Below are positions 1 through 64,000 of a stretch of 64,000 nt of DNA, piece by piece; position 1 is the first letter of the stretch; each line of letters starts with the position of its first letter. This DNA is from Phaeocystidibacter luteus (GTDB taxonomy: Bacteria > Bacteroidota > Bacteroidia > Flavobacteriales > Schleiferiaceae). Under the pieces are notes generated by a model. That model saw nothing but the letters and a program-made list of their open reading frames with translations. It did not search any database and was not told the origin of the DNA. The stretch covers positions 434,001-498,000 of the forward strand of contig NZ_WBVO01000001.1 of NCBI RefSeq assembly GCF_008933115.1, read 5' to 3'. The position numbers and the translations under genes were made by a program.

Positions 1-74
1 AAATTCTGTAAGAAAGAACAGTCGCTCTGTTTATCAATCCTTTAGCAATTTGTGCACATCCAAAACAACCCACT

Positions 75-731
75 ATGAAAAAGACAGCCGCAATTCTATT
101 CTCTCTCGTAGCCCTCTCGTTTACAGCCAATGCTCAACGTTGGACAGAAGTTGAAGTATATGGCGGTACTTCATTCGTACAAGGAGAAATGCAAGAGAGC
201 GCTATTGGTTTCAACAGTCTTCGTCCAACCTTTGGCGCAGCTATCCACACCAGAGCGAACAAGAGTAACTTCATGTCATTCGGCGGCTCATTCAACACGT
301 ATTCCATGAACACCACGTACATGGAAGACAAGAACTGGCTTTCGGGTCATAGTGTTGAAGGGATGGCATACCAAGCACAGCTAAGTATGCGCCTTATCAT
401 GACAGGCAGAGACGACATGAGATTCATGAAGGGAGCCTTCCTCACGTATTTTGAAGCAGGACTGGGTGCGCACTTCGCATCATTCCGCTCTACTTACCCG
501 CCGGACGTAATCGTGAAGAAAACAGATATCGATCGCCCAACTCAAACCGTAGTTGCGCCACTGGCTTCTGGCACTTTAGGGTTCCAATACTACTTCAACT
601 ACAAGATGGGTATCAACTTTAGACTAACTGGACAAGCGGCTGGAACAGATTACCTCGACGGTATTCAAGGAATCACCGACGCAAACGACTACTTAATGTC
701 GGCCACCCTCGGAATGACATTCGCGCTTTAA
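75..731 (+). CDS. Secreted/outer-membrane beta-barrel-like protein
   Basis: The first 20 or so residues form a clear signal peptide ending ANAQ, so the protein leaves the cytoplasm. The rest (about 198 residues) is rich in alternating aromatic and small residues with Gly-Gly and Gly-Thr turns, and it ends in an aromatic/Leu strand (GMTFAL). That is what small Bacteroidota outer-membrane beta-barrel proteins look like. There are no catalytic motifs. It appears monocistronic, with a strong terminator 22 bases past the stop. A structural or porin-like role is inferred; I do not recognise the exact family. Confidence 0.8.
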   Translation: MKKTAAILFSLVALSFTANAQRWTEVEVYGGTSFVQGEMQESAIGFNSLRPTFGAAIHTRANKSNFMSFGGSFNTYSMNTTYMEDKNWLSGHSVEGMAYQAQLSMRLIMTGRDDMRFMKGAFLTYFEAGLGAHFASFRSTYPPDVIVKKTDIDRPTQTVVAPLASGTLGFQYYFNYKMGINFRLTGQAAGTDYLDGIQGITDANDYLMSATLGMTFAL

Positions 732-753
732 CCCACGATTCTATACAATACAT

Positions 754-780
754 AAAGGCGTCTTAGTGGCGCCTTTTTTT
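754..780 (+). terminator. Rho-independent terminator
   Basis: The stem AAAGGCG/CGCCTTT has a 9-base loop and is followed by a T run. It lies just after the upstream outer-membrane protein gene. Confidence 0.85.
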
Positions 781-791
781 ATATAGATAAC

Positions 792-1202
792 ATGAAAACA
801 ACGGTTCAAATTTGGGATTGGTCAGCCCTTTCAGCATATTTACGCCTGCAACCCCCTACTGGCCACCTATTTATGACCCCCTTTAAAATTCTTGAGGACC
901 ATTACGGTTTCTCGGTGCTATCGCCTTACAAGAGCGTGCTCAAAGCTGCTATCACCCCTCCGCTAGATGCGAAGGGAACGATAGTAAAGGAGTGGTTATT
1001 TAGAAAAAACAAGCTGCGTAGCGGAAGTGAGTTCTTTTCCGTTTTCTCGGATGACGAACTCACCATTCTCCTCAACAAATTTCAAGACCTTGCCCACAAG
1101 AAGGAACACAATCATTCAATGATCGATTCTGATCAGTGGTTGCACCGCGCTTTTAAAAGATCGATTTCCAAGCTGGTGAAGCTTGGCTCGAATCTGATCT
1201 GA
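792..1202 (+). CDS. Hypothetical protein, 136 aa
   Basis: I do not recognise this protein. It has no signal peptide and no clear membrane span. The C-terminal third is basic and helical, with K/R-rich segments around residues 100-130. It starts 12 bases after the T run of a terminator, so it needs its own promoter or readthrough. A histidine kinase gene follows 58 bases downstream on the same strand, so co-transcription is possible. Its length and an uninterrupted frame support it as a real gene, but no function can be given. Confidence 0.55.
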   Translation: MKTTVQIWDWSALSAYLRLQPPTGHLFMTPFKILEDHYGFSVLSPYKSVLKAAITPPLDAKGTIVKEWLFRKNKLRSGSEFFSVFSDDELTILLNKFQDLAHKKEHNHSMIDSDQWLHRAFKRSISKLVKLGSNLI

Positions 1203-1260
1203 TATTTCTGAAATCCATAGTTCGCTTTCTCTCGTATATCTCACACCTAAAGAGATAATT

Positions 1261-2304
1261 ATGGCCTCGTTGTATGACAAATTGAATTCTCTCTCCACGC
1301 TCCGTAAAAGTTACCCGCTTAAGTTCTTAGCGGTAGCCTTTCTTGGAATACACCTCCCTGTCATTGGGTTAATCGTAACCATTCAGTTTACTGATTTGGC
1401 ATTAAGGCCATGGCTAGCTGTGCTTATTGTGGTTGGGGTAACCCTTCTATCTAGCATATTAACACTCTTCATCTTAAGAGAGTTAACACTACCCATTCGT
1501 CAAATTGCTTCGGATGTGGAGCGCTATAAAGCCACTCGAAAGCTCCCGAATTGGAATGCTTCTGGTGCTGATGAAGTTTCTTCTCTGATGCGATTGACAG
1601 AGGATGCTCTTCGATCGTTGGAAAACAGTAGAATTCGACAGGAAGATCTTTCCATGCTTCTTTCACACGACTTAAGAAGTCCAATTGGTGCGGCGATTGG
1701 CTTACTGGAGGTGCTTCCTGAACTAGATGATAATGAGAAGGAATTAAGGCTAAAGGAATTACAACAGTTAATGCGCGACCAATTGGCATTTATTGATGTC
1801 GTACTGGCCATTCAGAAACATGAAAACATTTCAGCCTATGACGAAATGGGCGATGTTTCTATCCTTCATTCAGTGAAAGAGGTGGTCGAAAGCTTGTCTA
1901 CTAGCACAAAAAACAAGCGTATCAATATCTCCGTATCCGTGCAAAACGAGCTCGTCAGGGCAAACCAGAACATGTTGCGCCAGGCACTCACCAACTTGCT
2001 GACGAATGCCTTAAAGTACACACCGGAAGGTGGTCAGGTTCGAATTGTTGGTAGGCCAGATTACAGTAAACACTATCTCTTAAGCATAGAAGATACCGGC
2101 ATTGGGATGTCTGAAGAAACCCTGAACGGCCTATTCAATCGTTCGTTCAATGACCATATGAAAGGCACACGAGGAGAGTCTTCTATGGGGTTAGGACTGT
2201 ATCTAACTAAAACCCTTCTTTCCAACCAAGGCGCTTCCATTCAGGCGGAAAGTCAAGGCGAAGGACAAGGCAGCAAGTTCAGTGTTTCATTAAAATTGGC
2301 TTGA
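1261..2304 (+). CDS. Membrane sensor histidine kinase
   Basis: This is a two-component sensor kinase. Two membrane spans (about residues 22-42 and 50-72) are separated by a very short external loop, so sensing is probably within or near the membrane. A HAMP-like linker follows at about 74-125. The dimerisation/phosphoacceptor domain carries SHDLRSP with His136. The ATPase domain shows the N box (NLLTNALKYT), the G1 box DTGIGM and the G2 box GLGLYL. No response regulator lies next to it, so its partner is elsewhere. The next gene is a metal-cluster gene with its own promoter, so functional coupling is unproven. Confidence 0.92.
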   Translation: MASLYDKLNSLSTLRKSYPLKFLAVAFLGIHLPVIGLIVTIQFTDLALRPWLAVLIVVGVTLLSSILTLFILRELTLPIRQIASDVERYKATRKLPNWNASGADEVSSLMRLTEDALRSLENSRIRQEDLSMLLSHDLRSPIGAAIGLLEVLPELDDNEKELRLKELQQLMRDQLAFIDVVLAIQKHENISAYDEMGDVSILHSVKEVVESLSTSTKNKRINISVSVQNELVRANQNMLRQALTNLLTNALKYTPEGGQVRIVGRPDYSKHYLLSIEDTGIGMSEETLNGLFNRSFNDHMKGTRGESSMGLGLYLTKTLLSNQGASIQAESQGEGQGSKFSVSLKLA

Positions 2305-2324
2305 TCTTAACTTTTTGGGGTTTT

Positions 2325-2351
2325 AGTCCATTTTGAAGATTTGTACATTTG
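2325..2351 (+). promoter_or_regulatory. Bacteroidota-type promoter for the metal cluster
   Basis: TACATTTG at 2344-2351 matches the Bacteroidota -7 box TAnnTTTG, with a T-rich -33 region about 19 bases upstream. Its position argues that translation of the following gene starts downstream of it, at GTG 2357. Confidence 0.5.
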
Positions 2352-2356
2352 TATTC

Positions 2357-2755
2357 GTGAAAATTCTTAGACAAATACTAGCGCTACTGTTAGCAACCAC
2401 GATGCTAACCTCGGCAAGTCCAGCTACATGGAATGGACATTATTGCGGAGGAGAGCTTATGGAGAGTAGCTTTAGTGAGAAATTCACCCCTTGCTGCCCG
2501 GTCGATTTACACACTTCTAACGAACTTCAACTCAAGCGGAATTCATGCGATTTCGAAATGAAGTCGTTCAACGGATACGACCACTCTACTACCCCACAAA
2601 ACTCTGATTTACAACCTGTAGCTATTGCTACATGGGAAAGCCTACCATTCGACCTACACGTCGAAAACCACCCCGATTATTTCATTCCACGTTCGAATGC
2701 CCCTCCTCTTACGGGTAGGCAGATTTGCGAACGCTACGACAGATGGCTTTTGTGA
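2357..2755 (+). CDS. HYC_CC_PP family secreted protein
   Basis: The protein carries the signature order of the Bacteroidota HYC_CC_PP family: an HYC triplet soon after the signal peptide, a CC pair about 15 residues later, and an APPL segment near the C-terminus. Members are commonly encoded beside heavy-metal genes, as here. An N-terminal hydrophobic stretch acts as a signal peptide. I chose the GTG at 2357 over the ATG at 2333 because a -7 promoter box covers the first codons of the longer version. The next genes encode an HMA-domain protein and a TonB receptor. The paired cysteines suggest metal binding, but the biochemical role is not established. Confidence 0.8.
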   Translation: MKILRQILALLLATTMLTSASPATWNGHYCGGELMESSFSEKFTPCCPVDLHTSNELQLKRNSCDFEMKSFNGYDHSTTPQNSDLQPVAIATWESLPFDLHVENHPDYFIPRSNAPPLTGRQICERYDRWLL

Positions 2756-2804
2756 GAATTGATTCCCCACCAACGAATCAATTTTTAATCAAAAACATCA
2801 TCTC

Positions 2805-3176
2805 ATGAAATTTTCATTCATTTTCACAGTAGGTCTAACTTTCCTACTATCCACACAAGTTTCTGGTCAAACTCAAGACACAACCATTCTCGTAAACGGC
2901 ATTTGCGGTATGTGCGAACGCACTATTGAAGGTGCTTGCGACATGGACGGCGTTGAAAGCGCGGAATGGTCTAGCGAAACAAAAGAGCTTAAACTAACGT
3001 ATGACGCTTCGGAAGTTAGTCTGGAAGACATCAACACTTCCATTAATGAGGCAGGTTACGACACGGAGTACTCTACAGCCTCCGAAGAGGCGTACAACAG
3101 TATTCACAACTGCTGTAAATACAGAGATCCAGAAGTAGTTCGCGCTCACGAAGAGAAAGTTGGCAATCGCCAATAA
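2805..3176 (+). CDS. Periplasmic heavy-metal-associated (HMA) domain protein
   Basis: A signal peptide (ending near VSGQ) precedes one HMA/ferredoxin-fold domain whose metal loop reads GICGMCERT, giving the CxxC pair that binds Cu(I) or similar soft metals. The C-terminal extension contains a CCKY motif that could add thiol ligands. At 123 residues it is a single-domain chaperone, not a P-type ATPase fragment. It sits 50 bases after the HYC_CC_PP gene and 11 bases before a TonB receptor, so the three probably form an operon that binds and moves metal between the periplasm and outer membrane. Copper is the likeliest metal (inference). Confidence 0.88.
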   Translation: MKFSFIFTVGLTFLLSTQVSGQTQDTTILVNGICGMCERTIEGACDMDGVESAEWSSETKELKLTYDASEVSLEDINTSINEAGYDTEYSTASEEAYNSIHNCCKYRDPEVVRAHEEKVGNRQ

Positions 3177-3187
3177 TCGATAAAGGT

Positions 3188-5416
3188 TTGAACATGTATA
3201 AGCAGTTGCTCGGGCTGCTGTCTATGTTGATCTTTTCGACATTAGGCGTGCACGCCCAAATCACAGGTGTTGTGTCCGAATCCGCTACAGGTGAACCTAT
3301 ACCTGGAGCTATAGTCATGTGGCACGGGACGGATGTGACTACCACTACAAACCCCAATGGAGAGTATTCCATTGAAAAGCCCGCGGGTGCTTCTATGCTC
3401 ATGGTACACGCCTCTGGGTATGGAACGCAGAACAAATCGGTCATTTCACGAAAGGGTACAATCAATTTCAACCTCCTCACGAACACAGAACTTGAAGAGG
3501 TTTCGATTACCGAACGCGGTAAGGAAACAGGAATTGACCTCGAATCGGCTCAGATGCAAATGAACATCAATCGTTCAGAGCTTCGTAAGGCAGCTTGTTG
3601 TAACCTGAGTGAGAGTTTTGAAACGAACGCCTCTGTAGATGTGAGCTTTACGGATGCCGTTACTGGAACTAAGCAGATTGAGATGTTGGGCTTAGCCGGA
3701 AGGTACGTTCTCATTCAGCGCGAAAACATCCCCTTTGCACGAGCTCTTAACTCGAATATGGGGCTATCCCTCATTCCTGGACCTTTTGTGGAATCCATTC
3801 AACTCACCAAGGGGTTGAGCTCGGTTGTTAATGGCTATGAGAGTGTTTCCGGGCAAATCAATGTAGAATTCGAACACCCGTCCCAAGAGTTTGACTTCAT
3901 GTTAAATGGATACGTTAATCAAGGTGCTCGCTTTGAAACGAACGCGTGGATAAACACTCCAGTTTCCGATAAGGTAGATATGGGAACACTCGTTCACTAC
4001 AGCAATGTTCCATTTGCTCAAGATCGAAATGGAGATGGATTTGCTGATATGGCTACAGGAGAACAATTCAACCTCCACAACCGCTGGAAATACCTTCTGA
4101 ACAATGGATGGGGCGGGCAAATTGGCTTCAATATCGCCAGCGACACACGGACTAGTGGGCAGACCGAAGATGTTTTCGACGAGCCAGGAGTAACACCTTG
4201 GTTGTTCGAACAAAACACAACACGGTATGAGCTATTCGGTAAAAACGGCTGGGTAAGTGCCGCTCCCTATAGAAGTTTGGGACTCGTTTACAACGTGAGT
4301 TCCCAAAATATGGAAGCGAACCTTGGCGACAGATTACTTCTTACTCGCCAAAACACAGCGTACTTCAACAGTATTTACCAAGACATCTTCAGCAATACGT
4401 TCCACAAGTACAAAACGGGGGTTAGCTTGCAGTACGACAATATATCTGAGTACTTAGATACCGCTGGCGGATTGTCTCAAATCTTCTATAATACCGAAAG
4501 AACTGAGGTTGTTCCTGGAGCCTACTTTGAGTATACCTATTCAGGAGACGGACCTTGGACTGTTGTTTCTGGAGTACGTGTAGATTACCACAACTTATTC
4601 GGAACCTTGATTACGCCGAGGATGAACGTGAAGTATCAAGCTACTGAAAATACGACGTTGAGGATTGGCGGTGGACGAGGTATGCGCACGGCAAACGTAA
4701 TCACAGAGAACATAAGCGGCTTAGCGAGTGGTCGAGATTTTGCCATCTTGGGATCGAACACTATTCAACAAGAACGTGCTTGGAACGTAGGTGCTAGTGT
4801 TTCGCAGGTATTCCTACTTTTCGATAGAGGCGCTACGGTATCCGTAGATGGATTCTTCACGTGGTTCGAAAATAAGATGATCGCCGATTACGATCTGCGT
4901 CCTTATGAATACTCCGTTTACTTCGCTGAAGGTAGTCGTAGCACTTCCCTCCTCGCCCAACTGGACTTTGAGCCCTTGGAAAACCTGGAGGTTCGCGTAG
5001 CATACAAATACCTCGATGCGAGAGATGCATTTACAGGCGGAGAAGACCAAAGTTTTGGTGTACCAACACACAGAGGCTTCTTGAACCTTGGATATCATTT
5101 GGACGAGAGTGGCTGGAAGTTCGATGCCACGTACAATTGGTATGGATCTAGAAGATTGTTGAGCACGGAATACTATAGTGAACCGCTTGACAATTATTCG
5201 CCATCCTTCTCCATGGTTCATCTTCAAGTGAATAAACGATTTGGCAAAGAATGGGACGTGTATGCAGGGGTTGAAAACCTCCTCGATTATCGACAAGAAA
5301 ACCCCATCCTAAACGCCGACAATACGAAAAGCCGAAGCTTTGAAACCAATCGTGTATATGGTCCAATATTCGGCCGTATGTTATACTTGGGTTTCTATTA
5401 CAACTTCAACGGCTAG
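3188..5416 (+). CDS. TonB-dependent receptor with carboxypeptidase-like N-terminal domain
   Basis: The order is: signal peptide; a CarboxypepD_reg-like domain (about residues 25-100, starting ITGVVSE); a plug domain with the stretch IEMLGLAGRYVLIQ and a typical VESIQLTKGLSSV segment (about 120-220); and a 22-strand-type barrel ending in an aromatic residue-rich strand. The 742-residue length is normal for the family. It is the last gene of the HYC_CC_PP/HMA cluster, which makes metal or metallophore uptake the best guess. SusD is absent, so it is not a glycan system. A terminator follows. Confidence 0.92.
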   Translation: MNMYKQLLGLLSMLIFSTLGVHAQITGVVSESATGEPIPGAIVMWHGTDVTTTTNPNGEYSIEKPAGASMLMVHASGYGTQNKSVISRKGTINFNLLTNTELEEVSITERGKETGIDLESAQMQMNINRSELRKAACCNLSESFETNASVDVSFTDAVTGTKQIEMLGLAGRYVLIQRENIPFARALNSNMGLSLIPGPFVESIQLTKGLSSVVNGYESVSGQINVEFEHPSQEFDFMLNGYVNQGARFETNAWINTPVSDKVDMGTLVHYSNVPFAQDRNGDGFADMATGEQFNLHNRWKYLLNNGWGGQIGFNIASDTRTSGQTEDVFDEPGVTPWLFEQNTTRYELFGKNGWVSAAPYRSLGLVYNVSSQNMEANLGDRLLLTRQNTAYFNSIYQDIFSNTFHKYKTGVSLQYDNISEYLDTAGGLSQIFYNTERTEVVPGAYFEYTYSGDGPWTVVSGVRVDYHNLFGTLITPRMNVKYQATENTTLRIGGGRGMRTANVITENISGLASGRDFAILGSNTIQQERAWNVGASVSQVFLLFDRGATVSVDGFFTWFENKMIADYDLRPYEYSVYFAEGSRSTSLLAQLDFEPLENLEVRVAYKYLDARDAFTGGEDQSFGVPTHRGFLNLGYHLDESGWKFDATYNWYGSRRLLSTEYYSEPLDNYSPSFSMVHLQVNKRFGKEWDVYAGVENLLDYRQENPILNADNTKSRSFETNRVYGPIFGRMLYLGFYYNFNG

Positions 5417-5436
5417 TTCGAAACAACACTCATGAG

Positions 5437-5461
5437 AAGCCCTGCTCCGGTAGGGCTTTTC
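5437..5461 (+). terminator. Rho-independent terminator of the metal cluster
   Basis: AAGCCCT pairs with AGGGCTT across an 8-base loop, followed by TTTTCT. It ends the TonB receptor transcript. Confidence 0.8.
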
Positions 5462-5498
5462 TATGATTTGAAATGATTAATGTTTAAACACGAAAGTG

Positions 5499-5506
5499 TA
5501 CCTTTG
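5499..5506 (+). promoter_or_regulatory. -7 promoter box (TAnnTTTG)
   Basis: TACCTTTG matches the Bacteroidota -7 consensus 19 bases before the chosen ATG of the DsbA-family gene. I see no good -33 TTG at the ideal spacing. Confidence 0.4.
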
Positions 5507-5524
5507 CATCAAACTTTGCACAGC

Positions 5525-6214
5525 ATGAAGATTGAAATTTGGTCTGACGTCGTTTGTCCCTTCTGCTATATCGGAAAGAGACATTTGGAGATTGCGATGG
5601 AAAATACCGGGCTCAAAAATGAGGTTGAAATTGAATGGAAGAGCTTTCAGCTCGATCCACATGCACGCCCAAGTGAGGGACAAACTCTTTATGATTACCT
5701 CTCTGCTTGTAAAGGGATGTCGCCCGATCAGGTGAAAAACATGACGAATCAAGTGGTAGAAAGAGCTGCCGCTGTTGGACTGAACTTCGATTTCGATAAG
5801 GCCATTGTAGCCAATACCGAAAAAGCGCACTACGTAATGCACTTCGCCAAGGAGCGCGGATTACAGCTCGAAATGAAGGAACGCTTTTTACGCGCATACT
5901 TCACTGAAGGAATGGACCTTAACGATGTTGACGTATTGGCTGATTTGGCAGTAGAAGTTGGTTTAGACCGAAAGGAAGTTTTAGCATCAATAGAATCAGA
6001 CAAAGCTGCTCTAGGATTTAGGGAAGATGTGCAACTGGCACGTGATTTTCGAATAAGCGGGGTTCCTTTCATTGTGATTGACAGGAAGTATGCGGTATCA
6101 GGAGCGCAACCCATCAGCACGTTTGAGAACGTCTTGAAAGAGGTTGCGGCTGAGGCTACTCCAACCCAAGAGGAATCGGCTGATTCTTGCGCGGTAGACG
6201 ATCCTAATTGTTAA
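5525..6214 (+). CDS. FrnE-like DsbA-family thiol oxidoreductase
   Basis: A thioredoxin fold with an inserted helical domain, as in FrnE/2-hydroxychromene isomerase-like DsbA proteins. The N-terminus reads directly into the first strand and the redox site VVCPFCYIG (CPFC). The cis-proline region is seen as SGVPFIVIDRKYAVSGAQ. There is no signal peptide, so it should be cytoplasmic. I placed the start at 5525 because the upstream in-frame ATG at 5480 would put a -7 promoter box inside the gene. The C-terminal tail adds two more cysteines (DSCAVDDPNC), an unusual appendage that might form a second disulfide. Substrates are unknown. Confidence 0.9.
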   Translation: MKIEIWSDVVCPFCYIGKRHLEIAMENTGLKNEVEIEWKSFQLDPHARPSEGQTLYDYLSACKGMSPDQVKNMTNQVVERAAAVGLNFDFDKAIVANTEKAHYVMHFAKERGLQLEMKERFLRAYFTEGMDLNDVDVLADLAVEVGLDRKEVLASIESDKAALGFREDVQLARDFRISGVPFIVIDRKYAVSGAQPISTFENVLKEVAAEATPTQEESADSCAVDDPNC

Positions 6215-6217
6215 GGA

Positions 6218-7339
6218 TTACCAGAGCTCATACCCTACTCCAAACTCCACCCAGTCAGCTGCACCTCCGTTTAGGGTTTTCAGTCCTACCTGAGCATAAA
6301 GTCCTTCATAGATATCGAACTTGGCTGCTGGTCGGAAGAAGAATCCTCCTTTGCGCTCAGGTGCAGAGAAGTATCCTCCGGCTTGCAAACGAATCGAGAA
6401 AATCCATACTCTGTAGTCGTAACCCAGGTGATATCCGAACATGTTTGGATCTTCATCAAAGGCCACTAGGCTTCCGTCGTAAAAGAAGTCTAAACCGCCA
6501 ACGACGGCGTGTTTCATGTTAAAGAAGTACTGATACTCAAGGGTAATGGACGAGTTGAAGTAGCGGTTACTCGTACCGGCATCTTCGCCATTTTGAGTAG
6601 TTCCTATCGCTGTGTATAGGAGAACGTTATGCTCACTGGTATTCGAGTAATCCGGCCATTCGTTTGGATAATCGGGACGAACGGGAAGAATAAGCTCGGG
6701 ACGAATATCATCATCCACCTCGTTTTGTTGGGTGTTGAAGTGATAACGGGTACCCAAGAATAACCCCATCATATTGAGGCCGTAGTTAGGTTGAAATGAG
6801 CGTCCGTTACTGAAGTGTGTAAAGTCAATTCCGTAGGTCAAATCCAACTCCCTGTTGAGGTTATATCTTCCACCCCATCCCCAGTTAAAGTAAACCGCAC
6901 CTCGCGCACCAATAGCATCGTTAAGCGGGTTATTTTCAGGGTCGTATGGGTTTAAGTCATACGTATAACCAAAGGCTAAATCGCTAATGAAGGTATGCCG
7001 ACGGTTAATTGAAATAGGAAAGCTAAGGAACCCGTAGAGGGCATTGGGCTGACCTAGAATTTCGGGATTCCCTATCGCTCCTGAATACCAACCAAAGCCA
7101 TAAGAAGGATAGCCGTAAGCTCCGGTCCATGCTTGTGTGCCGTCTGTTTGCCAACCCACACGAATTTCAAGGCTACCATAGCCGCTTGACAAAGCACTTT
7201 CTAGGGATTCGCCCGTATAAAAATGGATACCACTGTGACCTCGGGCTTCAACAAACATGAATCTGCCTTTCTTTTCAGACTCTTGAGCAAGCGCGAAAAG
7301 ACTGATACACAGCATCAAAATGGTGGATTGGAATTTCAT
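6218..7339 (-). CDS. Acyloxyacyl hydrolase / PagL-type lipid A deacylase family protein
   Basis: A signal peptide is followed by a beta-barrel-like protein. The catalytic His-Ser and downstream Asn of PagL are visible in THFSNGRSFQPNYGLN (about residues 175-190). PagL enzymes remove the 3-O-acyl chain of lipid A in the outer membrane. At 373 residues it is longer than Pseudomonas PagL (about 150-170), as is usual for the Bacteroidota acyloxyacyl hydrolase group, and the barrel may be extended. It converges on the DsbA-family gene with only three bases between the stops. Activity on lipid A is inferred from the motif. Confidence 0.75.
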   Translation of the reverse strand: MKFQSTILMLCISLFALAQESEKKGRFMFVEARGHSGIHFYTGESLESALSSGYGSLEIRVGWQTDGTQAWTGAYGYPSYGFGWYSGAIGNPEILGQPNALYGFLSFPISINRRHTFISDLAFGYTYDLNPYDPENNPLNDAIGARGAVYFNWGWGGRYNLNRELDLTYGIDFTHFSNGRSFQPNYGLNMMGLFLGTRYHFNTQQNEVDDDIRPELILPVRPDYPNEWPDYSNTSEHNVLLYTAIGTTQNGEDAGTSNRYFNSSITLEYQYFFNMKHAVVGGLDFFYDGSLVAFDEDPNMFGYHLGYDYRVWIFSIRLQAGGYFSAPERKGGFFFRPAAKFDIYEGLYAQVGLKTLNGGAADWVEFGVGYELW

Positions 7340-7374
7340 GGTCAGCGGTTTTGTTGTACCACCAATTTAAGAAA

Positions 7375-8343
7375 TTACTCCATCCAGTGAGGCTTCCCGT
7401 ATTCAGAATGTTGTGGATAAGAAAGGATGTGCCTTTCGTACTTAGGGGCGTAAATATCCTGCGTCATAATGAGGATACCGGTTTCTTCTACATCACCAAA
7501 TTCATCGTTGATGGACGTCCCGAAGGTGTGCATCGTATCCGAAAGGTTCATGTAGCTGTTGATCAACGGTGGAATGTTGAGTCCTTTGCTACGGATGAAT
7601 GTGTTTAGCAGAAGATATGCCTCTTTGTAATTCTTCCCGTCAAACTGCTTTTTCCAAGGTGCCAAGTCTGACTCTCCAACTAATGGATTGATAGGCATCG
7701 CAAGATTATCTCTATCAGGGAAATACACTGCTAGAAAAGCAAGTAGCGCATTGCGCGCATCTCGATCATAAGTCGGATACATCGTCACCTTACCCAACAG
7801 ATATTTGATGGATTCATTGCGATAAATCACAGCGCCCAATCCGTCCCATAAATTATCTAGTGCGAATAGACCTTTTTTAGATTCTTGACCCTTTTGGTAC
7901 TTAGGTTGAACGAATGAACGTCCAAGTTCTAGCGTTTGTGGGAGGTAATTTTTAACGAAGTTGTCTGAGAAATTGAAGAGGTGATTGGTCGCTAGAAGGT
8001 CCATCCCCTTCGCTTGCTTGTTGATTTCGCGACAGTCGAGAACGCGGTAACCCGCCATGACTTCGCTGTCTTCTTCATTCCAAACAATGACTTGGCTGTA
8101 TGGGAATTCAGAAGTGTCGTAATGGTCGATATCGAGCGCAAGTCCCGTTCCTCCACCAGAAGCGCGGAAGGCCTCTTCTCTTAGTCTACCAATTTCATGC
8201 ATCACATTCGGCGCATCTTTGGCCGTAATGAGGTGCACTTCATTTTGCCCCTTATTGGTATAACGGAGAAAGGTTCCTTCATTGAGCTCAGCTCTTACGG
8301 CTGAAACTTCAGCAGGATCTGCAATCTTCTCCATTTCAATCAT
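7375..8343 (-). CDS. glsB: GNAT-family N-acyltransferase for amino-acid lipids (GlsB/OlsB-like)
   Basis: The protein has the OlsB/hemolysin-like GNAT fold. It contains AGYRVLDCREI, the LELGRSFVQPKYQ segment typical of this branch, and the LWDGLGAVIYRN region. These enzymes attach a 3-hydroxy fatty acid from acyl-ACP to glycine or ornithine, the first step to glycine or ornithine lipids. The upstream gene encodes the partner O-acyltransferase with a 4-base ATGA overlap, matching the glsB-glsA arrangement known in Bacteroides. The amino acid used cannot be read from sequence. Confidence 0.8.
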   Translation of the reverse strand: MIEMEKIADPAEVSAVRAELNEGTFLRYTNKGQNEVHLITAKDAPNVMHEIGRLREEAFRASGGGTGLALDIDHYDTSEFPYSQVIVWNEEDSEVMAGYRVLDCREINKQAKGMDLLATNHLFNFSDNFVKNYLPQTLELGRSFVQPKYQKGQESKKGLFALDNLWDGLGAVIYRNESIKYLLGKVTMYPTYDRDARNALLAFLAVYFPDRDNLAMPINPLVGESDLAPWKKQFDGKNYKEAYLLLNTFIRSKGLNIPPLINSYMNLSDTMHTFGTSINDEFGDVEETGILIMTQDIYAPKYERHILSYPQHSEYGKPHWME

Positions 8344-9173
8344 TTATCTTCAGTGTTGCCAGCTAATGCGTACATCTCTTCACGTACGTAATTAGCCCAT
8401 TCGTTCTGTGTCTTCGATTTATCGAAAGTACTAGCAGGTATAGGTTTGCCAAAGGTAAGTGTTATCGTTTGACCTTGTTGCTTGTACATCTCATTCGCCA
8501 AGTAGAACATCTCTAAATTGGCCTTGATTCCGAATTTCTGTCTAAATCTGCTCAGATTGTAAAACCAAGCTGAGTTCTTTCCGTCAATATGCACTGGAAT
8601 CACATCTCGCTTGTACTGCATCGCCTTTGAGATGAAGCTCTTTGTCCACTCTAAGTCTTGCACTTTACCCTCTATCTTCCTTGAAACCAAGCCGGCTGGG
8701 AAAACCATGACTGCACTATCCGAAGCATAAGCTTCATCAATAATCTTTAGTGCCGCACGAGGATTGGCGCCGTGCTTATTAACCGGTATAAAGAGGGGTT
8801 GGAAGTTCTCAACATTCAAAAGGATATCATTTACGAGAAACTGCATATCGCTCCTCACCTTTCCTACTGCGGCCATGAAGGCAATACCATCAAGACCACC
8901 CAACGGGTGATTGGCAGCAAGGATAACCCCGCCTTCTTTCGGAATGTTCTCAAGCCCTTTAGTAATCAATTTGATTCCTACGTGGTTCACCGCTTCGTTC
9001 ACGAAATCAACGCCATGAAGGTGTCCAAAGTCGCGCATAGCACGATTGAGGTCATCCTCATGAACGATTCGCTTGATGTAGCGTAGAATGAATCCTGGCA
9101 TCCACTTAGCAAGCTTTGGGTTCTTGCTATGGATCACCTTCTTTATGTCTATATACTTGTCAGGAGTGCTCAC
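8340..9173 (-). CDS. glsA: PlsC-like O-acyltransferase (GlsA-like)
   Basis: A glycerophosphate-acyltransferase fold with the HX4D catalytic motif seen as NHPLGGLDG (about residues 110-118) and the FPAGLVSRK substrate motif (about 179-187). It lacks clear membrane spans and is 277 residues, normal for soluble or peripheral PlsC relatives. It is translated just ahead of the GNAT N-acyltransferase with overlapping stop/start codons. The likely job is the second step, O-acylation of the lyso amino-acid lipid at the inner membrane. A general lysophospholipid acyltransferase is the alternative. Confidence 0.82.
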   Translation of the reverse strand: MSTPDKYIDIKKVIHSKNPKLAKWMPGFILRYIKRIVHEDDLNRAMRDFGHLHGVDFVNEAVNHVGIKLITKGLENIPKEGGVILAANHPLGGLDGIAFMAAVGKVRSDMQFLVNDILLNVENFQPLFIPVNKHGANPRAALKIIDEAYASDSAVMVFPAGLVSRKIEGKVQDLEWTKSFISKAMQYKRDVIPVHIDGKNSAWFYNLSRFRQKFGIKANLEMFYLANEMYKQQGQTITLTFGKPIPASTFDKSKTQNEWANYVREEMYALAGNTEDK

Positions 9174-9263
9174 TGGGCCTTATCTGAATGCGCAAATGTA
9201 ACGATTTCACCACGTCGAGTGTTTATCTGCAAACCATGGTTATTCAATAGCCATTGTTAATTC

Positions 9264-10007
9264 CTAAAATCTATATCCAACCTGCAGCACATATCGGAAG
9301 TTAAAGCCCCATGTGCCACCAAATCCAGAAGAAGAAAACTCACCATTTTCAAAGCTCTTAATCAAGTCTGGATAGCTGTCAATCAGGAAGTCACGTGTTC
9401 TCTGGTAAACCTCACCTTCGGTAACTGAGTTCGGGAAGGTTCCATCTACTTCCCCCTTAATTCCGTAAAATCCGTAAGCTGGACCGATAAATATCAAATC
9501 AATGGTCCATCGATCACCCAAGGTAAACTGATACCCAAGCTCTACACCTGCAGCAATAGCATGAATACTATTGTTCACTACAACATCCTCCGGGTTTCCG
9601 TTTTCATAATAATTGAATCGGTGCCGTTGATCAAAGTAATAGTACGTTAGGAACGGCCCCCAGTAAACACCAGATGGTGCCGGATCTGCATTTCTATCGC
9701 GGAAGTAAAACCGATAGTCCGCAGCGAAACTAAAGCCCGTATTCCGCTCAGTGCCAACATACTCCGAGGTGCTGTCTATCCAATTTAGGTCTAGCGGAAA
9801 CTGGACATGTCCAACATTTACAGAAAAGGACTGATCTTCCGAAAGAACCCTTTCATATCCCAACACAATACTCTGTGGACTAGAAACTAGAAAGGGTGTT
9901 AGATTCCAGCGAACGATGTTCGGGTACATCAAAGAATCTGAAGAGGGTGACTGTGCATGCAACACTCCAAATCCCAAAAGGAGGACGGTCAGTAGTAGTT
10001 TTCGCAT
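9264..10007 (-). CDS. Outer-membrane beta-barrel protein (DUF3575-like)
   Basis: A signal peptide ends near VLHAQ. The body alternates hydrophobic and polar residues with barrel-type strands such as SIVLGYERVL, GVYWGPFLTYYYF and GVELGYQF, and ends in the terminal strand VLQVGYRF with a C-terminal Phe. The pattern resembles DUF3575/outer-membrane barrel proteins of Bacteroidota. It has no catalytic motif. It is followed on the same strand, after about 90 bases, by the amino-acid-lipid genes. A structural role is the only safe call. Confidence 0.75.
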   Translation of the reverse strand: MRKLLLTVLLLGFGVLHAQSPSSDSLMYPNIVRWNLTPFLVSSPQSIVLGYERVLSEDQSFSVNVGHVQFPLDLNWIDSTSEYVGTERNTGFSFAADYRFYFRDRNADPAPSGVYWGPFLTYYYFDQRHRFNYYENGNPEDVVVNNSIHAIAAGVELGYQFTLGDRWTIDLIFIGPAYGFYGIKGEVDGTFPNSVTEGEVYQRTRDFLIDSYPDLIKSFENGEFSSSGFGGTWGFNFRYVLQVGYRF

Positions 10008-10043
10008 ATCGAAAAATACAACTTTAGAGGTGTTTTACACAGG

Positions 10044-11690
10044 CTAAAAAAGAATTGGCTGTTGACAACGGCCGTCTCTGCACAAGTAAACTCCCGGAAC
10101 CTGACTGTAACTTTCTAGTTCTGGGTTGTTGAGCTCGGTTTCAACTATGCGATAATTTCTATCAGGAAGTAAAATGGCTACTCGCCTTCCTCTTAGACGT
10201 TCTTCTGCAGAACCCGCCAAGTAGACCGTGCCAACTTCTTGTTCCATCATTCGCTCAGCTATCTTCCATTCAGGCATAGAATAGGGAGAGGATAACAATT
10301 CTGGCGCTTGTACATTCTCCCAGACTTGCTCACACATGAGCTTAGAAACACCTTCGATTTTTGAGTCTTGTATCACTGAGTTTGCCGATTTCAAGATAGC
10401 AACTGCTCTGCACTGCAATTCCAAATCAAATTCAGGTTCCAAGCCCATCTCTGCAACCCACGGAAGGAAGTGACCATCCTCGTAGAAGGTATCGTGAATT
10501 GATTCAATAAGAGATTCAATCTGAACCTTATAAGACTCCTGACTATCAGGTCTATATAGCAACACAAGAGCTTCTAGCATATTCAATTGATCTCTAAGCG
10601 TTAGTAGCCCGTCACCATTCTGATAGAGCCCATTGCGCTTCATTGTTTCCATAGCGAGAAGACACTTATTGGCACGCTCTAAATAGCGCTCTTGGCCCGT
10701 AGCAGCCCATGCGTATACACAGGCAGATATCATCGTTCCATTTTGCTCTACATAGATGTTAGAGTCAATCGCAGGTATGCCCGCTCTGTATCTCGATAAA
10801 CTATCCAGGGCAAAGAACTCATGGCCCTTAACTCCCTTCTCTAAGTCAGCATCCTGAGCCGTGAACCACCTACCGTCGTTTGCACTCAGAAATTCATCAG
10901 TGTATTTAAGTACGTCACGCATGGCCTCCAAGTAGGTAGTATCATTTGTATGCTGAAACCATTGAGCGTAAAGCCGGATGTACCGAGCCTGTTTCTCTAT
11001 TAGCTTTTCATAATGTGGATCTGTCCACCCATAATGAACCGAATACTGGTAAACTCCACCCCACTCAGGGTCAATCAACTCCAATGAACCGCGCATAGAT
11101 ACTTCAAGCCATTTCGCGCTCACATGGGCATATGGCTGGAGCATCGACCAATCGAAAAGCGCCTCGTCAACATACTTTTGAGCACTCTTATACCCGCCCT
11201 TGACAGTGTCCAATGTGTTTAGGTATCGATTCTGCCATTGCTCGGACACAGAAACATTAGGATTGAAATCTCGAGAACGGGGACGCAATTCTACGGGGTT
11301 GTTGACTGCGTTTTTCAGAATACTCATGAATCGGTCTGGACCTCGATAGCCCGCGATTTTATTGACTTCGGCCCCTGCTGTATTAAATAGAATGATTGCA
11401 GGCCAGCCGTATGCGCGATAGCGATTTCCGAGTATGGGATGGTCGTCTTGATCTGCGTGAACCGCTATAAAATTAGCGTTGACGAATTCCACCACTTCTT
11501 CATCTGAATACGTTTCGCGCTCCATAACATGGCACCAGTGACACCAGTTTGCTTCTAAATGAAGTAGAACGAGTTTACCCTCCTGCTCGGCGCGTTCAAA
11601 TATGTCACTTGACCACTCCTCCCAATGAATTTCGGAAGCAGACGTGTGGAATACCGACAGTATAAATGTGGAAAGTAAAAGACGTTTCAT
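10044..11690 (-). CDS. Secreted thioredoxin-domain protein of the YyaL/DUF255 type
   Basis: The start at 11690 gives a signal peptide (MKRLLLSTF... to SASE); an in-frame ATG 12 codons upstream would bury it. Residues about 20-120 form the DUF255/YyaL thioredoxin-like domain with the motif WCHWCHVMERETYSD, where the CxxC is CHWC. The remaining 400 residues look like an alpha/alpha barrel, as in the N-acylglucosamine-epimerase-like part of YyaL/SPATA20 proteins. Family members are usually cytoplasmic, so the signal peptide is noteworthy. Substrate unknown. The C-terminus contains a cysteine pair (LCRDGRC). Confidence 0.82.
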   Translation of the reverse strand: MKRLLLSTFILSVFHTSASEIHWEEWSSDIFERAEQEGKLVLLHLEANWCHWCHVMERETYSDEEVVEFVNANFIAVHADQDDHPILGNRYRAYGWPAIILFNTAGAEVNKIAGYRGPDRFMSILKNAVNNPVELRPRSRDFNPNVSVSEQWQNRYLNTLDTVKGGYKSAQKYVDEALFDWSMLQPYAHVSAKWLEVSMRGSLELIDPEWGGVYQYSVHYGWTDPHYEKLIEKQARYIRLYAQWFQHTNDTTYLEAMRDVLKYTDEFLSANDGRWFTAQDADLEKGVKGHEFFALDSLSRYRAGIPAIDSNIYVEQNGTMISACVYAWAATGQERYLERANKCLLAMETMKRNGLYQNGDGLLTLRDQLNMLEALVLLYRPDSQESYKVQIESLIESIHDTFYEDGHFLPWVAEMGLEPEFDLELQCRAVAILKSANSVIQDSKIEGVSKLMCEQVWENVQAPELLSSPYSMPEWKIAERMMEQEVGTVYLAGSAEERLRGRRVAILLPDRNYRIVETELNNPELESYSQVPGVYLCRDGRCQQPILF

Positions 11691-11746
11691 TCTAGTGTTT
11701 ATTCTACATACGACGTAATTGAACACCTAGATTTTAAAACGTACAA

Positions 11747-11777
11747 ACAAAAAAAGAGCGCCACGATGGGCGCTCTT
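11747..11777 (-). terminator. Rho-independent terminator (minus strand)
   Basis: The stem AGAGCGCC/GGCGCTCT is followed, reading leftward, by a long T run. It ends the SRPBCC/GyrI-like gene. Confidence 0.85.
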
Positions 11778-11800
11778 CAAGTTTTCGTGAGGTCGTGATC

Positions 11801-12808
11801 TTACATCACTTCTCCTTCGGCTGCAGGGGTTGGATAGTAAATCTCTGTTACTTGCTCCTCTTCCGGAACATCCTCTCCTGAAACAGTGTAAACGTGCATG
11901 GCAACACCCATTGGGATGTCATTCTCTACACAATGTGCTTCAAGTGCCATGTGCGCCTTGTCTAAGTTATCCCAGCTACCGTGATGCGTTGTTTTCACCG
12001 CGCTTCCAGCAGGCATCATCATCGTTTCATACCCCTCTACCGTAGTACCTTCTGGAACCACAACGGCAATAGCTTGATCACTCATGTCATTGGCTTCATC
12101 CCAAGAATAGTACACACCTACAAGATGACCAGATTGTACGCCAGCTTGGCCAAGCGCAGCATAAAGTCCGCCGATATTCTCTTCAGACCAAAAAGCGTCC
12201 ATCTCAGAAATTTTCACTTGCTGACGCATACCAACAAGCGTCATATTCGGCATATCTACTGACTGAATCGTGTACTTAGGAGCAGCTTCCATTGACTCCA
12301 TCATCGATTTCAAGTTCGAAAGACCGTTGTCGAAGTCGTTGCCAATCATTGCTTCCATGTCCATAAACATCTTCATAGCCATTGGAACTTCTCCTGTCAT
12401 GCTCCACGTAACACTTGTTCCCTCTTCGGTTTCAGTGATAGTGTAGCTTGTCGGAGATGAAGACTCATACGGCTCCATGAAGGACAATTGTATTTCAATG
12501 GTATTTTCACCCATGTTGATGATTTCCATCGAACCGGTTCCCACAGAGTCGTTTCCACTCCACTTGTAACCATGGCCAATTGTACCAGGGTCGCCGTAAT
12601 ACTCTACGGTCATGTTCGGGTCCATTTTTGACCATGGATCCCACTTCGTAAATTGTGAAAAGTCGCTAAGAGTAGCGTAAACTTGGGACTTCGGTGCGTC
12701 GATAGTGGTGGTTCTATCTACTGCGTAGTCGGATTTAATCATGAACGATGCCACGCCCAGAATCACGATTGCCAGAACGGCAATCAAAATTATTCTTCCA
12801 GCTTTCAT
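11801..12808 (-). CDS. Membrane-anchored SRPBCC + GyrI-like effector-binding protein
   Basis: One N-terminal membrane span (about residues 5-23) is followed by a polyketide-cyclase/SRPBCC domain (about 28-175, with DAPKSQVYATLSDFSQFTKW) and a GyrI-like/AraC effector-binding domain (about 180-330). Both domains bind small hydrophobic or planar ligands. The fusion with a membrane anchor recurs in Bacteroidota, but its ligand is not known. The protein is Met- and Glu-rich with an acidic C-terminal tail. It is divergent from the DUF4260 gene, with 87 bases between the starts. Confidence 0.82.
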   Translation of the reverse strand: MKAGRIILIAVLAIVILGVASFMIKSDYAVDRTTTIDAPKSQVYATLSDFSQFTKWDPWSKMDPNMTVEYYGDPGTIGHGYKWSGNDSVGTGSMEIINMGENTIEIQLSFMEPYESSSPTSYTITETEEGTSVTWSMTGEVPMAMKMFMDMEAMIGNDFDNGLSNLKSMMESMEAAPKYTIQSVDMPNMTLVGMRQQVKISEMDAFWSEENIGGLYAALGQAGVQSGHLVGVYYSWDEANDMSDQAIAVVVPEGTTVEGYETMMMPAGSAVKTTHHGSWDNLDKAHMALEAHCVENDIPMGVAMHVYTVSGEDVPEEEQVTEIYYPTPAAEGEVM

Positions 12809-12895
12809 AAATTTCTAGTTAAGGTTGAATTCGTCTCGAATTTACGATATTCCAAATTGAGTCCGAACACAAGCATATTTCTTAACCTTGCCCCT

Positions 12896-13249
12896 ATGAA
12901 AACTCAACTACGCCTCGAAGAGCTAATTCAGTTTGTATTTGCCTACCTCCTAACCCTTCGTTTAGGTCACGATTGGTGGATGTTCTGGGCCGTTATCCTG
13001 CTTCCAGATATTGGCATGCTCGGATATCTCATAAACACGAAGATGGGTGCATTTTTCTACAACCTGTTTCATCATAAAGGCGTGGCACTCGTAGTTGCTG
13101 CGATTGGCTTCTACACGTTGAGCGACTGGACGCTGTTTACGGGAATCATACTATTTGGACATAGTTCTATGGATAGATTCATGGGGTATGGCTTGAAGTA
13201 CCCCGACAGTTTTAAACACACGCACCTCGGCTATATTGGTAAAGAATGA
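12896..13249 (+). CDS. DUF4260 membrane protein
   Basis: The sequence carries the DUF4260 pattern: RLEELIQFVFAYLL, then WWMFWAVILLPDIGMLGY, then GAFFYNLFHHKG, and a final GHSSMDRFMGYGLKY. Three or four membrane spans are evident in 117 residues. I start at 12896 because the longer in-frame extension to 12683 reads through the divergent promoter and the neighbouring gene and has non-protein-like composition. The stop overlaps the xseA start (ATGA), so it is translationally coupled to exonuclease VII. The function is unknown; DUF4260 proteins are small integral membrane proteins. Confidence 0.85.
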   Translation: MKTQLRLEELIQFVFAYLLTLRLGHDWWMFWAVILLPDIGMLGYLINTKMGAFFYNLFHHKGVALVVAAIGFYTLSDWTLFTGIILFGHSSMDRFMGYGLKYPDSFKHTHLGYIGKE

Positions 13250-14634
13250 GTGTAAACTCACCGTCAGGACATAGCTTAAGTCGAGTATTAGCAAGGATCA
13301 CCGAGCTTTTCGAGGAGAAAATCACTCCCCATGAAGTTTGGGTCAAAGCCGAAATCAGCTCGTACAAACGTCACGGTAGTGGCCATCATTATTTCGACCT
13401 CGTAGAGCAACGGAATGATGTGGTGATTGCTCGTGCTCGTGCCGCTCTATGGCGAGGCCAGGCTGATAGTATAGAGCTTACCAACAAACTGAACCTGAGT
13501 AACATTCTTGAGAATGGACGTGAGGTACTGTGCAAATGCAGAATCACTTATCATCAGGTTTACGGTTTGTCGTTGCATGTGGTGGATGTCGACCCAAACT
13601 TTGCCCTGGGAGAAATGGAGCGCAGGAGAAAAGAAACGATTGCGCGCCTCCAAAAAGAAGGACTTCTACTTCGCAATCGACAACTTCACCTACCTGCCGT
13701 CATTCAGCGAATTGCGCTCATAGCAGCTGAGAACAGCGCGGGCTTGGCGGATTTGTCGAATCAACTACACAAGAACAGCTACGGATTCGTATTTCGTTTA
13801 GATCATTATCCCGCATCCGTTCAAGGAACACAAGCCGCCGGCTCCATCGTTAAGGCCTTCCAATCGATCGACTTACAATTGTATGATGCCATTGTGATCA
13901 TTCGCGGTGGAGGGTCGGCGCTAGATTTAGATTCGTTTAATGATTATGCGTTGAATGCTCAACTTGCCAAGTGCAGCATCCCAGTGATTGTGGGCATTGG
14001 GCACGAAACGGACCGAACGGTCATGGATGAGTGGGCCGCACAATCGCTAAAAACACCATCGGCTGTTGGTGCCTGGATTGTAGAGCGTGCACGCGATTTT
14101 GAAGTCGAAGTTTCCACAAACTATCAGTCGATATTGGAGATTTACCGCTCTACCCTTGAACGTCAAAGATCTCGGCAAAACGAACTGACTTCACTCTTCA
14201 CTCATTATTCAAGGGAGTATACCCGCTCGGCAAAGTATTCGCTTGAAACTACCTCGCGAAATTTTAAGAGTTACACCGAGAAGTATTCCACGTTGAAACG
14301 AGAGGTTCTCGTTATGATGACAAATCTGATCAACTCTGAATCTAGGGAATTGGTTGGTGAATCTCGACACACGGCGGACGCGCAACTAGCTCAGCTCGAT
14401 CGTTTTAGTAGAGAAATACGCGTTAGGAATCAACATAAACTCAAAATGCTTGAAGAGCTGATTGAGGTTTACAGTCCGACCTCCACTCTCAAGCGTGGGT
14501 ACACCTACCTACTGCGAGAAGGTGCAATCGTCACCAAGGGTACAAGTTTGAAAAAAGGTGAAGAAATAGGAATAGAAACAACGGATAGCCGAGTTACGGC
14601 TGAAGTGAAACACATAGAAAGAAACAATGGCTAA
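13246..14634 (+). CDS. xseA: Exodeoxyribonuclease VII large subunit
   Basis: The large, catalytic subunit of exonuclease VII, which degrades single-stranded DNA in both directions. The N-terminal OB-fold spans about residues 10-110 and contains VWVKAEISSY. The central catalytic domain has IIRGGGSALDLDSFND, then GIGHETDRTVMDEWAA and LKTPSAVGAWIV, the family core motifs. A long coiled coil (about 280-420) binds XseB. The 462-residue length is normal. It overlaps the DUF4260 gene by four bases and xseB by eight, a tight operon. Confidence 0.96.
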   Translation: MSVNSPSGHSLSRVLARITELFEEKITPHEVWVKAEISSYKRHGSGHHYFDLVEQRNDVVIARARAALWRGQADSIELTNKLNLSNILENGREVLCKCRITYHQVYGLSLHVVDVDPNFALGEMERRRKETIARLQKEGLLLRNRQLHLPAVIQRIALIAAENSAGLADLSNQLHKNSYGFVFRLDHYPASVQGTQAAGSIVKAFQSIDLQLYDAIVIIRGGGSALDLDSFNDYALNAQLAKCSIPVIVGIGHETDRTVMDEWAAQSLKTPSAVGAWIVERARDFEVEVSTNYQSILEIYRSTLERQRSRQNELTSLFTHYSREYTRSAKYSLETTSRNFKSYTEKYSTLKREVLVMMTNLINSESRELVGESRHTADAQLAQLDRFSREIRVRNQHKLKMLEELIEVYSPTSTLKRGYTYLLREGAIVTKGTSLKKGEEIGIETTDSRVTAEVKHIERNNG

Positions 14635-14833
14635 GCAGGAAAAACTCACCTATGAGAGCGCCTCGAAAGAACTTGAGGAGATTCTAGAGAATATGAAGTC
14701 TGGTGAAATCGGTGTTGATGAGCTTGCTGCGAATGTTGAGCGAGCTTCCAAGCTCATCAAATACTGTTATGAGAGACTTGATCAAACGGAGAAGAAGGTG
14801 GACGAAATCCTCAAAGACTTAGGTCTGGAATAA
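14627..14833 (+). CDS. xseB: Exodeoxyribonuclease VII small subunit
   Basis: A 68-residue helical protein with the XseB pattern: LTYESASKELEEILENMKSG, then GVDELAANVERASKLIKYC and a C-terminal KKVDEIL. It forms helical hairpins that pack on the XseA coiled coil. It lies directly after, and overlaps, xseA. The following hairpin separates it from the convergent T9SS gene. Confidence 0.95.
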   Translation: MAKQEKLTYESASKELEEILENMKSGEIGVDELAANVERASKLIKYCYERLDQTEKKVDEILKDLGLE

Positions 14834-14835
14834 AA

Positions 14836-14866
14836 AAGCCCCCTACTCTTTTAGAGCAAGGGGCAC
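14836..14866. terminator. Shared terminator between xseB and the T9SS gene
   Basis: The stem GCCCC/GGGGC holds an inner CTCT/AGAG helix. Reading leftward it is followed by six T, so it best serves the minus-strand gene; rightward T's come only after several bases. Confidence 0.7.
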
Positions 14867-14887
14867 GAGATCTTTTTCGCGTTGTGA

Positions 14888-15898
14888 TTATTGTTGAATC
14901 ACAAGACGAAGTGTTTGGGTTTGACCGCTTCCACGCTCAACTAGCTTGGTGAGATACACACCGGCAGGAAGCTCGGCAATACTCAAAGCTGTCTGCGAAG
15001 AAAGTTCACCTCTCTTAACAATTTGCCCGCTCATGTCGAGGAGAACAACGTCGAACACTTGGTTCGGCTCTGCCTGAACTCTGAGCTCGTTGATAGCAGG
15101 GTTTGGATAGAGTTTTACGGTGATGGTTTGCTGATCTTCGATTCCAACACCAGGAAGAGCGAATTGATAAACCGTACCATTTGCTGGCCAGCTTGTAAGT
15201 TGATCTACTGAATCGATCATCGTTGGAGATGCTGGGTTGCCTTCCAACATGTGAATATCTTCAATGTCGAATGTGCTAGAATTGTACTTCGCCACACCGC
15301 TGATCAGAGACTCGTAAAAGTAAAGGCTGTCGTTGAAATCGGCAGAAACCATGTTTGGACCGAAGTGATACTCAATTGTACCATTCTCGTACAACCAAGT
15401 TTGGAGATTGATGTAGTTGTTGTTGGTTCCATACGCTAGTTCATCGTAGAATCCCGCATTCTTCCATTCAAACTTGAAGATTCTGTTTGGAGCAGTACCC
15501 TCAGTAACGTAACTGATAGGTGAAAGTCCAGTACCGGTAAGGCCACCGAGGTTTACGAGGTCGGCTGACATAGCGCTGTAAACTACCTCGTCGCTAGAAC
15601 CATTGCTCTTGCCGAAAAGGAATGAACCAAAGTCCATGTACACGGTATCCACAGATACACCAAGTGTGGTTAGCGGGAATGCAGGTGCTACTGGAATGTA
15701 AGGATCATCCCAATCGCCATTTAAAACAAAGTCCTGATTGGTTAGGTCAGAGTAAGCCGATGAAAAGTTGCTGAAAACATAAACAAAGGCCTTGTTATTT
15801 GATGCAGTGGCATCAGCCGCCTTCAACCAAGAAGGAGACTTCTGAGCTTGAGCGAAAGACATCGCTGGAAGCAAAGTGAGTAGGAGTAGTTTTTTCAT
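14888..15898 (-). CDS. Secreted protein with type IX secretion sorting domain
   Basis: A signal peptide (MKKLLLLTLLPAMSFAQAQ) starts at 15898; the longer in-frame start at 15970 would hide it. The middle (about residues 25-255) is a beta-rich ectodomain of unknown function. The last 75 residues are a Por/T9SS C-terminal sorting domain: KLYPNPAINELRV, then DMSGQIVKRGEL, then LPAGVYLTKLV. Such proteins cross the outer membrane by type IX secretion and are released or anchored on the surface. The T9SS machinery itself is not in this window. Confidence 0.88.
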   Translation of the reverse strand: MKKLLLLTLLPAMSFAQAQKSPSWLKAADATASNNKAFVYVFSNFSSAYSDLTNQDFVLNGDWDDPYIPVAPAFPLTTLGVSVDTVYMDFGSFLFGKSNGSSDEVVYSAMSADLVNLGGLTGTGLSPISYVTEGTAPNRIFKFEWKNAGFYDELAYGTNNNYINLQTWLYENGTIEYHFGPNMVSADFNDSLYFYESLISGVAKYNSSTFDIEDIHMLEGNPASPTMIDSVDQLTSWPANGTVYQFALPGVGIEDQQTITVKLYPNPAINELRVQAEPNQVFDVVLLDMSGQIVKRGELSSQTALSIAELPAGVYLTKLVERGSGQTQTLRLVIQQ

Positions 15899-16026
15899 GA
15901 CATCCTGTGTAAATTGATTTGTGTTACCGGGTACCAATTTACGTACCAAACTCATTTGTGATTCACACAAAAAACAAAATGGCAGAATTTTAACACATGC
16001 CGTACTTTTCTGAAAAACTGTTAGTT

Positions 16027-16725
16027 ATGCACGCCAAATTACTGTTCGCGTCTTTGCTCATTTTTTTGACATCTTGTTCAGAAACTCCGAAATATCCCTA
16101 CGGTATCGCCCCCGTGAGCGATGTCGAAGAATATGAGAAATCCATCCAAAAATCGCCTTCTAATCGGTTTGTCGATTTAGAAAATGAGCTCAATTTGGCG
16201 CGTTTTGATATCCGGTACGCCACGGCGAATAACTTTACTAGTGAAATTATATATCCTGAAGCGGCTGCCTGGACCAGAATTGACGTTGCTAAATCGCTAT
16301 CGCAGATAGAGGACTCTTTAGCGAAACATGGATTAGGTCTCATCATCTTCGATGCGTACCGCCCCTATGCCGCAACAGTTAAATTCTACCAAGTTTACAA
16401 AGACACCAACTATGTGGCCTCTCCATATTCGGGAAGTAGACATAACCGTGGGTGTGCGATAGACCTTTCGTTGTACGACTTGAAAACAGGCCGTGAACTG
16501 CAGATGCCAACGAAGTACGACGACTTCAGTTCGGCGGCCCATCAAACCACAGAGTCGCCCGACTCTACAGCCCAGTATAACAAAGTATTCTTACGCAAGG
16601 TGATGACGGAATTCGGATTTGAAGTCTACAACTACGAATGGTGGCATTTTGATTACTCCGGTTGGGATCAATATGAAATCATGGATTTATCATTTGCTCA
16701 ATTAAAATCCTCCTCTGCCGATTGA
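16027..16725 (+). CDS. Lipoprotein D-Ala-D-Ala dipeptidase (VanX/DdpX-like, M15D)
   Basis: The start at 16027 gives a lipoprotein signal with lipobox FLTSCSE. The zinc-binding motif of family M15 is visible as SRHNRGCAIDLSL (His and Asp ligands), and the catalytic Glu and third ligand as YEWWHFDY. The family hydrolyses D-Ala-D-Ala, in non-resistant species to recycle peptidoglycan. With a lipid anchor it would act in the periplasm, unlike cytoplasmic VanX. No van regulatory genes are nearby, so housekeeping wall recycling is more likely than glycopeptide resistance. Confidence 0.88.
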   Translation: MHAKLLFASLLIFLTSCSETPKYPYGIAPVSDVEEYEKSIQKSPSNRFVDLENELNLARFDIRYATANNFTSEIIYPEAAAWTRIDVAKSLSQIEDSLAKHGLGLIIFDAYRPYAATVKFYQVYKDTNYVASPYSGSRHNRGCAIDLSLYDLKTGRELQMPTKYDDFSSAAHQTTESPDSTAQYNKVFLRKVMTEFGFEVYNYEWWHFDYSGWDQYEIMDLSFAQLKSSSAD

Positions 16726-16811
16726 GGTACTTCCTCTTCAGAGAAGAAAACATCCTGAAGCTCGGGTAAGATATGAGCGTGATCCTCGCTGAGGTTTTCG
16801 TCGCTTAACAT
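16698..16811 (-). CDS. Small acidic peptide with HxHILP motif (37 aa)
   Basis: A short frame beginning MLSDENLSED, with the core HAHILPELQDVFF and an acidic tail. Alone it would be doubtful, because its end overlaps the convergent dipeptidase gene by 28 bases. What supports it is a second small frame about 700 bases away on the same strand (17502-17624) that aligns with it along most of its length (H-x-H-I/V-L, P-x3-D, paired hydrophobics, then E-x-E). No signal peptide or membrane span. Function unknown; an inhibitor, peptide precursor or regulatory peptide are all possible. Confidence 0.4.
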   Translation of the reverse strand: MLSDENLSEDHAHILPELQDVFFSEEEVPQSAEEDFN

Positions 16812-16969
16812 GATAGTGTGCTTTGGTTTGTATGATGTTGGTACTACAAAGTAAGCGGGATTAAAATTGAAATAGTGCACGCCTCAGAAAGTTCGCACAA
16901 GAGGATTCCTTTAAACAATACTGGGTAAAAAGCTGTTAATGAATAAACTAACATTTTAAAACCCAAGTT

Positions 16970-17431
16970 ATGAACATACGAGACCTTGTGAGCTACGCAT
17001 TGAAAACAGCTGCTGGTCTCATCGGATTTTTTATGCTGATGAAACTTGCTGGCTTAGAACAGCACCACGAATTGAGGCTCTTCAATTTCGTAATTGTACT
17101 AATCGGAACCTTTTCGCTGCACAGAAAGATGTTTCTCAAGGATGGGAATCATGGGTACTTCAGTGGATTCTTCTCTGGGATACGCATGAGCGCAATGGCG
17201 ATTGTGTTCTTTATGGTATTCTTAAGCCTGTACGCTTCTATCATCGACCCACAGTTCATTGAGCTAGCGGAGGATAGCGGAATCTGGGGTGGTAAGCTGA
17301 GTTTATTCCAAACAGGCATAGCTATTCTATTTGAAGGATTGGCAAGTTGTATAGTGCTCAGCTACACCTCGATGCAATACTTTAAACCGTACGTAATGGA
17401 CACGGCCGATTGGGGTCAGGAATCTGCTTAA
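16970..17431 (+). CDS. Four-span membrane protein, hypothetical (possibly DUF4199-like)
   Basis: 153 residues with four hydrophobic segments (about 10-28, 38-55, 82-103 and 115-138) and short loops. It resembles DUF4199-type small membrane proteins of Bacteroidota in size and layout (NIRDLVSYALKTAAG start, GIRMSAMAIVFF), but I am not certain of the family. It stands alone between two minus-strand small peptide genes and ends at a hairpin terminator. Confidence 0.75.
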   Translation: MNIRDLVSYALKTAAGLIGFFMLMKLAGLEQHHELRLFNFVIVLIGTFSLHRKMFLKDGNHGYFSGFFSGIRMSAMAIVFFMVFLSLYASIIDPQFIELAEDSGIWGGKLSLFQTGIAILFEGLASCIVLSYTSMQYFKPYVMDTADWGQESA

Positions 17432-17439
17432 AATAAAAA

Positions 17440-17458
17440 TGACCGCACGAAGCGGTCA
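17440..17458. terminator. Bidirectional hairpin terminator
   Basis: TGACCGC pairs with GCGGTCA over a 5-base loop. A/T-rich tracts lie on both sides, so it can stop the upstream membrane gene and the leftward small peptide gene. Confidence 0.65.
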
Positions 17459-17501
17459 CTTTCAACCTGAATTGGTCAGGTTAGGTTGGTTGTAGTAAAG
17501 C

Positions 17502-17624
17502 CTATCCAATGAAGAGAGGATGGTCGAAACTATCTTGATCTTCTACTTCGATTAGCAGCGCGTCCATACAATCAGGTATCAGAACGTGGCTGTGGGAACC
17601 GAGTAACAATTCAATCTCTCTCAT
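17502..17624 (-). CDS. Small acidic peptide with HxHVLIP motif (40 aa)
   Basis: The 40-residue frame begins MREIELLLGS, contains HSHVLIPDCMDALL and runs into an acidic stretch. It is read leftward toward a hairpin with an A/T tract, consistent with its own small transcript. It aligns with the peptide at 16698-16811 over the H-x-H, Leu, Pro, Asp and Glu positions with one gap. The match of two neighbouring short frames is the main evidence that both are genes. No function is recognised. Confidence 0.45.
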   Translation of the reverse strand: MREIELLLGSHSHVLIPDCMDALLIEVEDQDSFDHPLFIG

Positions 17625-17730
17625 AATGGCTTAGGCTTATTGGTTGAATACTGTAAAATTCCGACCAATCCACCGACCGTAAAACCGTAATTCCACCCGA
17701 ATTACTACGTAGTTTCCGCACATTAAGACA

Positions 17731-17770
17731 AAAAAAATCCCCTCTGCCGTTAGACAGAGGGGATTGTTTT
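17731..17770 (-). terminator. Terminator of sucD
   Basis: An 11-bp stem (AATCCCCTCTG/CAGAGGGGATT) with an 8-base loop, followed leftward by seven T. It lies just after the sucD stop. Confidence 0.9.
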
Positions 17771-17787
17771 ATCAGGTTGAATCGGGA

Positions 17788-18657
17788 TTAACCGATTACT
17801 TCCGCCATTTTAACACCAATCTCAGCCGGCGAATCTACAACGTGAATGCCGCAGTCGCGCATAATTGCTTTCTTGGCTTGAGCCGTATCCTCTGCTCCTC
17901 CAACGATAGCGCCGGCGTGGCCCATGGTACGACCCTTAGGTGCAGTTTCACCAGCGATGAAACCTACTACAGGCTTGTTTCCATTCTCTTTAACCCAGTT
18001 CGCTGCAATAGCCTCTAGGTTTCCACCAATCTCACCAATCATAACGATTCCATCCGTCTCAGGATCGTTCATAAGAAGTTCAACGGCCTCTTTAGTTGTT
18101 GTACCGATGATTGGATCACCACCAATACCGATTGCCGTACTGATTCCCAATCCGGCCTTTACGATCTGATCAGCTGCTTCGTAGGTTAGCGTACCTGACT
18201 TCGAAACGATGCCAATACGTCCTTCCTTGAAAACAAAGCCTGGCATGATGCCAACCTTAGCCTGACCGGCAGAGATAACACCTGGACAGTTTGGACCGAT
18301 CAATGTCACGTCCATTCCAGAGATGTAATCCTTCACCTTAATCATGTCCGCAACTGGAATACCTTCCGTAATCGCTACGATCACTTTGATACCAGCATTA
18401 GCAGCTTCCATGATACCGTCTGCAGCAAAAGCAGGCGGAACAAAAATGATAGATACGTCAGCTCCAGTTTCTTTTACCGCATCTTCAACTGTGTTGAAAA
18501 CTGGACGGTCAAGGTGAGATTGTCCACCCTTACCTGGAGTTACACCACCAACAACGTTGGTACCGAATTCGATCATTTGCTCTGCGTGGAAAGTTCCTTC
18601 CTTACCGGTGAAACCCTGCACGATTACTTTGGAGTCTTTATTTACGAGTACGCTCAT
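17788..18657 (-). CDS. sucD: Succinyl-CoA ligase alpha subunit
   Basis: The alpha subunit of succinyl-CoA synthetase (TCA cycle, substrate-level phosphorylation). The N-terminal CoA-binding Rossmann domain includes [15 protein letters not shown] and the [11 protein letters not shown] loop. The phosphorylated active-site His is in GHAGAIVGG (about residue 245). The 289-residue length is standard. The beta-subunit gene is not adjacent, which is common in Bacteroidota. It is monocistronic with its own strong terminator. Confidence 0.97.
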
Positions 18658-18734
18658 GGTTGTAATTTCTCATTTTTGAGGCACGGCAAAAGTAGCCAAC
18701 GTAAGCTCAATTCTGAAATTTGTCAGCCCTTTAT

Positions 18735-20885
18735 TTACTGAATAGTATTCATCTCTTCTACAAGGTGACCAGCACCGGCGTAAACATCGACTACCCATAG
18801 CACATATCGAATGTCTACCATGATATTTCTACAGATTGAAGGATCGAAATAAACATCGCTCATGGTACCTTCCCATACACGGTCGAAATTCAATCCAATC
18901 AGTTCTCCATTGGCATTCAAGGCTGGCGAACCGCTGTTTCCTCCAGAAGTGTGATTCGATGCTATGAAGCAAACCGGAAGCTTACCGTTTGCCGCGGCAT
19001 AGTCCCCATAGTTCTTTTGCTCGTAGAGCTCAATCATACGTGCTGGCAAATCGAACTCGTAGTCTCCAGGTACGTACTTTGCAATCACTCCATCTAAGTA
19101 AGTATGGGTGTTGTAACGCACACCGTCAGCCGGAGAAAAACCATCCACCGAACCATAAGTGATGCGCATCGTGCTGTTAGCATCTGGATATACCGATGAA
19201 GGATCCATTACCTCCATTTGTGAGGCCATGTATTCGGCTTGCAAACGGGAAATCTTAGCCTGAGCTGCTTGGTAAGCAGGACTTACGTTATCGATATAGT
19301 GCGCGAAGGCACCGTTGGTCATGTTGTATGCATCAGAGTACAATACCTCTTGAGCAAACGCCATAGGGTCCTCCTCAAGAAGCTGCAACACTCGTTCGGC
19401 CTCCGTATTTCTCAAATAGAAATTGGCGTTGTACATCTTTGAAACATCTACCCCATCCACAGTTGCGAAGCTCTCGATTAGGAATTCTGGAGTTACTTCG
19501 GCAGTAGACATCCAGTGTGTGAATAGATCAAATGCAACTGTTGAATCTACCTTAGCACTGTAATTTTTGTAGAAGCCTTGAAGTGCTTGCGCTACCTTTT
19601 CACTTCCTTCAATCACAGCTGTAGAATCTTCTCTAGCAGCAGCTAGTAACCACGGTCTTATTCCCCAAATGAAACGCATCGCCTCATTGCCCAAGTAGGC
19701 CATCTCTATAAATCGGTCGCGTTGCTTGAATACCGGCAATGCTTCTGTATAGGCCACTTCCATTTCATGAAGAATGTGTCCGTATTCATTCCAGAGGAGG
19801 TCGTCAGATGCCAAGGCATACTGCAATCTCGCCTCCGCCCTTCTAATTGAATCAATACCATGTGTACGCTCGATTCCTTGAACTTGACCAATCCATTTCT
19901 TCCACGCATTCGAAGTTGAAGCGTACTTTGAAGCGTATTGAATGTCGATTGACTCGTCCTCAATCATGTACATCTTTCTATCCTTGAGAATGATATCGCG
20001 AATCGCAATCTTCATTGGATTCAACTCGTGCATCATTTGCTCAACGGCAATTGAAGGCAGATACTCTTCGGTTCTACCAGGGAAGCCATAAACGAACGTG
20101 AAATCACCTGGCTGTGTACCTTTCAAAGAAATAGACAAGCTTCTGTATGGAACGAAAGGAATGTTGTCCTCACTGTACTCCGCAGGCTGATTATCCTTGT
20201 CGGCATAAATACGGAACATACTGAAGTCGCCAGTATGACGCGGCCACACCCAGTTGTCTGTATCCGCTCCAAACTTTCCAATACTGCTTGGTGGTGCACC
20301 TACCAAACGAACATCGTTGTAACGTACGGATGCTACAATGATGAATTGATTTCCGTAGTATATCTCCTTTACCTCATACTCATAGTCGGCTTGAGCACTG
20401 CGAGATTCTTTGAGCTTCTCGACATTCTCTGCAATTTTAGCTTCTCTCTCCTCCTCGCTCATTGAATCGTCGACGCCATCAAGTATGAGGGTGGTCACAT
20501 CTTCAATGTACTTCACAAAGCGCACGTGCAAATCAGGGTTTGGAAGTTCTTGGTCTCTAGACATTGCCCAATACCCGTTTTCGAGATAGTTGTGCTCGAC
20601 TGAGGAATGCGATTGGATGGCTCCATAGCCGCAGTGGTGGTTGGTAAGCACGAGGCCTTCATCGGAAATGATTTCACCTGTACAGAATCCACCAAAGCTT
20701 ACAATGGCGTCTTTTAAACTGCCGTTGTTGATACTGTAAATGTCTTCTGCGCTAATCATCATACCCATCTCGCGCATCTCTGCTTCGCGATCCGACAGCA
20801 TGTAAGGAAGCCACATTCCTTCCGTCGCACTTGCAATGGCCGAAATGGACATCATCGCACAGGCGAGTTGAAATTTGAATTTCAT
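18735..20885 (-). CDS. S46 family dipeptidyl-peptidase, DPP11-type
   Basis: A secreted serine peptidase that removes dipeptides from N-termini. The start at 20885 gives a signal peptide ending near ASA; a longer in-frame start at 20969 would bury it. The triad is visible: LTNHHCGYG (His83/84), an Asp in DTDNWVWPRHTGDF, and Ser in GNSGSPALN. Eighteen residues after the Ser lies Arg (LNFDRVWEG). That position is Arg in Asp/Glu-specific DPP11 and Gly in DPP7, so acidic specificity is predicted. Bacteroidota use these enzymes to feed on peptides. It is divergent from a TlpA-like gene. Confidence 0.92.
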   Translation of the reverse strand: MKFKFQLACAMMSISAIASATEGMWLPYMLSDREAEMREMGMMISAEDIYSINNGSLKDAIVSFGGFCTGEIISDEGLVLTNHHCGYGAIQSHSSVEHNYLENGYWAMSRDQELPNPDLHVRFVKYIEDVTTLILDGVDDSMSEEEREAKIAENVEKLKESRSAQADYEYEVKEIYYGNQFIIVASVRYNDVRLVGAPPSSIGKFGADTDNWVWPRHTGDFSMFRIYADKDNQPAEYSEDNIPFVPYRSLSISLKGTQPGDFTFVYGFPGRTEEYLPSIAVEQMMHELNPMKIAIRDIILKDRKMYMIEDESIDIQYASKYASTSNAWKKWIGQVQGIERTHGIDSIRRAEARLQYALASDDLLWNEYGHILHEMEVAYTEALPVFKQRDRFIEMAYLGNEAMRFIWGIRPWLLAAAREDSTAVIEGSEKVAQALQGFYKNYSAKVDSTVAFDLFTHWMSTAEVTPEFLIESFATVDGVDVSKMYNANFYLRNTEAERVLQLLEEDPMAFAQEVLYSDAYNMTNGAFAHYIDNVSPAYQAAQAKISRLQAEYMASQMEVMDPSSVYPDANSTMRITYGSVDGFSPADGVRYNTHTYLDGVIAKYVPGDYEFDLPARMIELYEQKNYGDYAAANGKLPVCFIASNHTSGGNSGSPALNANGELIGLNFDRVWEGTMSDVYFDPSICRNIMVDIRYVLWVVDVYAGAGHLVEEMNTIQ

Positions 20886-20977
20886 ACGTAATTTCTTTTT
20901 GCTAGGTCCACAAAGATACACGTGCGTTTGTGTGATGAAAGAACTACCACTAATTTTGGGGAAATTCACATCAATTA

Positions 20978-22081
20978 ATGAAGAAGCTACTATACTTGGC
21001 GCCTATCGCATTGATAGCCGCTTGTTCTCAGCCTTCCGCTGAGGAAACTGCATTCCACGTAACACTTAATTATCCGAATATTGAAGGCCAAACGGTAGAG
21101 CTTCAAGTAAGTACAGATAAAGGGTTTGAGAAAGCAGATACCGAAACTCTTGTAAACGGCACCGTTACACTCGATGTCGATTCACTTGAATACCCAACGT
21201 TGATGCTCATCAACCTTCCTGACTCTCGTGAGCGATTCTTGGTATTTGGGAAGAGCGGTAATCTCACAATAAACGCTTCGAAAGAAGGTGCTCAAACAAA
21301 GCACACGTATGCTGATGGAGAGTTTGCCGAAGCGTTGAACGGGTATTTTAACGAGAAGATGAACTTTCAGATGAATAGCCAACAGCTCAATCAAGAGTTT
21401 CAGCAGGCTAGCATGATGGGAGATAGCATCATGATCGTCAATCTTTCTCAAGGATTCGAAAAAATGATGGCGCAACACCAGCGCGCACTCATTGATATCG
21501 CCAAAGAAAATGGTGCTTTCGGTGCATTTATCGCCCTCAACGAACTACACTCAGCTGAGGCATTGACGCTCGACACAATTTATCAGAACATCCCAGTTTC
21601 TGCCGGAAAGAGCCCAATGGTATCCGAGCTCAAGCAGCGCGTAGAGGTTCTCAAAAGAGTCCGCATCGGCGAACCACTTGTGGATGTTGCACAACCTGAC
21701 ACCACAGGTCAACTCATGCGTTTATCAGAGCAACTTGGCGACTCGTATACGTTGGTGGATTTCTGGGCATCATGGTGTGGACCATGTCGTGCGGAGAATC
21801 CAAACGTGGTGAAAGCTTTCGAGCTTTACAAAGACAAGGGCTTTACTGTAGTAGGCATCTCGCTTGACCGAGGAAAGGAAGAATGGGTAAAAGCTATCAA
21901 CGACGACAATCTAACTTGGGCGCACATGAGCGACCTTCAGTTCTGGGACAGTGAGCCTGCAGCCAAATATGGCGTGCGCTCTATTCCGAGTAACGTAATG
22001 TTGGATGAAAACGGCGTAATCGTAGCCAAAGATCTTCGCGAACAAGAATTGCAAGATTGGCTAGCGGAACGTCTGAACTAG
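20978..22081 (+). CDS. TlpA/ResA-like thiol-disulfide lipoprotein with DUF4369-like domain
   Basis: A lipoprotein signal (LIAACSQ) anchors the protein in the envelope. Residues about 25-110 resemble the DUF4369 beta domain, 115-225 are helical, and 235-367 form a TlpA-type thioredoxin domain with CGPC at 267-270 (FWASWCGPCRAE) and cis-Pro in RSIPSNVML. It should reduce or isomerise disulfides in the periplasm, for example in cytochrome c maturation or oxidative protection. It faces away from the DPP11 gene and has its own terminator. Confidence 0.9.
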   Translation: MKKLLYLAPIALIAACSQPSAEETAFHVTLNYPNIEGQTVELQVSTDKGFEKADTETLVNGTVTLDVDSLEYPTLMLINLPDSRERFLVFGKSGNLTINASKEGAQTKHTYADGEFAEALNGYFNEKMNFQMNSQQLNQEFQQASMMGDSIMIVNLSQGFEKMMAQHQRALIDIAKENGAFGAFIALNELHSAEALTLDTIYQNIPVSAGKSPMVSELKQRVEVLKRVRIGEPLVDVAQPDTTGQLMRLSEQLGDSYTLVDFWASWCGPCRAENPNVVKAFELYKDKGFTVVGISLDRGKEEWVKAINDDNLTWAHMSDLQFWDSEPAAKYGVRSIPSNVMLDENGVIVAKDLREQELQDWLAERLN

Positions 22082-22102
22082 ACGTGAAATAGAACTACAA
22101 AG

Positions 22103-22134
22103 AAGCCGATGAAGTCGATTCATCGGCTTTTTTT
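22103..22134 (+). terminator. Terminator of the TlpA-like gene
   Basis: AAGCCGATGA pairs with TCATCGGCTT across a 7-base loop and is followed by T's. The convergent gene's stop codon lies at its right edge. Confidence 0.88.
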
Positions 22135-24184
22135 ATACCCTGCCCTCACGTTTTCTCAATGCCCACTCAGCTGTGAAGACGAGCAGGATTAAAACATAAG
22201 GCCACCATTTCGAAAGTAGCGATTCTGTTGATTCACTTTCGTGCAACACAACCTTGGTTTCTCTGTCCATCAGTTGATCAATCAGATTATCGCGTTGTGA
22301 GAAGTGCACATTTACACCACCAGAATTACCGCTAATGGCTGCAAGTTCCTTTGATCGAGCGCGGGTGTCGAGTTCTTCCAATTTGATATCTGAAACGGAG
22401 AATACACCCGCTTCTGACAACACTTCACCTCCAATGTCTGTCGATATTCGATAGCGATAGTCTCCGGGGCTCAATGACTCCAACTGGCTTACATACCGGC
22501 CCGTACCTGCTTCAGCCATATTCTGCTCAGCTACAGGTTCGCCATTGCGTGTAACTGTAAACTTCACCGACGCATTTTTCACAGGATTGAGCGCCTCGTC
22601 TTTTGGACGTGCCACAAAGCGAATCGCTTCATTCCTTCTTGCATTTCGCGGAACCTCAACCTCTAATCTATCTGCCCCAGGTTTGGTTAGAAGCCAGTCG
22701 TAAAGCCCTAGGATCCATTTGTCATAAGGTTGATGCGTGCCAAACTCAGCATAACTGTAGGTTCGTATCCTCCACCATCCCTCACCGTTTAACCAGGCTA
22801 AACGACGGCCTTCTTTCTCAGAAAGCGCTACCAAAGGTGTCTGTGTAGAAACGTTACCAAAATCTGCAAAGAGCACAGGAGTCCAGAAGCCAAAGCTCGA
22901 CTCACCGTGAATTTCAGCATTTAGCGGTGGGTAGGAGCGCAGCTTCCTCACCCAACTTTGATCTACCTCAAAAGAACCGAAAGATTCGTTGATTCGCGGT
23001 GTCACATCGGCAAAACGGTCAAGCATAGGAGCTCCAGACAAGCGATTGAGACTCACCTCCCACTCCATAAATGGCGCCTGAACCGTGGTCATAAGCAGAA
23101 TGCTGACGTCAGTTATTTCAACAAACTCAGCGAGCTCGCCATTTGGAACCACTCCATGAAAGACAACCAAGTCATACTTGGGAGCGTTCGCCTCGCTCCA
23201 ACCTTCCATGGAGATCACCTCAACTTCATTGGCTTCGTCCTCCAAAAGCGGAAGTCGAATAGCCGCAATGTCCGGATGGGGTGACTGGCTTACTAGTAGG
23301 ATGCGCTTCTTCTTATCCGTAAACTCGATATCGATCGTCCTGCTGTTGTTGGCGAAGTTGGATTCGTTTTCGAGCGCTTCGATCTCGACGGAATACACCC
23401 TTATTCCAGATGAATCCGACGATACCTCGAAGGTCGTTGAACCTCGTTGATTATTGACGGAAACACGCTGTTGAGCGACCTGCATGCCGCCTGATTTCAA
23501 CGCGACATTCACAGAACGTGCTGTGCCACCAAGTACTTCAAAATCTAAACGAATAGGCGTAGTATTTCCCGTATACGCAACCTTATTCCCCGTTAATCTA
23601 ACAACTTGAATATCAAAATACTCCGATGTATCACCTAAAGTTATGCTATGTATAGGATGAAGATTGGTTTGAACAGAGGTCAACGGTCTTCCACTGTTCG
23701 TAATGCCATCGGTAGCCAGTACAATTCCCTCGGCATTTCTACCATCTAATCGAAGTAGAGCTTCTCTTACGGCTAATTCGATATTTGAAGCTGTGCCATC
23801 AAAAACACCCGAGGCGGCGGTCACTTCCTTGTCAAATCCGTACTGAAGCACATCGTACTTCTCTTCTAAACGATTGATGGAGGTATTTGCCCACTCTTGA
23901 TAGGATTCGACGAACTCGGCAGAATCTTCATTGAGGATTACCGATTCCGATTCATCTTGAAGCCAGATTAACAATGGACGCTCCTCCGTCACTGAGGTAT
24001 CTCTAATCACTGGGTTCAATAAGAGGAGTCCAACAGCTGTAAGACCAATCCATCGCAGAGCTGGAAGCACGATGTTGAATGGCTTATCGAATCCTGAATT
24101 GCGGTAAGCAAAAAAGGTGACCAAAGCGGCCACCCCTAGGATGATTAGGATAAATCCAAATGCATATGGAGATTGAAACGTCAT
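22133..24184 (-). CDS. Large membrane-anchored VWA/BatA-like protein
   Basis: 683 residues. Two N-terminal spans (about 8-27 and 37-58), a large extracytoplasmic region, and a C-terminal span (about 660-677) ending RKREGRV. After the second span comes a von Willebrand A-like segment with an LVLATDGITNSG-type motif (here GIVLATDGITNSG, about residue 150), then Ig-like beta domains. This is the layout of Bacteroidota VWA/CARDB membrane proteins often found with Bat aerotolerance or MoxR genes. Those partners are absent here. Its gene sits four bases downstream of fabG on the same strand. Confidence 0.78.
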   Translation of the reverse strand: MTFQSPYAFGFILIILGVAALVTFFAYRNSGFDKPFNIVLPALRWIGLTAVGLLLLNPVIRDTSVTEERPLLIWLQDESESVILNEDSAEFVESYQEWANTSINRLEEKYDVLQYGFDKEVTAASGVFDGTASNIELAVREALLRLDGRNAEGIVLATDGITNSGRPLTSVQTNLHPIHSITLGDTSEYFDIQVVRLTGNKVAYTGNTTPIRLDFEVLGGTARSVNVALKSGGMQVAQQRVSVNNQRGSTTFEVSSDSSGIRVYSVEIEALENESNFANNSRTIDIEFTDKKKRILLVSQSPHPDIAAIRLPLLEDEANEVEVISMEGWSEANAPKYDLVVFHGVVPNGELAEFVEITDVSILLMTTVQAPFMEWEVSLNRLSGAPMLDRFADVTPRINESFGSFEVDQSWVRKLRSYPPLNAEIHGESSFGFWTPVLFADFGNVSTQTPLVALSEKEGRRLAWLNGEGWWRIRTYSYAEFGTHQPYDKWILGLYDWLLTKPGADRLEVEVPRNARRNEAIRFVARPKDEALNPVKNASVKFTVTRNGEPVAEQNMAEAGTGRYVSQLESLSPGDYRYRISTDIGGEVLSEAGVFSVSDIKLEELDTRARSKELAAISGNSGGVNVHFSQRDNLIDQLMDRETKVVLHESESTESLLSKWWPYVLILLVFTAEWALRKREGRV

Positions 24185-24187
24185 AAA

Positions 24188-24934
24188 TTAGGTGAGCATT
24201 CCACCATCAACGTTCAATACTTGTCCTGTAATATATCCACTCATGTCGGATGCCAAGAATAGACAAGCGTTGGCCACATCTTCTGGCGATCCGCCGCGCT
24301 TCAATGGAATTGCATCTCTCCAGCCCTGTACGGTCTTCTCGTCGAGAACAGCTGTCATTTCCGTTTCGATGAAACCAGGAGCGATGGCATTACAACGGAT
24401 GTTGCGTGAACCTAGCTCGAGAGCAACTGATTTAGTGAATCCAATAGCGCCAGCTTTAGAGGCTGCGTAGTTGGCCTGACCAGCGTTTCCTTTAACTCCA
24501 ACAACCGAGCTAATATTGATGATGCTTCCGCTGCGCTGCTTGAGGAAAGTACGCTGAACGGCTTTTGTCATATTGAATACCGAATTCAAGTTGATGCGAA
24601 GCACCTCGTTGAAATCATCTTCACCCATTCTCATGAGGAGATTGTCGCGGGTAATTCCGGCGTTATTGATAACGATATCGATCTGACCGAAATCAGCGAG
24701 AACATCTTCGATAAGCTTTTCGGCTTGGGCCATATCAGAAGCATCGCTGCGATACCCTTTGACTTTAACATCGCCACCGGCTAGCTCCTCTTCTACTTGC
24801 TTGCCTTTTTCGACAGACGACAAGAAGGTGAAGGCTACGTTGCAGCCATGTTTAACGAATGTTTCGGCGATTCCTCTACCGATACCTTTTGAGGCACCTG
24901 TGATGATAGCGGTTTTTCCTTCTAGTATTTTCAT
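24188..24934 (-). CDS. fabG: 3-oxoacyl-ACP reductase
   Basis: A short-chain dehydrogenase for the first reduction of each fatty-acid elongation cycle. It shows the NADP motif TGASKGIGRG (about residues 12-21), NNAG (about 88-91), catalytic Ser in NISSVVG, and YAASKAG with the Tyr/Lys pair. It ends with the FabG-typical GYITGQVLNVDGGM. The 248-residue length is standard. No fab cluster surrounds it; it shares a strand with the VWA protein gene. Confidence 0.95.
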   Translation of the reverse strand: MKILEGKTAIITGASKGIGRGIAETFVKHGCNVAFTFLSSVEKGKQVEEELAGGDVKVKGYRSDASDMAQAEKLIEDVLADFGQIDIVINNAGITRDNLLMRMGEDDFNEVLRINLNSVFNMTKAVQRTFLKQRSGSIINISSVVGVKGNAGQANYAASKAGAIGFTKSVALELGSRNIRCNAIAPGFIETEMTAVLDEKTVQGWRDAIPLKRGGSPEDVANACLFLASDMSGYITGQVLNVDGGMLT

Positions 24935-24997
24935 GGGGATTGTATCAATTCAGTTGTAGACAAAAATAAGGATAGCGGTTACACACGCAAGCAGATT

Positions 24998-25528
24998 CTA
25001 TTCTTCACTAGCTTGTTTCTTCACCGCGTGCATAAGTCCGATTGGCTTACCATTCTCGTATGCAACTACATAGGCGAACTCTAGTCCCATTTCAGACATC
25101 TTGCTTAAAAACTCTTGGGCTTTGTTGAATGTGGAGAAAGTACCGAGACTCACCTTTTGAAGGTTATCATTCTCGAACATATACACGCCCTCAAGATCGG
25201 CCGCATATGGTTTAATATCAAACTCAGCGAAAGCGCCAATCTGTACGGTATAGACAATGTTTGAATCCGGAATCACATTCCAATCTTGTGGACCTGAAGC
25301 GGTAACGATCTCTACGGTATCCGTCTTCTCAACCTCAATAGGGTTTTCGTAAAGGTAGATGGCTAGAGCGGTAGCCAACACAAACATAACCCAACCAATG
25401 ATCATTGCCGTTCGCAATGGTGTGGTATTGGGCTTTGAATTCTCCATTTCTCCGATTTGCTTTCGGAGATCTGAGTTTTCCTGTTCGAGGTTATCTAACC
25501 TCTCCTGAGTTTCTCGAGATACGAACAT
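24998..25528 (-). CDS. Membrane-anchored SPOR-domain protein
   Basis: An N-terminal coiled coil (about residues 5-32), one membrane span (about 42-62), a short linker, and a SPOR-like domain (about 92-165: YTVQIGAFAEF, then KVSLGTFSTFNKAQEFL and FAYVVAYENG). SPOR domains bind glycan strands denuded of stem peptides, usually at division septa. The protein is 176 residues with the N-terminus predicted cytoplasmic. The repeat-rich intergenic region lies upstream of its start. Confidence 0.85.
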   Translation of the reverse strand: MFVSRETQERLDNLEQENSDLRKQIGEMENSKPNTTPLRTAMIIGWVMFVLATALAIYLYENPIEVEKTDTVEIVTASGPQDWNVIPDSNIVYTVQIGAFAEFDIKPYAADLEGVYMFENDNLQKVSLGTFSTFNKAQEFLSKMSEMGLEFAYVVAYENGKPIGLMHAVKKQASEE

Positions 25529-25540
25529 GTAGCAAAGCTA

Positions 25541-26290
25541 GGAAAAAGAAAGGTTCTCCTCGTTCCTCGGAGAAAGGGTCCCGCTGGCGCGGGAAAGGTT
25601 CCCGCTATCGCGGGAAAAGGATTCCGCTGTCACGGAATAAGGCGCTACGCGCAAAACTCGCTGCGCTCGTAAGACTTAACCTTAATAGTATGCGGTACCC
25701 CTCTTACATTCGCAGAATGCCTTCCTTCGTCAGGCAAAGGTTCTCCTTCGTCGAACAAGGATCCGCGCCTTCAGCGGGATAAGGCGCTACGCGCAAGACT
25801 CGCTTCGCTCGTAAGGTCAGACCCAAGCCTAAGCATCAACTAACCCCTTACATTCGCAGAATGTCTTGTTGCGCAGCAACCTTGCGACGTCAGGAGCACT
25901 TACATTTGCAAAATGTCTTGTTGCACAGCAACCTTGCGACGCCAGGAGCCCTTACATTCGCAGAATGCCTTCCTTCGTCAGGCAAAGGTTCTCCTTCGTC
26001 GAACAAGAATCCGCGCTTTCAGCGGGATAAGGCGCTCCGCGCAAGACTCGCTTCGCTCGTAAGGTCAGACCCAAGCCTAAGCATCAACTAACCCCTTACA
26101 TTCGCAGAATGTCTTGTTGCACAGCAACCTTGCGACGCCAGGAGCCTTACATTCGCAGAATGCCTTAATGCGCAGCATTCTTGCGACGCAGGAGCCTTAC
26201 ATTCACAGAATGTCTTAATGCGCAGCAATCTTGCGACGTAGGAGCCTTGCATTCTCAGAATGCCTTATTGCACCGCAATTCCACCCCCAA
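25541..26290. repeat. Repeat-packed intergenic region with nested palindromes
   Basis: About 750 bases without a credible gene. The left part holds four consecutive short hairpins (such as CCCGCTGGCGCGGG and CCCGCTATCGCGGG). Two near-identical units of about 195 bp follow at 25703-25897 and 25951-26145. Between and after them are roughly 50-bp units, each built from CATTCGCAGAATG and TTGCGCAGCAA palindromes and ending GACGxCAGGAGC. Open frames inside it are by-products of the repeats. It looks like a decaying or expanding array of small palindromic elements. Confidence 0.85.
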
Positions 26291-26335
26291 CATTCTAATA
26301 ATCTTCCATTAACGTCAACATAACGGGAATTAAAT

Positions 26336-26343
26336 TACCTTTG
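26336..26343 (+). promoter_or_regulatory. -7 promoter box (TAnnTTTG)
   Basis: TACCTTTG, 24 bases before the RRM gene start chosen here. It makes the more upstream in-frame ATG at 26341 unlikely. Confidence 0.45.
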
Positions 26344-26367
26344 GCGCTCATTGTTATTTTTAGTTCT

Positions 26368-26637
26368 ATGAACATTTTTATTGGAAACCTATCTTACGGA
26401 GTTGAAGATGGGGATTTGGCGGATCTCTTCGCCCAGTATGGTGACGTTGAGTCTGCCCGCGTTATTAAAGACCGCGAAACCGGTCGTAGTCGTGGATTCG
26501 CATTCGTTGTGATGAATGACGACACTGACGCAAACAGCGCAATTGAAGCACTTAACGGATTTGATCTTAACGGTCGTCCACTTCGAGTGAATCAAGCTAT
26601 CGAAAAAGAGCGCCGAGAAAGAAGACCTCGATACTAA
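26368..26637 (+). CDS. RNA-binding protein with one RRM domain
   Basis: A single RNA-recognition motif of 89 residues. RNP2 is IFIGNL at the N-terminus and RNP1 is RGFAFVVM near residue 44. The C-terminus is Arg/Lys/Glu-rich (EKERRERRPRY). Such small RRM proteins are common in Bacteroidota, which use them in place of Hfq-type regulators in some contexts. The start follows a promoter box, and a perfect 24-bp palindromic terminator follows the gene. Confidence 0.94.
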   Translation: MNIFIGNLSYGVEDGDLADLFAQYGDVESARVIKDRETGRSRGFAFVVMNDDTDANSAIEALNGFDLNGRPLRVNQAIEKERRERRPRY

Positions 26638-26661
26638 GCCGCATACTGTTCGAATTGATAC

Positions 26662-26690
26662 AACGTCCCGCAATTGCGGGACGTTTTTTA
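26662..26690 (+). terminator. Terminator of the RRM gene
   Basis: A perfect palindrome (AACGTCCCGC/GCGGGACGTT around AATT), followed by six T. Confidence 0.92.
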
Positions 26691-26714
26691 TTTTGGTAGA
26701 AAGCTATCGCGATT

Positions 26715-27086
26715 ATGGCACACCTACCAGCATGGATTGAAATCCCCGTTACGGATATCGATAGAGCCGAAAAATTCTACGGAGAGGTTCTACATATCGA
26801 CTTCAAGAGAATGAACTTGGCCAACGGTTTAATCCTCTCCTTATTCCCCAATAAGCCAGATGAAGTAGGAGGCGCTCTAGCCTGTCTACCCGCCTTTTAT
26901 CACCCCGGGGAAACCGGACCAGTCATTTATTTAAACGTAGATAGTGTAAGCGATTGCCTTCGCAGAGTCGAGTCGGCAGGAGGAGCCATTATCGTCCCGC
27001 TTACTCAAGTGAGCGACGAGGTTGGTTTCATGGGAGTAATGCGCGATTCCGAAGGAAATCGTGTCGGTTTTATAGGCGCCGAATAA
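26715..27086 (+). CDS. VOC-family (glyoxalase/bleomycin-resistance fold) protein
   Basis: A 123-residue single VOC module. It begins with a beta strand WIEIPVTDIDRAEKFYGEVL, the classic first beta-alpha unit, and has GPVIYLNVDSVSDCL at the second unit and RDSEGNRVGFIG at the end. VOC proteins bind a metal and act on small organic substrates or bind drugs. The substrate cannot be assigned. The gene lies 21 bases upstream of the TRIC channel gene, so it may be co-transcribed with the transport genes that follow. Confidence 0.88.
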   Translation: MAHLPAWIEIPVTDIDRAEKFYGEVLHIDFKRMNLANGLILSLFPNKPDEVGGALACLPAFYHPGETGPVIYLNVDSVSDCLRRVESAGGAIIVPLTQVSDEVGFMGVMRDSEGNRVGFIGAE

Positions 27087-27107
27087 CTTCCTTCCTACCT
27101 TCGCAAA

Positions 27108-27719
27108 ATGAGCACGCAATACGTACTTGAATTAATCGGAACCTATTTCTTCGCCATTTCGGGTGCACTTGCGGTAGCCGATGTTGAGAACGACCTATTC
27201 GGCGCAAGCTTCACAGGTTTTCTCACCGCTATCGGCGGAGGTACACTTCGAGATTTGATTCTGGACAGTCATCCTCTCGTTTGGATCGGAGACCCTTACG
27301 TACTCTATTCCGTATTCGCCGGTGTGCTCACAGCCATCATTTTCTTCAAATGGGTAATCAAATTGAAGAAGACGCTCTTCCTGTTCGACACTATGGGGAT
27401 CAGTCTGTTTACGGTACTTGGTGTTGAAAAAGCTCTGTATTTCGGTGCTCCAGATGAAGTTGCCGTTATCATGGGAATTTTCTCTGCCGTAATGGGTGGG
27501 GTAATCCGCGACACCCTCAGCAACGTTACTCCGGTAATCCTCAGAAAGGAAATTTATGCCAGCGCATGTATGATTGGGGCCATTTCCTATCTTATCCTGA
27601 ATAAATTTCATGTTGAGCGTGAACTAAACCTCATCATTTCTGCTTCACTAATTGCAAGTGTTCGCGTGCTTGCCGTCCGCTATAAAGTATACCTTCCAGC
27701 CCTAGGGTCTTGGAGATAA
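27108..27719 (+). CDS. TRIC-family cation channel (UPF0126/YicG-like)
   Basis: 203 residues with six or seven membrane spans built from two internal repeats. Each repeat carries the family's Gly-rich/Arg-Asp motif: AIGGGTLRDLIL in the first and VMGGVIRDTLSN in the second. Bacterial TRIC channels are homotrimeric monovalent cation channels. The gene is followed, 13 bases on, by a KefB-type antiporter and then an MscS channel, suggesting one ion-homeostasis operon. Confidence 0.93.
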   Translation: MSTQYVLELIGTYFFAISGALAVADVENDLFGASFTGFLTAIGGGTLRDLILDSHPLVWIGDPYVLYSVFAGVLTAIIFFKWVIKLKKTLFLFDTMGISLFTVLGVEKALYFGAPDEVAVIMGIFSAVMGGVIRDTLSNVTPVILRKEIYASACMIGAISYLILNKFHVERELNLIISASLIASVRVLAVRYKVYLPALGSWR

Positions 27720-27732
27720 CCAAACTGAACCG

Positions 27733-29724
27733 ATGGAGCTACCGCTTCTAACCGATATTGTCATCATTCTTGGGGTGTCTGTGCCCCTCATTCTCCTATT
27801 TCAGCGGTTTAGACTTCCCAGCATCCTCGGATTGATTCTCGCCGGAATCATTGTGGGTCCGTCTGCGATGTCACTCGTGCACTCAGCTCACGACGTTGAG
27901 CTCATGAGTGAAATTGGCGTAATCTTCCTCCTATTTGTGATTGGAATTGAATTCTCGCTAGGGGAACTCGCACAGATTAAGCGAACGGTCTTTCTTGGCG
28001 GTGCACTTCAGGTTTTCCTTACTATAGGTGCAGTAGCGTTGATTGGAACGTTAATCGACCTACCGCTTACCCATGCCATATTCCTTGGATTCTTGTTCTC
28101 CTTGAGCTCCACTGCTATCGTCTTAAAACTCCTTCAAGAGCAGCGGGCTGTTCACTCACCACATGGGCGTGTGGCCGTAGCTATCCTCATCTTTCAGGAT
28201 ATTATCGTAGTTCCGTTTATGCTTGTGACCCCAATGTTAGCGGGACAAAGCGAGAACTGGGTAAATGAACTTCTCGTACTCGTACTCAAAGTTCTGGCCG
28301 TGATAGCGATTACCCTCGTCCTTGCGAGATATATCGTCCCTTGGATTCTCGACCGTGTTGTTCGAACCAAGAATCGAGAGTTGTTTATCCTAACACTTGT
28401 CGTGATTTGTTTCGCCACAGCTTGGATGACCTATTCAGTGGGACTTTCTCTTGCACTAGGCGCCTTCTTTGCCGGCTTAATCATTTCAGAATCAACGTAT
28501 AGTCATCAAGCCACGGCGAATATCCTACCATTCAGAGAGATCTTTATCAGCTTCTTCTTCGTGTCTATTGGAATGCTCCTCGACGTCAAGTTTTTCCTGA
28601 TGAACGTGCATTGGATTATTCTACTATCCATCGCAACTTTCGTCGTTAAAGGAATCATTGCGGCTATTGCCACGAGTGCCATTCGATATCCTGCTAGAAC
28701 GGTTATTCTGTCGGGGATGACGCTCTTTCAAGTAGGGGAATTCGCCTTTGTGCTGAGCGCTACCGGTATTGCCTATGGCTTACTGGCAGACTCGACCTAT
28801 CAATACTTCCTGTCAGTTTCCATTCTCACCATGGCGGCAACGCCATTTGTGATGAAATATGAGGAGTACATTTCAGATAGAATACTAAGGCTTGCCATTC
28901 CTAAACCGGTACGACAACGTTTGGATAGAATTGCGGAGGTACGCGCATCGGCTCATTCGAACAATGAAGAGTTGAAAGATCACCTTCTCATTATCGGATA
29001 CGGTATCAATGGAAAAAATGTGGCTAAGGCTGCGAGTAATGCAGACATCCCCTACTCCATATTAGAGCTCGACCCTACGCTTATTGCTGAAGGTAAAAGC
29101 AATGGCCATCCCATTCATTTTGGAGATGCCACGGACGAGGTGACCTTGAGCATTCAGAACATTCACTTAGCTCGCGTGGTAGTCATCGCCATTTCTGATC
29201 AAGATGCTACAAGGAACATCATTCGGAACATTAGACGGTACACGGAAACAGCGTACATCATTGTTCGGACACGCTATGTGAAGGAAATTGACCAAATCAT
29301 AAAGCTTGGAGCTGACGAAGTTATTCCTGAGGAATTCGAGACTTCGATTGAAATCTTCACAAAGGTTCTTCGCAAATACTTGATCCCCTTTGATGAAATT
29401 GAATCGTTCACCCAGCAGATTCGCTCGGGGAATTACGAAATGCTTCGCTCGGCAGGTGGCATTAAACCTGGAAACAGCCTGACGATTCCCGAAATGGAAA
29501 TCGCCAGCCTTAAAGTTTCACAAGTGAAGAATGATGTCGTAGGAAAGCGCCTGGATGAGTCCAATTTACGACAGAGATTTGGGATAAACTTACTCGCAAT
29601 TCAAAGAGGTAATCATTATCTTACCCATCTGACTCCGGAAACCATGATTGAACTTGACGATATCGTCTACGTAGTGGGCAATCCGGATCAGATATCGAAC
29701 ATCAATCAATATTTTAGAATTTAA
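27733..29724 (+). CDS. CPA2 cation:proton antiporter, KefB/YbaL-like
   Basis: A monovalent cation:proton antiporter-2 of 663 residues. The first 385 residues hold about 12-13 spans, with GLILAGIIVGPSA near the start and SLALGAFFAGLIISES in the ion-path region. A cytoplasmic TrkA-N (RCK) domain follows at about 415-530 with LLIIGYGINGKNVA as the nucleotide motif. A TrkA-C domain ends the protein (about 575-655). This fits K+ efflux or Na+/K+:H+ exchange gated by nucleotides. It sits between TRIC and MscS genes. Confidence 0.93.
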   Translation: MELPLLTDIVIILGVSVPLILLFQRFRLPSILGLILAGIIVGPSAMSLVHSAHDVELMSEIGVIFLLFVIGIEFSLGELAQIKRTVFLGGALQVFLTIGAVALIGTLIDLPLTHAIFLGFLFSLSSTAIVLKLLQEQRAVHSPHGRVAVAILIFQDIIVVPFMLVTPMLAGQSENWVNELLVLVLKVLAVIAITLVLARYIVPWILDRVVRTKNRELFILTLVVICFATAWMTYSVGLSLALGAFFAGLIISESTYSHQATANILPFREIFISFFFVSIGMLLDVKFFLMNVHWIILLSIATFVVKGIIAAIATSAIRYPARTVILSGMTLFQVGEFAFVLSATGIAYGLLADSTYQYFLSVSILTMAATPFVMKYEEYISDRILRLAIPKPVRQRLDRIAEVRASAHSNNEELKDHLLIIGYGINGKNVAKAASNADIPYSILELDPTLIAEGKSNGHPIHFGDATDEVTLSIQNIHLARVVVIAISDQDATRNIIRNIRRYTETAYIIVRTRYVKEIDQIIKLGADEVIPEEFETSIEIFTKVLRKYLIPFDEIESFTQQIRSGNYEMLRSAGGIKPGNSLTIPEMEIASLKVSQVKNDVVGKRLDESNLRQRFGINLLAIQRGNHYLTHLTPETMIELDDIVYVVGNPDQISNINQYFRI

Positions 29725-29742
29725 CCTAAACCGATTCCCCCT

Positions 29743-30669
29743 ATGGAAGATCAAGTACAAGACTCAGTTGTTCAAGGAACTGAGGTTGTTGAGCAAACTG
29801 AAACCACAAATGTGGTAACAGGAGCAGCAGACGAACTAATTGCCAAAGGCGAAGAAGCATTTGACTTTGCAGATAAAGCCGTGGATTGGGCCTTGGCAGC
29901 AGCTCCAGGCCTAGCTATCGCTATCATCACGCTAATTATCGGTGCTTGGGTCATCAAGTTCGCAACACGTTCATTTAAGAAGATTATGGTGAAGCGTAAC
30001 GTCGACGAAAGTCTGCGCGGCTTCCTCACCGGCATCCTCCGTTTCTTGCTTTGGATTATGCTCGTGATTTCGATTGCTAGTAGCGTTGGAATTGAAACAA
30101 CTTCTTTCGTTGCAGTTCTGGGTGCCGCTGGTTTGGCCATTGGTTTAGCACTACAAGGCAGCCTCGCAAACTTCGCAGGCGGCGTGCTCATCCTTCTCTT
30201 TAAGCCGTTTAAGGTCGGAGATGTAATTGATGCACAGGGTGAAATTGGCACTGTAGCTAGAATCGATGTGCTACACACAACGGTGCACACACTTACAAAT
30301 AAAGAGGTTATTATGCCTAACGGTCAAGTGGCAAATAACACCATCATCAACATCGGGCGCCAGCCGAAGCGTCGTGTAGATTTTGCGGTTGGAATCGCAT
30401 ATGATGCAAGTGTAAAGGAGGCTCGAAAGGTCATTCTTGATCTACTAGCTAAAGACGAGAGAATTGACAAAGACCCTGCACCTGTTGTAAAGCTTACTAA
30501 CCTAGGGGATAGCTCGTTAGATCTTTCCGTTCGCTGTTGGGTAGACACGGGCCTCTATTGGGACGTTTATTTCGATAACCTCGAAGCAATCAAAGAAGCA
30601 CTCGACGAGGCGAACATCGGAATTCCATTCCCTCAAAGAGATGTACATATTATCAGTCAGCCGAAATAA
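29743..30669 (+). CDS. Small-conductance mechanosensitive channel (MscS)
   Basis: The first 40 residues are acidic and polar, followed by three spans. The pore helix TM3 shows GAAGLAIGLALQGSLANFAGG with its Gly/Ala packing surface. The beta domain begins LLFKPFKVGDVI, and the C-terminal alpha/beta vestibule ends near QRDVHIIS. It protects against hypo-osmotic shock. At 308 residues it matches E. coli MscS in size, apart from the longer N-terminal tail. It is the last gene of the transport run, with a terminator just after. Confidence 0.95.
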   Translation: MEDQVQDSVVQGTEVVEQTETTNVVTGAADELIAKGEEAFDFADKAVDWALAAAPGLAIAIITLIIGAWVIKFATRSFKKIMVKRNVDESLRGFLTGILRFLLWIMLVISIASSVGIETTSFVAVLGAAGLAIGLALQGSLANFAGGVLILLFKPFKVGDVIDAQGEIGTVARIDVLHTTVHTLTNKEVIMPNGQVANNTIINIGRQPKRRVDFAVGIAYDASVKEARKVILDLLAKDERIDKDPAPVVKLTNLGDSSLDLSVRCWVDTGLYWDVYFDNLEAIKEALDEANIGIPFPQRDVHIISQPK

Positions 30670-30692
30670 GTACAGTTAGATACATAAATTGG

Positions 30693-30722
30693 AGAGCCCT
30701 GCGAGAGTGGGGCTCTTTTTTT
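30693..30722 (+). terminator. Terminator of the ion-transport run
   Basis: AGAGCCC pairs with GGGCTCT over a 10-base loop and is followed by seven T. Confidence 0.87.
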
Positions 30723-30752
30723 GGAGATTGGTTAGAGTGTTAGAGGGTTGGA

Positions 30753-30963
30753 GGGTTGGACTTTTGGACTCATAGACTGATGTTCCGACTGCAAGTTCCG
30801 ACTGGAAGTTCCGACTGAATGAGGAATCCCGAGAGGCGTAGCCGATTCGGGAGAGGGTTAGAGGGTTAGAGGGTTGGACTTTCGGACTCATTGACTGATG
30901 TTCCGACTGGAAGTTCCGACTGAAAGGAGGAATCCCGAGAGGCGAAGCCGATTCGGGAGAGGG
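30753..30963. repeat. Tandem pair of ~100-bp intergenic repeats
   Basis: Two copies (30753-30857 and 30871-30963) share the same order: GGGTTGGACTTT, GTTCCGACTG units, then GAATCCCGAGAGGCG and CCGATTCGGGA, which pair as a hairpin. The first copy has one extra 12-base GTTCCGACTG-type unit. A short GCCTATC tandem follows near 31005-31027. No gene is supported in this 360-base interval. Confidence 0.82.
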
Positions 30964-31034
30964 ATAGACTCAGAGCAACGGTCGACTTTAGGCAAGGCTC
31001 AAGCCTATCGCCTATCGCCTATTGCCTGCTAGGC

Positions 31035-32024
31035 CTACGTAAAATAAAAATCCACCCCCTCCTCAAAACCTGCGCCTTCTAAGGCTTTCCGAATAAGCTT
31101 CCCTCCTTTTCGATCGCGAACGTGGACCAAGAAGAACGCGTTTATTTCAGCAAGAGCTGACTGAATACGATGAACAGGAATGCCTTTCCAAGTGCCGTCT
31201 TCAAAATCAATAAATGCTTTTGATTCTATACCATAGGAATGAAGTCCAGCCTGCCAGCGGGCGGCGTTCTTGTTTTTACCCCAGTGAAAAAGTGAACGTC
31301 CGTTTCCAACTTTCTTCCATTCCGCTGCGAAATACTCAAGTTTCACTTTTAGGAAGGAAGCGTCATCATAATCCTTGTGGTTTCGTGTAAGCCGCCTTGA
31401 ATGATCTCGCCAGTTGAGAAGGACTTCTTCCAACTTATGGAACTCCACATCATTTGACCAAAGTCGCATCCAGAACTCATAATCTTCTGGAACATCCGTC
31501 TTGTAGTTTCCAAACTTCTCAATCAACGAAAATCGGAAGCATGCCGAAGGATTCACGATCGGGGAATCACGGTATCGCGATGAATACATGGCTTCATTGG
31601 TGATCAAGTTGTTCGTCCAATCTACATAAAGCTGGTAACCCTCTTGTTGAAACGACGCCTCGCTTAGTTCAACTTTTGACGCTACTACGCCTACTGTGGG
31701 ATGGTCATTCAGAAATGCCACGCTGCGCTCTATTCTGTGCGGGTGCATGATATCATCCGCGTCAAATCGTACGATGTATTCACCTGAGCAGTGCATCAGA
31801 CCGACATTCGCAGCCCGTGCAATACCCATATTTCGATCATTCTCGATTAAATGTATTCGCGAATCTGCCAAGGATCTTAAATACGCAGTTGTATCATCTG
31901 TGCTGCCGTCATTTACAATGACAAACTGGAAGTCGACATAGCTCGATGCCAATACGCTCTCAACCGCCTCTGTGATATAAGGAAAGGCATTGTAGGCGCA
32001 CATCAACACAGATACTCTGGGCAT
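31035..32024 (-). CDS. Family 2 glycosyltransferase
   Basis: A GT-A fold glycosyltransferase. The N-terminus reads PRVSVLMCAYNAFPYITEAV, followed by FVIVNDGSTDDT and the nucleotide-sugar/metal motif YIVRFDADD (the DxD equivalent). The acceptor-side motif appears as VPEDYEFWMRLW. I start at 32024, where the fold begins; an upstream in-frame start at 32060 adds 12 unrelated residues. It has no membrane span, so it acts on the cytoplasmic side, probably in surface polysaccharide synthesis. It stands alone and is divergent from the LuxR-type gene. Confidence 0.93.
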   Translation of the reverse strand: MPRVSVLMCAYNAFPYITEAVESVLASSYVDFQFVIVNDGSTDDTTAYLRSLADSRIHLIENDRNMGIARAANVGLMHCSGEYIVRFDADDIMHPHRIERSVAFLNDHPTVGVVASKVELSEASFQQEGYQLYVDWTNNLITNEAMYSSRYRDSPIVNPSACFRFSLIEKFGNYKTDVPEDYEFWMRLWSNDVEFHKLEEVLLNWRDHSRRLTRNHKDYDDASFLKVKLEYFAAEWKKVGNGRSLFHWGKNKNAARWQAGLHSYGIESKAFIDFEDGTWKGIPVHRIQSALAEINAFFLVHVRDRKGGKLIRKALEGAGFEEGVDFYFT

Positions 32025-32075
32025 ATTGGAAAGGAATATGCACGAATGTACAACGGTCACCTTTATATTTACCGA

Positions 32076-32492
32076 ATGGTAAAGACGATCTTGAAATACG
32101 GCGCACTGATGGGCATTCTCTTGCTTGCGTATGCCATTTTAGAAAGTCTCTGGCGTGGTTCTACCGATTGGACCAATCTTGCCCTTTTCGGAATGGCACT
32201 GCTCTTCACAGCCTTTGGGATATGGGCTGGACTTCGCTTTAACCGTCCGAAAGAACAGCCTTCGTCGCATTCCAAACCTTTGACATCCCCAGAAGAATTC
32301 GATTTGCGTCCGCGTGAGATGGAAATCCTTCAACTTATGTCTACAGGTTTGAGCAATCAGGAAATCGCCGATGCCCTTCACATTAGTCTAAGCACGGTGA
32401 AGACACACAACATGAACCTGTTCACGAAACTCGACGTGAAGCGACGTACTCAGGCAGTCAGCAAAGCCCAAGAACTGGGCTTAATCGCCTAA
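32076..32492 (+). CDS. Membrane-bound LuxR-type HTH regulator
   Basis: Two N-terminal membrane spans (about residues 6-24 and 32-50) are joined by a linker to a LuxR/GerE DNA-binding domain (about 75-138: LRPREMEILQLMSTGLSNQEIADAL... STVKTHNMNLFTKL). The recognition helix is complete, and there is no receiver domain. A DNA-binding domain tethered straight to the membrane must act from the inner membrane or be released. The next gene is a DUF4199 membrane protein, a pairing that recurs in Bacteroidota. Start chosen at MVKTIL, where the first span begins. Confidence 0.88.
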   Translation: MVKTILKYGALMGILLLAYAILESLWRGSTDWTNLALFGMALLFTAFGIWAGLRFNRPKEQPSSHSKPLTSPEEFDLRPREMEILQLMSTGLSNQEIADALHISLSTVKTHNMNLFTKLDVKRRTQAVSKAQELGLIA

Positions 32493-32584
32493 TCATACTT
32501 TAGTTTTATGGGATTTCATACTTTGGTATGAGGCCTACTCGACACGAGATACGGTACTTCGCCATCAAACAAAACCATAATACT

Positions 32585-33151
32585 ATGTTGAAAACAATAC
32601 TTACTTGGGGGCTAATTGCCGGACTTATCATGATGGGAGTGTTTTTCCTCGTCATTATGAAGAAGGACTTTAGTGAAATGGACTTCGACAGTGGTCAGTT
32701 CATTGGCTACGCTTCTATGATTCTTGCGTTTGGCGCTGGATTCTTTGGAGTTCGTCAGCTTCGAGATAAATCAAAAGCTAAATGGGGTTTCTTGAAAGCT
32801 TGGGGCGCAGGACTAGGAATTGTACTAGTTGGTGGTATGATCTATTCAGCTGGCTGGGTGTATTATGCTGAAAATAATCCAGAGCAGGTTGAAGCTATGA
32901 TGGACATGTACGCAAAGTCAATTCAAGACAACCCAGAACTCACCGATGCACAGAAGGAAGCCCAGCTTCAAGAAATGGAAAGCTTCTCTGCTTTGTACGA
33001 TAATCCATTGTCGAACTTCCTTGTCACCCTCCTCATTGAACCATTACCACCAGGCATTATCATTAGCTTGATTATCGCGATTATTCTACGAAAACCATCG
33101 GTGAATCAACATAATGACCAGTTACTCGATGAAAATATTGCCTCCGCATAG
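32585..33151 (+). CDS. DUF4199 membrane protein
   Basis: 188 residues with four spans (about 5-26, 38-58, 73-95 and 140-165). It has the DUF4199 layout, including a long soluble loop between spans 3 and 4 with MMDMYAKSIQDNPELTDAQKE-like acidic helices. The start at 32585 puts the first span at the N-terminus; the 19-residue upstream extension is basic and unlike the family. It follows the membrane LuxR gene and probably works with it, perhaps as its sensor or inhibitor (inference). Confidence 0.85.
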   Translation: MLKTILTWGLIAGLIMMGVFFLVIMKKDFSEMDFDSGQFIGYASMILAFGAGFFGVRQLRDKSKAKWGFLKAWGAGLGIVLVGGMIYSAGWVYYAENNPEQVEAMMDMYAKSIQDNPELTDAQKEAQLQEMESFSALYDNPLSNFLVTLLIEPLPPGIIISLIIAIILRKPSVNQHNDQLLDENIASA

Positions 33152-33267
33152 CGAAAGTTCAAAGAAAATTCCTACATTGAACGTATCAAGTGTAAAGCGA
33201 GTGCTACTGGAGAGTAGCGCAGGCACCTAAACGTGAATGAAGCACGTGAACAACTACCAAAGGTGCA

Positions 33268-33299
33268 AAGGGTCCCTATAGCGCGGGGACCCTTTTTTT
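33268..33299 (+). terminator. Terminator of the LuxR/DUF4199 pair
   Basis: GGGTCCC pairs with GGGACCC across a 9-base loop and is followed by seven T. The 150 bases to the right hold only a C-rich stretch and small GC palindromes near 33404-33446. Confidence 0.88.
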
Positions 33300-33455
33300 A
33301 TGTCTATAGTTCGGAGGTAAAAGACTTGGGGCTAGTTGGACTCCGTCTGGTACGTGACTAGGGGGTTTCTTATGCTTTAGTGGACTTCCCCCCCTTTTTC
33401 CCCGCCGAATGGCGCGGAATCCTTTTCACCGCCGCAAGGCGGGGGAACTTTCACC

Positions 33456-34715
33456 CTATTCTGTCCTCAACGCCTCCACCGGTTTTACCTGAACCGCTCT
33501 ATAGGCAGGAAGCAATCCAGCTAGAATTCCGAAGACGATTAGAATCAAAAGGCTGTAGACAACCACGTCTACCCGAACTGTTGGGTGAAGGAAAGTATCT
33601 ACATTCTCACCGATGAGCATGTCAATCCCCTCCATAAGCCATGTTCCAAAGATGATACCTATGGATCCGGCAATCACGGTCAGAATCAAGGATTCACTTA
33701 TAATTTGCGAAATGATTTGTCGAGGTGTTGCACCGAGCGCTCTTCGTATCCCGAGTTCCTTCGTGCGTTCTTTTACCACAACCAGCATGATATTACTAAT
33801 ACCGATGGCGCCAGCCAACAACGAGAAGATGCTCACAAAGAGTGACAGCGCTTGGATACCTGTAAATAGGCCTTTGATATTCTCAAATTCGCCTTTCATG
33901 CTCCAACTTCCAAAGGCGGCTAAATCTTCTGGGTGAACAGAGTGCCTACGTGCAAGCACTTCTTTCACTTCTACCTGAACCTGGTCGGCATCTGCATCTG
34001 GATTCATGAGTATGCTCATCCACCCCACATTATCTCCCCAATTAAAGGCACGTTGAAAGGTTGAAATAGGAATGTATATCGACTGCCGGTCTCCCTCCGC
34101 TTGATCACCTTTTCTGGCTGACTCATAAACGCCGATAATGGAGAAATACACACCATTAATTTTGACGCTACTGCCTACGACCTCTTCTCCATATTCGAAG
34201 AGCATCTCTTCTACCCTTTTGCCAATCACGCATACTTTCCGACTCTCTTCGACGTCAGCTTGATTCAGCCAGCGGCCTGAGTCGAGAATCTTAGGTTCAA
34301 TCTGCCAATACTCCGGTACATCACCGTATACATTGAATGCCCCAGTTTTGTCTTTGTGAATCACGTTATTCGAGCCTCGGTACCCTCCGAGTTGTGTGCG
34401 TGGACAAACGAGCTCTACTGCACTCACGCGTGACTTAATCAACTCGACGTCCGTATTCTTCAGGTTGAAAGACCGTCCGCGTTGAAATCCTTTATACGGC
34501 ATGGTCGTGCGCTGCGTCCACAAGAACATACTGTTTGTGGCCACATTGCCCATATCTCGAGTAATGCCGTTTTCTAGGCCTTTCCCCGACCCCATCATGA
34601 TGATGAGCAGAGCAATTCCCCATGCCACACCGAAACCAGTGAGGATGGTCCGCGTTCTATTTTTGCTGAGCGTATTCCAAATCTCCGCCCATCTGTCTGA
34701 ATCGAAAATGCTCAT
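33456..34715 (-). CDS. MacB-type ABC transporter permease (second copy)
   Basis: MacB/FtsX architecture: one N-terminal span (about residues 20-43), a periplasmic MacB_PCD domain (about 48-270), and a C-terminal FtsX domain with three spans (about 285-410). It shows VVKERTKELGIRRALGATPRQI in the coupling region and ends PVEALRTE. It overlaps the other permease gene by four bases. The two permeases are clearly paralogous and probably pair as a heterodimer with the ATPase encoded first in the operon. Confidence 0.93.
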   Translation of the reverse strand: MSIFDSDRWAEIWNTLSKNRTRTILTGFGVAWGIALLIIMMGSGKGLENGITRDMGNVATNSMFLWTQRTTMPYKGFQRGRSFNLKNTDVELIKSRVSAVELVCPRTQLGGYRGSNNVIHKDKTGAFNVYGDVPEYWQIEPKILDSGRWLNQADVEESRKVCVIGKRVEEMLFEYGEEVVGSSVKINGVYFSIIGVYESARKGDQAEGDRQSIYIPISTFQRAFNWGDNVGWMSILMNPDADADQVQVEVKEVLARRHSVHPEDLAAFGSWSMKGEFENIKGLFTGIQALSLFVSIFSLLAGAIGISNIMLVVVKERTKELGIRRALGATPRQIISQIISESLILTVIAGSIGIIFGTWLMEGIDMLIGENVDTFLHPTVRVDVVVYSLLILIVFGILAGLLPAYRAVQVKPVEALRTE

Positions 34716-35941
34716 TCTTCTCTTAGGGCTTCAATAGGTTGAACTTTGGCTGCTCTCCGCGCTGGTACTAAACCAGCAAGCGCACCCGTGATAACAAGTA
34801 GGACGGTGGTGTAAATGGCGATCTCAAAGTCGACTTCAGGATTTCGGAAGAAGGAACCTACCAGGTTGCCACCGATGAATTCAACGACCACGACTGCGAG
34901 CACCAAGCCAATATATCCCGCTACGGCGGTTATAAACACCGACTCTTGAATGATCAGACCCACAATGGACCGAGGGGTGGCACCAAGTGCTTTGCGAATA
35001 CCAATTTCTTTCGTTCGCTCCTTCACAACCACCACCATGATGTTGCTTACTCCTACAATTCCGGCAATGATGGTCATGATTCCAATGAGCCACACAAACG
35101 CCTGGATTCCGTCCAATACATTCTGGATATTCTGGAATTGCTCCTGAAGGTTTCGGATGAAAATGGCACGTTCGTCGTTGGGATGAACACCAAACTTTTG
35201 AATCAAATCAGACCTCATCTCACCTTGAACCATCAAGCTGTGCTGCAGATCGGTTTCGTCGAGCGTAACCATGATTTGTTGAATGCGACGGCCTCCATTG
35301 AATATTCGTTGAGCCGTGGTTATCGGAACGTAAAAGTTTTCTTCATCTCTCTCATTCTCAATATCTTGAAAGACTCCCACAATTTGAAATGGCACTCCGT
35401 TAATGCGAATCCATTTCCCTAGAGGATCTTCCTCGCCGAAAAACAGCGGCAGTGTTTTTTTGCCAATGAGCGCCGATTTACGGATGTTATCAATATCCAT
35501 TTGATTGATGTAACGTCCCGTTACAATCTTGGTCTGCTCCAACTCTTGGTGACCTGGGTGAACGCCCCTCATCGGATGCGTCCCGTACTTTTCGGCATAA
35601 TTTATTTGAGCGCCCCAAAGAGAGTATCGCCCCGTATATTGATCAATTTCAGCGTCATATCGCTCTTTCACAAACTCTAGATCGTCGTCTTCGAACTGAA
35701 TTCTACGACCGACGTTCATCCCATTGTGAGCGATACTGGTAACATCTGAATAAATCCAGAGGCTGTTCATCGCGTCGTCTCCGAAGGCAAACTTTGCTCC
35801 GTTAGACAGACCTTGACCGGCAGCTAGCAAGAGAACGAGCATAAAGATGCCCCAGGTTACTGAGAAACCTGTCAGAATCGTACGGAGTGGATTCTTCCGT
35901 ATCGTTTCAAATATTTCCTGCCATTTATCTAAATCAAACAT
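34712..35941 (-). CDS. MacB-type ABC transporter permease (first copy)
   Basis: The same layout as its downstream neighbour: an N-terminal span, a MacB periplasmic domain, and an FtsX domain with the coupling stretch VVKERTKEIGIRKALGATPRSI. It ends QPIEALREE. 409 residues is normal. The ATPase gene ends two bases upstream and the second permease overlaps by four, so all three are translated together. No membrane-fusion (MacA/HlyD) or TolC gene is in the operon, so it may be a lipoprotein- or peptide-type exporter rather than a tripartite pump. Confidence 0.93.
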   Translation of the reverse strand: MFDLDKWQEIFETIRKNPLRTILTGFSVTWGIFMLVLLLAAGQGLSNGAKFAFGDDAMNSLWIYSDVTSIAHNGMNVGRRIQFEDDDLEFVKERYDAEIDQYTGRYSLWGAQINYAEKYGTHPMRGVHPGHQELEQTKIVTGRYINQMDIDNIRKSALIGKKTLPLFFGEEDPLGKWIRINGVPFQIVGVFQDIENERDEENFYVPITTAQRIFNGGRRIQQIMVTLDETDLQHSLMVQGEMRSDLIQKFGVHPNDERAIFIRNLQEQFQNIQNVLDGIQAFVWLIGIMTIIAGIVGVSNIMVVVVKERTKEIGIRKALGATPRSIVGLIIQESVFITAVAGYIGLVLAVVVVEFIGGNLVGSFFRNPEVDFEIAIYTTVLLVITGALAGLVPARRAAKVQPIEALREE

Positions 35942-35942
35942 G

Positions 35943-36629
35943 CTAGATGGCTTCTACGGTCTCATTTGCATTTTCAACGACTCCATCACGCAGGCGAATG
36001 ACGCGATTGGTCATAGCGGCGATATCATTTTCGTGGGTGACGATTACCACGGTCATCCCCTTCTGATGAATGCTTTTGAAAAGGTCCATCACCTCGTGGG
36101 ATGTTGTGGTATCGAGTGCACCGGTAGGTTCATCGGCCAGAAGCACCTTAGGCTCGGTTATCAGTGAACGTGCTATGGCAACGCGCTGCTTTTGCCCACC
36201 AGAAAGCTGACTAGGCAAGTGATCGGCCCAATCTTCAAGTCCGACAGATTTGAGATACTCCATTGCCTTCTTGTTTCTTTTGGAGCGTTTCACACCCTGA
36301 TAATAGAGCGGCATTGCCACATTCTCTAGGGCTGTTTTATAGCTAATGAGGTTAAAACTCTGGAAGACGAAACCGAGAAACTTATTGCGATAGTTGGCAG
36401 CGGTCTTCTCGCTCAAATCCTTGATGAGAACATCGTCGAGTTTATACACGCCCTCTTCATATCCATCGAGCATACCGAGGATATTTAGCAGGGTTGATTT
36501 TCCGGAACCGGAAGATCCCATAATGGAAACTAGCTCCCCTTCCTTGATGTGCAGGTCTATGCCTTTTAGCACATGAAGAGGCTTATTACCAGTGTAGTAA
36601 TATTTATGGAGGTCGGTGATTTCTATCAT
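35943..36629 (-). CDS. ABC transporter ATP-binding protein (MacB/LolD-like)
   Basis: A complete nucleotide-binding domain. Walker A is GSSGSGKST (about residues 36-44), the signature is LSGGQKQRVAIARSL (about 141-155), Walker B is VLLADEPTG, the H-loop is VTHEND, and the Q-loop is FVFQSFNLI. The 228-residue length fits LolD/MacB-type ATPases. It is the first gene of a three-gene leftward operon with two permeases. A MarR regulator is divergent, 180 bases away, and is the obvious candidate controller. Confidence 0.95.
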   Translation of the reverse strand: MIEITDLHKYYYTGNKPLHVLKGIDLHIKEGELVSIMGSSGSGKSTLLNILGMLDGYEEGVYKLDDVLIKDLSEKTAANYRNKFLGFVFQSFNLISYKTALENVAMPLYYQGVKRSKRNKKAMEYLKSVGLEDWADHLPSQLSGGQKQRVAIARSLITEPKVLLADEPTGALDTTTSHEVMDLFKSIHQKGMTVVIVTHENDIAAMTNRVIRLRDGVVENANETVEAI

Positions 36630-36778
36630 AGTAAAGGTGGTCGTTCAGGGTAGAACGACAATCAAGTGGCAGAAATTCGAAGTTACAAAGAAAATTTCTC
36701 CAACCTAAAGCCTATTCAGTTCGTATATATCTATGTAGAGTAAATGTGGGTCATGCAATAGAAATTCGTTTCAAGCGT

Positions 36779-36786
36779 TACCTTTG
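36779..36786 (+). promoter_or_regulatory. -7 promoter box upstream of the MarR gene
   Basis: TACCTTTG, matching TAnnTTTG, 22 bases before the MarR start chosen here. I see no well-spaced -33 TTG. Confidence 0.45.
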
Positions 36787-36808
36787 CACCCGCAAAAACA
36801 CAACACAA

Positions 36809-37288
36809 ATGCACCACTCAATGAATGACGTTATTGGCAAGATATTCTTTGACCTTTCCAAGGAATATGTTGCACAAGTAACTGATCGCTTGCAACACCT
36901 TGATATCGAGCGACATTACTACGCACTTTACCTCCTCGACAGAGCAGAATCCACACTCACCCAATCCGAATTATCCGAGCTATTAGAAGTTGACAAGGTG
37001 GCCGTTGTTCGCCTTGTAGATTACTTGACTGAAGCTGGGTATGTTAAGAGAAAGGTTGACGATCACGACAGAAGGAAGCAGCACGTAATTCTTCAACCTA
37101 AGGCTGAGGAAGTTCTTCCAGAGATTAGAGAAGCTTTCAGCAAGGCAAATGAGAATCTTTTAGAAGTTCTCAACGAAAAAGATAAAAAGGACTTTTTGAG
37201 AATTGCAGCTCGCATTCGAGACTTCTATGAAGAAAATCCACTGCACCGCATTAAGGTGAATATGAACTACAAGCGCGTTAAAGTTTAA
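36809..37288 (+). CDS. MarR-family transcriptional regulator
   Basis: A MarR winged-helix protein of about 159 residues. The HTH is seen as LTQSELSELLEVDKVAVVRLVDYL, and the wing as GYVKRKVDDHDRRKQHVILQ, with the typical DxRxK core. Helices at both ends would form the dimer. I start at 36809, after a -7 promoter box; an upstream in-frame ATG at 36746 would include the promoter. It is divergent from the ABC operon and probably represses it. The stop codon lies inside the terminator stem. Confidence 0.92.
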   Translation: MHHSMNDVIGKIFFDLSKEYVAQVTDRLQHLDIERHYYALYLLDRAESTLTQSELSELLEVDKVAVVRLVDYLTEAGYVKRKVDDHDRRKQHVILQPKAEEVLPEIREAFSKANENLLEVLNEKDKKDFLRIAARIRDFYEENPLHRIKVNMNYKRVKV

Positions 37289-37301
37289 CGCGTTTTTTTT
37301 T
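37274..37301 (+). terminator. Terminator overlapping the MarR stop codon
   Basis: A perfect stem CGCGTTAAA/TTTAACGCG with a one-base centre, followed by nine T. The last five codons and the stop of the MarR gene are part of the stem. Confidence 0.88.
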
Positions 37302-37303
37302 GC

Positions 37304-37933
37304 CTAAAAAAGCCGGTCTCTCATACGAGGGTGGGTCATTTTACTGAACAACCAGTAGTTGACCCATGCGATTGCCGTTCCGAGCATGGAGCCCACGAAC
37401 ACATCAATCAAGAAGTGTTGGTTTAGGAAGATTCTGCTGTACCCTACCGTTAAGGCGAGCAAGAAGAGGAGTACACTAATCCAGCGTCGGTTAAACCAAA
37501 ATGCGAGAACACCGTAAAGGGCAAAAGCTGCGGTGGTATGTCCGCTTGGGAAACTGTTGTGAGTGTGTTGTTTGAGATCGGGAATGATTCGTAATGCTCC
37601 TTCTTCAAAGAAACCCCAAGGTCGATCTACACCAGGAAAGACAACTTGCTTTAGCACTCCAACAAGTAGCAACACGGCCACTCCAGTACTTACGACCGAA
37701 AGAACCATGGCACCTCTTCTTCTAAAAGCAAGGAGGATAAGAACTACCGCCACGAAAGCGAGGCCGTCGCCGAGGTGTGTGATATACTTAAAAAAGGTAG
37801 GGTCGACATTTGTGTGCCACGCATCCATTGAAAGGTGAATGCTACCTTTTTCTAGGCGAATGAGAAAGGTCTGGCATACTAATGCGAAGAGAACGGTAAG
37901 GCCGATATAGACTCTCCCGCCCTTAGACATCAT
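37304..37933 (-). CDS. PAP2-family membrane phosphatase
   Basis: Six membrane spans in 209 residues. The three phosphatase motifs are present: a Lys...ArgPro motif (LKQVVFPGVDRP), SFPSGHTTAAF, and YSRIFLNQHFLIDVFVG with the catalytic His. PAP2 membrane enzymes dephosphorylate lipid pyrophosphates or phosphatidates, for example undecaprenyl-PP recycling or lipid A trimming. Spacing in the first motif is slightly longer than the usual KX6RP. It is co-translated with the START-like gene by a four-base overlap. Confidence 0.92.
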   Translation of the reverse strand: MMSKGGRVYIGLTVLFALVCQTFLIRLEKGSIHLSMDAWHTNVDPTFFKYITHLGDGLAFVAVVLILLAFRRRGAMVLSVVSTGVAVLLLVGVLKQVVFPGVDRPWGFFEEGALRIIPDLKQHTHNSFPSGHTTAAFALYGVLAFWFNRRWISVLLFLLALTVGYSRIFLNQHFLIDVFVGSMLGTAIAWVNYWLFSKMTHPRMRDRLF

Positions 37934-38319
37934 GAACCGATTGTGTGGAGGAGGTCGCTAATCTGACTTTGCCAGAGGAGCTTACTCTCTTCTACTTCGT
38001 CCTCTTCAGCGTAATCGGTAACGAGTAGAGAGGTATCCTTGGTGAGTTCATCGACCACGATTCTAAACTCGAAGTAAGTTTTCATTCCTTCATCTTCGTC
38101 ATTCATCCAGCGGAATTGGATGTAACGATCTTGCTTTTTTCGGATGAGTTTCGCCACTTCTTCGGAGTCGCCCCAGAAGAATGTGAATACCTCGCCTCGA
38201 GAGTTTACATCATCGCAGAACCATTCGCTTAGTCCACTAGGTGTAGACAAATAAGGAAATAGCATTGCAGGTGAAGCTTTTACGGGATACTCGAGTTCGA
38301 ACTTTATCTTTTCATCCAT
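37930..38319 (-). CDS. START-like/SRPBCC domain protein
   Basis: A 129-residue helix-grip protein: FELEYPVKASPAMLFPYLSTPSGLSEWFCDDV begins the fold, with FRWMNDEDE and FEFRIVVDEL in the sheet. This matches the START-like group conserved in Bacteroidota next to lipid or PAP2 genes. There is no signal or span, so it is cytoplasmic. Its hydrophobic cavity would bind a lipid or other small ligand that I cannot name. The ATGA overlap couples it to the PAP2 gene. Confidence 0.85.
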   Translation of the reverse strand: MDEKIKFELEYPVKASPAMLFPYLSTPSGLSEWFCDDVNSRGEVFTFFWGDSEEVAKLIRKKQDRYIQFRWMNDEDEGMKTYFEFRIVVDELTKDTSLLVTDYAEEDEVEESKLLWQSQISDLLHTIGS

Positions 38320-38412
38320 AGGAATCGTGCGTCTTTGGGTTGGTCAAATTGACGGGTCGCAATATAGAAATTTATCGCTCACTTCAAACTTGAATAAAAA
38401 GTCTCTTACCCC

Positions 38413-38442
38413 TTGTCACAATTCAAATCCCGATTATATTTG
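38413..38442 (+). promoter_or_regulatory. Consensus Bacteroidota promoter of tRNA-Met
   Basis: TTG at 38413-38415, a 19-base spacer, then TATATTTG at 38435-38442. This is an exact match to TTG-N19-TAnnTTTG, 14 bases before the tRNA. Confidence 0.88.
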
Positions 38443-38456
38443 CACCCTCAAAACAC

Positions 38457-38530
38457 GGCGAGGTAGCTCAGTTGGTTAGAGCGCAGGATTCATAACCCTG
38501 AGGTCACGGGTTCAACTCCCGTCCTCGCTA
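38457..38530 (+). tRNA. tRNA-Met (anticodon CAT)
   Basis: A full cloverleaf. The acceptor stem GGCGAGG/CCTCGCT pairs with a terminal G-U. The D arm contains AGCTCAGTTGGTTAGAGC. The anticodon loop TTCATAA gives CAT. The T arm ACGGG-TTCAACT-CCCGT is perfect. CCA is not encoded. The anticodon stem has one A-C mismatch next to the loop. The 3' end forms one arm of the element's att repeat, and the tRNA remains intact after integration. Confidence 0.95.
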
Positions 38531-38533
38531 CTA
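38515..38533 (+). other. attL core (19-bp direct repeat in tRNA-Met)
   Basis: ACTCCCGTCCTCGCTACTA covers the 3' T stem and acceptor of tRNA-Met plus three bases. An identical copy lies 25.4 kb away at 63882-63900. Sequences diverge immediately on both sides, as expected for a site-specific integration core. Confidence 0.9.
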
Positions 38534-38536
38534 AAT

Positions 38537-38576
38537 AACCCGAAACCCCTACAAACACTGGGATTTCGGGTTTTTT
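38537..38576 (+). terminator. Element-borne terminator after tRNA-Met
   Basis: AACCCGAAA pairs with TTTCGGGTT, followed by six T. It replaces the native tRNA terminator that integration moved to 63902. Confidence 0.85.
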
Positions 38577-38587
38577 GTTACCCCAAA

Positions 38588-38608
38588 CGGCACTAAAACG
38601 GCACTAAG
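38588..38608 (+). repeat. Arm-type repeats near attL (CGGCACTAAAA x2)
   Basis: Two copies of CGGCACTAAA(A/G) spaced by 11 bp, 55 bases inside attL and just before the integrase. A degenerate pair with the same 11-bp spacing lies just inside attR (63793-63811). They are probable integrase or excision-factor arm sites. Confidence 0.6.
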
Positions 38609-38646
38609 CCCATACTATTTTACGGGAGTTCGGAGTTTCTTTACTT

Positions 38647-39804
38647 ATGACCGAAAAGCTCTCACCTCTCGTACCTATGGTCGATTTTACACCGGCCCTA
38701 CTCCACAAAGGAAATTCAACCTGGTACGTTTCGTTTCGTGTTCGACACCCTGAGACGGGAAAATTGAAAGAAGTCCGATACAAATTCAATCGAATTAAGG
38801 ACCTGAAAGAGCGAGAACGAAAGGCTTTGGACCTCTGCCGAGATTTGACGATCAAACTTGCTTCAGGCTGGAATCCGTTCATTGGGAATGACAATTCACT
38901 TACGTTCATTTCCCTTGATCAGGCATTCACCAATTTCATGAAGGAGAAATTGAGCCTCGAGAAGCAAAACGCCATTCGGCCAGATACAATTAGAGCCTAT
39001 AAATCGTACTTGAAGAACTTTCGTTTGTGGTACGGTGAGAAGTCAATGACGCAGGCAGCTATTCGCCTCACAGGTACGGTCATTGATAATTTCCTGGTAC
39101 ACATTATGGAAGAGAGAGGTAATTCGTCTCGGACGCGAAACAATTACCTCTCATTTTTCCATCGATTATGTGCCTATATGGTACAGAAGCGATACCTGCC
39201 TTCCAATCCGGCTGACTCCATTCCGAAGCTGCCAGAATCCATCAAGCAACGAAAGGTTATTCCCCGCGATATCCTTAAACAGATTTTTGACCAAACCAAG
39301 CAAGACCAAGGCTATCACGCACTTTGCATGACCATCTATTATACCTTCGTACGGCGAACCGAACTCTGCAAAATCAAGGTTGAGCACCTGAACCTAGATA
39401 AACAAGTGCTGTTCGTGACTGCTGAAGACACGAAGAACAAACGCGATCGAGTTACCACCATTCCACAGGATCTAGTGTCGATTTTAGAGGATCACGTAAA
39501 ACGAGCTCGCCCCCACTACTACCTATTCTCTGCTAATGGATTCAAGCCGGGCCCCAATCAATTGAGCCCAAAGAAAATATCTGACACCTGGGTAAAGCTC
39601 AGAAAGCAAATGGGCTTCTCCAATGCATACAAGTTCTACAGCCTCAAAGACACCGGTATTACCAACATGCTGCAAATGGGTGTGCCTACCATAGTCGTTC
39701 GTGACCAGGCAGGACATTACGACATCTCCGTGACCGACAAATACACCCCGAAAGAGAACCAGAATGCAGCTCCTGAACTGCTCAGATATAGCCAAGGTTT
39801 ATAA
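38647..39804 (+). CDS. Tyrosine-type site-specific recombinase (integrase)
   Basis: 385 residues: an N-terminal arm-binding beta region (about 10-75), a SAM-like core-binding domain (about 88-195) and a catalytic domain (about 205-370). Catalytic ArgI is in FVRRTELCKIK. The C-terminal box GHYDISVTDKY gives His and the nucleophile Tyr (about residues 358 and 367). The usual HxxR box reads SLKD here, so the second Arg is replaced by Lys, a variant box also seen in some Bacteroidota integrases. It lies beside attL and directs integration into tRNA-Met. Confidence 0.93.
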   Translation: MTEKLSPLVPMVDFTPALLHKGNSTWYVSFRVRHPETGKLKEVRYKFNRIKDLKERERKALDLCRDLTIKLASGWNPFIGNDNSLTFISLDQAFTNFMKEKLSLEKQNAIRPDTIRAYKSYLKNFRLWYGEKSMTQAAIRLTGTVIDNFLVHIMEERGNSSRTRNNYLSFFHRLCAYMVQKRYLPSNPADSIPKLPESIKQRKVIPRDILKQIFDQTKQDQGYHALCMTIYYTFVRRTELCKIKVEHLNLDKQVLFVTAEDTKNKRDRVTTIPQDLVSILEDHVKRARPHYYLFSANGFKPGPNQLSPKKISDTWVKLRKQMGFSNAYKFYSLKDTGITNMLQMGVPTIVVRDQAGHYDISVTDKYTPKENQNAAPELLRYSQGL

Positions 39805-39853
39805 TTAGCCTCTATATTTCTCAAACAAATTCCCCAACAAGGACTGAAAATGG

Positions 39854-39974
39854 TTGGGACATTGGGACAAACTGATTTTTTAGACCTAAAAGTATCATTT
39901 TGAGTCTTTTACGCGCTTAAAACCCTGTCCCAACCCTGTCCCAACCCTCTTTCAAAGGGGGGTAGATGTCCCAA
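39854..39974. repeat. Left iteron cluster (TTGGGACA, five copies)
   Basis: Two direct copies at 39854 and 39862, then three inverted copies (TGTCCCAA) at 39926, 39937 and 39967, two of them in an 11-bp CCCTGTCCCAA repeat. The same unit occurs at 60320-60361. About one helical turn between units suggests a protein array, such as a replication initiator or a regulator. The interval 39805-40416 has no other supported gene. Confidence 0.7.
39891..39906 (+). promoter_or_regulatory. Element operator-like motif, copy 1
   Basis: AGTATCATTTTGAGTC, one mismatch in the first 14 bases from the copy at 51703 (AGTATCGTTTTGAGAC). It lies inside the left iteron region. Confidence 0.45.
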
Positions 39975-40138
39975 CCCTCGTCGAATTAACACCAACTCCG
40001 CTTTTCTTTTGTGGGGGAAGGGGGGAGTGAGTGATAGATAGAATCTATATATGCCTGAATGGAAATGAGGGTGTCTAAGGCACTCGATCGTCACCGGTGG
40101 ACCGTTGATACATTACAAGGTGTTATCTTCACCAGGAG

Positions 40139-40212
40139 AGCCCCGAAGGTGAGCTGTGCTGAAAGGCATGGTATGCAGTCCTATGACTGGTATGACGCAC
40201 CTCACCGGGGCT
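40139..40212 (+). ncRNA. Structured RNA candidate, copy 1 (74 nt)
   Basis: The outer stem AGCCCCG/CGGGGCT and inner stem AGGTG/CACCT enclose two hairpins: GTGCT-GAAA-GGCAT with a GNRA tetraloop, and CAGTC-CTAT-GACTG. A second 74-nt copy at 40320 keeps the same helices with compensating changes in the GAAA hairpin. The outer stem plus six T after it could also act as a terminator. I do not recognise the family. Confidence 0.65.
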
Positions 40213-40319
40213 CTTTTTTGCCTTTCCCCCAGGTCTCGGCGGTTAGGATTTGAATTTTCCCTATATTTGAATCGTTAACCCAGTTGTGAGAAATCTCGAC
40301 TACACTTATTTACGATAGA

Positions 40320-40393
40320 AGCCCCGAAGGTGCGCTGTGTAGAAATGCACGGCATTCAGTCTTACGACTGGGTTAACACACCTGACCGGGGCT
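40320..40393 (+). ncRNA. Structured RNA candidate, copy 2 (74 nt)
   Basis: The same length and helices as copy 1: AGCCCCG/CGGGGCT, AGGTG/CACCT, GTGTA-GAAA-TGCAC, and CAGTC-TTAC-GACTG. Relative to copy 1, base pairs in the GAAA hairpin change on both sides while pairing is kept. A TATATTTG box at 40262-40269 could start a transcript through it. It ends 23 bases before the next small gene, so it may be a leader. Confidence 0.65.
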
Positions 40394-40416
40394 TCGCATG
40401 TCTAAACGTTTGCAAT

Positions 40417-40584
40417 ATGTTAACCGCAAAGTTTTGGGCTAAACTCTTCGGGCGTACCAACGGGGTACGTCCTGCCCGACCTGAGCTCTCGAGCTTAACG
40501 GTTGAAGAGCTCCTTTCATCACTGAAGTATAATCTTGAACGAGCTGTAATCAACGGCCATGGAGAGGGGGTGTGCCATGATTAA
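40417..40584 (+). CDS. Hypothetical 55-aa element protein
   Basis: A short helical protein starting MLTAKFWAKLFGRTNG and containing PELSSLTVEELLSSLKYNLERAV. An in-frame ATG at 40330 is rejected because it lies inside the structured RNA copy 2. The stop overlaps the start of the next gene by eight bases, typical of phage operons and the main support for this gene. Function unknown. Confidence 0.5.
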   Translation: MLTAKFWAKLFGRTNGVRPARPELSSLTVEELLSSLKYNLERAVINGHGEGVCHD

Positions 40585-40876
40585 GCGCATTCAAGAGATA
40601 CTATCCATGAAAGGAAGTCTGGAGGAAGTCGCTACGGCCAGAATGAAATTCATCCTCGAGCCGGTAGCATCCGAGATTGCCAGCGAAACATTTGAAACCG
40701 AGCCAGTGAGCGAAGTTCTTTGGCAAATGATTACAGAATCTATAGTTAAGAATGAAGAGGTGGGATCAGACGATAAAGAGGCTATGATACGCCTACTCGC
40801 CCCCTACCGGGACGCCTTACGTCGATGTTCACAAATGCTTCTGGCCGAAGAGGTCATGAGGTTCCAAAAGCAGTGA
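40577..40876 (+). CDS. Hypothetical 99-aa element protein
   Basis: An all-helical acidic protein beginning MIKRIQEILSMKG. The start at 40577 follows a purine-rich GGAGAGGGGG stretch, an unusually good Shine-Dalgarno-like site for Bacteroidota; an upstream ATG at 40559 is possible. It overlaps the previous small gene by eight bases. No known domain. It ends at a bidirectional terminator. Confidence 0.6.
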   Translation: MIKRIQEILSMKGSLEEVATARMKFILEPVASEIASETFETEPVSEVLWQMITESIVKNEEVGSDDKEAMIRLLAPYRDALRRCSQMLLAEEVMRFQKQ

Positions 40877-40882
40877 AACAAG

Positions 40883-40909
40883 AAGGGCCGCAATTTGCGG
40901 CCCTCTTTA
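40883..40909. terminator. Bidirectional terminator
   Basis: GGGCCGCA pairs with TGCGGCCC with a three-base loop. It separates the convergent small genes at 40876 and 40907. Confidence 0.75.
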
Positions 40910-41455
40910 ATTTGAAGCATCTTCACTACCTGCTTGAGCTGCATCTTTCATTAACCGCTTCTTTACTTCATCTAAATAACCATTGAACCTTTTAATGAAA
41001 TCATCATTTATTGCATCACGTATCTCCTTTTCATAAATCAAATCCGTAGTGAACACAATAATGTCTGTTAAGGTACCATGGTTGTCTACATTTGTTAAGA
41101 GCTGTGCCCCTACTACACTCTCTACCAGATCGAGATTCACATTAATTTCATGAGCTAAGGAGTTCAACAACTTGCATTGAATAGCTATTTTTTCAGCATC
41201 ATCTTGCTCGATAAAGAAATGCAGAATCAAGATTTGCATTTGGAGACTAGAGGCATTCTTTACCACCTCGTTTATCAATTCCCGCCGATGTGCCAACTCA
41301 CTTTGTTGCCTCAGAAATTCCGCATTCCTCTGATCAGAAATGTTCTGCATTGTAGCTTGAGTCTTGCTTACCAAGACTGCTACATATATTCCAATTGCAA
41401 ACAATGCTATGTTCGCCAAAATGCCGTAAAACTCCAATTCATTCGTGGGTTCCAT
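40907..41455 (-). CDS. Membrane-anchored helical protein (182 aa), possible cargo gene
   Basis: One N-terminal span (about residues 10-29: ILANIALFAIGIYVAVLV) is followed by a long cytoplasmic helical region of about 150 residues with coiled-coil character. I choose MEPTNELEF at 41455; a longer start at 41515 adds 20 residues without clear role. It is transcribed against its neighbours, in its own unit between a terminator and a divergent promoter region, as prophage cargo genes often are. A superinfection or defence role is possible, but nothing in the sequence proves it. Confidence 0.6.
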   Translation of the reverse strand: MEPTNELEFYGILANIALFAIGIYVAVLVSKTQATMQNISDQRNAEFLRQQSELAHRRELINEVVKNASSLQMQILILHFFIEQDDAEKIAIQCKLLNSLAHEINVNLDLVESVVGAQLLTNVDNHGTLTDIIVFTTDLIYEKEIRDAINDDFIKRFNGYLDEVKKRLMKDAAQAGSEDASN

Positions 41456-41557
41456 TATTCGAAAGTCGTTGAGTAGTGATGTTGATGATAAAGGTATCAC
41501 ATAAATCACCTCCATTTCATCACCATGTAATGGCCTAATCCTTGCCTATTTAAGCAC

Positions 41558-41572
41558 ATAAACGATACTCTC
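41558..41572 (-). promoter_or_regulatory. Element operator-like motif, copy 2
   Basis: On the minus strand it reads CGAGAGTATCGTTTA, sharing AGTATCGTTT with copies at 51703, 55589 and 63390. It lies between divergent genes, just left of a TATTTTTG -7 box (41578-41585). Confidence 0.5.
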
Positions 41573-41582
41573 GGGTATATTT

Positions 41583-42065
41583 TTGTCGCATTCAGTGCGT
41601 TTCACGTGCGAATTCTTCCACTTTTACAGCCTAATCTTCCATTTTTACTTATCCTTGCGTAAGCGCAAGAGTAACTATTTAGAGATAAGGTCAATTGAAA
41701 CATATGACATCTTGAGAACGTTACTACTCCAGGCTGATGACTCATCTTTTGATTGGATTCAGCCTATTATAAAACTGTTGTCCGATGCATTTGGTGTGAA
41801 AACCACCGCTTATATCGTGCTGAGTTTTGTTGTGATAATTTTATTAAGCTATTACTCGCTTAGCAGACTTACTAAGTCTAAGCAAGACAAAGCTTATGAA
41901 GATATGCGCGCCCAGCGAGATAGAATCGCTGACGAGGCTCTGAAGTTGCGAAAACTGCATTACATAAGTCTCGGAATGTCCGAAGAAGAAGTTGACTATT
42001 TATTGAACCCTACTCCACATGAAGAGCGAGTTAATTCAAAAAAATGGTGGCAATTCTGGAAGTGA
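41583..42065 (+). CDS. Single-span membrane protein with WWQFWK tail, start uncertain
   Basis: The only clear start at the 5' end is TTG at 41583, which overlaps a TATTTTTG promoter box, so translation probably begins later (TTG or GTG codons near 41595-41700). The reliable part has a span (about residues 75-93, TAYIVLSFVVIILLSYY), a charged coiled helix and the C-terminus KKWWQFWK. That aromatic amphipathic tail resembles FWxxLW motifs in two other element proteins. It precedes a second membrane protein gene by 28 bases. Function unknown. Confidence 0.55.
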   Translation: MSHSVRFTCEFFHFYSLIFHFYLSLRKRKSNYLEIRSIETYDILRTLLLQADDSSFDWIQPIIKLLSDAFGVKTTAYIVLSFVVIILLSYYSLSRLTKSKQDKAYEDMRAQRDRIADEALKLRKLHYISLGMSEEEVDYLLNPTPHEERVNSKKWWQFWK

Positions 42066-42093
42066 AAATTGAACCTCTCATTGAAAACCCAAA

Positions 42094-42741
42094 ATGGAAC
42101 CAACTTACACTATCGTGATGATGGGCATGATGCTCTTTATCATAGGAATGATCCCGTTAGTCTACTTGCAGATCAGACGATATCGATATGTTAGTATTCG
42201 AAGTCGAGAGATTCGTACCAAATCGACATTTGGTGAAGCAAGGCACATTTTGTCGATGATGATTGCGAATGGCAGAATTGACCCGAGAGAGGATTGGGTT
42301 AAGCGCTTTTATCGTGTTCAAACAGTCATGATGCGAAATCCTTCCAACTACAAACAGATTTCTCTATCGATGTCTAAGGCTCTTTTACATGGCCCGAGCA
42401 AAGATCCTGATAACAACTTGAGGAATCAGCTACCACCTGAGCTCATGATTGACTACGTTAGAATGATACAAGCTATGAGGGGGGCTTATAGGCAGCTCGA
42501 GCGTTATTGCCCTAGAAGCGTAAAATTGCAGGCTACTGTGTTTTACCACCTTCTACATAGTTTGAATAGAACTACTGGCTATAAATTGAGTAAGAAGGTT
42601 AAGCAAAAGCACCCGGGAACATTTGCTCAACTGCGAGACGTAGGCTTAATGTTTAAGAAAATCAAAGAGATTGAGGAAGCTGAAAAAGAGCTTGATCAGC
42701 ATTTAATAGAAATCAAGCAATCTGGATTGGTTGCCGCATAA
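42094..42741 (+). CDS. N-terminally membrane-anchored helical protein (215 aa)
   Basis: The span at residues 6-27 (IVMMGMMLFIIGMIPLVYLQI) is followed by a basic cytoplasmic region of about 185 helical residues ending with a coiled coil (KIKEIEEAEKELDQHLIEIKQ). There are no enzyme motifs. It is co-oriented with the preceding small membrane protein and ends at a strong terminator. The pair forms a rightward unit separate from the leftward virion genes, which suggests prophage cargo or lysogeny functions. I do not recognise the family. Confidence 0.65.
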   Translation: MEPTYTIVMMGMMLFIIGMIPLVYLQIRRYRYVSIRSREIRTKSTFGEARHILSMMIANGRIDPREDWVKRFYRVQTVMMRNPSNYKQISLSMSKALLHGPSKDPDNNLRNQLPPELMIDYVRMIQAMRGAYRQLERYCPRSVKLQATVFYHLLHSLNRTTGYKLSKKVKQKHPGTFAQLRDVGLMFKKIKEIEEAEKELDQHLIEIKQSGLVAA

Positions 42742-42746
42742 TATTG

Positions 42747-42772
42747 AAGCCCGCCAATCGGCGGGCTTTTTC
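42747..42772 (+). terminator. Terminator of the rightward cargo unit
   Basis: AAGCCCGCC pairs with GGCGGGCTT over a 4-base loop, followed by T's. Confidence 0.88.
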
Positions 42773-42784
42773 ATTTAATTAATC

Positions 42785-42816
42785 TAAAAAGCGTCAACTA
42801 GTTACCTAATTGACGC
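42785..42816 (-). terminator. Terminator at the end of the late operon
   Basis: GCGTCAA pairs with TTGACGC across a 12-base loop. Reading leftward, five T follow. It ends the long leftward virion/lysis operon. Confidence 0.7.
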
Positions 42817-42839
42817 CGACATGAACACAAACCTACCTA

Positions 42840-43109
42840 CTAACCTTCGCTTTGTAATCTCTTTTCAATAGTAGCCAAACGCCTATTCCATTCCTCTGAC
42901 TTCGATTCAAAGAGCTCGGTAGTTACTACACCTCTTTTTATTTCTTCTATGTCACTATGAATGGTTTCAAGTTCGGACTTAACAACAGCTATGTTCGAAT
43001 CTGTTCTTGATTGAAACACGAAAATCCCAACGGCTGCTGCAGCTATAATAGTTCCTAGAACGTTTTGAAAAACGCCCATAGCTGCACTTCCTTTCTCCAA
43101 CTGATTCAT
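42840..43109 (-). CDS. Small membrane protein, holin-like or spanin-like
   Basis: 89 residues: one span (about 10-30: FQNVLGTIIAAAAVGIFVF), then a coiled coil with VVKSELETIHSDIEEIKRG and a charged tail. The ATG at 43109 overlaps the DUF1353 stop as ATGA, so it is translationally coupled; an upstream start at 43184 is unlikely. It is the last gene of the late operon, next to DUF1353 and a murein peptidase, so a holin or lysis-accessory role is likely. The layout recalls XhlA-type proteins, but the span is at the other end. Confidence 0.6.
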   Translation of the reverse strand: MNQLEKGSAAMGVFQNVLGTIIAAAAVGIFVFQSRTDSNIAVVKSELETIHSDIEEIKRGVVTTELFESKSEEWNRRLATIEKRLQSEG

Positions 43110-43567
43110 TTCCGCTTCTTTTGCATCCACAAAAACCAACCCGCAGCACGAACTGCGGTGTACGCAAGATTCCGAGGAACCCACTTAACGCCAGCCTCCT
43201 TGAGCTGCTCTAAAAAGATTCGATCGCATCTAGATCTTGAAATCTGAATGTTCTGGCCGCTGCACCATTCACCATGCCAGCAAAGCTCCACTTGCTTAAA
43301 GTGAATGTGTCCTTTATTCACATAGATGTAATCATGTACCAGGGATGCCGCTCGATTCAGTCCGTCTGGGCGAATTCCACTGATACTCCATAGAAGCCTT
43401 GGAACACTGGCACCATCATAACGAAAACCAGGATCAATCGTCAACCTACACAAGTTCCCATCCCCCAAGTAATCGAAGGTCGTTACGTAGGTAGTGTCAA
43501 GAACGTATTCTCGATCACTCACAGGTGTAATTGAAGGCTGATATAAAGGCGTCCTAGTGCAACTCAT
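43106..43567 (-). CDS. DUF1353 phage protein
   Basis: The DUF1353 signature is clear: LTIDPGFRYDGASVPRLLWSI, followed by the paired LNRAASLVHDYIYVNKG. 153 residues. I start at 43567, two bases after the preceding stop; a longer in-frame start at 43633 would overlap the previous gene. DUF1353 proteins occur in many phages and gene transfer agents near lysis or structural genes, with no proven activity. The C-terminus (AAGWFLWMQKKRK) is hydrophobic and basic and may touch the membrane. Confidence 0.85.
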   Translation of the reverse strand: MSCTRTPLYQPSITPVSDREYVLDTTYVTTFDYLGDGNLCRLTIDPGFRYDGASVPRLLWSISGIRPDGLNRAASLVHDYIYVNKGHIHFKQVELCWHGEWCSGQNIQISRSRCDRIFLEQLKEAGVKWVPRNLAYTAVRAAGWFLWMQKKRK

Positions 43568-43569
43568 AG

Positions 43570-43974
43570 CTACGCTACTTCCCAGAATTCCGTTAGCGGT
43601 TTTTTGTGAACGTAACTCGCATTTACGAGCCATTCAACGGCTTCTTGCGTCTGAACAACGATGCCATCATCCGTGATGTCAAACATCTGAAGCGCTTCGC
43701 TGTACGAAGGAATACCATGTTCTATGATGTTGCCCTTCTCGTCTGTATGGTTCGGTCGGCCGTCCTTATTGATTTCAACCTTGAAGCCTATGGCCAATGG
43801 TTGATTCACATATACCGAAGCGGGGTTGGCATAGATTACAAAAACAACCTCTAGCCGTTTGGCCGCAAGGTTGTTAATGATATGCCCTGGAACCATTACC
43901 GCATCAGCATGAGATACACCGAATGGATCAGTAAATGCTTTTCCGTCTTTCAGGTTAAATCTAATAGCCTCCAT
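43570..43974 (-). CDS. Hypothetical element protein (134 aa), late operon
   Basis: Starts MEAIRFNLKDGKAFTDPFG and contains repeated beta-strand-like stretches such as RLEVVFVIYANPASVYVNQPLAIGF. The mixed alpha/beta composition has no span or catalytic motif. It lies between the M15-like peptidase (14-base overlap) and DUF1353 genes, so a virion accessory or lysis role is plausible. I do not recognise a family. Confidence 0.65.
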   Translation of the reverse strand: MEAIRFNLKDGKAFTDPFGVSHADAVMVPGHIINNLAAKRLEVVFVIYANPASVYVNQPLAIGFKVEINKDGRPNHTDEKGNIIEHGIPSYSEALQMFDITDDGIVVQTQEAVEWLVNASYVHKKPLTEFWEVA

Positions 43975-44362
43975 ACCACATTACATTTTGAGGTTTGTTT
44001 TCATCATCGTCAACGTGTAGCCCCCATGAGTACACACCTATACGAGAGAACCCTGCACGCAAAAGAGCACGAAGGGCAATCATTCTTTTGCTCGAATTCG
44101 ACAGTTTTAAATCAACCGCCTTACACAGTATTTCTTTGTCGTGATCTACCAGGTGTGATGTTGTTCCATCCCTGCCTTTACTTAGTTCGTGTTCCAACGA
44201 TCGAGCTCCACATGTAACTTTGAAAGGAATCCCGGCGTATTCGCGTGCTTCATCTAATCGCTCAAGCGTTGAAGGACGCATGTCCTTGATTGAACAAGGA
44301 ACTAAAATGATCTTGCTTTTCGCGAAATCATTCTCGGAGAAGTATTTGTACTTCTTAGGCAT
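43961..44362 (-). CDS. M15-like murein peptidase (probable endolysin)
   Basis: 133 residues with the metal-binding pattern of M15A/DUF882-type D,D-peptidases: TCGARSLEHELSKG, TSHLVDHDKEILCKAVDLKL (His and Asp ligands) and WGLHVDDD (third His). The start at 44362 (MPKKYKYFSEND) gives an eight-base overlap with the preceding gene; a 36-residue upstream extension would read across that gene. There is no signal peptide, so it would need a holin, or act from the virion. It cuts peptide cross-links or stems in peptidoglycan. Confidence 0.8.
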   Translation of the reverse strand: MPKKYKYFSENDFAKSKIILVPCSIKDMRPSTLERLDEAREYAGIPFKVTCGARSLEHELSKGRDGTTSHLVDHDKEILCKAVDLKLSNSSKRMIALRALLRAGFSRIGVYSWGLHVDDDENKPQNVMWYGGY

Positions 44363-45080
44363 CGATGTAAGGATTAAACATGAGTTGCACCCATCCAAAA
44401 ATTCGGCAGCTGTTAAACGCACTCCCGAAAGATGCACGAAGTAGAATTTCATTCGGATTGGTGACCGCATCAGCCGACACGTTGAACGTCAGCCCCGTTG
44501 TAGTGTCAACAAGGTTCCGCTCTGAAGAGTAAGCGCCCGTATTTGCACCACCAGAGGTGACACTCATGGCGCCCTCAATAATGCTATCTCGAACTGTTAT
44601 TTCCGGCCCTACACCTGTTGACAGCTCAGCTCGTAAACGCACTTCATAAAAACACGTCATGCCGTCCGGTACTTGAATATTGAAATCGGCCACTCCGCCG
44701 ATAAAGATTTCTTCGTTTGTAAAAGATGCACCTCCAGCAATGGACTTAATCAAGTTCGTCCGTACTACGTAAGTGTCACCAGCAGCGGCAAACTGGCCAT
44801 ATTGTTCACCAGAATATATTGTTGAAAGTAGAAGTGCAGAGTTAGCAGCTGTGTCTGCATCTTGCACCCTTTGAAGTGCAGATGTGATGGCCGCAGCTGT
44901 TTCAAGGTTCCCACCAGCTCCACCACTACCCTCGTATGGCAATGCGTTGTACGCCGTTACCCCGTCCGCAATCTTAGCTAAGGCATAATCTGTCTCTACG
45001 ATTGATGTACCGATAGGATACACCTTGTTAAGTGCTGTCAGCTCCGATCTGAGTGCTCTTATGATTTGTGTAGTGGCCAT
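44355..45080 (-). CDS. Probable virion protein (241 aa)
   Basis: The N-terminal third is helical (RALRSELTALNKVY). The rest is Gly/Ala/Ser/Thr-rich and beta-stranded, with FIGGVADFNIQVPDGMTCFYEVRLRAEL-like strand pairs. It lacks spans, charge clusters and enzyme motifs. It follows the spike gene by two bases and precedes the peptidase. Composition and position suggest a spike, vertex or capsid-decoration protein. No family recognised. Confidence 0.65.
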   Translation of the reverse strand: MATTQIIRALRSELTALNKVYPIGTSIVETDYALAKIADGVTAYNALPYEGSGGAGGNLETAAAITSALQRVQDADTAANSALLLSTIYSGEQYGQFAAAGDTYVVRTNLIKSIAGGASFTNEEIFIGGVADFNIQVPDGMTCFYEVRLRAELSTGVGPEITVRDSIIEGAMSVTSGGANTGAYSSERNLVDTTTGLTFNVSADAVTNPNEILLRASFGSAFNSCRIFGWVQLMFNPYIDA

Positions 45081-45082
45081 AA

Positions 45083-46267
45083 CTATACTTTCAGGGTTTC
45101 ACTCCATACAATTTCAGCTGTCCATCGAATACTCGTAGCGGCCAGCCCCGTAGCTTCTACATTCAAACATCCGCGTACCACATCTGCTACTAAATTCACA
45201 TCCGCAGTGCTAAGGTTATTGAACAACACATCTTTGTCGGTCACTCCAACAATTGCCACGGTTGCCGCACCGACATCGCGCTTTACACAACCGCGAAGAT
45301 TCCATTTTGCCATGTTCGACGTTCCTACTTGGACCGCACCTACATGGATTTGGAATTCCCAAACACTGTTATCCCTTAGAATCAAAGGCGATAAGCCAAC
45401 CCCCTCACTTAAAGGAATCGGAGTAGCATCAGGCGTATTGTAGATAAGCATACAACGTCCTACGGTGGGTTTATTCACGTTCGCGTCGCTTGCAGCAAGT
45501 CCATATCCATACCCGACTGATCCATCGACATGAGCAAGAGCAGTTCGACCGATACCAAATGCATATTCTCCCGTCACATCGGAACTTTGGAAGCCTGTTG
45601 AGTTGTTTCCAGTTACGTCAGCTTGTTGGAATGCAAAACCATATTGTCCGGTTGCTCTGGAAGAGCTTCCGAATGTGAAAGAGTTGTCGCCGAGTGCGTT
45701 CCCGAAATGACCAATGTTGTTGGCGCTTTGTCCTGTTGCGTTTGAAAGAAAGCCAAGCGCGAGAAGTGATGAGAATAAGGAAGTATCGTAGCTCGCATTA
45801 AAAGAGCCGTCTTCAACCCAAGACGCAATTGGCCCTGATACACCTATGTGATCTGTCGCGAGCGCCAAGGCAGACAGTGAGTCTTCACTATCATACACCC
45901 CTTTTGCATCTGTCGTGATAGGTTCTTTCGTCAGCAAATTACCAGTCCCTGACCGTACTGCCCGAACCCAGTAACCAGAGCCTCTACCTGTTGCTTCATA
46001 GATATTTTCACCATCGGGAACTAGAACATCTGTAGTATAATAGAATACGCCGCCCGTAGCATCAAAATTGCCGACGATTAGTGTATTTGCATTTTGATCT
46101 GTACCAACACCATAACCCTGCATCGATGCGATGTCAGACACAACAACCAAAGAACCATTTCCGGTTCCTGAAGCGAGTTCTTTGAGCACATCCCAAAACT
46201 CACGCGGATCGGTATACGTCTTCTTGTAACCGATAAAAATTTTCTGTAACAGTTCCGCAGTAGTCAT
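45083..46267 (-). CDS. Spike/receptor-binding protein with YadA-like beta-roll repeats
   Basis: Residues about 170-250 consist of short repeats in which small residues, Gly and Phe recur every 12-16 positions (for example NIGHFGNALGDNSFTFG, then SRATGQYGFAFQ, TGNNSTGFQSSD, TGEYAFGIGRTA). This is the left-handed beta-roll seen in YadA heads and trimeric phage fibres. The N-terminal 150 residues look like a virion-attachment region. The C-terminal 120 residues form a beta-rich knob. It is probably a homotrimeric host-recognition spike. It lies among the late structural genes. Confidence 0.72.
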   Translation of the reverse strand: MTTAELLQKIFIGYKKTYTDPREFWDVLKELASGTGNGSLVVVSDIASMQGYGVGTDQNANTLIVGNFDATGGVFYYTTDVLVPDGENIYEATGRGSGYWVRAVRSGTGNLLTKEPITTDAKGVYDSEDSLSALALATDHIGVSGPIASWVEDGSFNASYDTSLFSSLLALGFLSNATGQSANNIGHFGNALGDNSFTFGSSSRATGQYGFAFQQADVTGNNSTGFQSSDVTGEYAFGIGRTALAHVDGSVGYGYGLAASDANVNKPTVGRCMLIYNTPDATPIPLSEGVGLSPLILRDNSVWEFQIHVGAVQVGTSNMAKWNLRGCVKRDVGAATVAIVGVTDKDVLFNNLSTADVNLVADVVRGCLNVEATGLAATSIRWTAEIVWSETLKV

Positions 46268-46278
46268 TCCATTTGGGT

Positions 46279-46542
46279 TTAATCAATGAACATCAAGTAG
46301 ATTGTACCACCTCCAGGGTCAACCTCGGTAACTTCTAGGTATGAGCTGTCCGACTCAATAGGCCACAGAACCTCTTGAGGTAATGGGATTGTTACGCCGT
46401 TAATTTGGATAGCCGCATTTGCACCTCCAGTAGCGTAGACCTGTCCCCTTCGCACGTTTGAAATTGGCTCGGAAGGCGGTGCAGATGCACCAGTTTGCTG
46501 GAAGGAAATGATTTTTGCATTCTGTACTACGTAGCCACTCAT
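46279..46542 (-). CDS. Small beta-rich virion candidate (87 aa)
   Basis: 87 residues beginning MSGYVVQNAKIISFQQTG and ending GGTIYLMFID, with strands separated by Gly/Pro turns and no spans. It sits 11 bases from the spike gene and 10 from the preceding membrane protein gene, within a tight late operon. Its size would fit a minor capsid, cement or vertex-base protein. I recognise no family. Confidence 0.6.
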   Translation of the reverse strand: MSGYVVQNAKIISFQQTGASAPPSEPISNVRRGQVYATGGANAAIQINGVTIPLPQEVLWPIESDSSYLEVTEVDPGGGTIYLMFID

Positions 46543-46552
46543 TCTTTAGGTA

Positions 46553-47101
46553 TTATTGAATGCCCGCACCGGTCATCCAGGTTAGTGCAATTTCAGCTTG
46601 AGGTACGAGGTCATCTGCATATCTCTCAATAGTCTGTTTGAGCGTGCCATAATCTCCTGTACCCCACCCTGCACGATCAGTATTCATGTAGCGCTGATTC
46701 CAGTCGTTTACAACCATGACCCTGCGCGAATCACTTAAAGTGTTAAATCGACCCCACAACTCGTTTATCCGATCTCCATTACCCCATAGATTCCAATGCT
46801 CTTCATAAGCAACGTGAATGCTATCTGTAAGTGGTTTTGGTGACCAGCTGCCGCCTCCTCCAGACGAAGAGCCTCCTCCAGTTGTGTAAATCGGAACTTC
46901 AACCTGGCTTTCTTCGTCATTTCCCCAAAGTTTGTCCCAGAATGAAGGTTCATTAGCTGCCATTTCCCCCTTGTTCTTTCCAGCTTTGTAGATGAAATAG
47001 ATAATCACAAATACAATGATGAGCGTGATAATTGAAGGGTTCTTCAACCATCCACCCACTTTAGTGACTACGCCTTGTGCAGCTGTACCTATTGCTTTCA
47101 T
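46553..47101 (-). CDS. Membrane protein with Gly/Ser linker (182 aa), virion candidate
   Basis: The N-terminal span (about residues 22-41: PSIITLIIVFVIIYFIYKAG) is followed by an interfacial motif EPSFWDKLWG (about 51-60). A glycine/serine linker (about 78-88) then leads to a soluble helical domain rich in Trp and Tyr (about 95-180). The start overlaps the stop of the 453-residue upstream gene by four bases. The layout suggests a virion membrane protein that projects a domain from the lipid layer. Function unknown. Confidence 0.68.
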   Translation of the reverse strand: MKAIGTAAQGVVTKVGGWLKNPSIITLIIVFVIIYFIYKAGKNKGEMAANEPSFWDKLWGNDEESQVEVPIYTTGGGSSSGGGGSWSPKPLTDSIHVAYEEHWNLWGNGDRINELWGRFNTLSDSRRVMVVNDWNQRYMNTDRAGWGTGDYGTLKQTIERYADDLVPQAEIALTWMTGAGIQ

Positions 47102-48459
47102 CCGTTCCAGATTCTTTGCCAGAATGACCCGGCAGTGTTATTTGCTTTTTCCATGAGCTTCTTGTCTACGCGAGGTGTAACGTTTGGCTTCGTCGATGCT
47201 GGAGCATCTACACCAGGGATGTCATACCGTCCAGGGTTTTGAGCCCACCGAAACAACCCTTCAGCGGTTAGTGGTAACCGTTTCTTATTGACGGCCAGAG
47301 CATCCATTATTTGACTGTTTGGCTTTCGTAGTTTGTTCAAACGATGTCCATATTCAAGAACCTGTTTTGGGGTTAGCGTAAAATGTTGCTCAATTTCCTT
47401 TTGAACTTCCTTCACCTCTTCTCGAGTTCCGTCCACGAATAACTCAAGCTGATCGCCAACACCCTCTTCTTTCTTGGGCTCTTTAGCTGGCTCTGGTTTA
47501 GGCTCTGTAGGTTTCGTATCAGATTTTCCGTGAAGCAACTCAAAATAGAGTTCATTCAAGGTTTTGGAAGAAAGGTCCGTTTCAGAAAGGGCTGAATTCG
47601 TTCCATGAATTGAAGCTCTAGTGAGCTTACGCTGCCAAACCTTGTTCTTCGGACTCCACCTAAAACCGTTTGATTTGAGCTTCTTTCTTTCATCAGCTGA
47701 AGGAATCTCATCAAAGCGAATCTGTACTCGATCATCAGCAAAGTTTAGAATCACTTCACCACCATCGAATGAAACAGAATTGCCGCCCTCAGATTTGGCG
47801 GCGGCTTGTTTCTTCTTGAGAAGTTTAACCCTTCCCTCTATTCGCTTAATATTCGCAAGGTTGTTGCTCAACTCGAATTGCTGGTAGCCTCGGCGATTCC
47901 CTCTTTCTGGGTTCATAAGGCTATCAATAAGCTGATCTTTCAAACCAAGATCGAGAAGACGCTTTTTCACATCCTTCTTTGAACGAAGGACAGCGTTGAC
48001 TTCCTTCATTAACTTGTGAGCCTCTTTGCGCTCGGCCAGGTCAGATTCGAGTCGTTTTAGCTCGGCATCTGGCAGGTAATACCCTTCTCTTTTGCGCTTC
48101 CCTTTCTGGAACCTAGAGAGGGCTTTATCTATGAAGTCATGAAGCTCGTTGTGTCGCTTCATTTCCACATCCAAAGCCTTATTATTTCGATCGGTTGGAA
48201 ATTTAGCTGGACCGGTAATCATTGGGCTGGCCGTGCGCGATTTCGCGCTTATTACGTCTTGCACCTTCGAGCGATATCGCTTGTAGAAGGTCTCAAGTTC
48301 AGCATCTGAAGCACCGGCTTCTTGTAGTGCCTTGATACGATCCTCTAAGATGCTTTGATAATCAGAAATGAAACGATCCCCTCTCTTTTCGGGTGAGAAG
48401 GAGATCCAGTCGAAAGCGCGACGCGCTCTCTCTTTTAAATCTGTGATATCAAACTTCAT
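47098..48459 (-). CDS. 453-aa late protein with large-polyvalent-protein-type domain
   Basis: The N-terminal 200 residues are highly charged and coiled. Residues about 230-275 contain VILNFADDRVQIRFDEIPS and KLKSNGFRWSPKNKVWQRKL, a motif shared by polyvalent proteins of phages and mobile elements. A Pro/Glu/Lys-rich linker follows (about 310-335), then a helical domain and a C-terminus GSFWQRIWNG. Polyvalent proteins are often injected with phage DNA to counter host defence. Its place among virion genes fits an injected or internal protein. The motif match is from memory of the family and the role is inference. Confidence 0.7.
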   Translation of the reverse strand: MKFDITDLKERARRAFDWISFSPEKRGDRFISDYQSILEDRIKALQEAGASDAELETFYKRYRSKVQDVISAKSRTASPMITGPAKFPTDRNNKALDVEMKRHNELHDFIDKALSRFQKGKRKREGYYLPDAELKRLESDLAERKEAHKLMKEVNAVLRSKKDVKKRLLDLGLKDQLIDSLMNPERGNRRGYQQFELSNNLANIKRIEGRVKLLKKKQAAAKSEGGNSVSFDGGEVILNFADDRVQIRFDEIPSADERKKLKSNGFRWSPKNKVWQRKLTRASIHGTNSALSETDLSSKTLNELYFELLHGKSDTKPTEPKPEPAKEPKKEEGVGDQLELFVDGTREEVKEVQKEIEQHFTLTPKQVLEYGHRLNKLRKPNSQIMDALAVNKKRLPLTAEGLFRWAQNPGRYDIPGVDAPASTKPNVTPRVDKKLMEKANNTAGSFWQRIWNG

Positions 48460-48465
48460 CAGAGC

Positions 48466-48612
48466 TTACTTGAACTTACTTGCAATGGCAACACCTGCAA
48501 TAGTGCCGATCATTACACCGACAAAAACAGCTACCCCTAGTGCTACTAGAGAGAGCTGATCTACCGTCACATGGTGACGTATTCCATCGCTTCCGAAAAT
48601 TCCGTTTTCCAT
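48466..48612 (-). CDS. Small membrane protein (48 aa)
   Basis: MENGIFGSDG start, one strongly hydrophobic span (about residues 20-44: LSLVALGVAVFVGVMIGTIA) and the C-terminus ASKFK. Its ATG directly abuts the TAA of the upstream frame, and the next gene starts six bases on. This continuous packing supports it despite the short length. It is one of a cassette of single-span proteins, probably virion membrane components. Confidence 0.65.
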   Translation of the reverse strand: MENGIFGSDGIRHHVTVDQLSLVALGVAVFVGVMIGTIAGVAIASKFK

Positions 48613-48947
48613 TTACAATGACATTACACGGTCGTACTCTGACCGGGTTAACTCACCATTCGGCAAAATGCCCAGAGGAGCCAGGGCCTTGTCCGTGAGA
48701 GGACCGAACACCCCATCCACTGCCAGAATATTCATAAAGTCCATTCGCGCTAACGCCAGCGCGTTGAGCTTTCCTTGGAGCTCTTTGACTACCGGCGCTG
48801 GTGAGTGACCGTAGCGAAAGGGGAATGTCGAGCTTGAGCCCGTTCTTATTCCGGCTACTTCTTGTCTTTTTTTTTTGATCGTGCCACGTACACTCCGATG
48901 CCAATAACAGCAGCTAGTACGAGACCGATAATCAACCACTTTTTCAT
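48613..48947 (-). CDS. Putative frameshifted membrane-anchored peptidoglycan-binding protein
   Basis: Two frames overlap at a run of ten A (plus-strand T at 48867-48876). The first encodes a 30-residue membrane anchor from ATG 48947. The other, without a good start of its own, encodes a peptidoglycan-binding-type domain (VVKELQGKLNALAL, then AVDGVFGPLTDKAL) ending at 48613. A -1 slip, or one extra A added by polymerase, would join them into a protein of about 111 residues. A damaged gene or sequencing error in the run is the alternative. A membrane-tethered peptidoglycan binder suits a virus that must cross the wall. Confidence 0.5.
48855..48947 (-). CDS. 30-aa membrane anchor (unshifted product)
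   Basis: Begins MKKWLIIGLVLAAVIG; one span, then a Lys-rich tail ending KKKDKK before TAG. It is the product if no slippage occurs at the A10 run. The hydrophobic span followed by basic residues matches the other mini-membrane proteins of this cassette. Confidence 0.55.
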   Translation of the reverse strand: MKKWLIIGLVLAAVIGIGVYVARSKKKDKK

Positions 48948-48965
48948 GGGTTCAATTCTCAAGGG

Positions 48966-49082
48966 TTAAACATCTGCCTGGTTCTTTTTAAACCAGTGCA
49001 TTTTTATCCACTCGACCAGAAGCGTTGAGACAATCCCCACCAATAGACTAATGACGATTGTTTGTACAAGCTTTTGGTTCAT
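48966..49082 (-). CDS. Small membrane protein (38 aa)
   Basis: MNQKLVQTIV start with one span (about residues 7-24) and the tail EWIKMHWFKKNQADV, which is aromatic and basic. It lies 18 bases upstream of the A10-containing gene and 11 downstream of the next small gene. It is too short for most gene finders, but it is supported by its span and by fitting the operon spacing. Confidence 0.55.
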   Translation of the reverse strand: MNQKLVQTIVISLLVGIVSTLLVEWIKMHWFKKNQADV

Positions 49083-49093
49083 AGCTTCCTGAT

Positions 49094-49249
49094 TTAGGCA
49101 GTCGTAGCTGGTTCCTCTTCAGGGTTGGCAGCTCTAGCTCTACGAGCCTTCACCTTTGGCGCAACGTAAGCGTAGGTCATTGACCCGGTTACAATTGCGA
49201 GGAATAGGGCTCCAAACAAAAACAAGAAGACTTTTCCTGACATTTTCAT
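49094..49249 (-). CDS. Small membrane protein (51 aa)
   Basis: MKMSGKVFLF start and a span of about 20 residues (7-28), then a basic segment (PKVKARRARAA) and an acidic tail (PEEEPATTA). It sits 19 bases after the stop of the upstream gene. It is part of the mini-membrane-protein cassette of the element. Confidence 0.58.
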   Translation of the reverse strand: MKMSGKVFLFLFGALFLAIVTGSMTYAYVAPKVKARRARAANPEEEPATTA

Positions 49250-49268
49250 GATACACTGTGTATTATGG

Positions 49269-49619
49269 TTACTCTTCGATTAATTCATACAAGTCCGTTT
49301 CAGGGTTGATGTAAATCACATACCCATCTGGGACTAAATCAATATTGTGTTGAGTCATTTGATAGAATGCCTCATTCTTTGCACGTTCTCTGGTATGCCC
49401 TACTCGATCGCGTGGATCTTCGATATACCAACCTTCCCACCCTGGAATCAAATTCCTTCGAGCTTTGTAGATCTTACTCGCCCAGGCGTTCAATTCACGC
49501 ATGAAAATGCGCTTCTGCTTTTCTACACGAGTTTCATTCACTCGTTTGTAGATGAAGTACGCGCCGGCTAGTACACCGACGATCAGAAGGACGATCAAAA
49601 ATTTGTTCAGCTTATTCAT
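49269..49619 (-). CDS. Single-span membrane protein with soluble domain (116 aa)
   Basis: Start at 49619 (MNKLNKFLIVLLIVGVL), two bases after the upstream stop; the longer frame from 49679 overlaps that gene. The span covers about residues 6-24. The remaining 90 residues form a mixed soluble domain with IPGWEGWYIEDPRDR and a final acidic ELIEE. The arrangement suggests a type II virion membrane protein. Family not recognised. Confidence 0.68.
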   Translation of the reverse strand: MNKLNKFLIVLLIVGVLAGAYFIYKRVNETRVEKQKRIFMRELNAWASKIYKARRNLIPGWEGWYIEDPRDRVGHTRERAKNEAFYQMTQHNIDLVPDGYVIYINPETDLYELIEE

Positions 49620-49621
49620 GC

Positions 49622-49900
49622 TTAATCTTTCAAAATCCACCACAGAATCAGAAGCCCGACTATTGCGCCCCCTACCCATGCTCCATACTTCTCAAAACTA
49701 TTCAGCAACACTCCCTGCTGAGTGTCAAAGCGATCGTCTTCGTAGCTCTGCCGTTCGCACAAATCCTGTTGTGCTCGAGCCTGTTGGTAGCATTCCTGAC
49801 ACTGTGCAGTAACACCGCCCGCCCATGTATGGCATGAAGCCTGGAACCATCCAGATTTCATGTTATCGCAACGCTTTTTATATCGACCGCAATTAGACAT
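49622..49900 (-). CDS. Cysteine-rich protein with C-terminal membrane anchor (92 aa)
   Basis: Start at 49900 (MSNCGRYKKRCDN), overlapping the upstream stop by one base (TAATG). Six cysteines lie in the first 50 residues (C4, C11, then a Cys near residue 23 and the trio CQECYQQ...LC). A long polar helix follows, and a C-terminal span WVGGAIVGLLILWWILKD. Disulfide or metal knots are possible. Tail-anchored topology is shared with the protein at 50302-50838. Confidence 0.65.
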   Translation of the reverse strand: MSNCGRYKKRCDNMKSGWFQASCHTWAGGVTAQCQECYQQARAQQDLCERQSYEDDRFDTQQGVLLNSFEKYGAWVGGAIVGLLILWWILKD

Positions 49901-50085
49901 TACTTCTTTCGAATAAAGATCAGAGCTACTAAGAGCGCTGATAACATCAGTACAATGAGGACCGTCCAAAGCATAGCGTTATCTCTGTCGCGAGTGCCCC
50001 ACATCGGAGTGTACCCGGAAGTCTTGTTTCCCAAAACCTGGTTACCAAGACCTAAGCCAGCTGTGATGGTCTCAATTAATCCCAT
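49900..50085 (-). CDS. Small membrane protein (61 aa)
   Basis: A glycine-rich N-terminal half (ETITAGLGLGNQVLGNKTSG) and a C-terminal span (about residues 38-57: MLWTVLIVLMLSALLVALIF) ending in the basic RKK. Stop and next start overlap by one base. It shares the polar/Gly N-terminus, span and basic tail pattern with its neighbour at 50087-50302, which suggests related roles in a virion membrane. Confidence 0.68.
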   Translation of the reverse strand: MGLIETITAGLGLGNQVLGNKTSGYTPMWGTRDRDNAMLWTVLIVLMLSALLVALIFIRKK

Positions 50086-50086
50086 C

Positions 50087-50302
50087 TTACTTGCGCTTTA
50101 ATAGCACCACGGCGACAATGACTACCGTCACAATTGCCAACCCACCGAAGATGAGTCCGGTATAGTTGCGTTGGTTACGCTGTGGGGTAGGCATTTGCTG
50201 CTGAGAGTTGTTCGTTCCAAACACCCCTCCCAACACTTGGCCTCCATAGCGTAGGATTTGATCCCAGTCAACGCCTTCAGTATCTTTTACCTTTTCGTCC
50301 AC
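50087..50302 (-). CDS. Small membrane protein (71 aa)
   Basis: A polar N-terminal part with RYGGQVLGGVFGTNNSQQQ and a Pro/Gln linker, then a C-terminal span (about residues 48-67: TGLIFGGLAIVTVVIVAVVLL) and the tail KRK. The start overlaps the stop of the 178-residue upstream gene by one base. Probably a tail-anchored component of the viral membrane. Confidence 0.68.
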   Translation of the reverse strand: MDEKVKDTEGVDWDQILRYGGQVLGGVFGTNNSQQQMPTPQRNQRNYTGLIFGGLAIVTVVIVAVVLLKRK

Positions 50303-50838
50303 TATTTCCAGTTTTTAATCAGTACACAAGCCAAAACCACCACTGCCAGAGAGGTGAGAATTACAAACCAATCTGGCCCTTTCTTCTTTCCACAACCGCA
50401 CGGCTTCTTAGCGCCGTTTGAATGTGTTGCGTCGTCATCGTCCTCTTCACCCTCTTCGTCTAATTCAGGGCTATTGAAATCCCTAAACGTGTCGATCACT
50501 AAACCAAGCTCTTCGCTAAACACATCGCTCCATACGGGCTCTACTGAATGGTCCTTTGAAAGCTCTTCCCCGTACACAATATTGAAGGAGTCCAAGATTT
50601 CGGCTCCTTCCCATCCAAGCGGATCGGGACCAAAGTCAAACATTGAATTCCAATCCCCATCGGAAAGTGATGGGCCGACTTCTAAAACTAAGTCGAGGAG
50701 AGAAGATGGGTCTAAACTCGCCCCTGTCAAGCCGAGCCCGAGCATAGCCGCCTGAATCTTCGCGGGATTGTTGTATACAATCACCTTGAGAAGGTAAAGC
50801 GGTTCAGTGCTGAGTTTATTTGCAGTTGCTTGTGACAT
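50302..50838 (-). CDS. Tail-anchored acidic protein (178 aa), virion candidate
   Basis: Residues 1-125 form an acidic helical domain (LLKVIVYNNPAKIQAAML, then VLEVGPSLSDGDWNSMF). An Asp/Glu run (about 128-140) and a Cys/Lys motif KKPCGCGKKKG follow, then a C-terminal span (WFVILTSLAVVVLACVL) and NWK. It is the first gene after the capsid candidate and its terminator. The soluble domain held to a membrane by a C-terminal anchor would suit a protein linking capsid shell and membrane (inference). Confidence 0.68.
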   Translation of the reverse strand: MSQATANKLSTEPLYLLKVIVYNNPAKIQAAMLGLGLTGASLDPSSLLDLVLEVGPSLSDGDWNSMFDFGPDPLGWEGAEILDSFNIVYGEELSKDHSVEPVWSDVFSEELGLVIDTFRDFNSPELDEEGEEDDDDATHSNGAKKPCGCGKKKGPDWFVILTSLAVVVLACVLIKNWK

Positions 50839-50856
50839 GGAAACTTCTTTTTAGTA

Positions 50857-50891
50857 AAAAAGGCCCGCCCAATGACTCAGGCGGGCCTTTT
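50857..50891 (-). terminator. Terminator after the capsid candidate
   Basis: An 11-bp stem (AAAGGCCCGCC/GGCGGGCCTTT) with a 10-base loop and T's on both sides. It lies within the late region, so it may limit readthrough and make capsid mRNA the most abundant. Confidence 0.85.
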
Positions 50892-50915
50892 GCTTCAGGA
50901 GATCGACGTATGCGA

Positions 50916-51557
50916 TTAAATCACATTCAATTCAGACCCTACAAAGAAGGTCAGAACAACCGTAGTGTTCGCCGCAACATTGATAAGGAGCCCAGAGCTC
51001 TTATCAAACTTGAACGGCTGATTGAACGTCAGAAGTTTGTCGTTTTGCTGCGTGTTACGCTGAGCGGTCTCAGGGTAAATCGGATTCAAACTAAATCCTC
51101 CACCGATGTCAGCGCGACCGTACTTAAAGTCTTCGCTAAACTGGGCACTCGTTCCGGTGCTCACAGTGTAGTTAAAACCTTTGGTGATGATTGGGCTCAA
51201 TTCAATTGAGCGCTGGAATGCCGTGTAAGACGGGGCACTCGTTCCGTCAGGATCAGTGTATGCACCTCCTAGAATGGCCGCAACCATACCGAGAGGGTCA
51301 CCAATCATGTATGCAGTTGTCGCACCTGTCGCGGAGTTATCCAGCGTAAAGCGCAGGGTCGATACAAAAGGGTTTTGCATCGGGGTAGAAACCGCCGATG
51401 TGCCCACCCCACCAAGCTGCGGAATTTCACCTGGAGCGGTGCGTACCTCTGGTGCATGCACGAGGCTTTCCATAGCCTGGGCACGATTGGCAGGCATAAT
51501 AATCTCTCGTACCTGCATTGGTTTCACGGCTCCGCCGTTTCTTGCCACCTTGGTCAT
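50916..51557 (-). CDS. Candidate major capsid protein (213 aa, beta-rich)
   Basis: No span and no enzyme motif. After a flexible N-terminal 55 residues it is dominated by predicted beta strands (NPFVSTLRFTLDN, TTAYMIGDP, FQRSIELSPIITKGFNYTV, SGLLINVAANTTVVLTFFVG) with Gly/Asn/Thr turns, as in jelly-roll capsid proteins. It has its own upstream regulatory region and a strong terminator, the usual sign of a highly expressed virion protein. At 213 residues a single jelly roll is more likely than a double one. The assignment is inferred from composition and context; no close homologue is recalled. Confidence 0.55.
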   Translation of the reverse strand: MTKVARNGGAVKPMQVREIIMPANRAQAMESLVHAPEVRTAPGEIPQLGGVGTSAVSTPMQNPFVSTLRFTLDNSATGATTAYMIGDPLGMVAAILGGAYTDPDGTSAPSYTAFQRSIELSPIITKGFNYTVSTGTSAQFSEDFKYGRADIGGGFSLNPIYPETAQRNTQQNDKLLTFNQPFKFDKSSGLLINVAANTTVVLTFFVGSELNVI

Positions 51558-51702
51558 AATCTTCGTTATTTATGAGACATCGTTCATTGCGATATTGAGT
51601 CTCAAAATTGCGACTGTATTGACTTGAATTGCAATATGTTGCGCGAATCAGGGCGACAAGTGTATAGAAATGAGATCTTCAGCATAGCAAATCAAACCCA
51701 GA

Positions 51703-51718
51703 AGTATCGTTTTGAGAC
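51703..51718 (+). promoter_or_regulatory. Element operator-like motif, copy 3
   Basis: AGTATCGTTTTGAGAC in the 268-base divergent region between the capsid candidate and a rightward membrane gene. The interval holds no other supported feature. Confidence 0.5.
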
Positions 51719-51825
51719 TGAGGAAACACTATCTCATCAATCATGCGCTGATTATCAATAACTTAGATTAGTTGCTGATGTGGATGCAAAAAGTGATAAT
51801 TTTGGGTTCACTAACCACAATTCGG

Positions 51826-52605
51826 ATGTCAAAAAAGAAGCCAAAATCAAGAATACCCTCATTACAGTCCTTAATTCCCTTGACGTATGTGTTTCTGGTG
51901 GCTATATCACATGCCCAAATGAATTACTACTATTCCTACTTCAATATCGAGATACATCATTATCTCACCCCAATTGAATATTTGCTTCCAATGCTCGATC
52001 TTTTGGGGATCTTTATAATGGCTCTGTTATTCACCATTATTACGGTAGTGTTTCTCTTCAACGTTCGAACTAGTAAATCAAAGGCTGATGATGAAAATGA
52101 CCACAGTAAGAAAAAAGAGCTGTCACAGGGTGCGAGAATATGGTTGAATGGCATGTGGATATTCTTTTTGGTAGTTTTCGCAGCGGGCTCTTTCTTCATT
52201 TATCTGCAAGGAACACTACAACAAAAAGATACTTGGGGAATAGTTCTTCATTTATTCATTTCATTCGGGCTATTGATGACGCTGTTCTTTAACAACGACC
52301 AAATTGACTACACCCGCAAATATGGATTCGTGGTTGCTGTAATGATGCTTTTTTCAGCCTTCAGTATTGTTCACTCAAATAGGACGAATGAGCTAATCAA
52401 GATTTTTGAAGAGCAAGTACACTCAAAGTACTATACTTATGAAAGTGAGAATTTCAGTATTGAATCTGGTGGTGATTTGTACTATCTAGGTGAATCACAT
52501 GAATATCTTTTCATGTTTCAACTTTCCGATTCGACGTCCATCGTAATCAACAAACTCAACGGTCACAGGTCTACTTTCAAAAAAGCAACTTCAATCATTG
52601 ATTAA
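51826..52605 (+). CDS. Multi-span membrane protein on the opposite strand (probable cargo gene)
   Basis: About 259 residues with five likely spans (about 15-32, 48-75, 107-130, 140-158 and 170-188) and a C-terminal soluble domain of about 70 residues. I start at MSKKKPKSR because it puts a basic segment before the first span; ATG or TTG codons from 51772 are alternatives. It alone is read rightward within the virion block and has its own terminator. That isolation suggests lysogenic expression, for example superinfection exclusion or defence (inference). Family not recognised. Confidence 0.65.
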   Translation: MSKKKPKSRIPSLQSLIPLTYVFLVAISHAQMNYYYSYFNIEIHHYLTPIEYLLPMLDLLGIFIMALLFTIITVVFLFNVRTSKSKADDENDHSKKKELSQGARIWLNGMWIFFLVVFAAGSFFIYLQGTLQQKDTWGIVLHLFISFGLLMTLFFNNDQIDYTRKYGFVVAVMMLFSAFSIVHSNRTNELIKIFEEQVHSKYYTYESENFSIESGGDLYYLGESHEYLFMFQLSDSTSIVINKLNGHRSTFKKATSIID

Positions 52606-52616
52606 GTCATCTAATG

Positions 52617-52650
52617 AAAAAGCCCGGGCGTGAGTCATACCCGGGCTTCA
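52617..52650. terminator. Bidirectional terminator
   Basis: AAGCCCGGG pairs with CCCGGGCTT across an 11-base loop, with A/T tracts on both sides. It stops the rightward membrane gene and the leftward ATPase operon. Confidence 0.82.
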
Positions 52651-52709
52651 AACCAACTAACCTAACTTGAAAAACTACGCTCTAACTCACTTCAACCCTT
52701 GCGCAGGGT

Positions 52710-53012
52710 CTATTGGTTCTCACCTTTCGCGTCATCAGCCTTGGTCTTATCCATTTCCTTGCGGATTTCTTCAGCCATTGCCTCCCACTCATGTCGTCTG
52801 ACAACGCGATAGTGGTTCTTGCCGTCAATCTTCTTGGCATGGAGAATATCTAGCGCCTGACCGTGCATGGTCATTTCCTTCTTGTTGTGCTGCGAAGCTG
52901 CCTTGATGACAAACTTCTTTTTGAACTGGTAGAACTTCTCCCCGTCCTTTGTTTTGTGAATCAAGCATTCCGAATGCTCCAAATGCAGGGTGCGTGCGTT
53001 TAATTCCAACAT
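52710..53012 (-). CDS. Hypothetical 100-aa protein downstream of the ATPase
   Basis: A basic, mixed alpha/beta N-terminal half (LELNARTLHLEHSECLIH, YQFKKKFVIKAA) and a charged helical C-terminus (WEAMAEEIRKEMDKTK). It is two bases from the ATPase stop and is the last gene of that transcript. Its small size and basic character would suit a DNA- or capsid-associated accessory of packaging. Not recognised. Confidence 0.62.
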   Translation of the reverse strand: MLELNARTLHLEHSECLIHKTKDGEKFYQFKKKFVIKAASQHNKKEMTMHGQALDILHAKKIDGKNHYRVVRRHEWEAMAEEIRKEMDKTKADDAKGENQ

Positions 53013-53014
53013 AT

Positions 53015-53590
53015 CTACTGGTTTTTAATGATTTCGTAGTGAAATGGGTTGTTTCGGGCTTCTCGATTCACCTCTTCCTGAATCTTAATAAGTGCTTCAG
53101 GGTTCATCAACCGATCCTTACCTCTTTTGATTGAGTCTCTGGTCCGAAATAGAAAGAAGACATCAATCCAAGTGAATATTTCCACAGGCACTTGACTGAA
53201 CCCGTGAGCCGCAAAATATATGTCTACATTGATGTGCCGACGATCAATAAAGAACTTCCGAACCCTATCCGTCGGACTATACCCAGAAAGCCAGTTTCTA
53301 AAATCGTCTGATATCAATAGCATGTTTGACAAGTGTGGTACGAGCTCATCAAAGTCTTCACGTTTGTAGCACATGTATTTAGCTTTTCCTTCGAACGTGG
53401 CCACTTGATCCAGTGTGATTAGCGGTAAATCGCTAAAGGTTTTTTCGTGCTGGTTCGCGGGAATAACGAGTGCCCTACCCTGGTGCGCGTCCAATATCTT
53501 GCGCAGTACCGTGCTTTTTCCAGTACCGTTGGTTCCTAGTAATACAGAGAATAGACTGCCTTTCGCAAAGTCTTTCAAGTTATCAGCCAT
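53015..53590 (-). CDS. Zot/A32-like P-loop ATPase (probable genome-packaging ATPase)
   Basis: 191 residues. Walker A is GTNGTGKST (19-27) and Walker B-like LLISDD (91-96). After these comes the stretch DIYFAAHGFSQVPVEIF, then IDVFFLFRT, which resembles the His/Gln sensor region and following strand of Zot- and FtsK/HerA-type ATPases of filamentous and tailless membrane phages. It has no nuclease domain, unlike terminase large subunits. It lies beside a membrane protein gene (53593) and close to the capsid candidate. A role in loading DNA through a membrane vertex is the best inference; filamentous-phage-like assembly is the alternative. Confidence 0.75.
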   Translation of the reverse strand: MADNLKDFAKGSLFSVLLGTNGTGKSTVLRKILDAHQGRALVIPANQHEKTFSDLPLITLDQVATFEGKAKYMCYKREDFDELVPHLSNMLLISDDFRNWLSGYSPTDRVRKFFIDRRHINVDIYFAAHGFSQVPVEIFTWIDVFFLFRTRDSIKRGKDRLMNPEALIKIQEEVNREARNNPFHYEIIKNQ

Positions 53591-53592
53591 AT

Positions 53593-54477
53593 CTAATCGA
53601 GAATTGCCATTCGAGGAAGGGGAACATTCGCACGCCTATACTTGCCGATAAGCTGGCTCCAGCGCCCCATGTTTGATTTATTGGCGAACATCAGGCCTTC
53701 CTGTGCCTCTACCTTTTCTCCCTTAATCATCCACTCGTACTTACAGAAACCAGGCAGAGGTTTGTAGTTCTTAAACTCTGGAAGATTTTCGGCTCTGGCC
53801 GCCATATTAATGGCCTGCATTTCGCGTTCGAGCTCAAGATCCAGGTCCGTCACTTCCTCTGCTTCAACAACCTCGGGTTCATCCGAAGTCGTGTCGCTAG
53901 AGGAAGGACGTTCCTTTTGAAATCCAGACTGATCCTTAGCATCCGTTTCACGCTGTCTTCTGGTATTGATTTTACGTAGCTGTAGCGCTTGAGGGATTTT
54001 GGTTACGTATATCATGACAATCAGGAGCACAATCATAGCAATCGGCGAAAGCTGGCTTCCGGTTTGCTCGATGTAAATGGCAATCTGATCGATCAATTCA
54101 TCTTGATCTTCCTTTTCAGCCTTAAACGGCTTCGAAGTTTCGTGTTTGGCAACGGCCTGCAAGCCCTTCGAAGCACCCATGTCAATGACATTGGCAACGA
54201 ATCGGGCTTGAAGAAGCGCACTTCTACTAGGGTCAGAGGCACCGGCATTTGAGGTCGATTCTTTCCCGGGTTTCTCTTTCTCTGTTGAGGCCGCTGCTTC
54301 GGCCGCTGCAAACACCCCCTGGCGACTGGGGTCTTCTCCCAGAGTCTCTGTGTCAGACTCAAGGTTATCGTTAGACTCCTGAGCCGGAGGTCGTGACGTT
54401 TTTTCCTTCCTGCCGCTTTGATAGTTCAGGATATCGTCAAGCGAAACCTTTTCTACTTCATCTATGATTTCGTCCAT
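53593..54477 (-). CDS. Membrane protein with acidic flanks (294 aa), ATPase partner candidate
   Basis: A single central span (about residues 144-161: LSPIAMIVLLIVMIYVTKIP) is flanked by long charged, Ser/Glu/Asp-rich arms. The C-terminal 80 residues form a compact domain (LPEFKNYKPLPGFCKYEWM, RWSQLIGKYRRANVPLPRM). Its stop lies two bases before the ATPase start, and its own start overlaps the upstream stop by one base. The pairing suggests it docks the packaging ATPase to the viral membrane or vertex. Family not recognised. Confidence 0.68.
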   Translation of the reverse strand: MDEIIDEVEKVSLDDILNYQSGRKEKTSRPPAQESNDNLESDTETLGEDPSRQGVFAAAEAAASTEKEKPGKESTSNAGASDPSRSALLQARFVANVIDMGASKGLQAVAKHETSKPFKAEKEDQDELIDQIAIYIEQTGSQLSPIAMIVLLIVMIYVTKIPQALQLRKINTRRQRETDAKDQSGFQKERPSSSDTTSDEPEVVEAEEVTDLDLELEREMQAINMAARAENLPEFKNYKPLPGFCKYEWMIKGEKVEAQEGLMFANKSNMGRWSQLIGKYRRANVPLPRMAILD

Positions 54478-54932
54478 TAGTCTTTGCGTAAATCGTTCAA
54501 AATCACTCCGACCATTCGGGTATTTAGTTCAAACCAAGTGTTCTCTTGACTGTCAAACCTCGACATGTGATCGTCGGCCAACTTCTCGAAGTAGGCAATA
54601 AGCTCTGGTGTCGCTGGAATGATAATGGCATTTGAAGCAGCTTCTTTCTTACCGTCTTCAAACCCTTCCGAATACTTCTTTTCGAGCTCTTGTTGAAAAA
54701 CCTCTTCATTCAGCTTACTTTCTCTCTCTATCGTCGCGTTCAGCTTAGCGTCAAAGTGATCTTCTATAACCTTCCATTCTTTCGCAGTGAATCGGTCCTG
54801 AAGGTCTTCGAAGTTTGTCGCATTTTTAGGCTCTGGTTGATTAGCTGGAGCGGTTGTCGATTGCTCAACAGGCACTCCTGCGCTCGGTTGCTCTTGAGGT
54901 TTTGTACCTGTCGAATCACTCTTCGTCGTCAT
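54477..54932 (-). CDS. Hypothetical acidic helical protein (151 aa)
   Basis: A disordered Thr/Pro/Gln-rich N-terminus (about 35 residues), then an acidic coiled-coil region (FTAKEWKVIEDHFDAKLNATIERE, YSEGFEDGKKEAA) and a helical C-terminus. There is no span. It overlaps its downstream neighbour by one base and its upstream neighbour by 17. It resembles a scaffold or assembly factor in composition, but that is inference. Confidence 0.6.
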   Translation of the reverse strand: MTTKSDSTGTKPQEQPSAGVPVEQSTTAPANQPEPKNATNFEDLQDRFTAKEWKVIEDHFDAKLNATIERESKLNEEVFQQELEKKYSEGFEDGKKEAASNAIIIPATPELIAYFEKLADDHMSRFDSQENTWFELNTRMVGVILNDLRKD

Positions 54933-55278
54933 CGTCTGTAGCTTTTTGCATCATATCCTCTACGTCACTCTCTTTGATCCCAATCTTTGAGAAATCGAAG
55001 TCATCAAGATTCCCTGTAGCAAGAATCTCGCTCAGGTCAATCACCTTTAGTACTCGCATGAAGCTCATTCCGTCTTCAGCGATGGTGACTACCAATATTT
55101 TAAGTGAACCTTTGAACTTCATTGCCAGGGCTCCAACTTGCGCTTCCCCCTCTTCCAGCGGGAATTCTTCGGCCATTGCAAACAGCCCGTTAATGCCCTT
55201 TTGCACCATAGGCAATCCAGCCTTGAGCATTTTCCTGCTCATCATTGAAGCAAGCATGTCTTTACCCTTTCCGAACAT
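54916..55278 (-). CDS. Hypothetical 120-aa protein, assembly operon
   Basis: An N-terminal amphipathic region with repeated Met (MFGKGKDMLASMMSRKML), then a beta-rich middle (VGALAMKFKGSLKILVVTIAEDGMSF) and a very acidic end (KATDDDDEE). It overlaps both neighbours by 17 bases, so it is translated in a chain. The Met-rich amphipathic start could bind membranes. Not recognised. Confidence 0.6.
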   Translation of the reverse strand: MFGKGKDMLASMMSRKMLKAGLPMVQKGINGLFAMAEEFPLEEGEAQVGALAMKFKGSLKILVVTIAEDGMSFMRVLKVIDLSEILATGNLDDFDFSKIGIKESDVEDMMQKATDDDDEE

Positions 55279-55579
55279 AGGAGTACGTGTGTTTTTTGGT
55301 GTTGATCGTAGTTGTCACACATTTACGCTGAACCTCGCCATATCTCTGTAATGCTCTAAGCGCTCTTCGAAGTCGATTTCGAAAGTTCTTGCGGTCACGA
55401 TCTTCGAGAGATTCAGAGTTAATTGCAGACTCATCGACAAGCGCTCGAGCAATCTGATCTAAATCCAATTGTTCCCCTTCGTTTTTCTCAAGGATTCGAA
55501 GCGTTTTAATGCGTAAGTCCAGGGCTGACAAGTGGTCTAATCTCATGCGTTTTTCACTAAATGCGTTCCAGAGTTTCAT
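55262..55579 (-). CDS. Small basic, possibly DNA-binding protein (105 aa)
   Basis: I start at 55579 (MKLWNAFSEKRMRL), immediately after a TACATTTG promoter box on the same strand; this makes the mRNA nearly leaderless. The protein has helices around LDLDQIARALVDESAIN and a basic segment RKNFRNRLRRALRALQRYGEVQRK, with a C-terminal TTTINTKKHTYSYVRKG that could be a wing. That suggests a winged-helix regulator. It leads the assembly/packaging transcript. Confidence 0.58.
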   Translation of the reverse strand: MKLWNAFSEKRMRLDHLSALDLRIKTLRILEKNEGEQLDLDQIARALVDESAINSESLEDRDRKNFRNRLRRALRALQRYGEVQRKCVTTTINTKKHTYSYVRKG

Positions 55580-55601
55580 CAAATGTAACAAAAACGATAC
55601 T
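55580..55601 (-). promoter_or_regulatory. Promoter box and operator-like motif, copy 4
   Basis: On the minus strand AGTATCGTTTTTG (55601-55589) is followed immediately by TACATTTG (55587-55580), matching TAnnTTTG, and then the ATG at 55579. A protein bound to the first motif would cover the promoter. Confidence 0.55.
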
Positions 55602-55640
55602 TACGAGTATCTATTTTAGACTTTGGCGGGTAAATTTTTT

Positions 55641-55952
55641 TCAGCGTTTGGAAACGATATCCTCAAACTTCATATGCTTGACCTGGCTATGAACCTTGTG
55701 TAATTCGAAGATTCCAGACATCACGGTTTTAGACTGATAGCAATAAACGCAGTCCTCAACCTTCCAAATAGTTAGTCCCGTATCGGGATGCCCCCAGATT
55801 TCCATTTTTAAGGAATGAACCTGCTTCTGAAGCACTAACCCCTTAACATCTGGAAACTTCTCAAGCACCATGATATCCAGTGATACCGTACCTCCGTGAA
55901 TAGCGCGTGGCCACCCACCAGAGGCGTCCTGTATTTCTTTTTCGAAACTCAT
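55641..55952 (-). CDS. Hypothetical 103-aa protein
   Basis: A mixed alpha/beta protein starting MSFEKEIQDASGGWPRAIHGG, with LKMEIWGHPDTGLTIWKVEDCVYCYQ in the middle. No span or catalytic motif, apart from a C-V-Y-C pair. It starts one base after the upstream stop, and is the last gene before the internal promoter at 55580. Unknown function. Confidence 0.55.
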   Translation of the reverse strand: MSFEKEIQDASGGWPRAIHGGTVSLDIMVLEKFPDVKGLVLQKQVHSLKMEIWGHPDTGLTIWKVEDCVYCYQSKTVMSGIFELHKVHSQVKHMKFEDIVSKR

Positions 55953-55953
55953 T

Positions 55954-56166
55954 TCAATTAGGATTGTCCGCCTTGTTCAGCATTTCTGTAAGTTCTAAGT
56001 AAAGGCGGAATGTTGCACTTCGTTCTGAGGCGTTCTGAAAATCGTTTCCAATCATATAGCCTTCGAACATCTGATTTAAGAGCGCCAATTTTTCTTCGGT
56101 CTCAGGATGGTCCTGAACCTGGCGTAGGTTTGAGAGAGACATAGTAAAGTTATTAGGTACGTTCAT
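55954..56166 (-). CDS. Hypothetical 70-aa protein
   Basis: Helical, with LSNLRQVQDHPETEEKLALL and FRLYLELTEMLNKAD. It may start at the inner Met (MSLSNLRQ) rather than MNVPNNF. It fits the operon spacing (14 bases after the upstream stop, one base before the next start). No recognised family. Confidence 0.5.
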   Translation of the reverse strand: MNVPNNFTMSLSNLRQVQDHPETEEKLALLNQMFEGYMIGNDFQNASERSATFRLYLELTEMLNKADNPN

Positions 56167-56180
56167 ATAACGTATAAACT

Positions 56181-56405
56181 TTACGATTCGTTGTGTTCTC
56201 TTAACCTACCCTCCCATTCCAGATACCAATGCGGCCAGATGAATCCGCAGAATATCCCTAAAACACTGAATGCGATTCGAACGATTAGTTTCCATTCCAA
56301 AGGATTGAATTCGCCCGCAATAACTACCAATGCTGAATACATCAGTATCAGCCATACTATGTAACAAAGCATAGCTGGAACGCTGATTCTCATTTTCTTA
56401 AACAT
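56181..56405 (-). CDS. Two-span small membrane protein (74 aa)
   Basis: Two hydrophobic segments (about residues 10-30: PAMLCYIVWLILMYSALVVI, and 41-58: LIVRIAFSVLGIFCGFIW) and a polar tail EWEGRLREHNES. It lies directly downstream of the membrane-anchored M23 peptidase, with 15 bases between them. A holin or virion membrane role is possible. Confidence 0.62.
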   Translation of the reverse strand: MFKKMRISVPAMLCYIVWLILMYSALVVIAGEFNPLEWKLIVRIAFSVLGIFCGFIWPHWYLEWEGRLREHNES

Positions 56406-56420
56406 GACATCAAAGTTTAG

Positions 56421-56876
56421 TTAAAACAAGTATTCTTCTGGATTCTCATAGCCACCGTCCTTGTCTCTGACAGTGAAATGCAGATGTGGACCGGTGACAT
56501 TTCCAGAGTCGCCGACCGTCGCAATGGTCATTCCCTTGATGACATAGTCACCAGGTTTCTTCTTGGCTTCATCGAGATGTGCGAAACCCAACTTCTTACC
56601 CGTAATCGTCTTAACAATCATGGACAATCCACCTCGATCGTGTGTGTAAACCGATTCCACAACTCCGGATTCTGGAGCAATAATGGGATCACCCACATCA
56701 CCTGCATAGTCAGTACCGTTGTGAAAGTGCCATTGCCCCGAGATTGGGTGTTCCCTTTCACCATAAGGACTGGTAATGCGTCCCTTAACAGGCCTAATCT
56801 TCGGGAGTGCGTATTCATAGATAACCCAGGCACCGAAGAAAACGGCCAGAGCTCCTACAGGGTGAAATGCTATCAT
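56421..56876 (-). CDS. Membrane-anchored M23 murein endopeptidase
   Basis: An N-terminal span (about residues 6-24) is followed by a lysostaphin-type M23 domain: GRITSPYGEREHP, the HxxxD zinc motif FHNGTDYAG (His52, Asp56), FAHL (His100) and HLHF (His131, His133). All zinc and catalytic residues are present. M23 enzymes cut peptide cross-links in peptidoglycan. The membrane anchor and placement outside the lysis block suggest a virion-borne enzyme that opens the wall during entry, in the manner of membrane phages such as PRD1 (inference). Confidence 0.88.
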   Translation of the reverse strand: MIAFHPVGALAVFFGAWVIYEYALPKIRPVKGRITSPYGEREHPISGQWHFHNGTDYAGDVGDPIIAPESGVVESVYTHDRGGLSMIVKTITGKKLGFAHLDEAKKKPGDYVIKGMTIATVGDSGNVTGPHLHFTVRDKDGGYENPEEYLF

Positions 56877-57142
56877 AGTATTAAGTTGTTATCCGCCTCG
56901 TCCCCGGCGGCGTGGGGTTGTAATAGCTTTTGAGTTCGCTTTCTGGTTTTACCTACTTCAGCTAGGCAATCGAAACATTGTACATCACAAGTGAACAATT
57001 CAGGATGAAGAATTCTATCTCGTTCTTCGCCCTCAATCCCTAGTCGATTACACTCTTCTAAGGCGTGATTCCATTCCTCAATTGAGAAGGCTGCGTCTCC
57101 TGAGTGTTTCTTACAGTAGAACGTGTTTTTCTTTGCTCCCAT
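56873..57142 (-). CDS. Small putative zinc-binding protein (89 aa)
   Basis: A Cys/His pattern FYCKKHSGD, then CDVQCFDCLAE, could bind one zinc. The rest is helical and charged. It overlaps the M23 gene start by four bases. A nucleic-acid-binding or regulatory role is possible but not shown. Confidence 0.6.
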   Translation of the reverse strand: MGAKKNTFYCKKHSGDAAFSIEEWNHALEECNRLGIEGEERDRILHPELFTCDVQCFDCLAEVGKTRKRTQKLLQPHAAGDEADNNLIL

Positions 57143-57160
57143 AACTGTCGATATGTTTCG

Positions 57161-57673
57161 TTAGTAGCTTTTACCAGTCCAATGGAGTAAGTGGAAGTAT
57201 CGGTTATCCCATGTAAAACCGAAAAAATTCCAGAATTGCTCTTCTGTGTTAAATCCCTCGTTTTGGATGAACTCGAGGTAATTTGGATCAGAAGATTTAA
57301 GCACAACTGTTTTCCTATCCTTAGAGAGGATGCAGATTTCCCGTGATTCATAAAACAGGATTATCTTCTGAACACGTACCAATTTAATTTCAGGCATGAA
57401 CTGGAACTCTTCATCAGTTTCACCATGCACCACAAACTGAATTGGTTCATCCAGATCAATAAAAGTGCTATCCGTAATCATGTGGTGAATCTTGTATGGA
57501 TAATTCGATGAAGACCTATGAAAATCAAAATCGATGTTCTCGTGCCAAATCACCCTTTTCCACTTTTGGTAGTTCCAATGATCTCTTATTCCTTCAAAAG
57601 CAAAAGCCAGCATCTTCTCAGGCCATCGGGTAGGAAGACTGTCATAATACCTGGTCTTTACGTTGATATTCAT
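57161..57673 (-). CDS. Hypothetical 170-aa protein
   Basis: A soluble, aromatic-rich protein: LPTRWPEKMLAFAFEGIRDHW near the start and NEGFNTEEQFWNFFGFTWDN near the end, with beta strands between (PIQFVVHGE, IKLVRVQKIILFYE). The ATG overlaps the upstream stop by four bases. Not recognised; probably an accessory early gene. Confidence 0.6.
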   Translation of the reverse strand: MNINVKTRYYDSLPTRWPEKMLAFAFEGIRDHWNYQKWKRVIWHENIDFDFHRSSSNYPYKIHHMITDSTFIDLDEPIQFVVHGETDEEFQFMPEIKLVRVQKIILFYESREICILSKDRKTVVLKSSDPNYLEFIQNEGFNTEEQFWNFFGFTWDNRYFHLLHWTGKSY

Positions 57674-58008
57674 AATACAGTGTCTTTTTCTTCGTCCTCG
57701 TCTATTGAATTCACCAGTTCTTCACCTAATACCTTCTCAAGCACATATATACGTGCTCTAAGGCTCAGATTATCTAAGTACAGCACTACTATTTCGATAT
57801 AGGTAGGAAGTGAATTGATTAGCAAGAATGGACCTGTTATCAAGACCAATAGAAAGAATACCCATCTACCAAACTTGAAAGTTTTACCATGAGCTTGGAT
57901 GAAATCATTAGCAAAGTTCAGTGCTTCTCTCTCGAATCTCTTATAGCGCATTACTGCAATGAATGACATTGCGAAATAGCATATACCTATTACTTCAAGT
58001 ACACTCAT
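57670..58008 (-). CDS. Small membrane protein (112 aa)
   Basis: Two or three hydrophobic segments (about residues 4-20, 50-66 and 70-78) and an acidic C-terminus (SIDEDEEKDTVL). It overlaps both flanking genes by four bases. It is an unusual membrane gene within the early block. Role unknown. Confidence 0.6.
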   Translation of the reverse strand: MSVLEVIGICYFAMSFIAVMRYKRFEREALNFANDFIQAHGKTFKFGRWVFFLLVLITGPFLLINSLPTYIEIVVLYLDNLSLRARIYVLEKVLGEELVNSIDEDEEKDTVL

Positions 58009-58415
58009 GATTCTAGATCTTGAAGCGATTTCCAGACGGCTCTAAGTAGATCAGCACTATCTTCTAATTTCGCACCACCATGACCATGTACGTTGCACTC
58101 TAGCAAGTTCTCTGCATTACAGTCGAAGATTCGTTTTGAGATAAACACGATTGTAAAATTGATATCAATCTTTCTTTCGCGCTCATCACGAAAGACCAAC
58201 AACATAGAGTCTATGATGCTTGTAGCTGCAGGATTTCGTTCTACGCCTGCATAAATGCCAGAGTCTATTAGCACGTCAATTGCATCCGAATATTTCTTTT
58301 TAAATATTCCGCTTGCAGCAACCAGATAGTCCATAGGAGCCTTAAACGGCTTCAATTCATCTCCATTCGCTTTAATCCACGACCCGAGCGCAGAATTTTC
58401 ATACTTACTTTTCAT
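58005..58415 (-). CDS. Hypothetical 136-aa protein downstream of the Dcm gene
   Basis: A soluble alpha/beta protein with LKPFKAPMDYLVAASGIFKKKY and RERKIDINFTIVFISKRIFDC. It overlaps the methyltransferase gene by 11 bases. It does not resemble a restriction nuclease: no PD-ExK, HNH or GIY motif is evident. Unknown function. Confidence 0.58.
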   Translation of the reverse strand: MKSKYENSALGSWIKANGDELKPFKAPMDYLVAASGIFKKKYSDAIDVLIDSGIYAGVERNPAATSIIDSMLLVFRDERERKIDINFTIVFISKRIFDCNAENLLECNVHGHGGAKLEDSADLLRAVWKSLQDLES

Positions 58416-59472
58416 TAGATTGGTTCTTTATGTTCTCTACTAGTTGAATGCGTTCTCCTATCCACTTCATGACCGGCACAGCCATTGAGTTCCCTAGCGC
58501 GTGATATCTAGGAAGGTCGGCTGCTGGCTTATTACGATAGGTGATGTTGGTGTAGTTATCTGGGAAGCCCTGTAACCGCTCACATTCGACAGGAGTCAAT
58601 CTCCTTAGTACTGAATCGAAATAGAGATTTTGATCATTCGCAGTTGAAAGAGTAAACGCAAGCTCGTCACTTCCGAGATAGCCCTTTCCCCCACCATCTA
58701 CCTTGCCGGAACGAACCTTAAACACGTGAGCATTTTCAACTACGTATGCAGGCTCATTTCGCTCATCACACGATCCGATTTTACCTCTAAGTGTTGCACA
58801 CTTATTGTCTTCAATTATTCCGCTTTTGAAGTTGAGATAGCGGTACGTTCTAACGCCTTCTCTAGCTCTATTGGAATTTCTTTCGAATACTTTCTTGCCC
58901 TTTTTAGAATTCCTTGACAGGCTTTCGCGCTCAAATAGTACCGCTGCGGCAGGTCGCCAGTCTCCAAGATATCCGATAAGGAACACACGCTCGCGGTGCT
59001 GGGCCACGTCGAAGTATTGAGCGTCCATGACTCTATAGGCCCACCCATACCCGATTTTTTCCATTTCCTTGGTGATTGTGGCAAATGTCCGTCCTTCATT
59101 TTCGGACAATACACCGGTAACGTTCTCCCAGACCACCCACCGGGGGCGTTTTCTCTTAGAAATTCCCAGAAAGACGAGGGCCAGTTGACCATTTTCGCTA
59201 TCCAAGCCTCCTCGAGGTCCGGCGATGCTAAAGTCTTGACACGGAGTTCCCCCGACGAGAACATCGATATCTGTTTGTTGGAATGTTTCGGTTTCATGAA
59301 TGTGGTTTAAATCTCCCAGATTAGGAACTTCTGGATAATGGTGATTAAGTACGGCGCTAGGGAAAGGGGCAATTTCAGAGAACCATTGAGCTTTCCAACC
59401 TAATTCGCCCCAGGCAACCGAGGCGGCATCAATTCCTGAACAAGCCGATCCAAATCGAATAGGATTTATCAT
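58405..59472 (-). CDS. DNA (cytosine-5) methyltransferase
   Basis: 355 residues with the ordered C5-methyltransferase motifs: I FGSACSGIDAAS (7-18), IV GGTPCQDFS with catalytic Cys78, VI WENVTG (115-120), VIII QHRERVFLIG, and X GNSMAVPVMKWI near the C-terminus. The region between VIII and X is the target-recognition domain. No restriction nuclease is adjacent, so it is an orphan phage methyltransferase, likely protecting viral DNA from host restriction. It overlaps the Dam-type gene by four bases. Confidence 0.95.
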   Translation of the reverse strand: MINPIRFGSACSGIDAASVAWGELGWKAQWFSEIAPFPSAVLNHHYPEVPNLGDLNHIHETETFQQTDIDVLVGGTPCQDFSIAGPRGGLDSENGQLALVFLGISKRKRPRWVVWENVTGVLSENEGRTFATITKEMEKIGYGWAYRVMDAQYFDVAQHRERVFLIGYLGDWRPAAAVLFERESLSRNSKKGKKVFERNSNRAREGVRTYRYLNFKSGIIEDNKCATLRGKIGSCDERNEPAYVVENAHVFKVRSGKVDGGGKGYLGSDELAFTLSTANDQNLYFDSVLRRLTPVECERLQGFPDNYTNITYRNKPAADLPRYHALGNSMAVPVMKWIGERIQLVENIKNQSNEK

Positions 59473-60362
59473 GATTCAAACAACTTTAGTTGGGCGTTCA
59501 TCCTTTGGGCATGTGGATTTATCCAAATCACTTCGTCACGTAAACAGGCTCCCTTCTTTGCAGCGTTTGATACCGCCTTAAATGATTTCATCTCCCACCC
59601 AGCTGCTCCGTACCACTCTCTGTACTCTGGTGAGTCATAGCTGCTCACAATGACCATGGATTTTAAGCCATTCGCGAATTCAAATAGTTCCCTGTGTTCA
59701 TCAATCGAAAGAAGCTCATACTTATACCGGCCCGTAGCTTTTGTTCGAGTAGTCTTAGGATAAGGAGGGTCAAAGTATATAAGGGTCCTAGTCGAATCAT
59801 GAGCCATGCAAACCTTCTGGTAATCAGATTTTTCGATAATCACCCCTTTAAGACGATTGCAAAACCCTGTAAAATCTTCGATGTGATTCTGAAACAAATC
59901 TGCCAGGCGATTATGTCCTGAAGAGTTGGTTCTGAAAGCTGCTGAAGACTTTTTGTTTGCTCGAGCTCCGCTATAGCTCATCGAATACGTGACAATCGTT
60001 CTTCGGGCATGTTCTACATCAGATATGTTGTCCTTGGATTCGAAGCTTCTCGACCACTCCTCCCTTGCATAAGGCGTTAACCGCAGAAGGTCTTGAAGCT
60101 TTACACATTTGTATGGGTCTCTTAAAACTTGGAATAGATTGACGATGTCGTCATTGAGATCATTGTAAACCTCCACCACAGCTGGTTCCTTTCTAAGTAA
60201 TACAGAAGCAGCCCCACCGAAAGGTTCTACATATACGTGGTGTTTTGGAAAACACTCTATGATCCTATCGGCCAGCCTCCATTTGCCACCAAAATACCTT
60301 ACCACCGGTCTGGAGGGGGTTGGGACAGGGTTGGGACAGGGTTGGGACGGGGTTTGGGACAT
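59469..60362 (-). CDS. DNA adenine methyltransferase (Dam/D12 class)
   Basis: 297 residues. Motif X/I region: VRYFGGKWRLADRII and VEPFGGAASVLL; catalytic motif IV is DPPY (198-201); the TRD lies between. D12-class enzymes methylate N6 of adenine, for example at GATC. The first 20 residues, a Pro/Gln/Pro-rich repeat, are encoded by the TTGGGACA iterons, so the true start may be later. Together with the adjoining C5 enzyme, and without a nuclease, it suggests anti-restriction modification. Confidence 0.93.
   Translation of the reverse strand: MSQTPSQPCPNPVPTPSRPVVRYFGGKWRLADRIIECFPKHHVYVEPFGGAASVLLRKEPAVVEVYNDLNDDIVNLFQVLRDPYKCVKLQDLLRLTPYAREEWSRSFESKDNISDVEHARRTIVTYSMSYSGARANKKSSAAFRTNSSGHNRLADLFQNHIEDFTGFCNRLKGVIIEKSDYQKVCMAHDSTRTLIYFDPPYPKTTRTKATGRYKYELLSIDEHRELFEFANGLKSMVIVSSYDSPEYREWYGAAGWEMKSFKAVSNAAKKGACLRDEVIWINPHAQRMNAQLKLFES
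60320..60361. repeat. Right iteron cluster (TTGGGACA, four copies)
   Basis: Units at 60320, 60331, 60342 (one change, TTGGGACG) and 60354, three of them spaced exactly 11 bp as TTGGGACAGGG. The same unit clusters at 39854-39974 in mixed orientation. It overlaps the 5' end of the adenine methyltransferase gene, 80 bases from the helicase stop. Confidence 0.72.
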
Positions 60363-60439
60363 TACTTTTGTTATTTTAAGACTTTGTTAATCAAATACTT
60401 ATACTAATAGAGACTGCCGATGTCTCAATGTCTCACCAT

Positions 60440-62317
60440 TTAAAAGGCCTCATCTGATTCTTTTTCGTCTGACTCGTGAGTATAAGAGGGGGTGAACAGT
60501 TTGAACTTCATGATGATTCGGCGCATATCCTCATGCGGTAGCTTGGTGATATCGAATTGCATAGCGCTCGACTTGTTTCCGCCAATTCGCTTGCTCACAC
60601 GCCCTACATAGGAAGGATCGTTCTTCAACTGATCTTGAAGACTGTACTGGTCTATTCCAGGCTCTCGATAAATATTGAAGTGTTGTTTCATGTACGCCGT
60701 GTGTACAGCTCCCATGTAGAAGAAAAGATGATTTTCTTGTATGATGAATTCAGTTTCTCCTATCATATTCGGGATAGACTGAATAAAGCATTCCCAGAAG
60801 GTAGCTACAGGCCCTGATTTACTCATTCTCTTGGCCTGACGCTTCAAAACCTTAGTAGAGATGTCAATGACATCCTTTCTATTGAATGGAAGCTTCAGAG
60901 AGTCTGAAACGGCGTCATGTACAGCTAGAAGTATGGTCATGTTGTTAATCATTCGACCATCGATGTCAACCTTCACATCTTTGAGTGCATTCTTTATATC
61001 CTTCCTAGCAGCTGGAATGCATTTAGTGAATTGCTTTTCGAAGGCTTTGCGAAGCATCAAAAGCTCTTGAACGATGCCGCTAAACCCTTCTTCATTCCAT
61101 TCTAGGATTTCCTGGAAGTCTGATTCTTGCTGGTCTGTATATGGATTCGCTCCAGCTGGCTTCTCCCATTCACTTACGATGAGCCTAGAAAGAAGTGATT
61201 TGTTGATAGGGTAATGGTTCCCGGTGACAATAGCTCCACAATGGATAGGTGTATATGTAGTGGCAAAACGTCCTGTGATTGTGCCGGCCGAATACCCCCT
61301 TCGATCACTGATGCGTTTCAGGTATTCTACTTTGTCGTCTTTTAGCGTGTTTTGATACTCCTCCAGACGAATAATGATGTTCCTAAACTCTGCAAACTTG
61401 CGGATTTCGGCTTTCTCGGTTGTAGCGTTACCGGTAAGTGTAATCTCCTGCATGGCAGGGTTTCCATATATGCCTTGAATCGCTGCAGCAAGGGTTGATT
61501 TACCGGTACTCTTCTCTCCAAAGAAGAAAAGGAGCGGCCATTGAGTAAAGGACTTTAGAATGTGATCCGCATAAAGCGTTGCAATTCCATATAGGATTGC
61601 ATGAATTGACTGAGGCCCAAACACGCGAAGTATCTGAGCACTAAACTGTTCGAACGTAACATCTGTCTCTTTGCAAACCAGAAGCTTTTGTGCAAGAAAC
61701 TTGTTATCGTCATCCTCATATATCTCATTGGCGCTGGGTACATAATACTGCACGCCTTTATACTCAAAACAGCCTCTCTCGTCGTATTCAATGACTGATG
61801 AATTAACCGCGCAGTTGTTGAATGCGAAAAATCCCTCTTTTTGCCAACCTAACACGTCGATTAAGCGGCCATCACCCATTTGGTCCATCGTTATACCCAT
61901 CAAGGCCTCAAACTGGTCTGTGCGGCCCCAAAAACGATAGTTGCCGAACTTCCCTATTTCATCTTTGAACCGGGATACGCTTGTAAAACAAGAAGTAGGC
62001 ACGTCCACGGTTCGAATACGGTGATCGAGATTTTCCAAACGAATTAAACGACTCGGAGCCCGGTCGTTCTCTATATGCTGAATGATCTCTAAGGTGAAGT
62101 TGCTGATTGCCTTAAACCAATACTTAGACTTTGGATTCTCTTCATCGTCTGTAGGCTCGTACTTCCCTTCTCTACCGTATATGACACCATGGGCCATGAA
62201 AGCCTGGTACTTGAGTACATCCTCATATACAGCTTCCCATGCAACACCTTCAGGCATGGTGTACTTGTGATTCTCTGGAGCTTCTGCGTTCTCTAGATCT
62301 GGACTAACTTTCCTCAT
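60440..62317 (-). CDS. Phage replication helicase, D5/P4-like P-loop ATPase
   Basis: 625 residues. The N-terminal 150 residues have no obvious primase active site. A region with GWQKEGFFAFNNCAV resembles DUF927-type helicase leaders. The P-loop is FFGEKSTGKSTLA (about 266-278), followed by IIIRLEEYQN (Walker B-like) and AIVTGNHYPINKSLLSRLIV (sensor and arginine finger). A helical C-terminus follows. It should unwind DNA at the element's origin as a ring. Partner primase and polymerase must come from the host. It overlaps the upstream gene by four bases. Confidence 0.85.
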   Translation of the reverse strand: MRKVSPDLENAEAPENHKYTMPEGVAWEAVYEDVLKYQAFMAHGVIYGREGKYEPTDDEENPKSKYWFKAISNFTLEIIQHIENDRAPSRLIRLENLDHRIRTVDVPTSCFTSVSRFKDEIGKFGNYRFWGRTDQFEALMGITMDQMGDGRLIDVLGWQKEGFFAFNNCAVNSSVIEYDERGCFEYKGVQYYVPSANEIYEDDDNKFLAQKLLVCKETDVTFEQFSAQILRVFGPQSIHAILYGIATLYADHILKSFTQWPLLFFFGEKSTGKSTLAAAIQGIYGNPAMQEITLTGNATTEKAEIRKFAEFRNIIIRLEEYQNTLKDDKVEYLKRISDRRGYSAGTITGRFATTYTPIHCGAIVTGNHYPINKSLLSRLIVSEWEKPAGANPYTDQQESDFQEILEWNEEGFSGIVQELLMLRKAFEKQFTKCIPAARKDIKNALKDVKVDIDGRMINNMTILLAVHDAVSDSLKLPFNRKDVIDISTKVLKRQAKRMSKSGPVATFWECFIQSIPNMIGETEFIIQENHLFFYMGAVHTAYMKQHFNIYREPGIDQYSLQDQLKNDPSYVGRVSKRIGGNKSSAMQFDITKLPHEDMRRIIMKFKLFTPSYTHESDEKESDEAF

Positions 62318-62778
62318 GGAAGTCTGATTTCTTCAATTTTCTTTCTTCTCTCTGTAGGTACATGAGAGGTTGAGTGGACTAAAAGCCCGAACCGATATGG
62401 TGGGGCTATATAGGTGACCAGGTAGGTACCATCTTCGCGGATTTCGAGATCAGTGGTTTGCTGGTTCATGAAGTCCTGTATATAGACTTTGATGAATGCC
62501 TCATCCCAATTCAAAAAACCGAGTGAGTTTATCTCGGTGGTGGTGATTCCGTAGGTGAGAGCAAAAGCTTCGATCCTTCTAATCCAGAGTTCATTTTGCC
62601 TGCGCATTTGTACCGTGAGCAAATCGTTCAATTGAATCGTTGTTGCATGTGTTTCTGCGGCATCTATCAGAGTGTTGATAGCATTTGAAAGACGCTCAAC
62701 CGCCCATTTATTGCGGCTTCGAGAGCGAAAATGCTGAAAATGCTCAGCGAGAACCTCCAGTGCCTTTTGCTCAGTCAT
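62314..62778 (-). CDS. Hypothetical 154-aa early protein
   Basis: I start at 62778 (MTEQKALEVLAEHF). Mostly helical, with RNKWAVERLSNAINTLIDAAE and a more beta C-terminal part (EDGTYLVTYIAPPYRFGLL). The stop overlaps the helicase start by four bases. It could be a helicase loader or origin-binding protein by position, but has no recognised motif. Confidence 0.6.
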   Translation of the reverse strand: MTEQKALEVLAEHFQHFRSRSRNKWAVERLSNAINTLIDAAETHATTIQLNDLLTVQMRRQNELWIRRIEAFALTYGITTTEINSLGFLNWDEAFIKVYIQDFMNQQTTDLEIREDGTYLVTYIAPPYRFGLLVHSTSHVPTERRKKIEEIRLP

Positions 62779-63013
62779 TTTGCATACGTTTCGCAGGGGT
62801 TGCACAATCGTTTGGCTGGTCGTTTTGACTTAGCATTCTTCGATCGAGTTCTCTTTGAAACACCTCTTTGAGCTCTTCCCCAATACATAGGTTCTCGGCG
62901 CTCAGTTTTGAGGTCTCTGGGCATTCCTGAATGTTGAACAACAATTTTTCCCTGTAATGGGAAATCGACTGTATCAAATATGTGAGCTGGTCGGTGCTTA
63001 ATGGAATCGCCAT
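62771..63013 (-). CDS. Small early protein (80 aa), overlaps another frame
   Basis: MAIPLSTDQLTYLIQSISHY start, helical and amphipathic, with ENLCIGEELKEVFQRELDRRML. Two in-frame stops lie just upstream, fixing the start. It overlaps the next gene by eight bases. It shares its whole length with a second long frame (62775-63149). Its composition looks more protein-like than the overlapping part of the other. Confidence 0.55.
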   Translation of the reverse strand: MAIPLSTDQLTYLIQSISHYREKLLFNIQECPETSKLSAENLCIGEELKEVFQRELDRRMLSQNDQPNDCATPAKRMQND

Positions 63014-63149
63014 AGCCTATTACAGTTTGAGGGTGTTGAGTATGGTGCTGGGAACACCAGTGATCGTCGACAGAGGTAATCTGACCACATCCGGGACAGA
63101 CAATCATCCCAAATTCACGCAGCTTAGCTTGCTTTTGCTGCGGATTCAT
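62775..63149 (-). CDS. Putative zinc-ribbon-like early protein, overlapping frame
   Basis: The N-terminal 45 residues carry a CPGCG knuckle and WCSQHH, a plausible zinc site, and precede the start of the overlapping 80-aa gene. The C-terminal 75 residues are Arg/Lys-rich and read over that gene, so either two proteins share this DNA or this protein is really shorter or frameshifted. A start at 63107 (MIVCPGC) is also possible. Confidence 0.38.
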   Translation of the reverse strand: MNPQQKQAKLREFGMIVCPGCGQITSVDDHWCSQHHTQHPQTVIGYGDSIKHRPAHIFDTVDFPLQGKIVVQHSGMPRDLKTERREPMYWGRAQRGVSKRTRSKNAKSKRPAKRLCNPCETYAK

Positions 63150-63342
63150 AGCGCTCGATTAAAGCCTGATGTGCTTCGTGTACAGGAACAATCCTACGTA
63201 TGTAGTCCAAGCTGTAATCATGCTTCTTTGCAAGCAGCTTGTACAATTCAGAACTCTTCTTTCCGTTTTCCAGCCCATCAACGAAGTCTTCGAATATTTG
63301 CTTGGCACGCTTTTGGACTCGCTTTGATTTAGGTTTGTACAT
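63124..63342 (-). CDS. First gene of the leftward operon, small putative HTH protein (72 aa)
   Basis: Start at 63342 (MYKPKSKRVQKRAKQIF). A basic N-terminus, then SSELYKLLAKKHDYSLDYIRRIV, which has the spacing of a helix-turn-helix. It is divergent from the XRE-like regulator across an 80-base region with an operator-like motif, as a Cro- or early-activator-type protein would be. Function inferred from position only. Confidence 0.58.
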   Translation of the reverse strand: MYKPKSKRVQKRAKQIFEDFVDGLENGKKSSELYKLLAKKHDYSLDYIRRIVPVHEAHQALIERYESAAKAS

Positions 63343-63389
63343 TTGACTAAACTTTGAATTTTTCCAAAAGTATGGAAAAAATACCAACG

Positions 63390-63404
63390 AGTATCGTTTC
63401 GATG
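63390..63404 (+). promoter_or_regulatory. Element operator-like motif, copy 5, in the divergent switch region
   Basis: AGTATCGTTTCGATG lies between the leftward operon start (63342) and the rightward regulator start (63422). It shares AGTATCGTTT with three other copies in the element and differs by one base in the fourth. Confidence 0.55.
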
Positions 63405-63421
63405 CTAAAACTTAACCAGAA

Positions 63422-63784
63422 ATGCGTTTCAACACACCTCTCTTTGCGGAGTTTGTAAAAGCTTCAGACTACACCCAGCGCGAGTTTGCGGAGAAATACG
63501 ACATGAGTTATATGCGTTTAAGACGCATACTCGAAGGTGAATCCCAACTCGATGCACAACAGCTGGCCAACATCAGCAGAGATTTTGGCCTATCGATGTA
63601 TCACTTTTTCCAGCAGGATCAGAATGAAATTCCTGTAGACGAAAGCAATCCCCTTTTGTATGGACAAAAAGTGCTTTTTGAGCGTATGAAAGTGTTCATT
63701 GAGAAGTATTGGGAACCTGAAAGTGACGGTGAGAAGAAAGCCAAAACCAAGATTATTGAAGACCTCGTTGGGTTTTCTACCTAA
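63422..63784 (+). CDS. XRE-like transcriptional regulator (candidate prophage repressor)
   Basis: 120 residues. An HTH at about 10-60: FVKASDYTQREFAEKYDMSYMRLRRILEGESQLDAQQLANISRDF, which matches the XRE/Cro five-helix layout (T-x-x-x-F-A, then L-x-x-I-L-x-G). A helical C-terminal half follows for dimerisation. It is transcribed away from the replication operon, next to attR, where a lysogeny repressor would sit. The shared AGTATCGTTT sites are its most obvious candidate targets (inference). Confidence 0.82.
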   Translation: MRFNTPLFAEFVKASDYTQREFAEKYDMSYMRLRRILEGESQLDAQQLANISRDFGLSMYHFFQQDQNEIPVDESNPLLYGQKVLFERMKVFIEKYWEPESDGEKKAKTKIIEDLVGFST

Positions 63785-63792
63785 TTAGATAT

Positions 63793-63811
63793 CGGCACCA
63801 AAATGGCACAG
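63793..63811 (+). repeat. Arm-type repeats near attR (CGGCACCAAAA/TGGCACAG)
   Basis: Two degenerate copies with 11-bp spacing, 71 bases inside attR, resembling the pair at 38588-38608. The rest of the 97-base interval between the regulator and attR holds nothing else I can name. Confidence 0.5.
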
Positions 63812-63881
63812 ATTTTCAAATTTTGCCAAAAATTACACGACTGATTTTCAAGGGATTAGGGTTTAAAAAGCGTGGATTAAC

Positions 63882-63900
63882 ACTCCCGTCCTCGCTACTA
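63882..63900 (+). other. attR core (19-bp direct repeat)
   Basis: Identical to 38515-38533 over 19 bases and diverging right after. The chromosome resumes at 63901 with the original tRNA terminator. Confidence 0.9.
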
Positions 63901-63901
63901 G

Positions 63902-63933
63902 AAAAAGGTCTTCCAATACGGAGGGCCTTTTTT
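63902..63933 (+). terminator. Displaced native terminator of tRNA-Met
   Basis: AAAGGTCTTCC pairs with GGAGGGCCTTT (two G-U pairs) and is followed by T's. It sits one base from attR, where the tRNA gene ended before integration. The last 67 bases of the window hold no supported feature. Confidence 0.8.
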
Positions 63934-64000
63934 GGTTTATTGCGTAGCGTGGTTCGCGGTGTGGTGTGATTCGCGCAAAACCGCAATAGATAAAGGCGTG

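Follow-up and report, generated by a model that had tools for sequence, protein, structure and literature searches.

A conserved small acidic protein gene beside sucD in one flavobacterial genus, with a probable diverged paralogue nearby

Genus-specific bacterial genes have been collected in TRGdb (PMC10410690), and CydX, a part of a cytochrome oxidase complex, is a bacterial small protein of under 50 aa (PMC4325964); both serve here for comparison. The small gene P2 and its counterparts, which are the subject of this analysis, come from a window of 64,000 nucleotides of the Phaeocystidibacter luteus genome and from the genomes of two other species of the genus (G001 and G002). Like the genes of the TRGdb type, the P2 family is short, occurs in one genus among the genomes searched and has no family model, but unlike them it is accompanied by a probable paralogue nearby and by a conserved upstream element. 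With CydX, P2 shares the size range and a presumed binding to a larger partner; however, P2 is acidic and looks soluble, and the comparison concerns size and presumed action. The family is not named in the titles or abstract openings covered by our literature search.

Two short peptides encoded on the minus strand, of 37 and 40 aa, had been described in the original prediction, and both exist as described. P2 (17502..17624, minus strand) is the conserved gene of a 40-aa acidic small protein, MREIELLLGSHSHVLIPDCMDALLIEVEDQDSFDHPLFIG, which starts with HSHVLIPDCMDA and finishes with HPLFIG. P1 (16698..16811, minus strand) encodes a 37-aa acidic small protein, MLSDENLSEDHAHILPELQDVFFSEEEVPQSAEEDFN, and is a probable diverged P2 paralogue. 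The shared motif reads HAHILP in P1 and HSHVLIP in P2, so that one gap is needed in their alignment, exactly as had been proposed. An alternative start of P1, GTG at 16880, would extend the product to 60 aa; the alignment of the family favours the ATG. The two genes lie about 0.7 kb apart, and between them is the gene of a 153-aa DUF4199-like protein (16970..17431, plus strand; Pfam DUF4199 E 2.1e-06, 28.7 bits vs. a cut-off of 32.3), to which an ORF at the same place in G002, and none in G001, is similar. P1 overlaps by 28 nt the 3' end of the convergent gene of an M15-family D-Ala-D-Ala dipeptidase (15997..16725, plus strand; Pfam Peptidase_M15 E 6e-32). On the other side, P2 is adjacent to sucD, encoding the succinyl-CoA ligase alpha subunit (17788..18657, minus strand; Pfam CoA_binding and Ligase_CoA), which is its neighbour in all three genus members.

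A search of 60 relatives with P2 gave two strong matches (E 4e-9 and 8.7e-9), both in the other species of the genus. These orthologues, P3 of G002 and P4 of G001, are 51% and 49% identical to P2, respectively, their lengths are 39-40 aa, and P2, P3 and P4 are all encoded directly downstream of sucD (3/3 genus members: the window, G001 and G002). The comparison set for the orthologues is thereby three species of one genus. In a pairwise coding test over 38 codons, the differences between P2 and P3 fall at the three codon positions in the numbers 16/6/25 (pS 0.70, pN 0.34, dN/dS 0.22), those between P2 and P4 as 14/7/26 (pS 0.72, pN 0.34, dN/dS 0.19) and those between P3 and P4 as 15/11/24 (pS 0.78, pN 0.36). 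The dN/dS values are rough, because dS is saturated (2.1 and 2.3, and infinite, beyond correction, for P3-P4). In the two shifted frames of the alignment pS is about equal to or below pN, and no coding pattern is seen. Change biased towards the third codon position together with low dN/dS is characteristic of purifying selection acting on a protein, and the results of our analysis show P2 to be a genuine small-protein gene under such selection. Conservation of the frame in close relatives, on which the original prediction had been made to depend, is thus seen for P2 in both of them, at a dN/dS of about 0.2. Codon use was scored in the window for 198 ORFs of 30-60 aa with an ATG start, P1 and P2 included; P1 came out highest, with 17 of the 198 at or above P2 (P2 included). 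A codon score restricted to synonymous choice marks neither gene in this set, 53/198 ORFs being at or above P1 and 33/198 at or above P2 (each included).

The search for more distant relatives had also been proposed earlier, and it was run on the relatives and on samples of the family, order and class. Among the family genomes, three of 88 held convincing matches and one more matched at E 0.07 (five-row profile); the order sample of 395 genomes added three genomes at E 0.008-0.02 with the same five-row profile, and the class sample of 395 genomes, searched with a three-row profile, added 13 at E 8.5e-4 to 0.05. The weak E values in the order and class samples are close to those expected by chance for this number of genomes. 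All 29 weak loci were read in their context, and as candidate distant relatives they were counted as chance: longer ORFs contain 11 of them in frame, a further 17 are on the opposite strand or in another frame of such ORFs, in some cases with stops as well, and the last (L093) is interrupted by a stop. A search of genome contigs returned the G002 record alone, the own or near records having possibly been excluded from it. No match was found in viral contigs with the orthologue profile, or in phages and plasmids with P2. For the peptides, no match exceeded the cut-off in Pfam, NCBIfam, PHROGs or PDB; the weak matches were that of P4 to NikR_C in Pfam (E 0.22, 12.2 bits vs. a cut-off of 22), the other four peptides giving none up to E 1, and one of P5 (see below) to a PHROG of unnamed function (E 0.079). 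Synteny was followed beyond the genus at 30 sucD loci (41 matched of 45 genomes) over about 1.5 kb behind the gene, and the motif was seen in the three genus members alone. Within the genomes searched, convincing relatives thus occur in a single genus, and P2, P3 and P4 form a taxonomically restricted small protein family, with purifying selection on P2 and a range of one genus.

The standing of P1 is less simple. In 60 relatives it has no match beyond its own genome, and the remaining matches of the searches with P1 and P2 have E values of 0.03-0.8. Compared with P2 alone, P1 gives a Smith-Waterman score of 35, a value that 80 of 5000 shuffled P1 sequences also reach, and P1 was picked among hundreds of ORFs; among the short ORFs of the window it leads narrowly in the comparison with P2 (35 vs. 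31). In G001, however, a 35-aa ORF, P5, lies at the position corresponding to P1, where the dipeptidase gene has its 3' end. When 961 ORFs of 25-100 aa from the window and 15-kb stretches of the two relatives were each scored against P2, P3 and P4 and the scores summed, P1 (124, scored in its longer form, 16698-16880) and P5 (99) ranked fourth and fifth, directly behind the three orthologues. The best sum score outside P1 and P5 was 87, and the mean without the top three was 50 with a standard deviation of 9. No shuffle in 5000 reached the sum score of the 37-aa P1, and 20/5000 reached that of P5. At the DNA level, the P5 unit compared with the units of P3, P4 and P2 was equalled by 0, 1 and 8 of 500 shuffles; the P1 unit was equalled by 2/500 in comparison with that of P3 and by 28, 42 and 73 of 500 in comparison with those of P5, P4 and P2. 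A profile of the orthologues gave E 1.1 for both P1 and P5, with one unrelated ORF level with them.

These comparisons have to be weighed against the view that P2 is real while P1, and P5 in the same way, are open frames occurring by chance where the dipeptidase gene ends. Such a view would agree with the direct comparison of the P1 and P5 peptides, which is not significant (663/5000 shuffles as good), and with G002, which has no counterpart of P1 and in which P3 alone is returned by a profile search with an E limit of 10. The conserved element upstream of P2, described below, is recognisable at P5 (14 of 2554 windows score as well) and was not found at P1 (1461 of 2554), which again would suit a chance ORF. 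Against it, P1 and P5 are the top two of the 958 ORFs other than the three orthologues and stand at the same genomic place in two species, and the coding score of P1 is the highest of the 198. We consider a chance origin of P1 and P5 rather unlikely, though it is the most serious of the alternatives discussed here; P5 is taken as a paralogue of the P2 family, and P1 is probably a diverged paralogue of P2. The original prediction of two related short peptides, probably both real genes, stands for P2, and for P1 it holds more weakly: of the two relatives, one has an ORF at the corresponding position, to which P1 shows no significant direct similarity.

All five peptides (P1-P5) have a pI of 4.05-4.32 and at most one K or R. 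Neither a signal peptide nor a membrane segment is seen in P2 by eye. The AlphaFold model has helices at residues 2-10 and 17-24, with a mean pLDDT of 64, which is of low confidence and below use for a fold search. The predicted shape of P2 is probably that of two short helices around an HxH-L-x-P-E turn, with an acidic linker and the conserved HPLFI end.

The surroundings of the two genes bear on two of the roles suggested in the original prediction, and lend support to neither. Pfam scanning covered 12 proteins in the window from 10 to 24 kb, the neighbours in G001 and G002 being listed as ORFs; besides the genes named above, it indicated exonuclease VII, a secretion-sorting-domain protein, an S46 peptidase and a thioredoxin-like protein. 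No toxin, peptide-maturation enzyme or exporter was found among these 12 proteins. A part in a toxin-antitoxin system might be suspected from the small size and acidity of the peptides, which are antitoxin-like, and from their nearness to each other. In the window, however, P2 lies between two hairpins with the next gene on the other strand, so that the unit has no second gene; no partner gene is present among the 12 neighbours, and no scattered copies were found in the three genus genomes, viral contigs, plasmids or phages (the last two searched with P2 only), all of which makes this role very improbable. A precursor function, with modification or export of the peptide, or a function as a communication signal, would be in line with short paralogues close together and with an HPLFI end conserved in the orthologues. 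No maturase or exporter is encoded among the 12 Pfam-scanned neighbours, a remote maturase being possible, no signal sequence is visible by eye, and conservation in the orthologues is spread over the leader-like and end parts alike; we regard a precursor role as improbable, if somewhat less so than that in a toxin-antitoxin system.

Non-coding conservation at the P2 locus concerns both sides of the gene. The best conserved non-coding stretch of the three-locus alignment, as judged by eye, is a presumed promoter- or operator-like upstream element (17687..17722, minus strand; TGTGCGGAAACTACGTAGTAATTCGGGTGGAATTAC) present at all three orthologous loci. In the letters of P2 it reads TGTGCGGAAACTACGTA-nnn-ATTCGGGT, from which P3 and P4 differ at few positions; its TGCGG starts 91-96 nt before the start codon in P2, P3 and P4, and it lies directly after the sucD terminator. 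That terminator is a hairpin of 13 pairs with a T tail (17736..17765, minus strand), matched by the terminator scan, and it separates sucD from the P2 unit. In the 3' part of the P2 unit (17432..17501, minus strand), a C-rich CCTAACC is followed by a terminator-like hairpin and T-run, and the C-rich CTAACC stretch, hairpin and T-run are common to the loci of P2, P3 and P4. The consensus of the three hairpin sequences has 13 pairs, of which three show a compensatory change and seven are disrupted by a mismatch or gap in one of the sequences, and its covariation term is +1.0; the simple terminator scan lists the sucD hairpin and does not list this one. With an upstream element and a 3' hairpin of its own, P2 looks like a one-gene transcription unit, and this arrangement suggests that it is presumably transcribed and expressed as such.

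In attenuated operons, too, a hairpin and a T-run come after a short ORF, which encodes the leader peptide. P2 resembles them in this order of parts but, unlike attenuator leaders, has no run of one amino acid. No co-directional gene follows the P2 hairpin in the window or in G002, both of which have a gene of the opposite strand there; in G001 the gene that follows is P5.

By eye, two TACG repeats are placed 22 nt (two helical turns) apart in the element of P2 and P4, the second being TACT in P3. Repeats two helical turns apart are shown by some response regulator sites; a likeness of the element to such sites, or to those of alternative sigma factors, was considered without being adopted. 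The core pattern, searched exactly in 99 genomes, gave seven matches, three of them at the P2 locus (one per genus member), and the reversed control gave three. The long form, with up to three mismatches in six genomes, gave nine matches, three at the P2 locus, vs. five for the reversed control, and its best match elsewhere (L061, two mismatches) is inside a long ORF. The shorter form in the three genus members gave eight matches, three at the P2 locus, vs. two in the control; the other five come from G002, where four fall within long ORFs or on the strand opposite to them and the fifth is intergenic. Within the window, the 14-nt core with up to three mismatches is not enriched (four found vs. 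3.4 expected), and its sole exact match is at the P2 locus. No regulon of the element is claimed. An exact second copy of the core, TGCGGAAACTACGTA, is present in contig 54 of G002 (L069, 1501-1515), with a similar repeat, GTGCGGAGCTTACG, 22 nt further. It lies between a response-regulator-like gene, which we take to be of the LytTR type, and a secreted-protein-like gene.

The functional alternatives are, in falling order, a dual-function RNA, a metal-binding peptide, and the two roles already discussed, peptide precursor and toxin-antitoxin part. The first would hold that a transcript of about 200-300 nt, a size derived from the positions of the element and the hairpin, pairs through its CTAACC 3' stretch with target mRNAs, the protein being a second product. 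The conserved upstream element, as well as the C-rich stretch before a hairpin and T-run at three loci, would fit this. Conservation of the ORF is nonetheless codon-like, and in two of the three sequences the folding of the 5' region does not exceed that of its shuffles (z -1.6, +1.3 and +1.0). Rfam is empty at the curated threshold, its three weak matches (Yfr10, NsiR1 and Hrs13) being on terminator hairpins and below gathering scores, which leaves a regulatory RNA an unlikely explanation. The weak matches to Yfr10 and NsiR1, both cyanobacterial sRNAs, fall on the sucD terminator hairpin (17723-17796); terminators mimic such Rfam models.

NikR binds nickel through HxH and Cys. By analogy, P2 could be a metal-binding microprotein, in which HxH and a Cys six residues past the second His would hold, sense or buffer a metal ion. 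HxH is present in all three orthologues and in P1, the Cys in two of three orthologues, and P4 has a weak local resemblance to the NikR C-terminal domain (PF08753; E 0.22). That value, however, obtained for one of five peptides, is at chance level (12.2 bits vs. 22), and P4, unlike NikR, is without a DNA-binding domain and far below cut-off. Moreover, the Cys is not conserved: P3 has Thr in its place, P1 and P5 lack it at the corresponding position, and P5 has HYS instead of HxH. Metal binding is, in our estimation, slightly less probable still than the RNA function.

The explanation we prefer to these is that of genus-restricted acidic microproteins, encoded in P2 as their own transcription unit and acting by partner binding; taken as a whole, we hold it with about even confidence. 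The upstream element would switch the P2 unit on, and the helices and C-terminal tail of the peptide would bind a larger partner. Most probably, the proteins would have an intracellular role as small regulators or adaptors. Partner binding is the mode of action of most characterised proteins in this size range, and it is for this reason that P2 is supposed, by analogy, to bind a cellular partner. P1 would be a duplicate diverging beside P2, and P5 its counterpart in G001, a similar copy next to the dipeptidase gene there. A wider combination, born in the genus, duplicated and diverging in place, would unite on one transcript a C-rich regulatory 3' RNA with an HxH microprotein that binds a metal or a partner, under the control of an element nearly unique to the locus; it is conceivable from the sequence features, and we consider it quite improbable.

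The result is modest and alone would not surprise a specialist. It provides, in one flavobacterial genus, a testable case of a very short gene under purifying selection that has no protein-family match in the libraries tried, and such cases bear on the origin of tiny lineage-specific genes and on their binding partners.

Other sites of the window are described here as separate observations. The region 38647-64000 is probably a provirus. It encodes an integrase (38647-39804, plus strand; PHROG 1, E 6.8e-48), primase-like proteins (60440-62317 and 47098-48459, both minus strand), a metallo-endopeptidase (56421-56876, minus strand) and a packaging-type ATPase (53015-53590, minus strand) with a weak terminase match (E 3.2e-05), as well as two genes at 58405-60362 which are presumably DNA-methyltransferase-like. 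A PHROG match is absent for five of the ten scanned proteins of this region, the candidate structural protein at 50916-51557 included. Possibly, the region represents a tailless phage. Elsewhere, at 32046-33151, a putative short membrane-anchored LuxR-type helix-turn-helix protein is encoded beside the gene of a small membrane protein, both named by eye from the translation.
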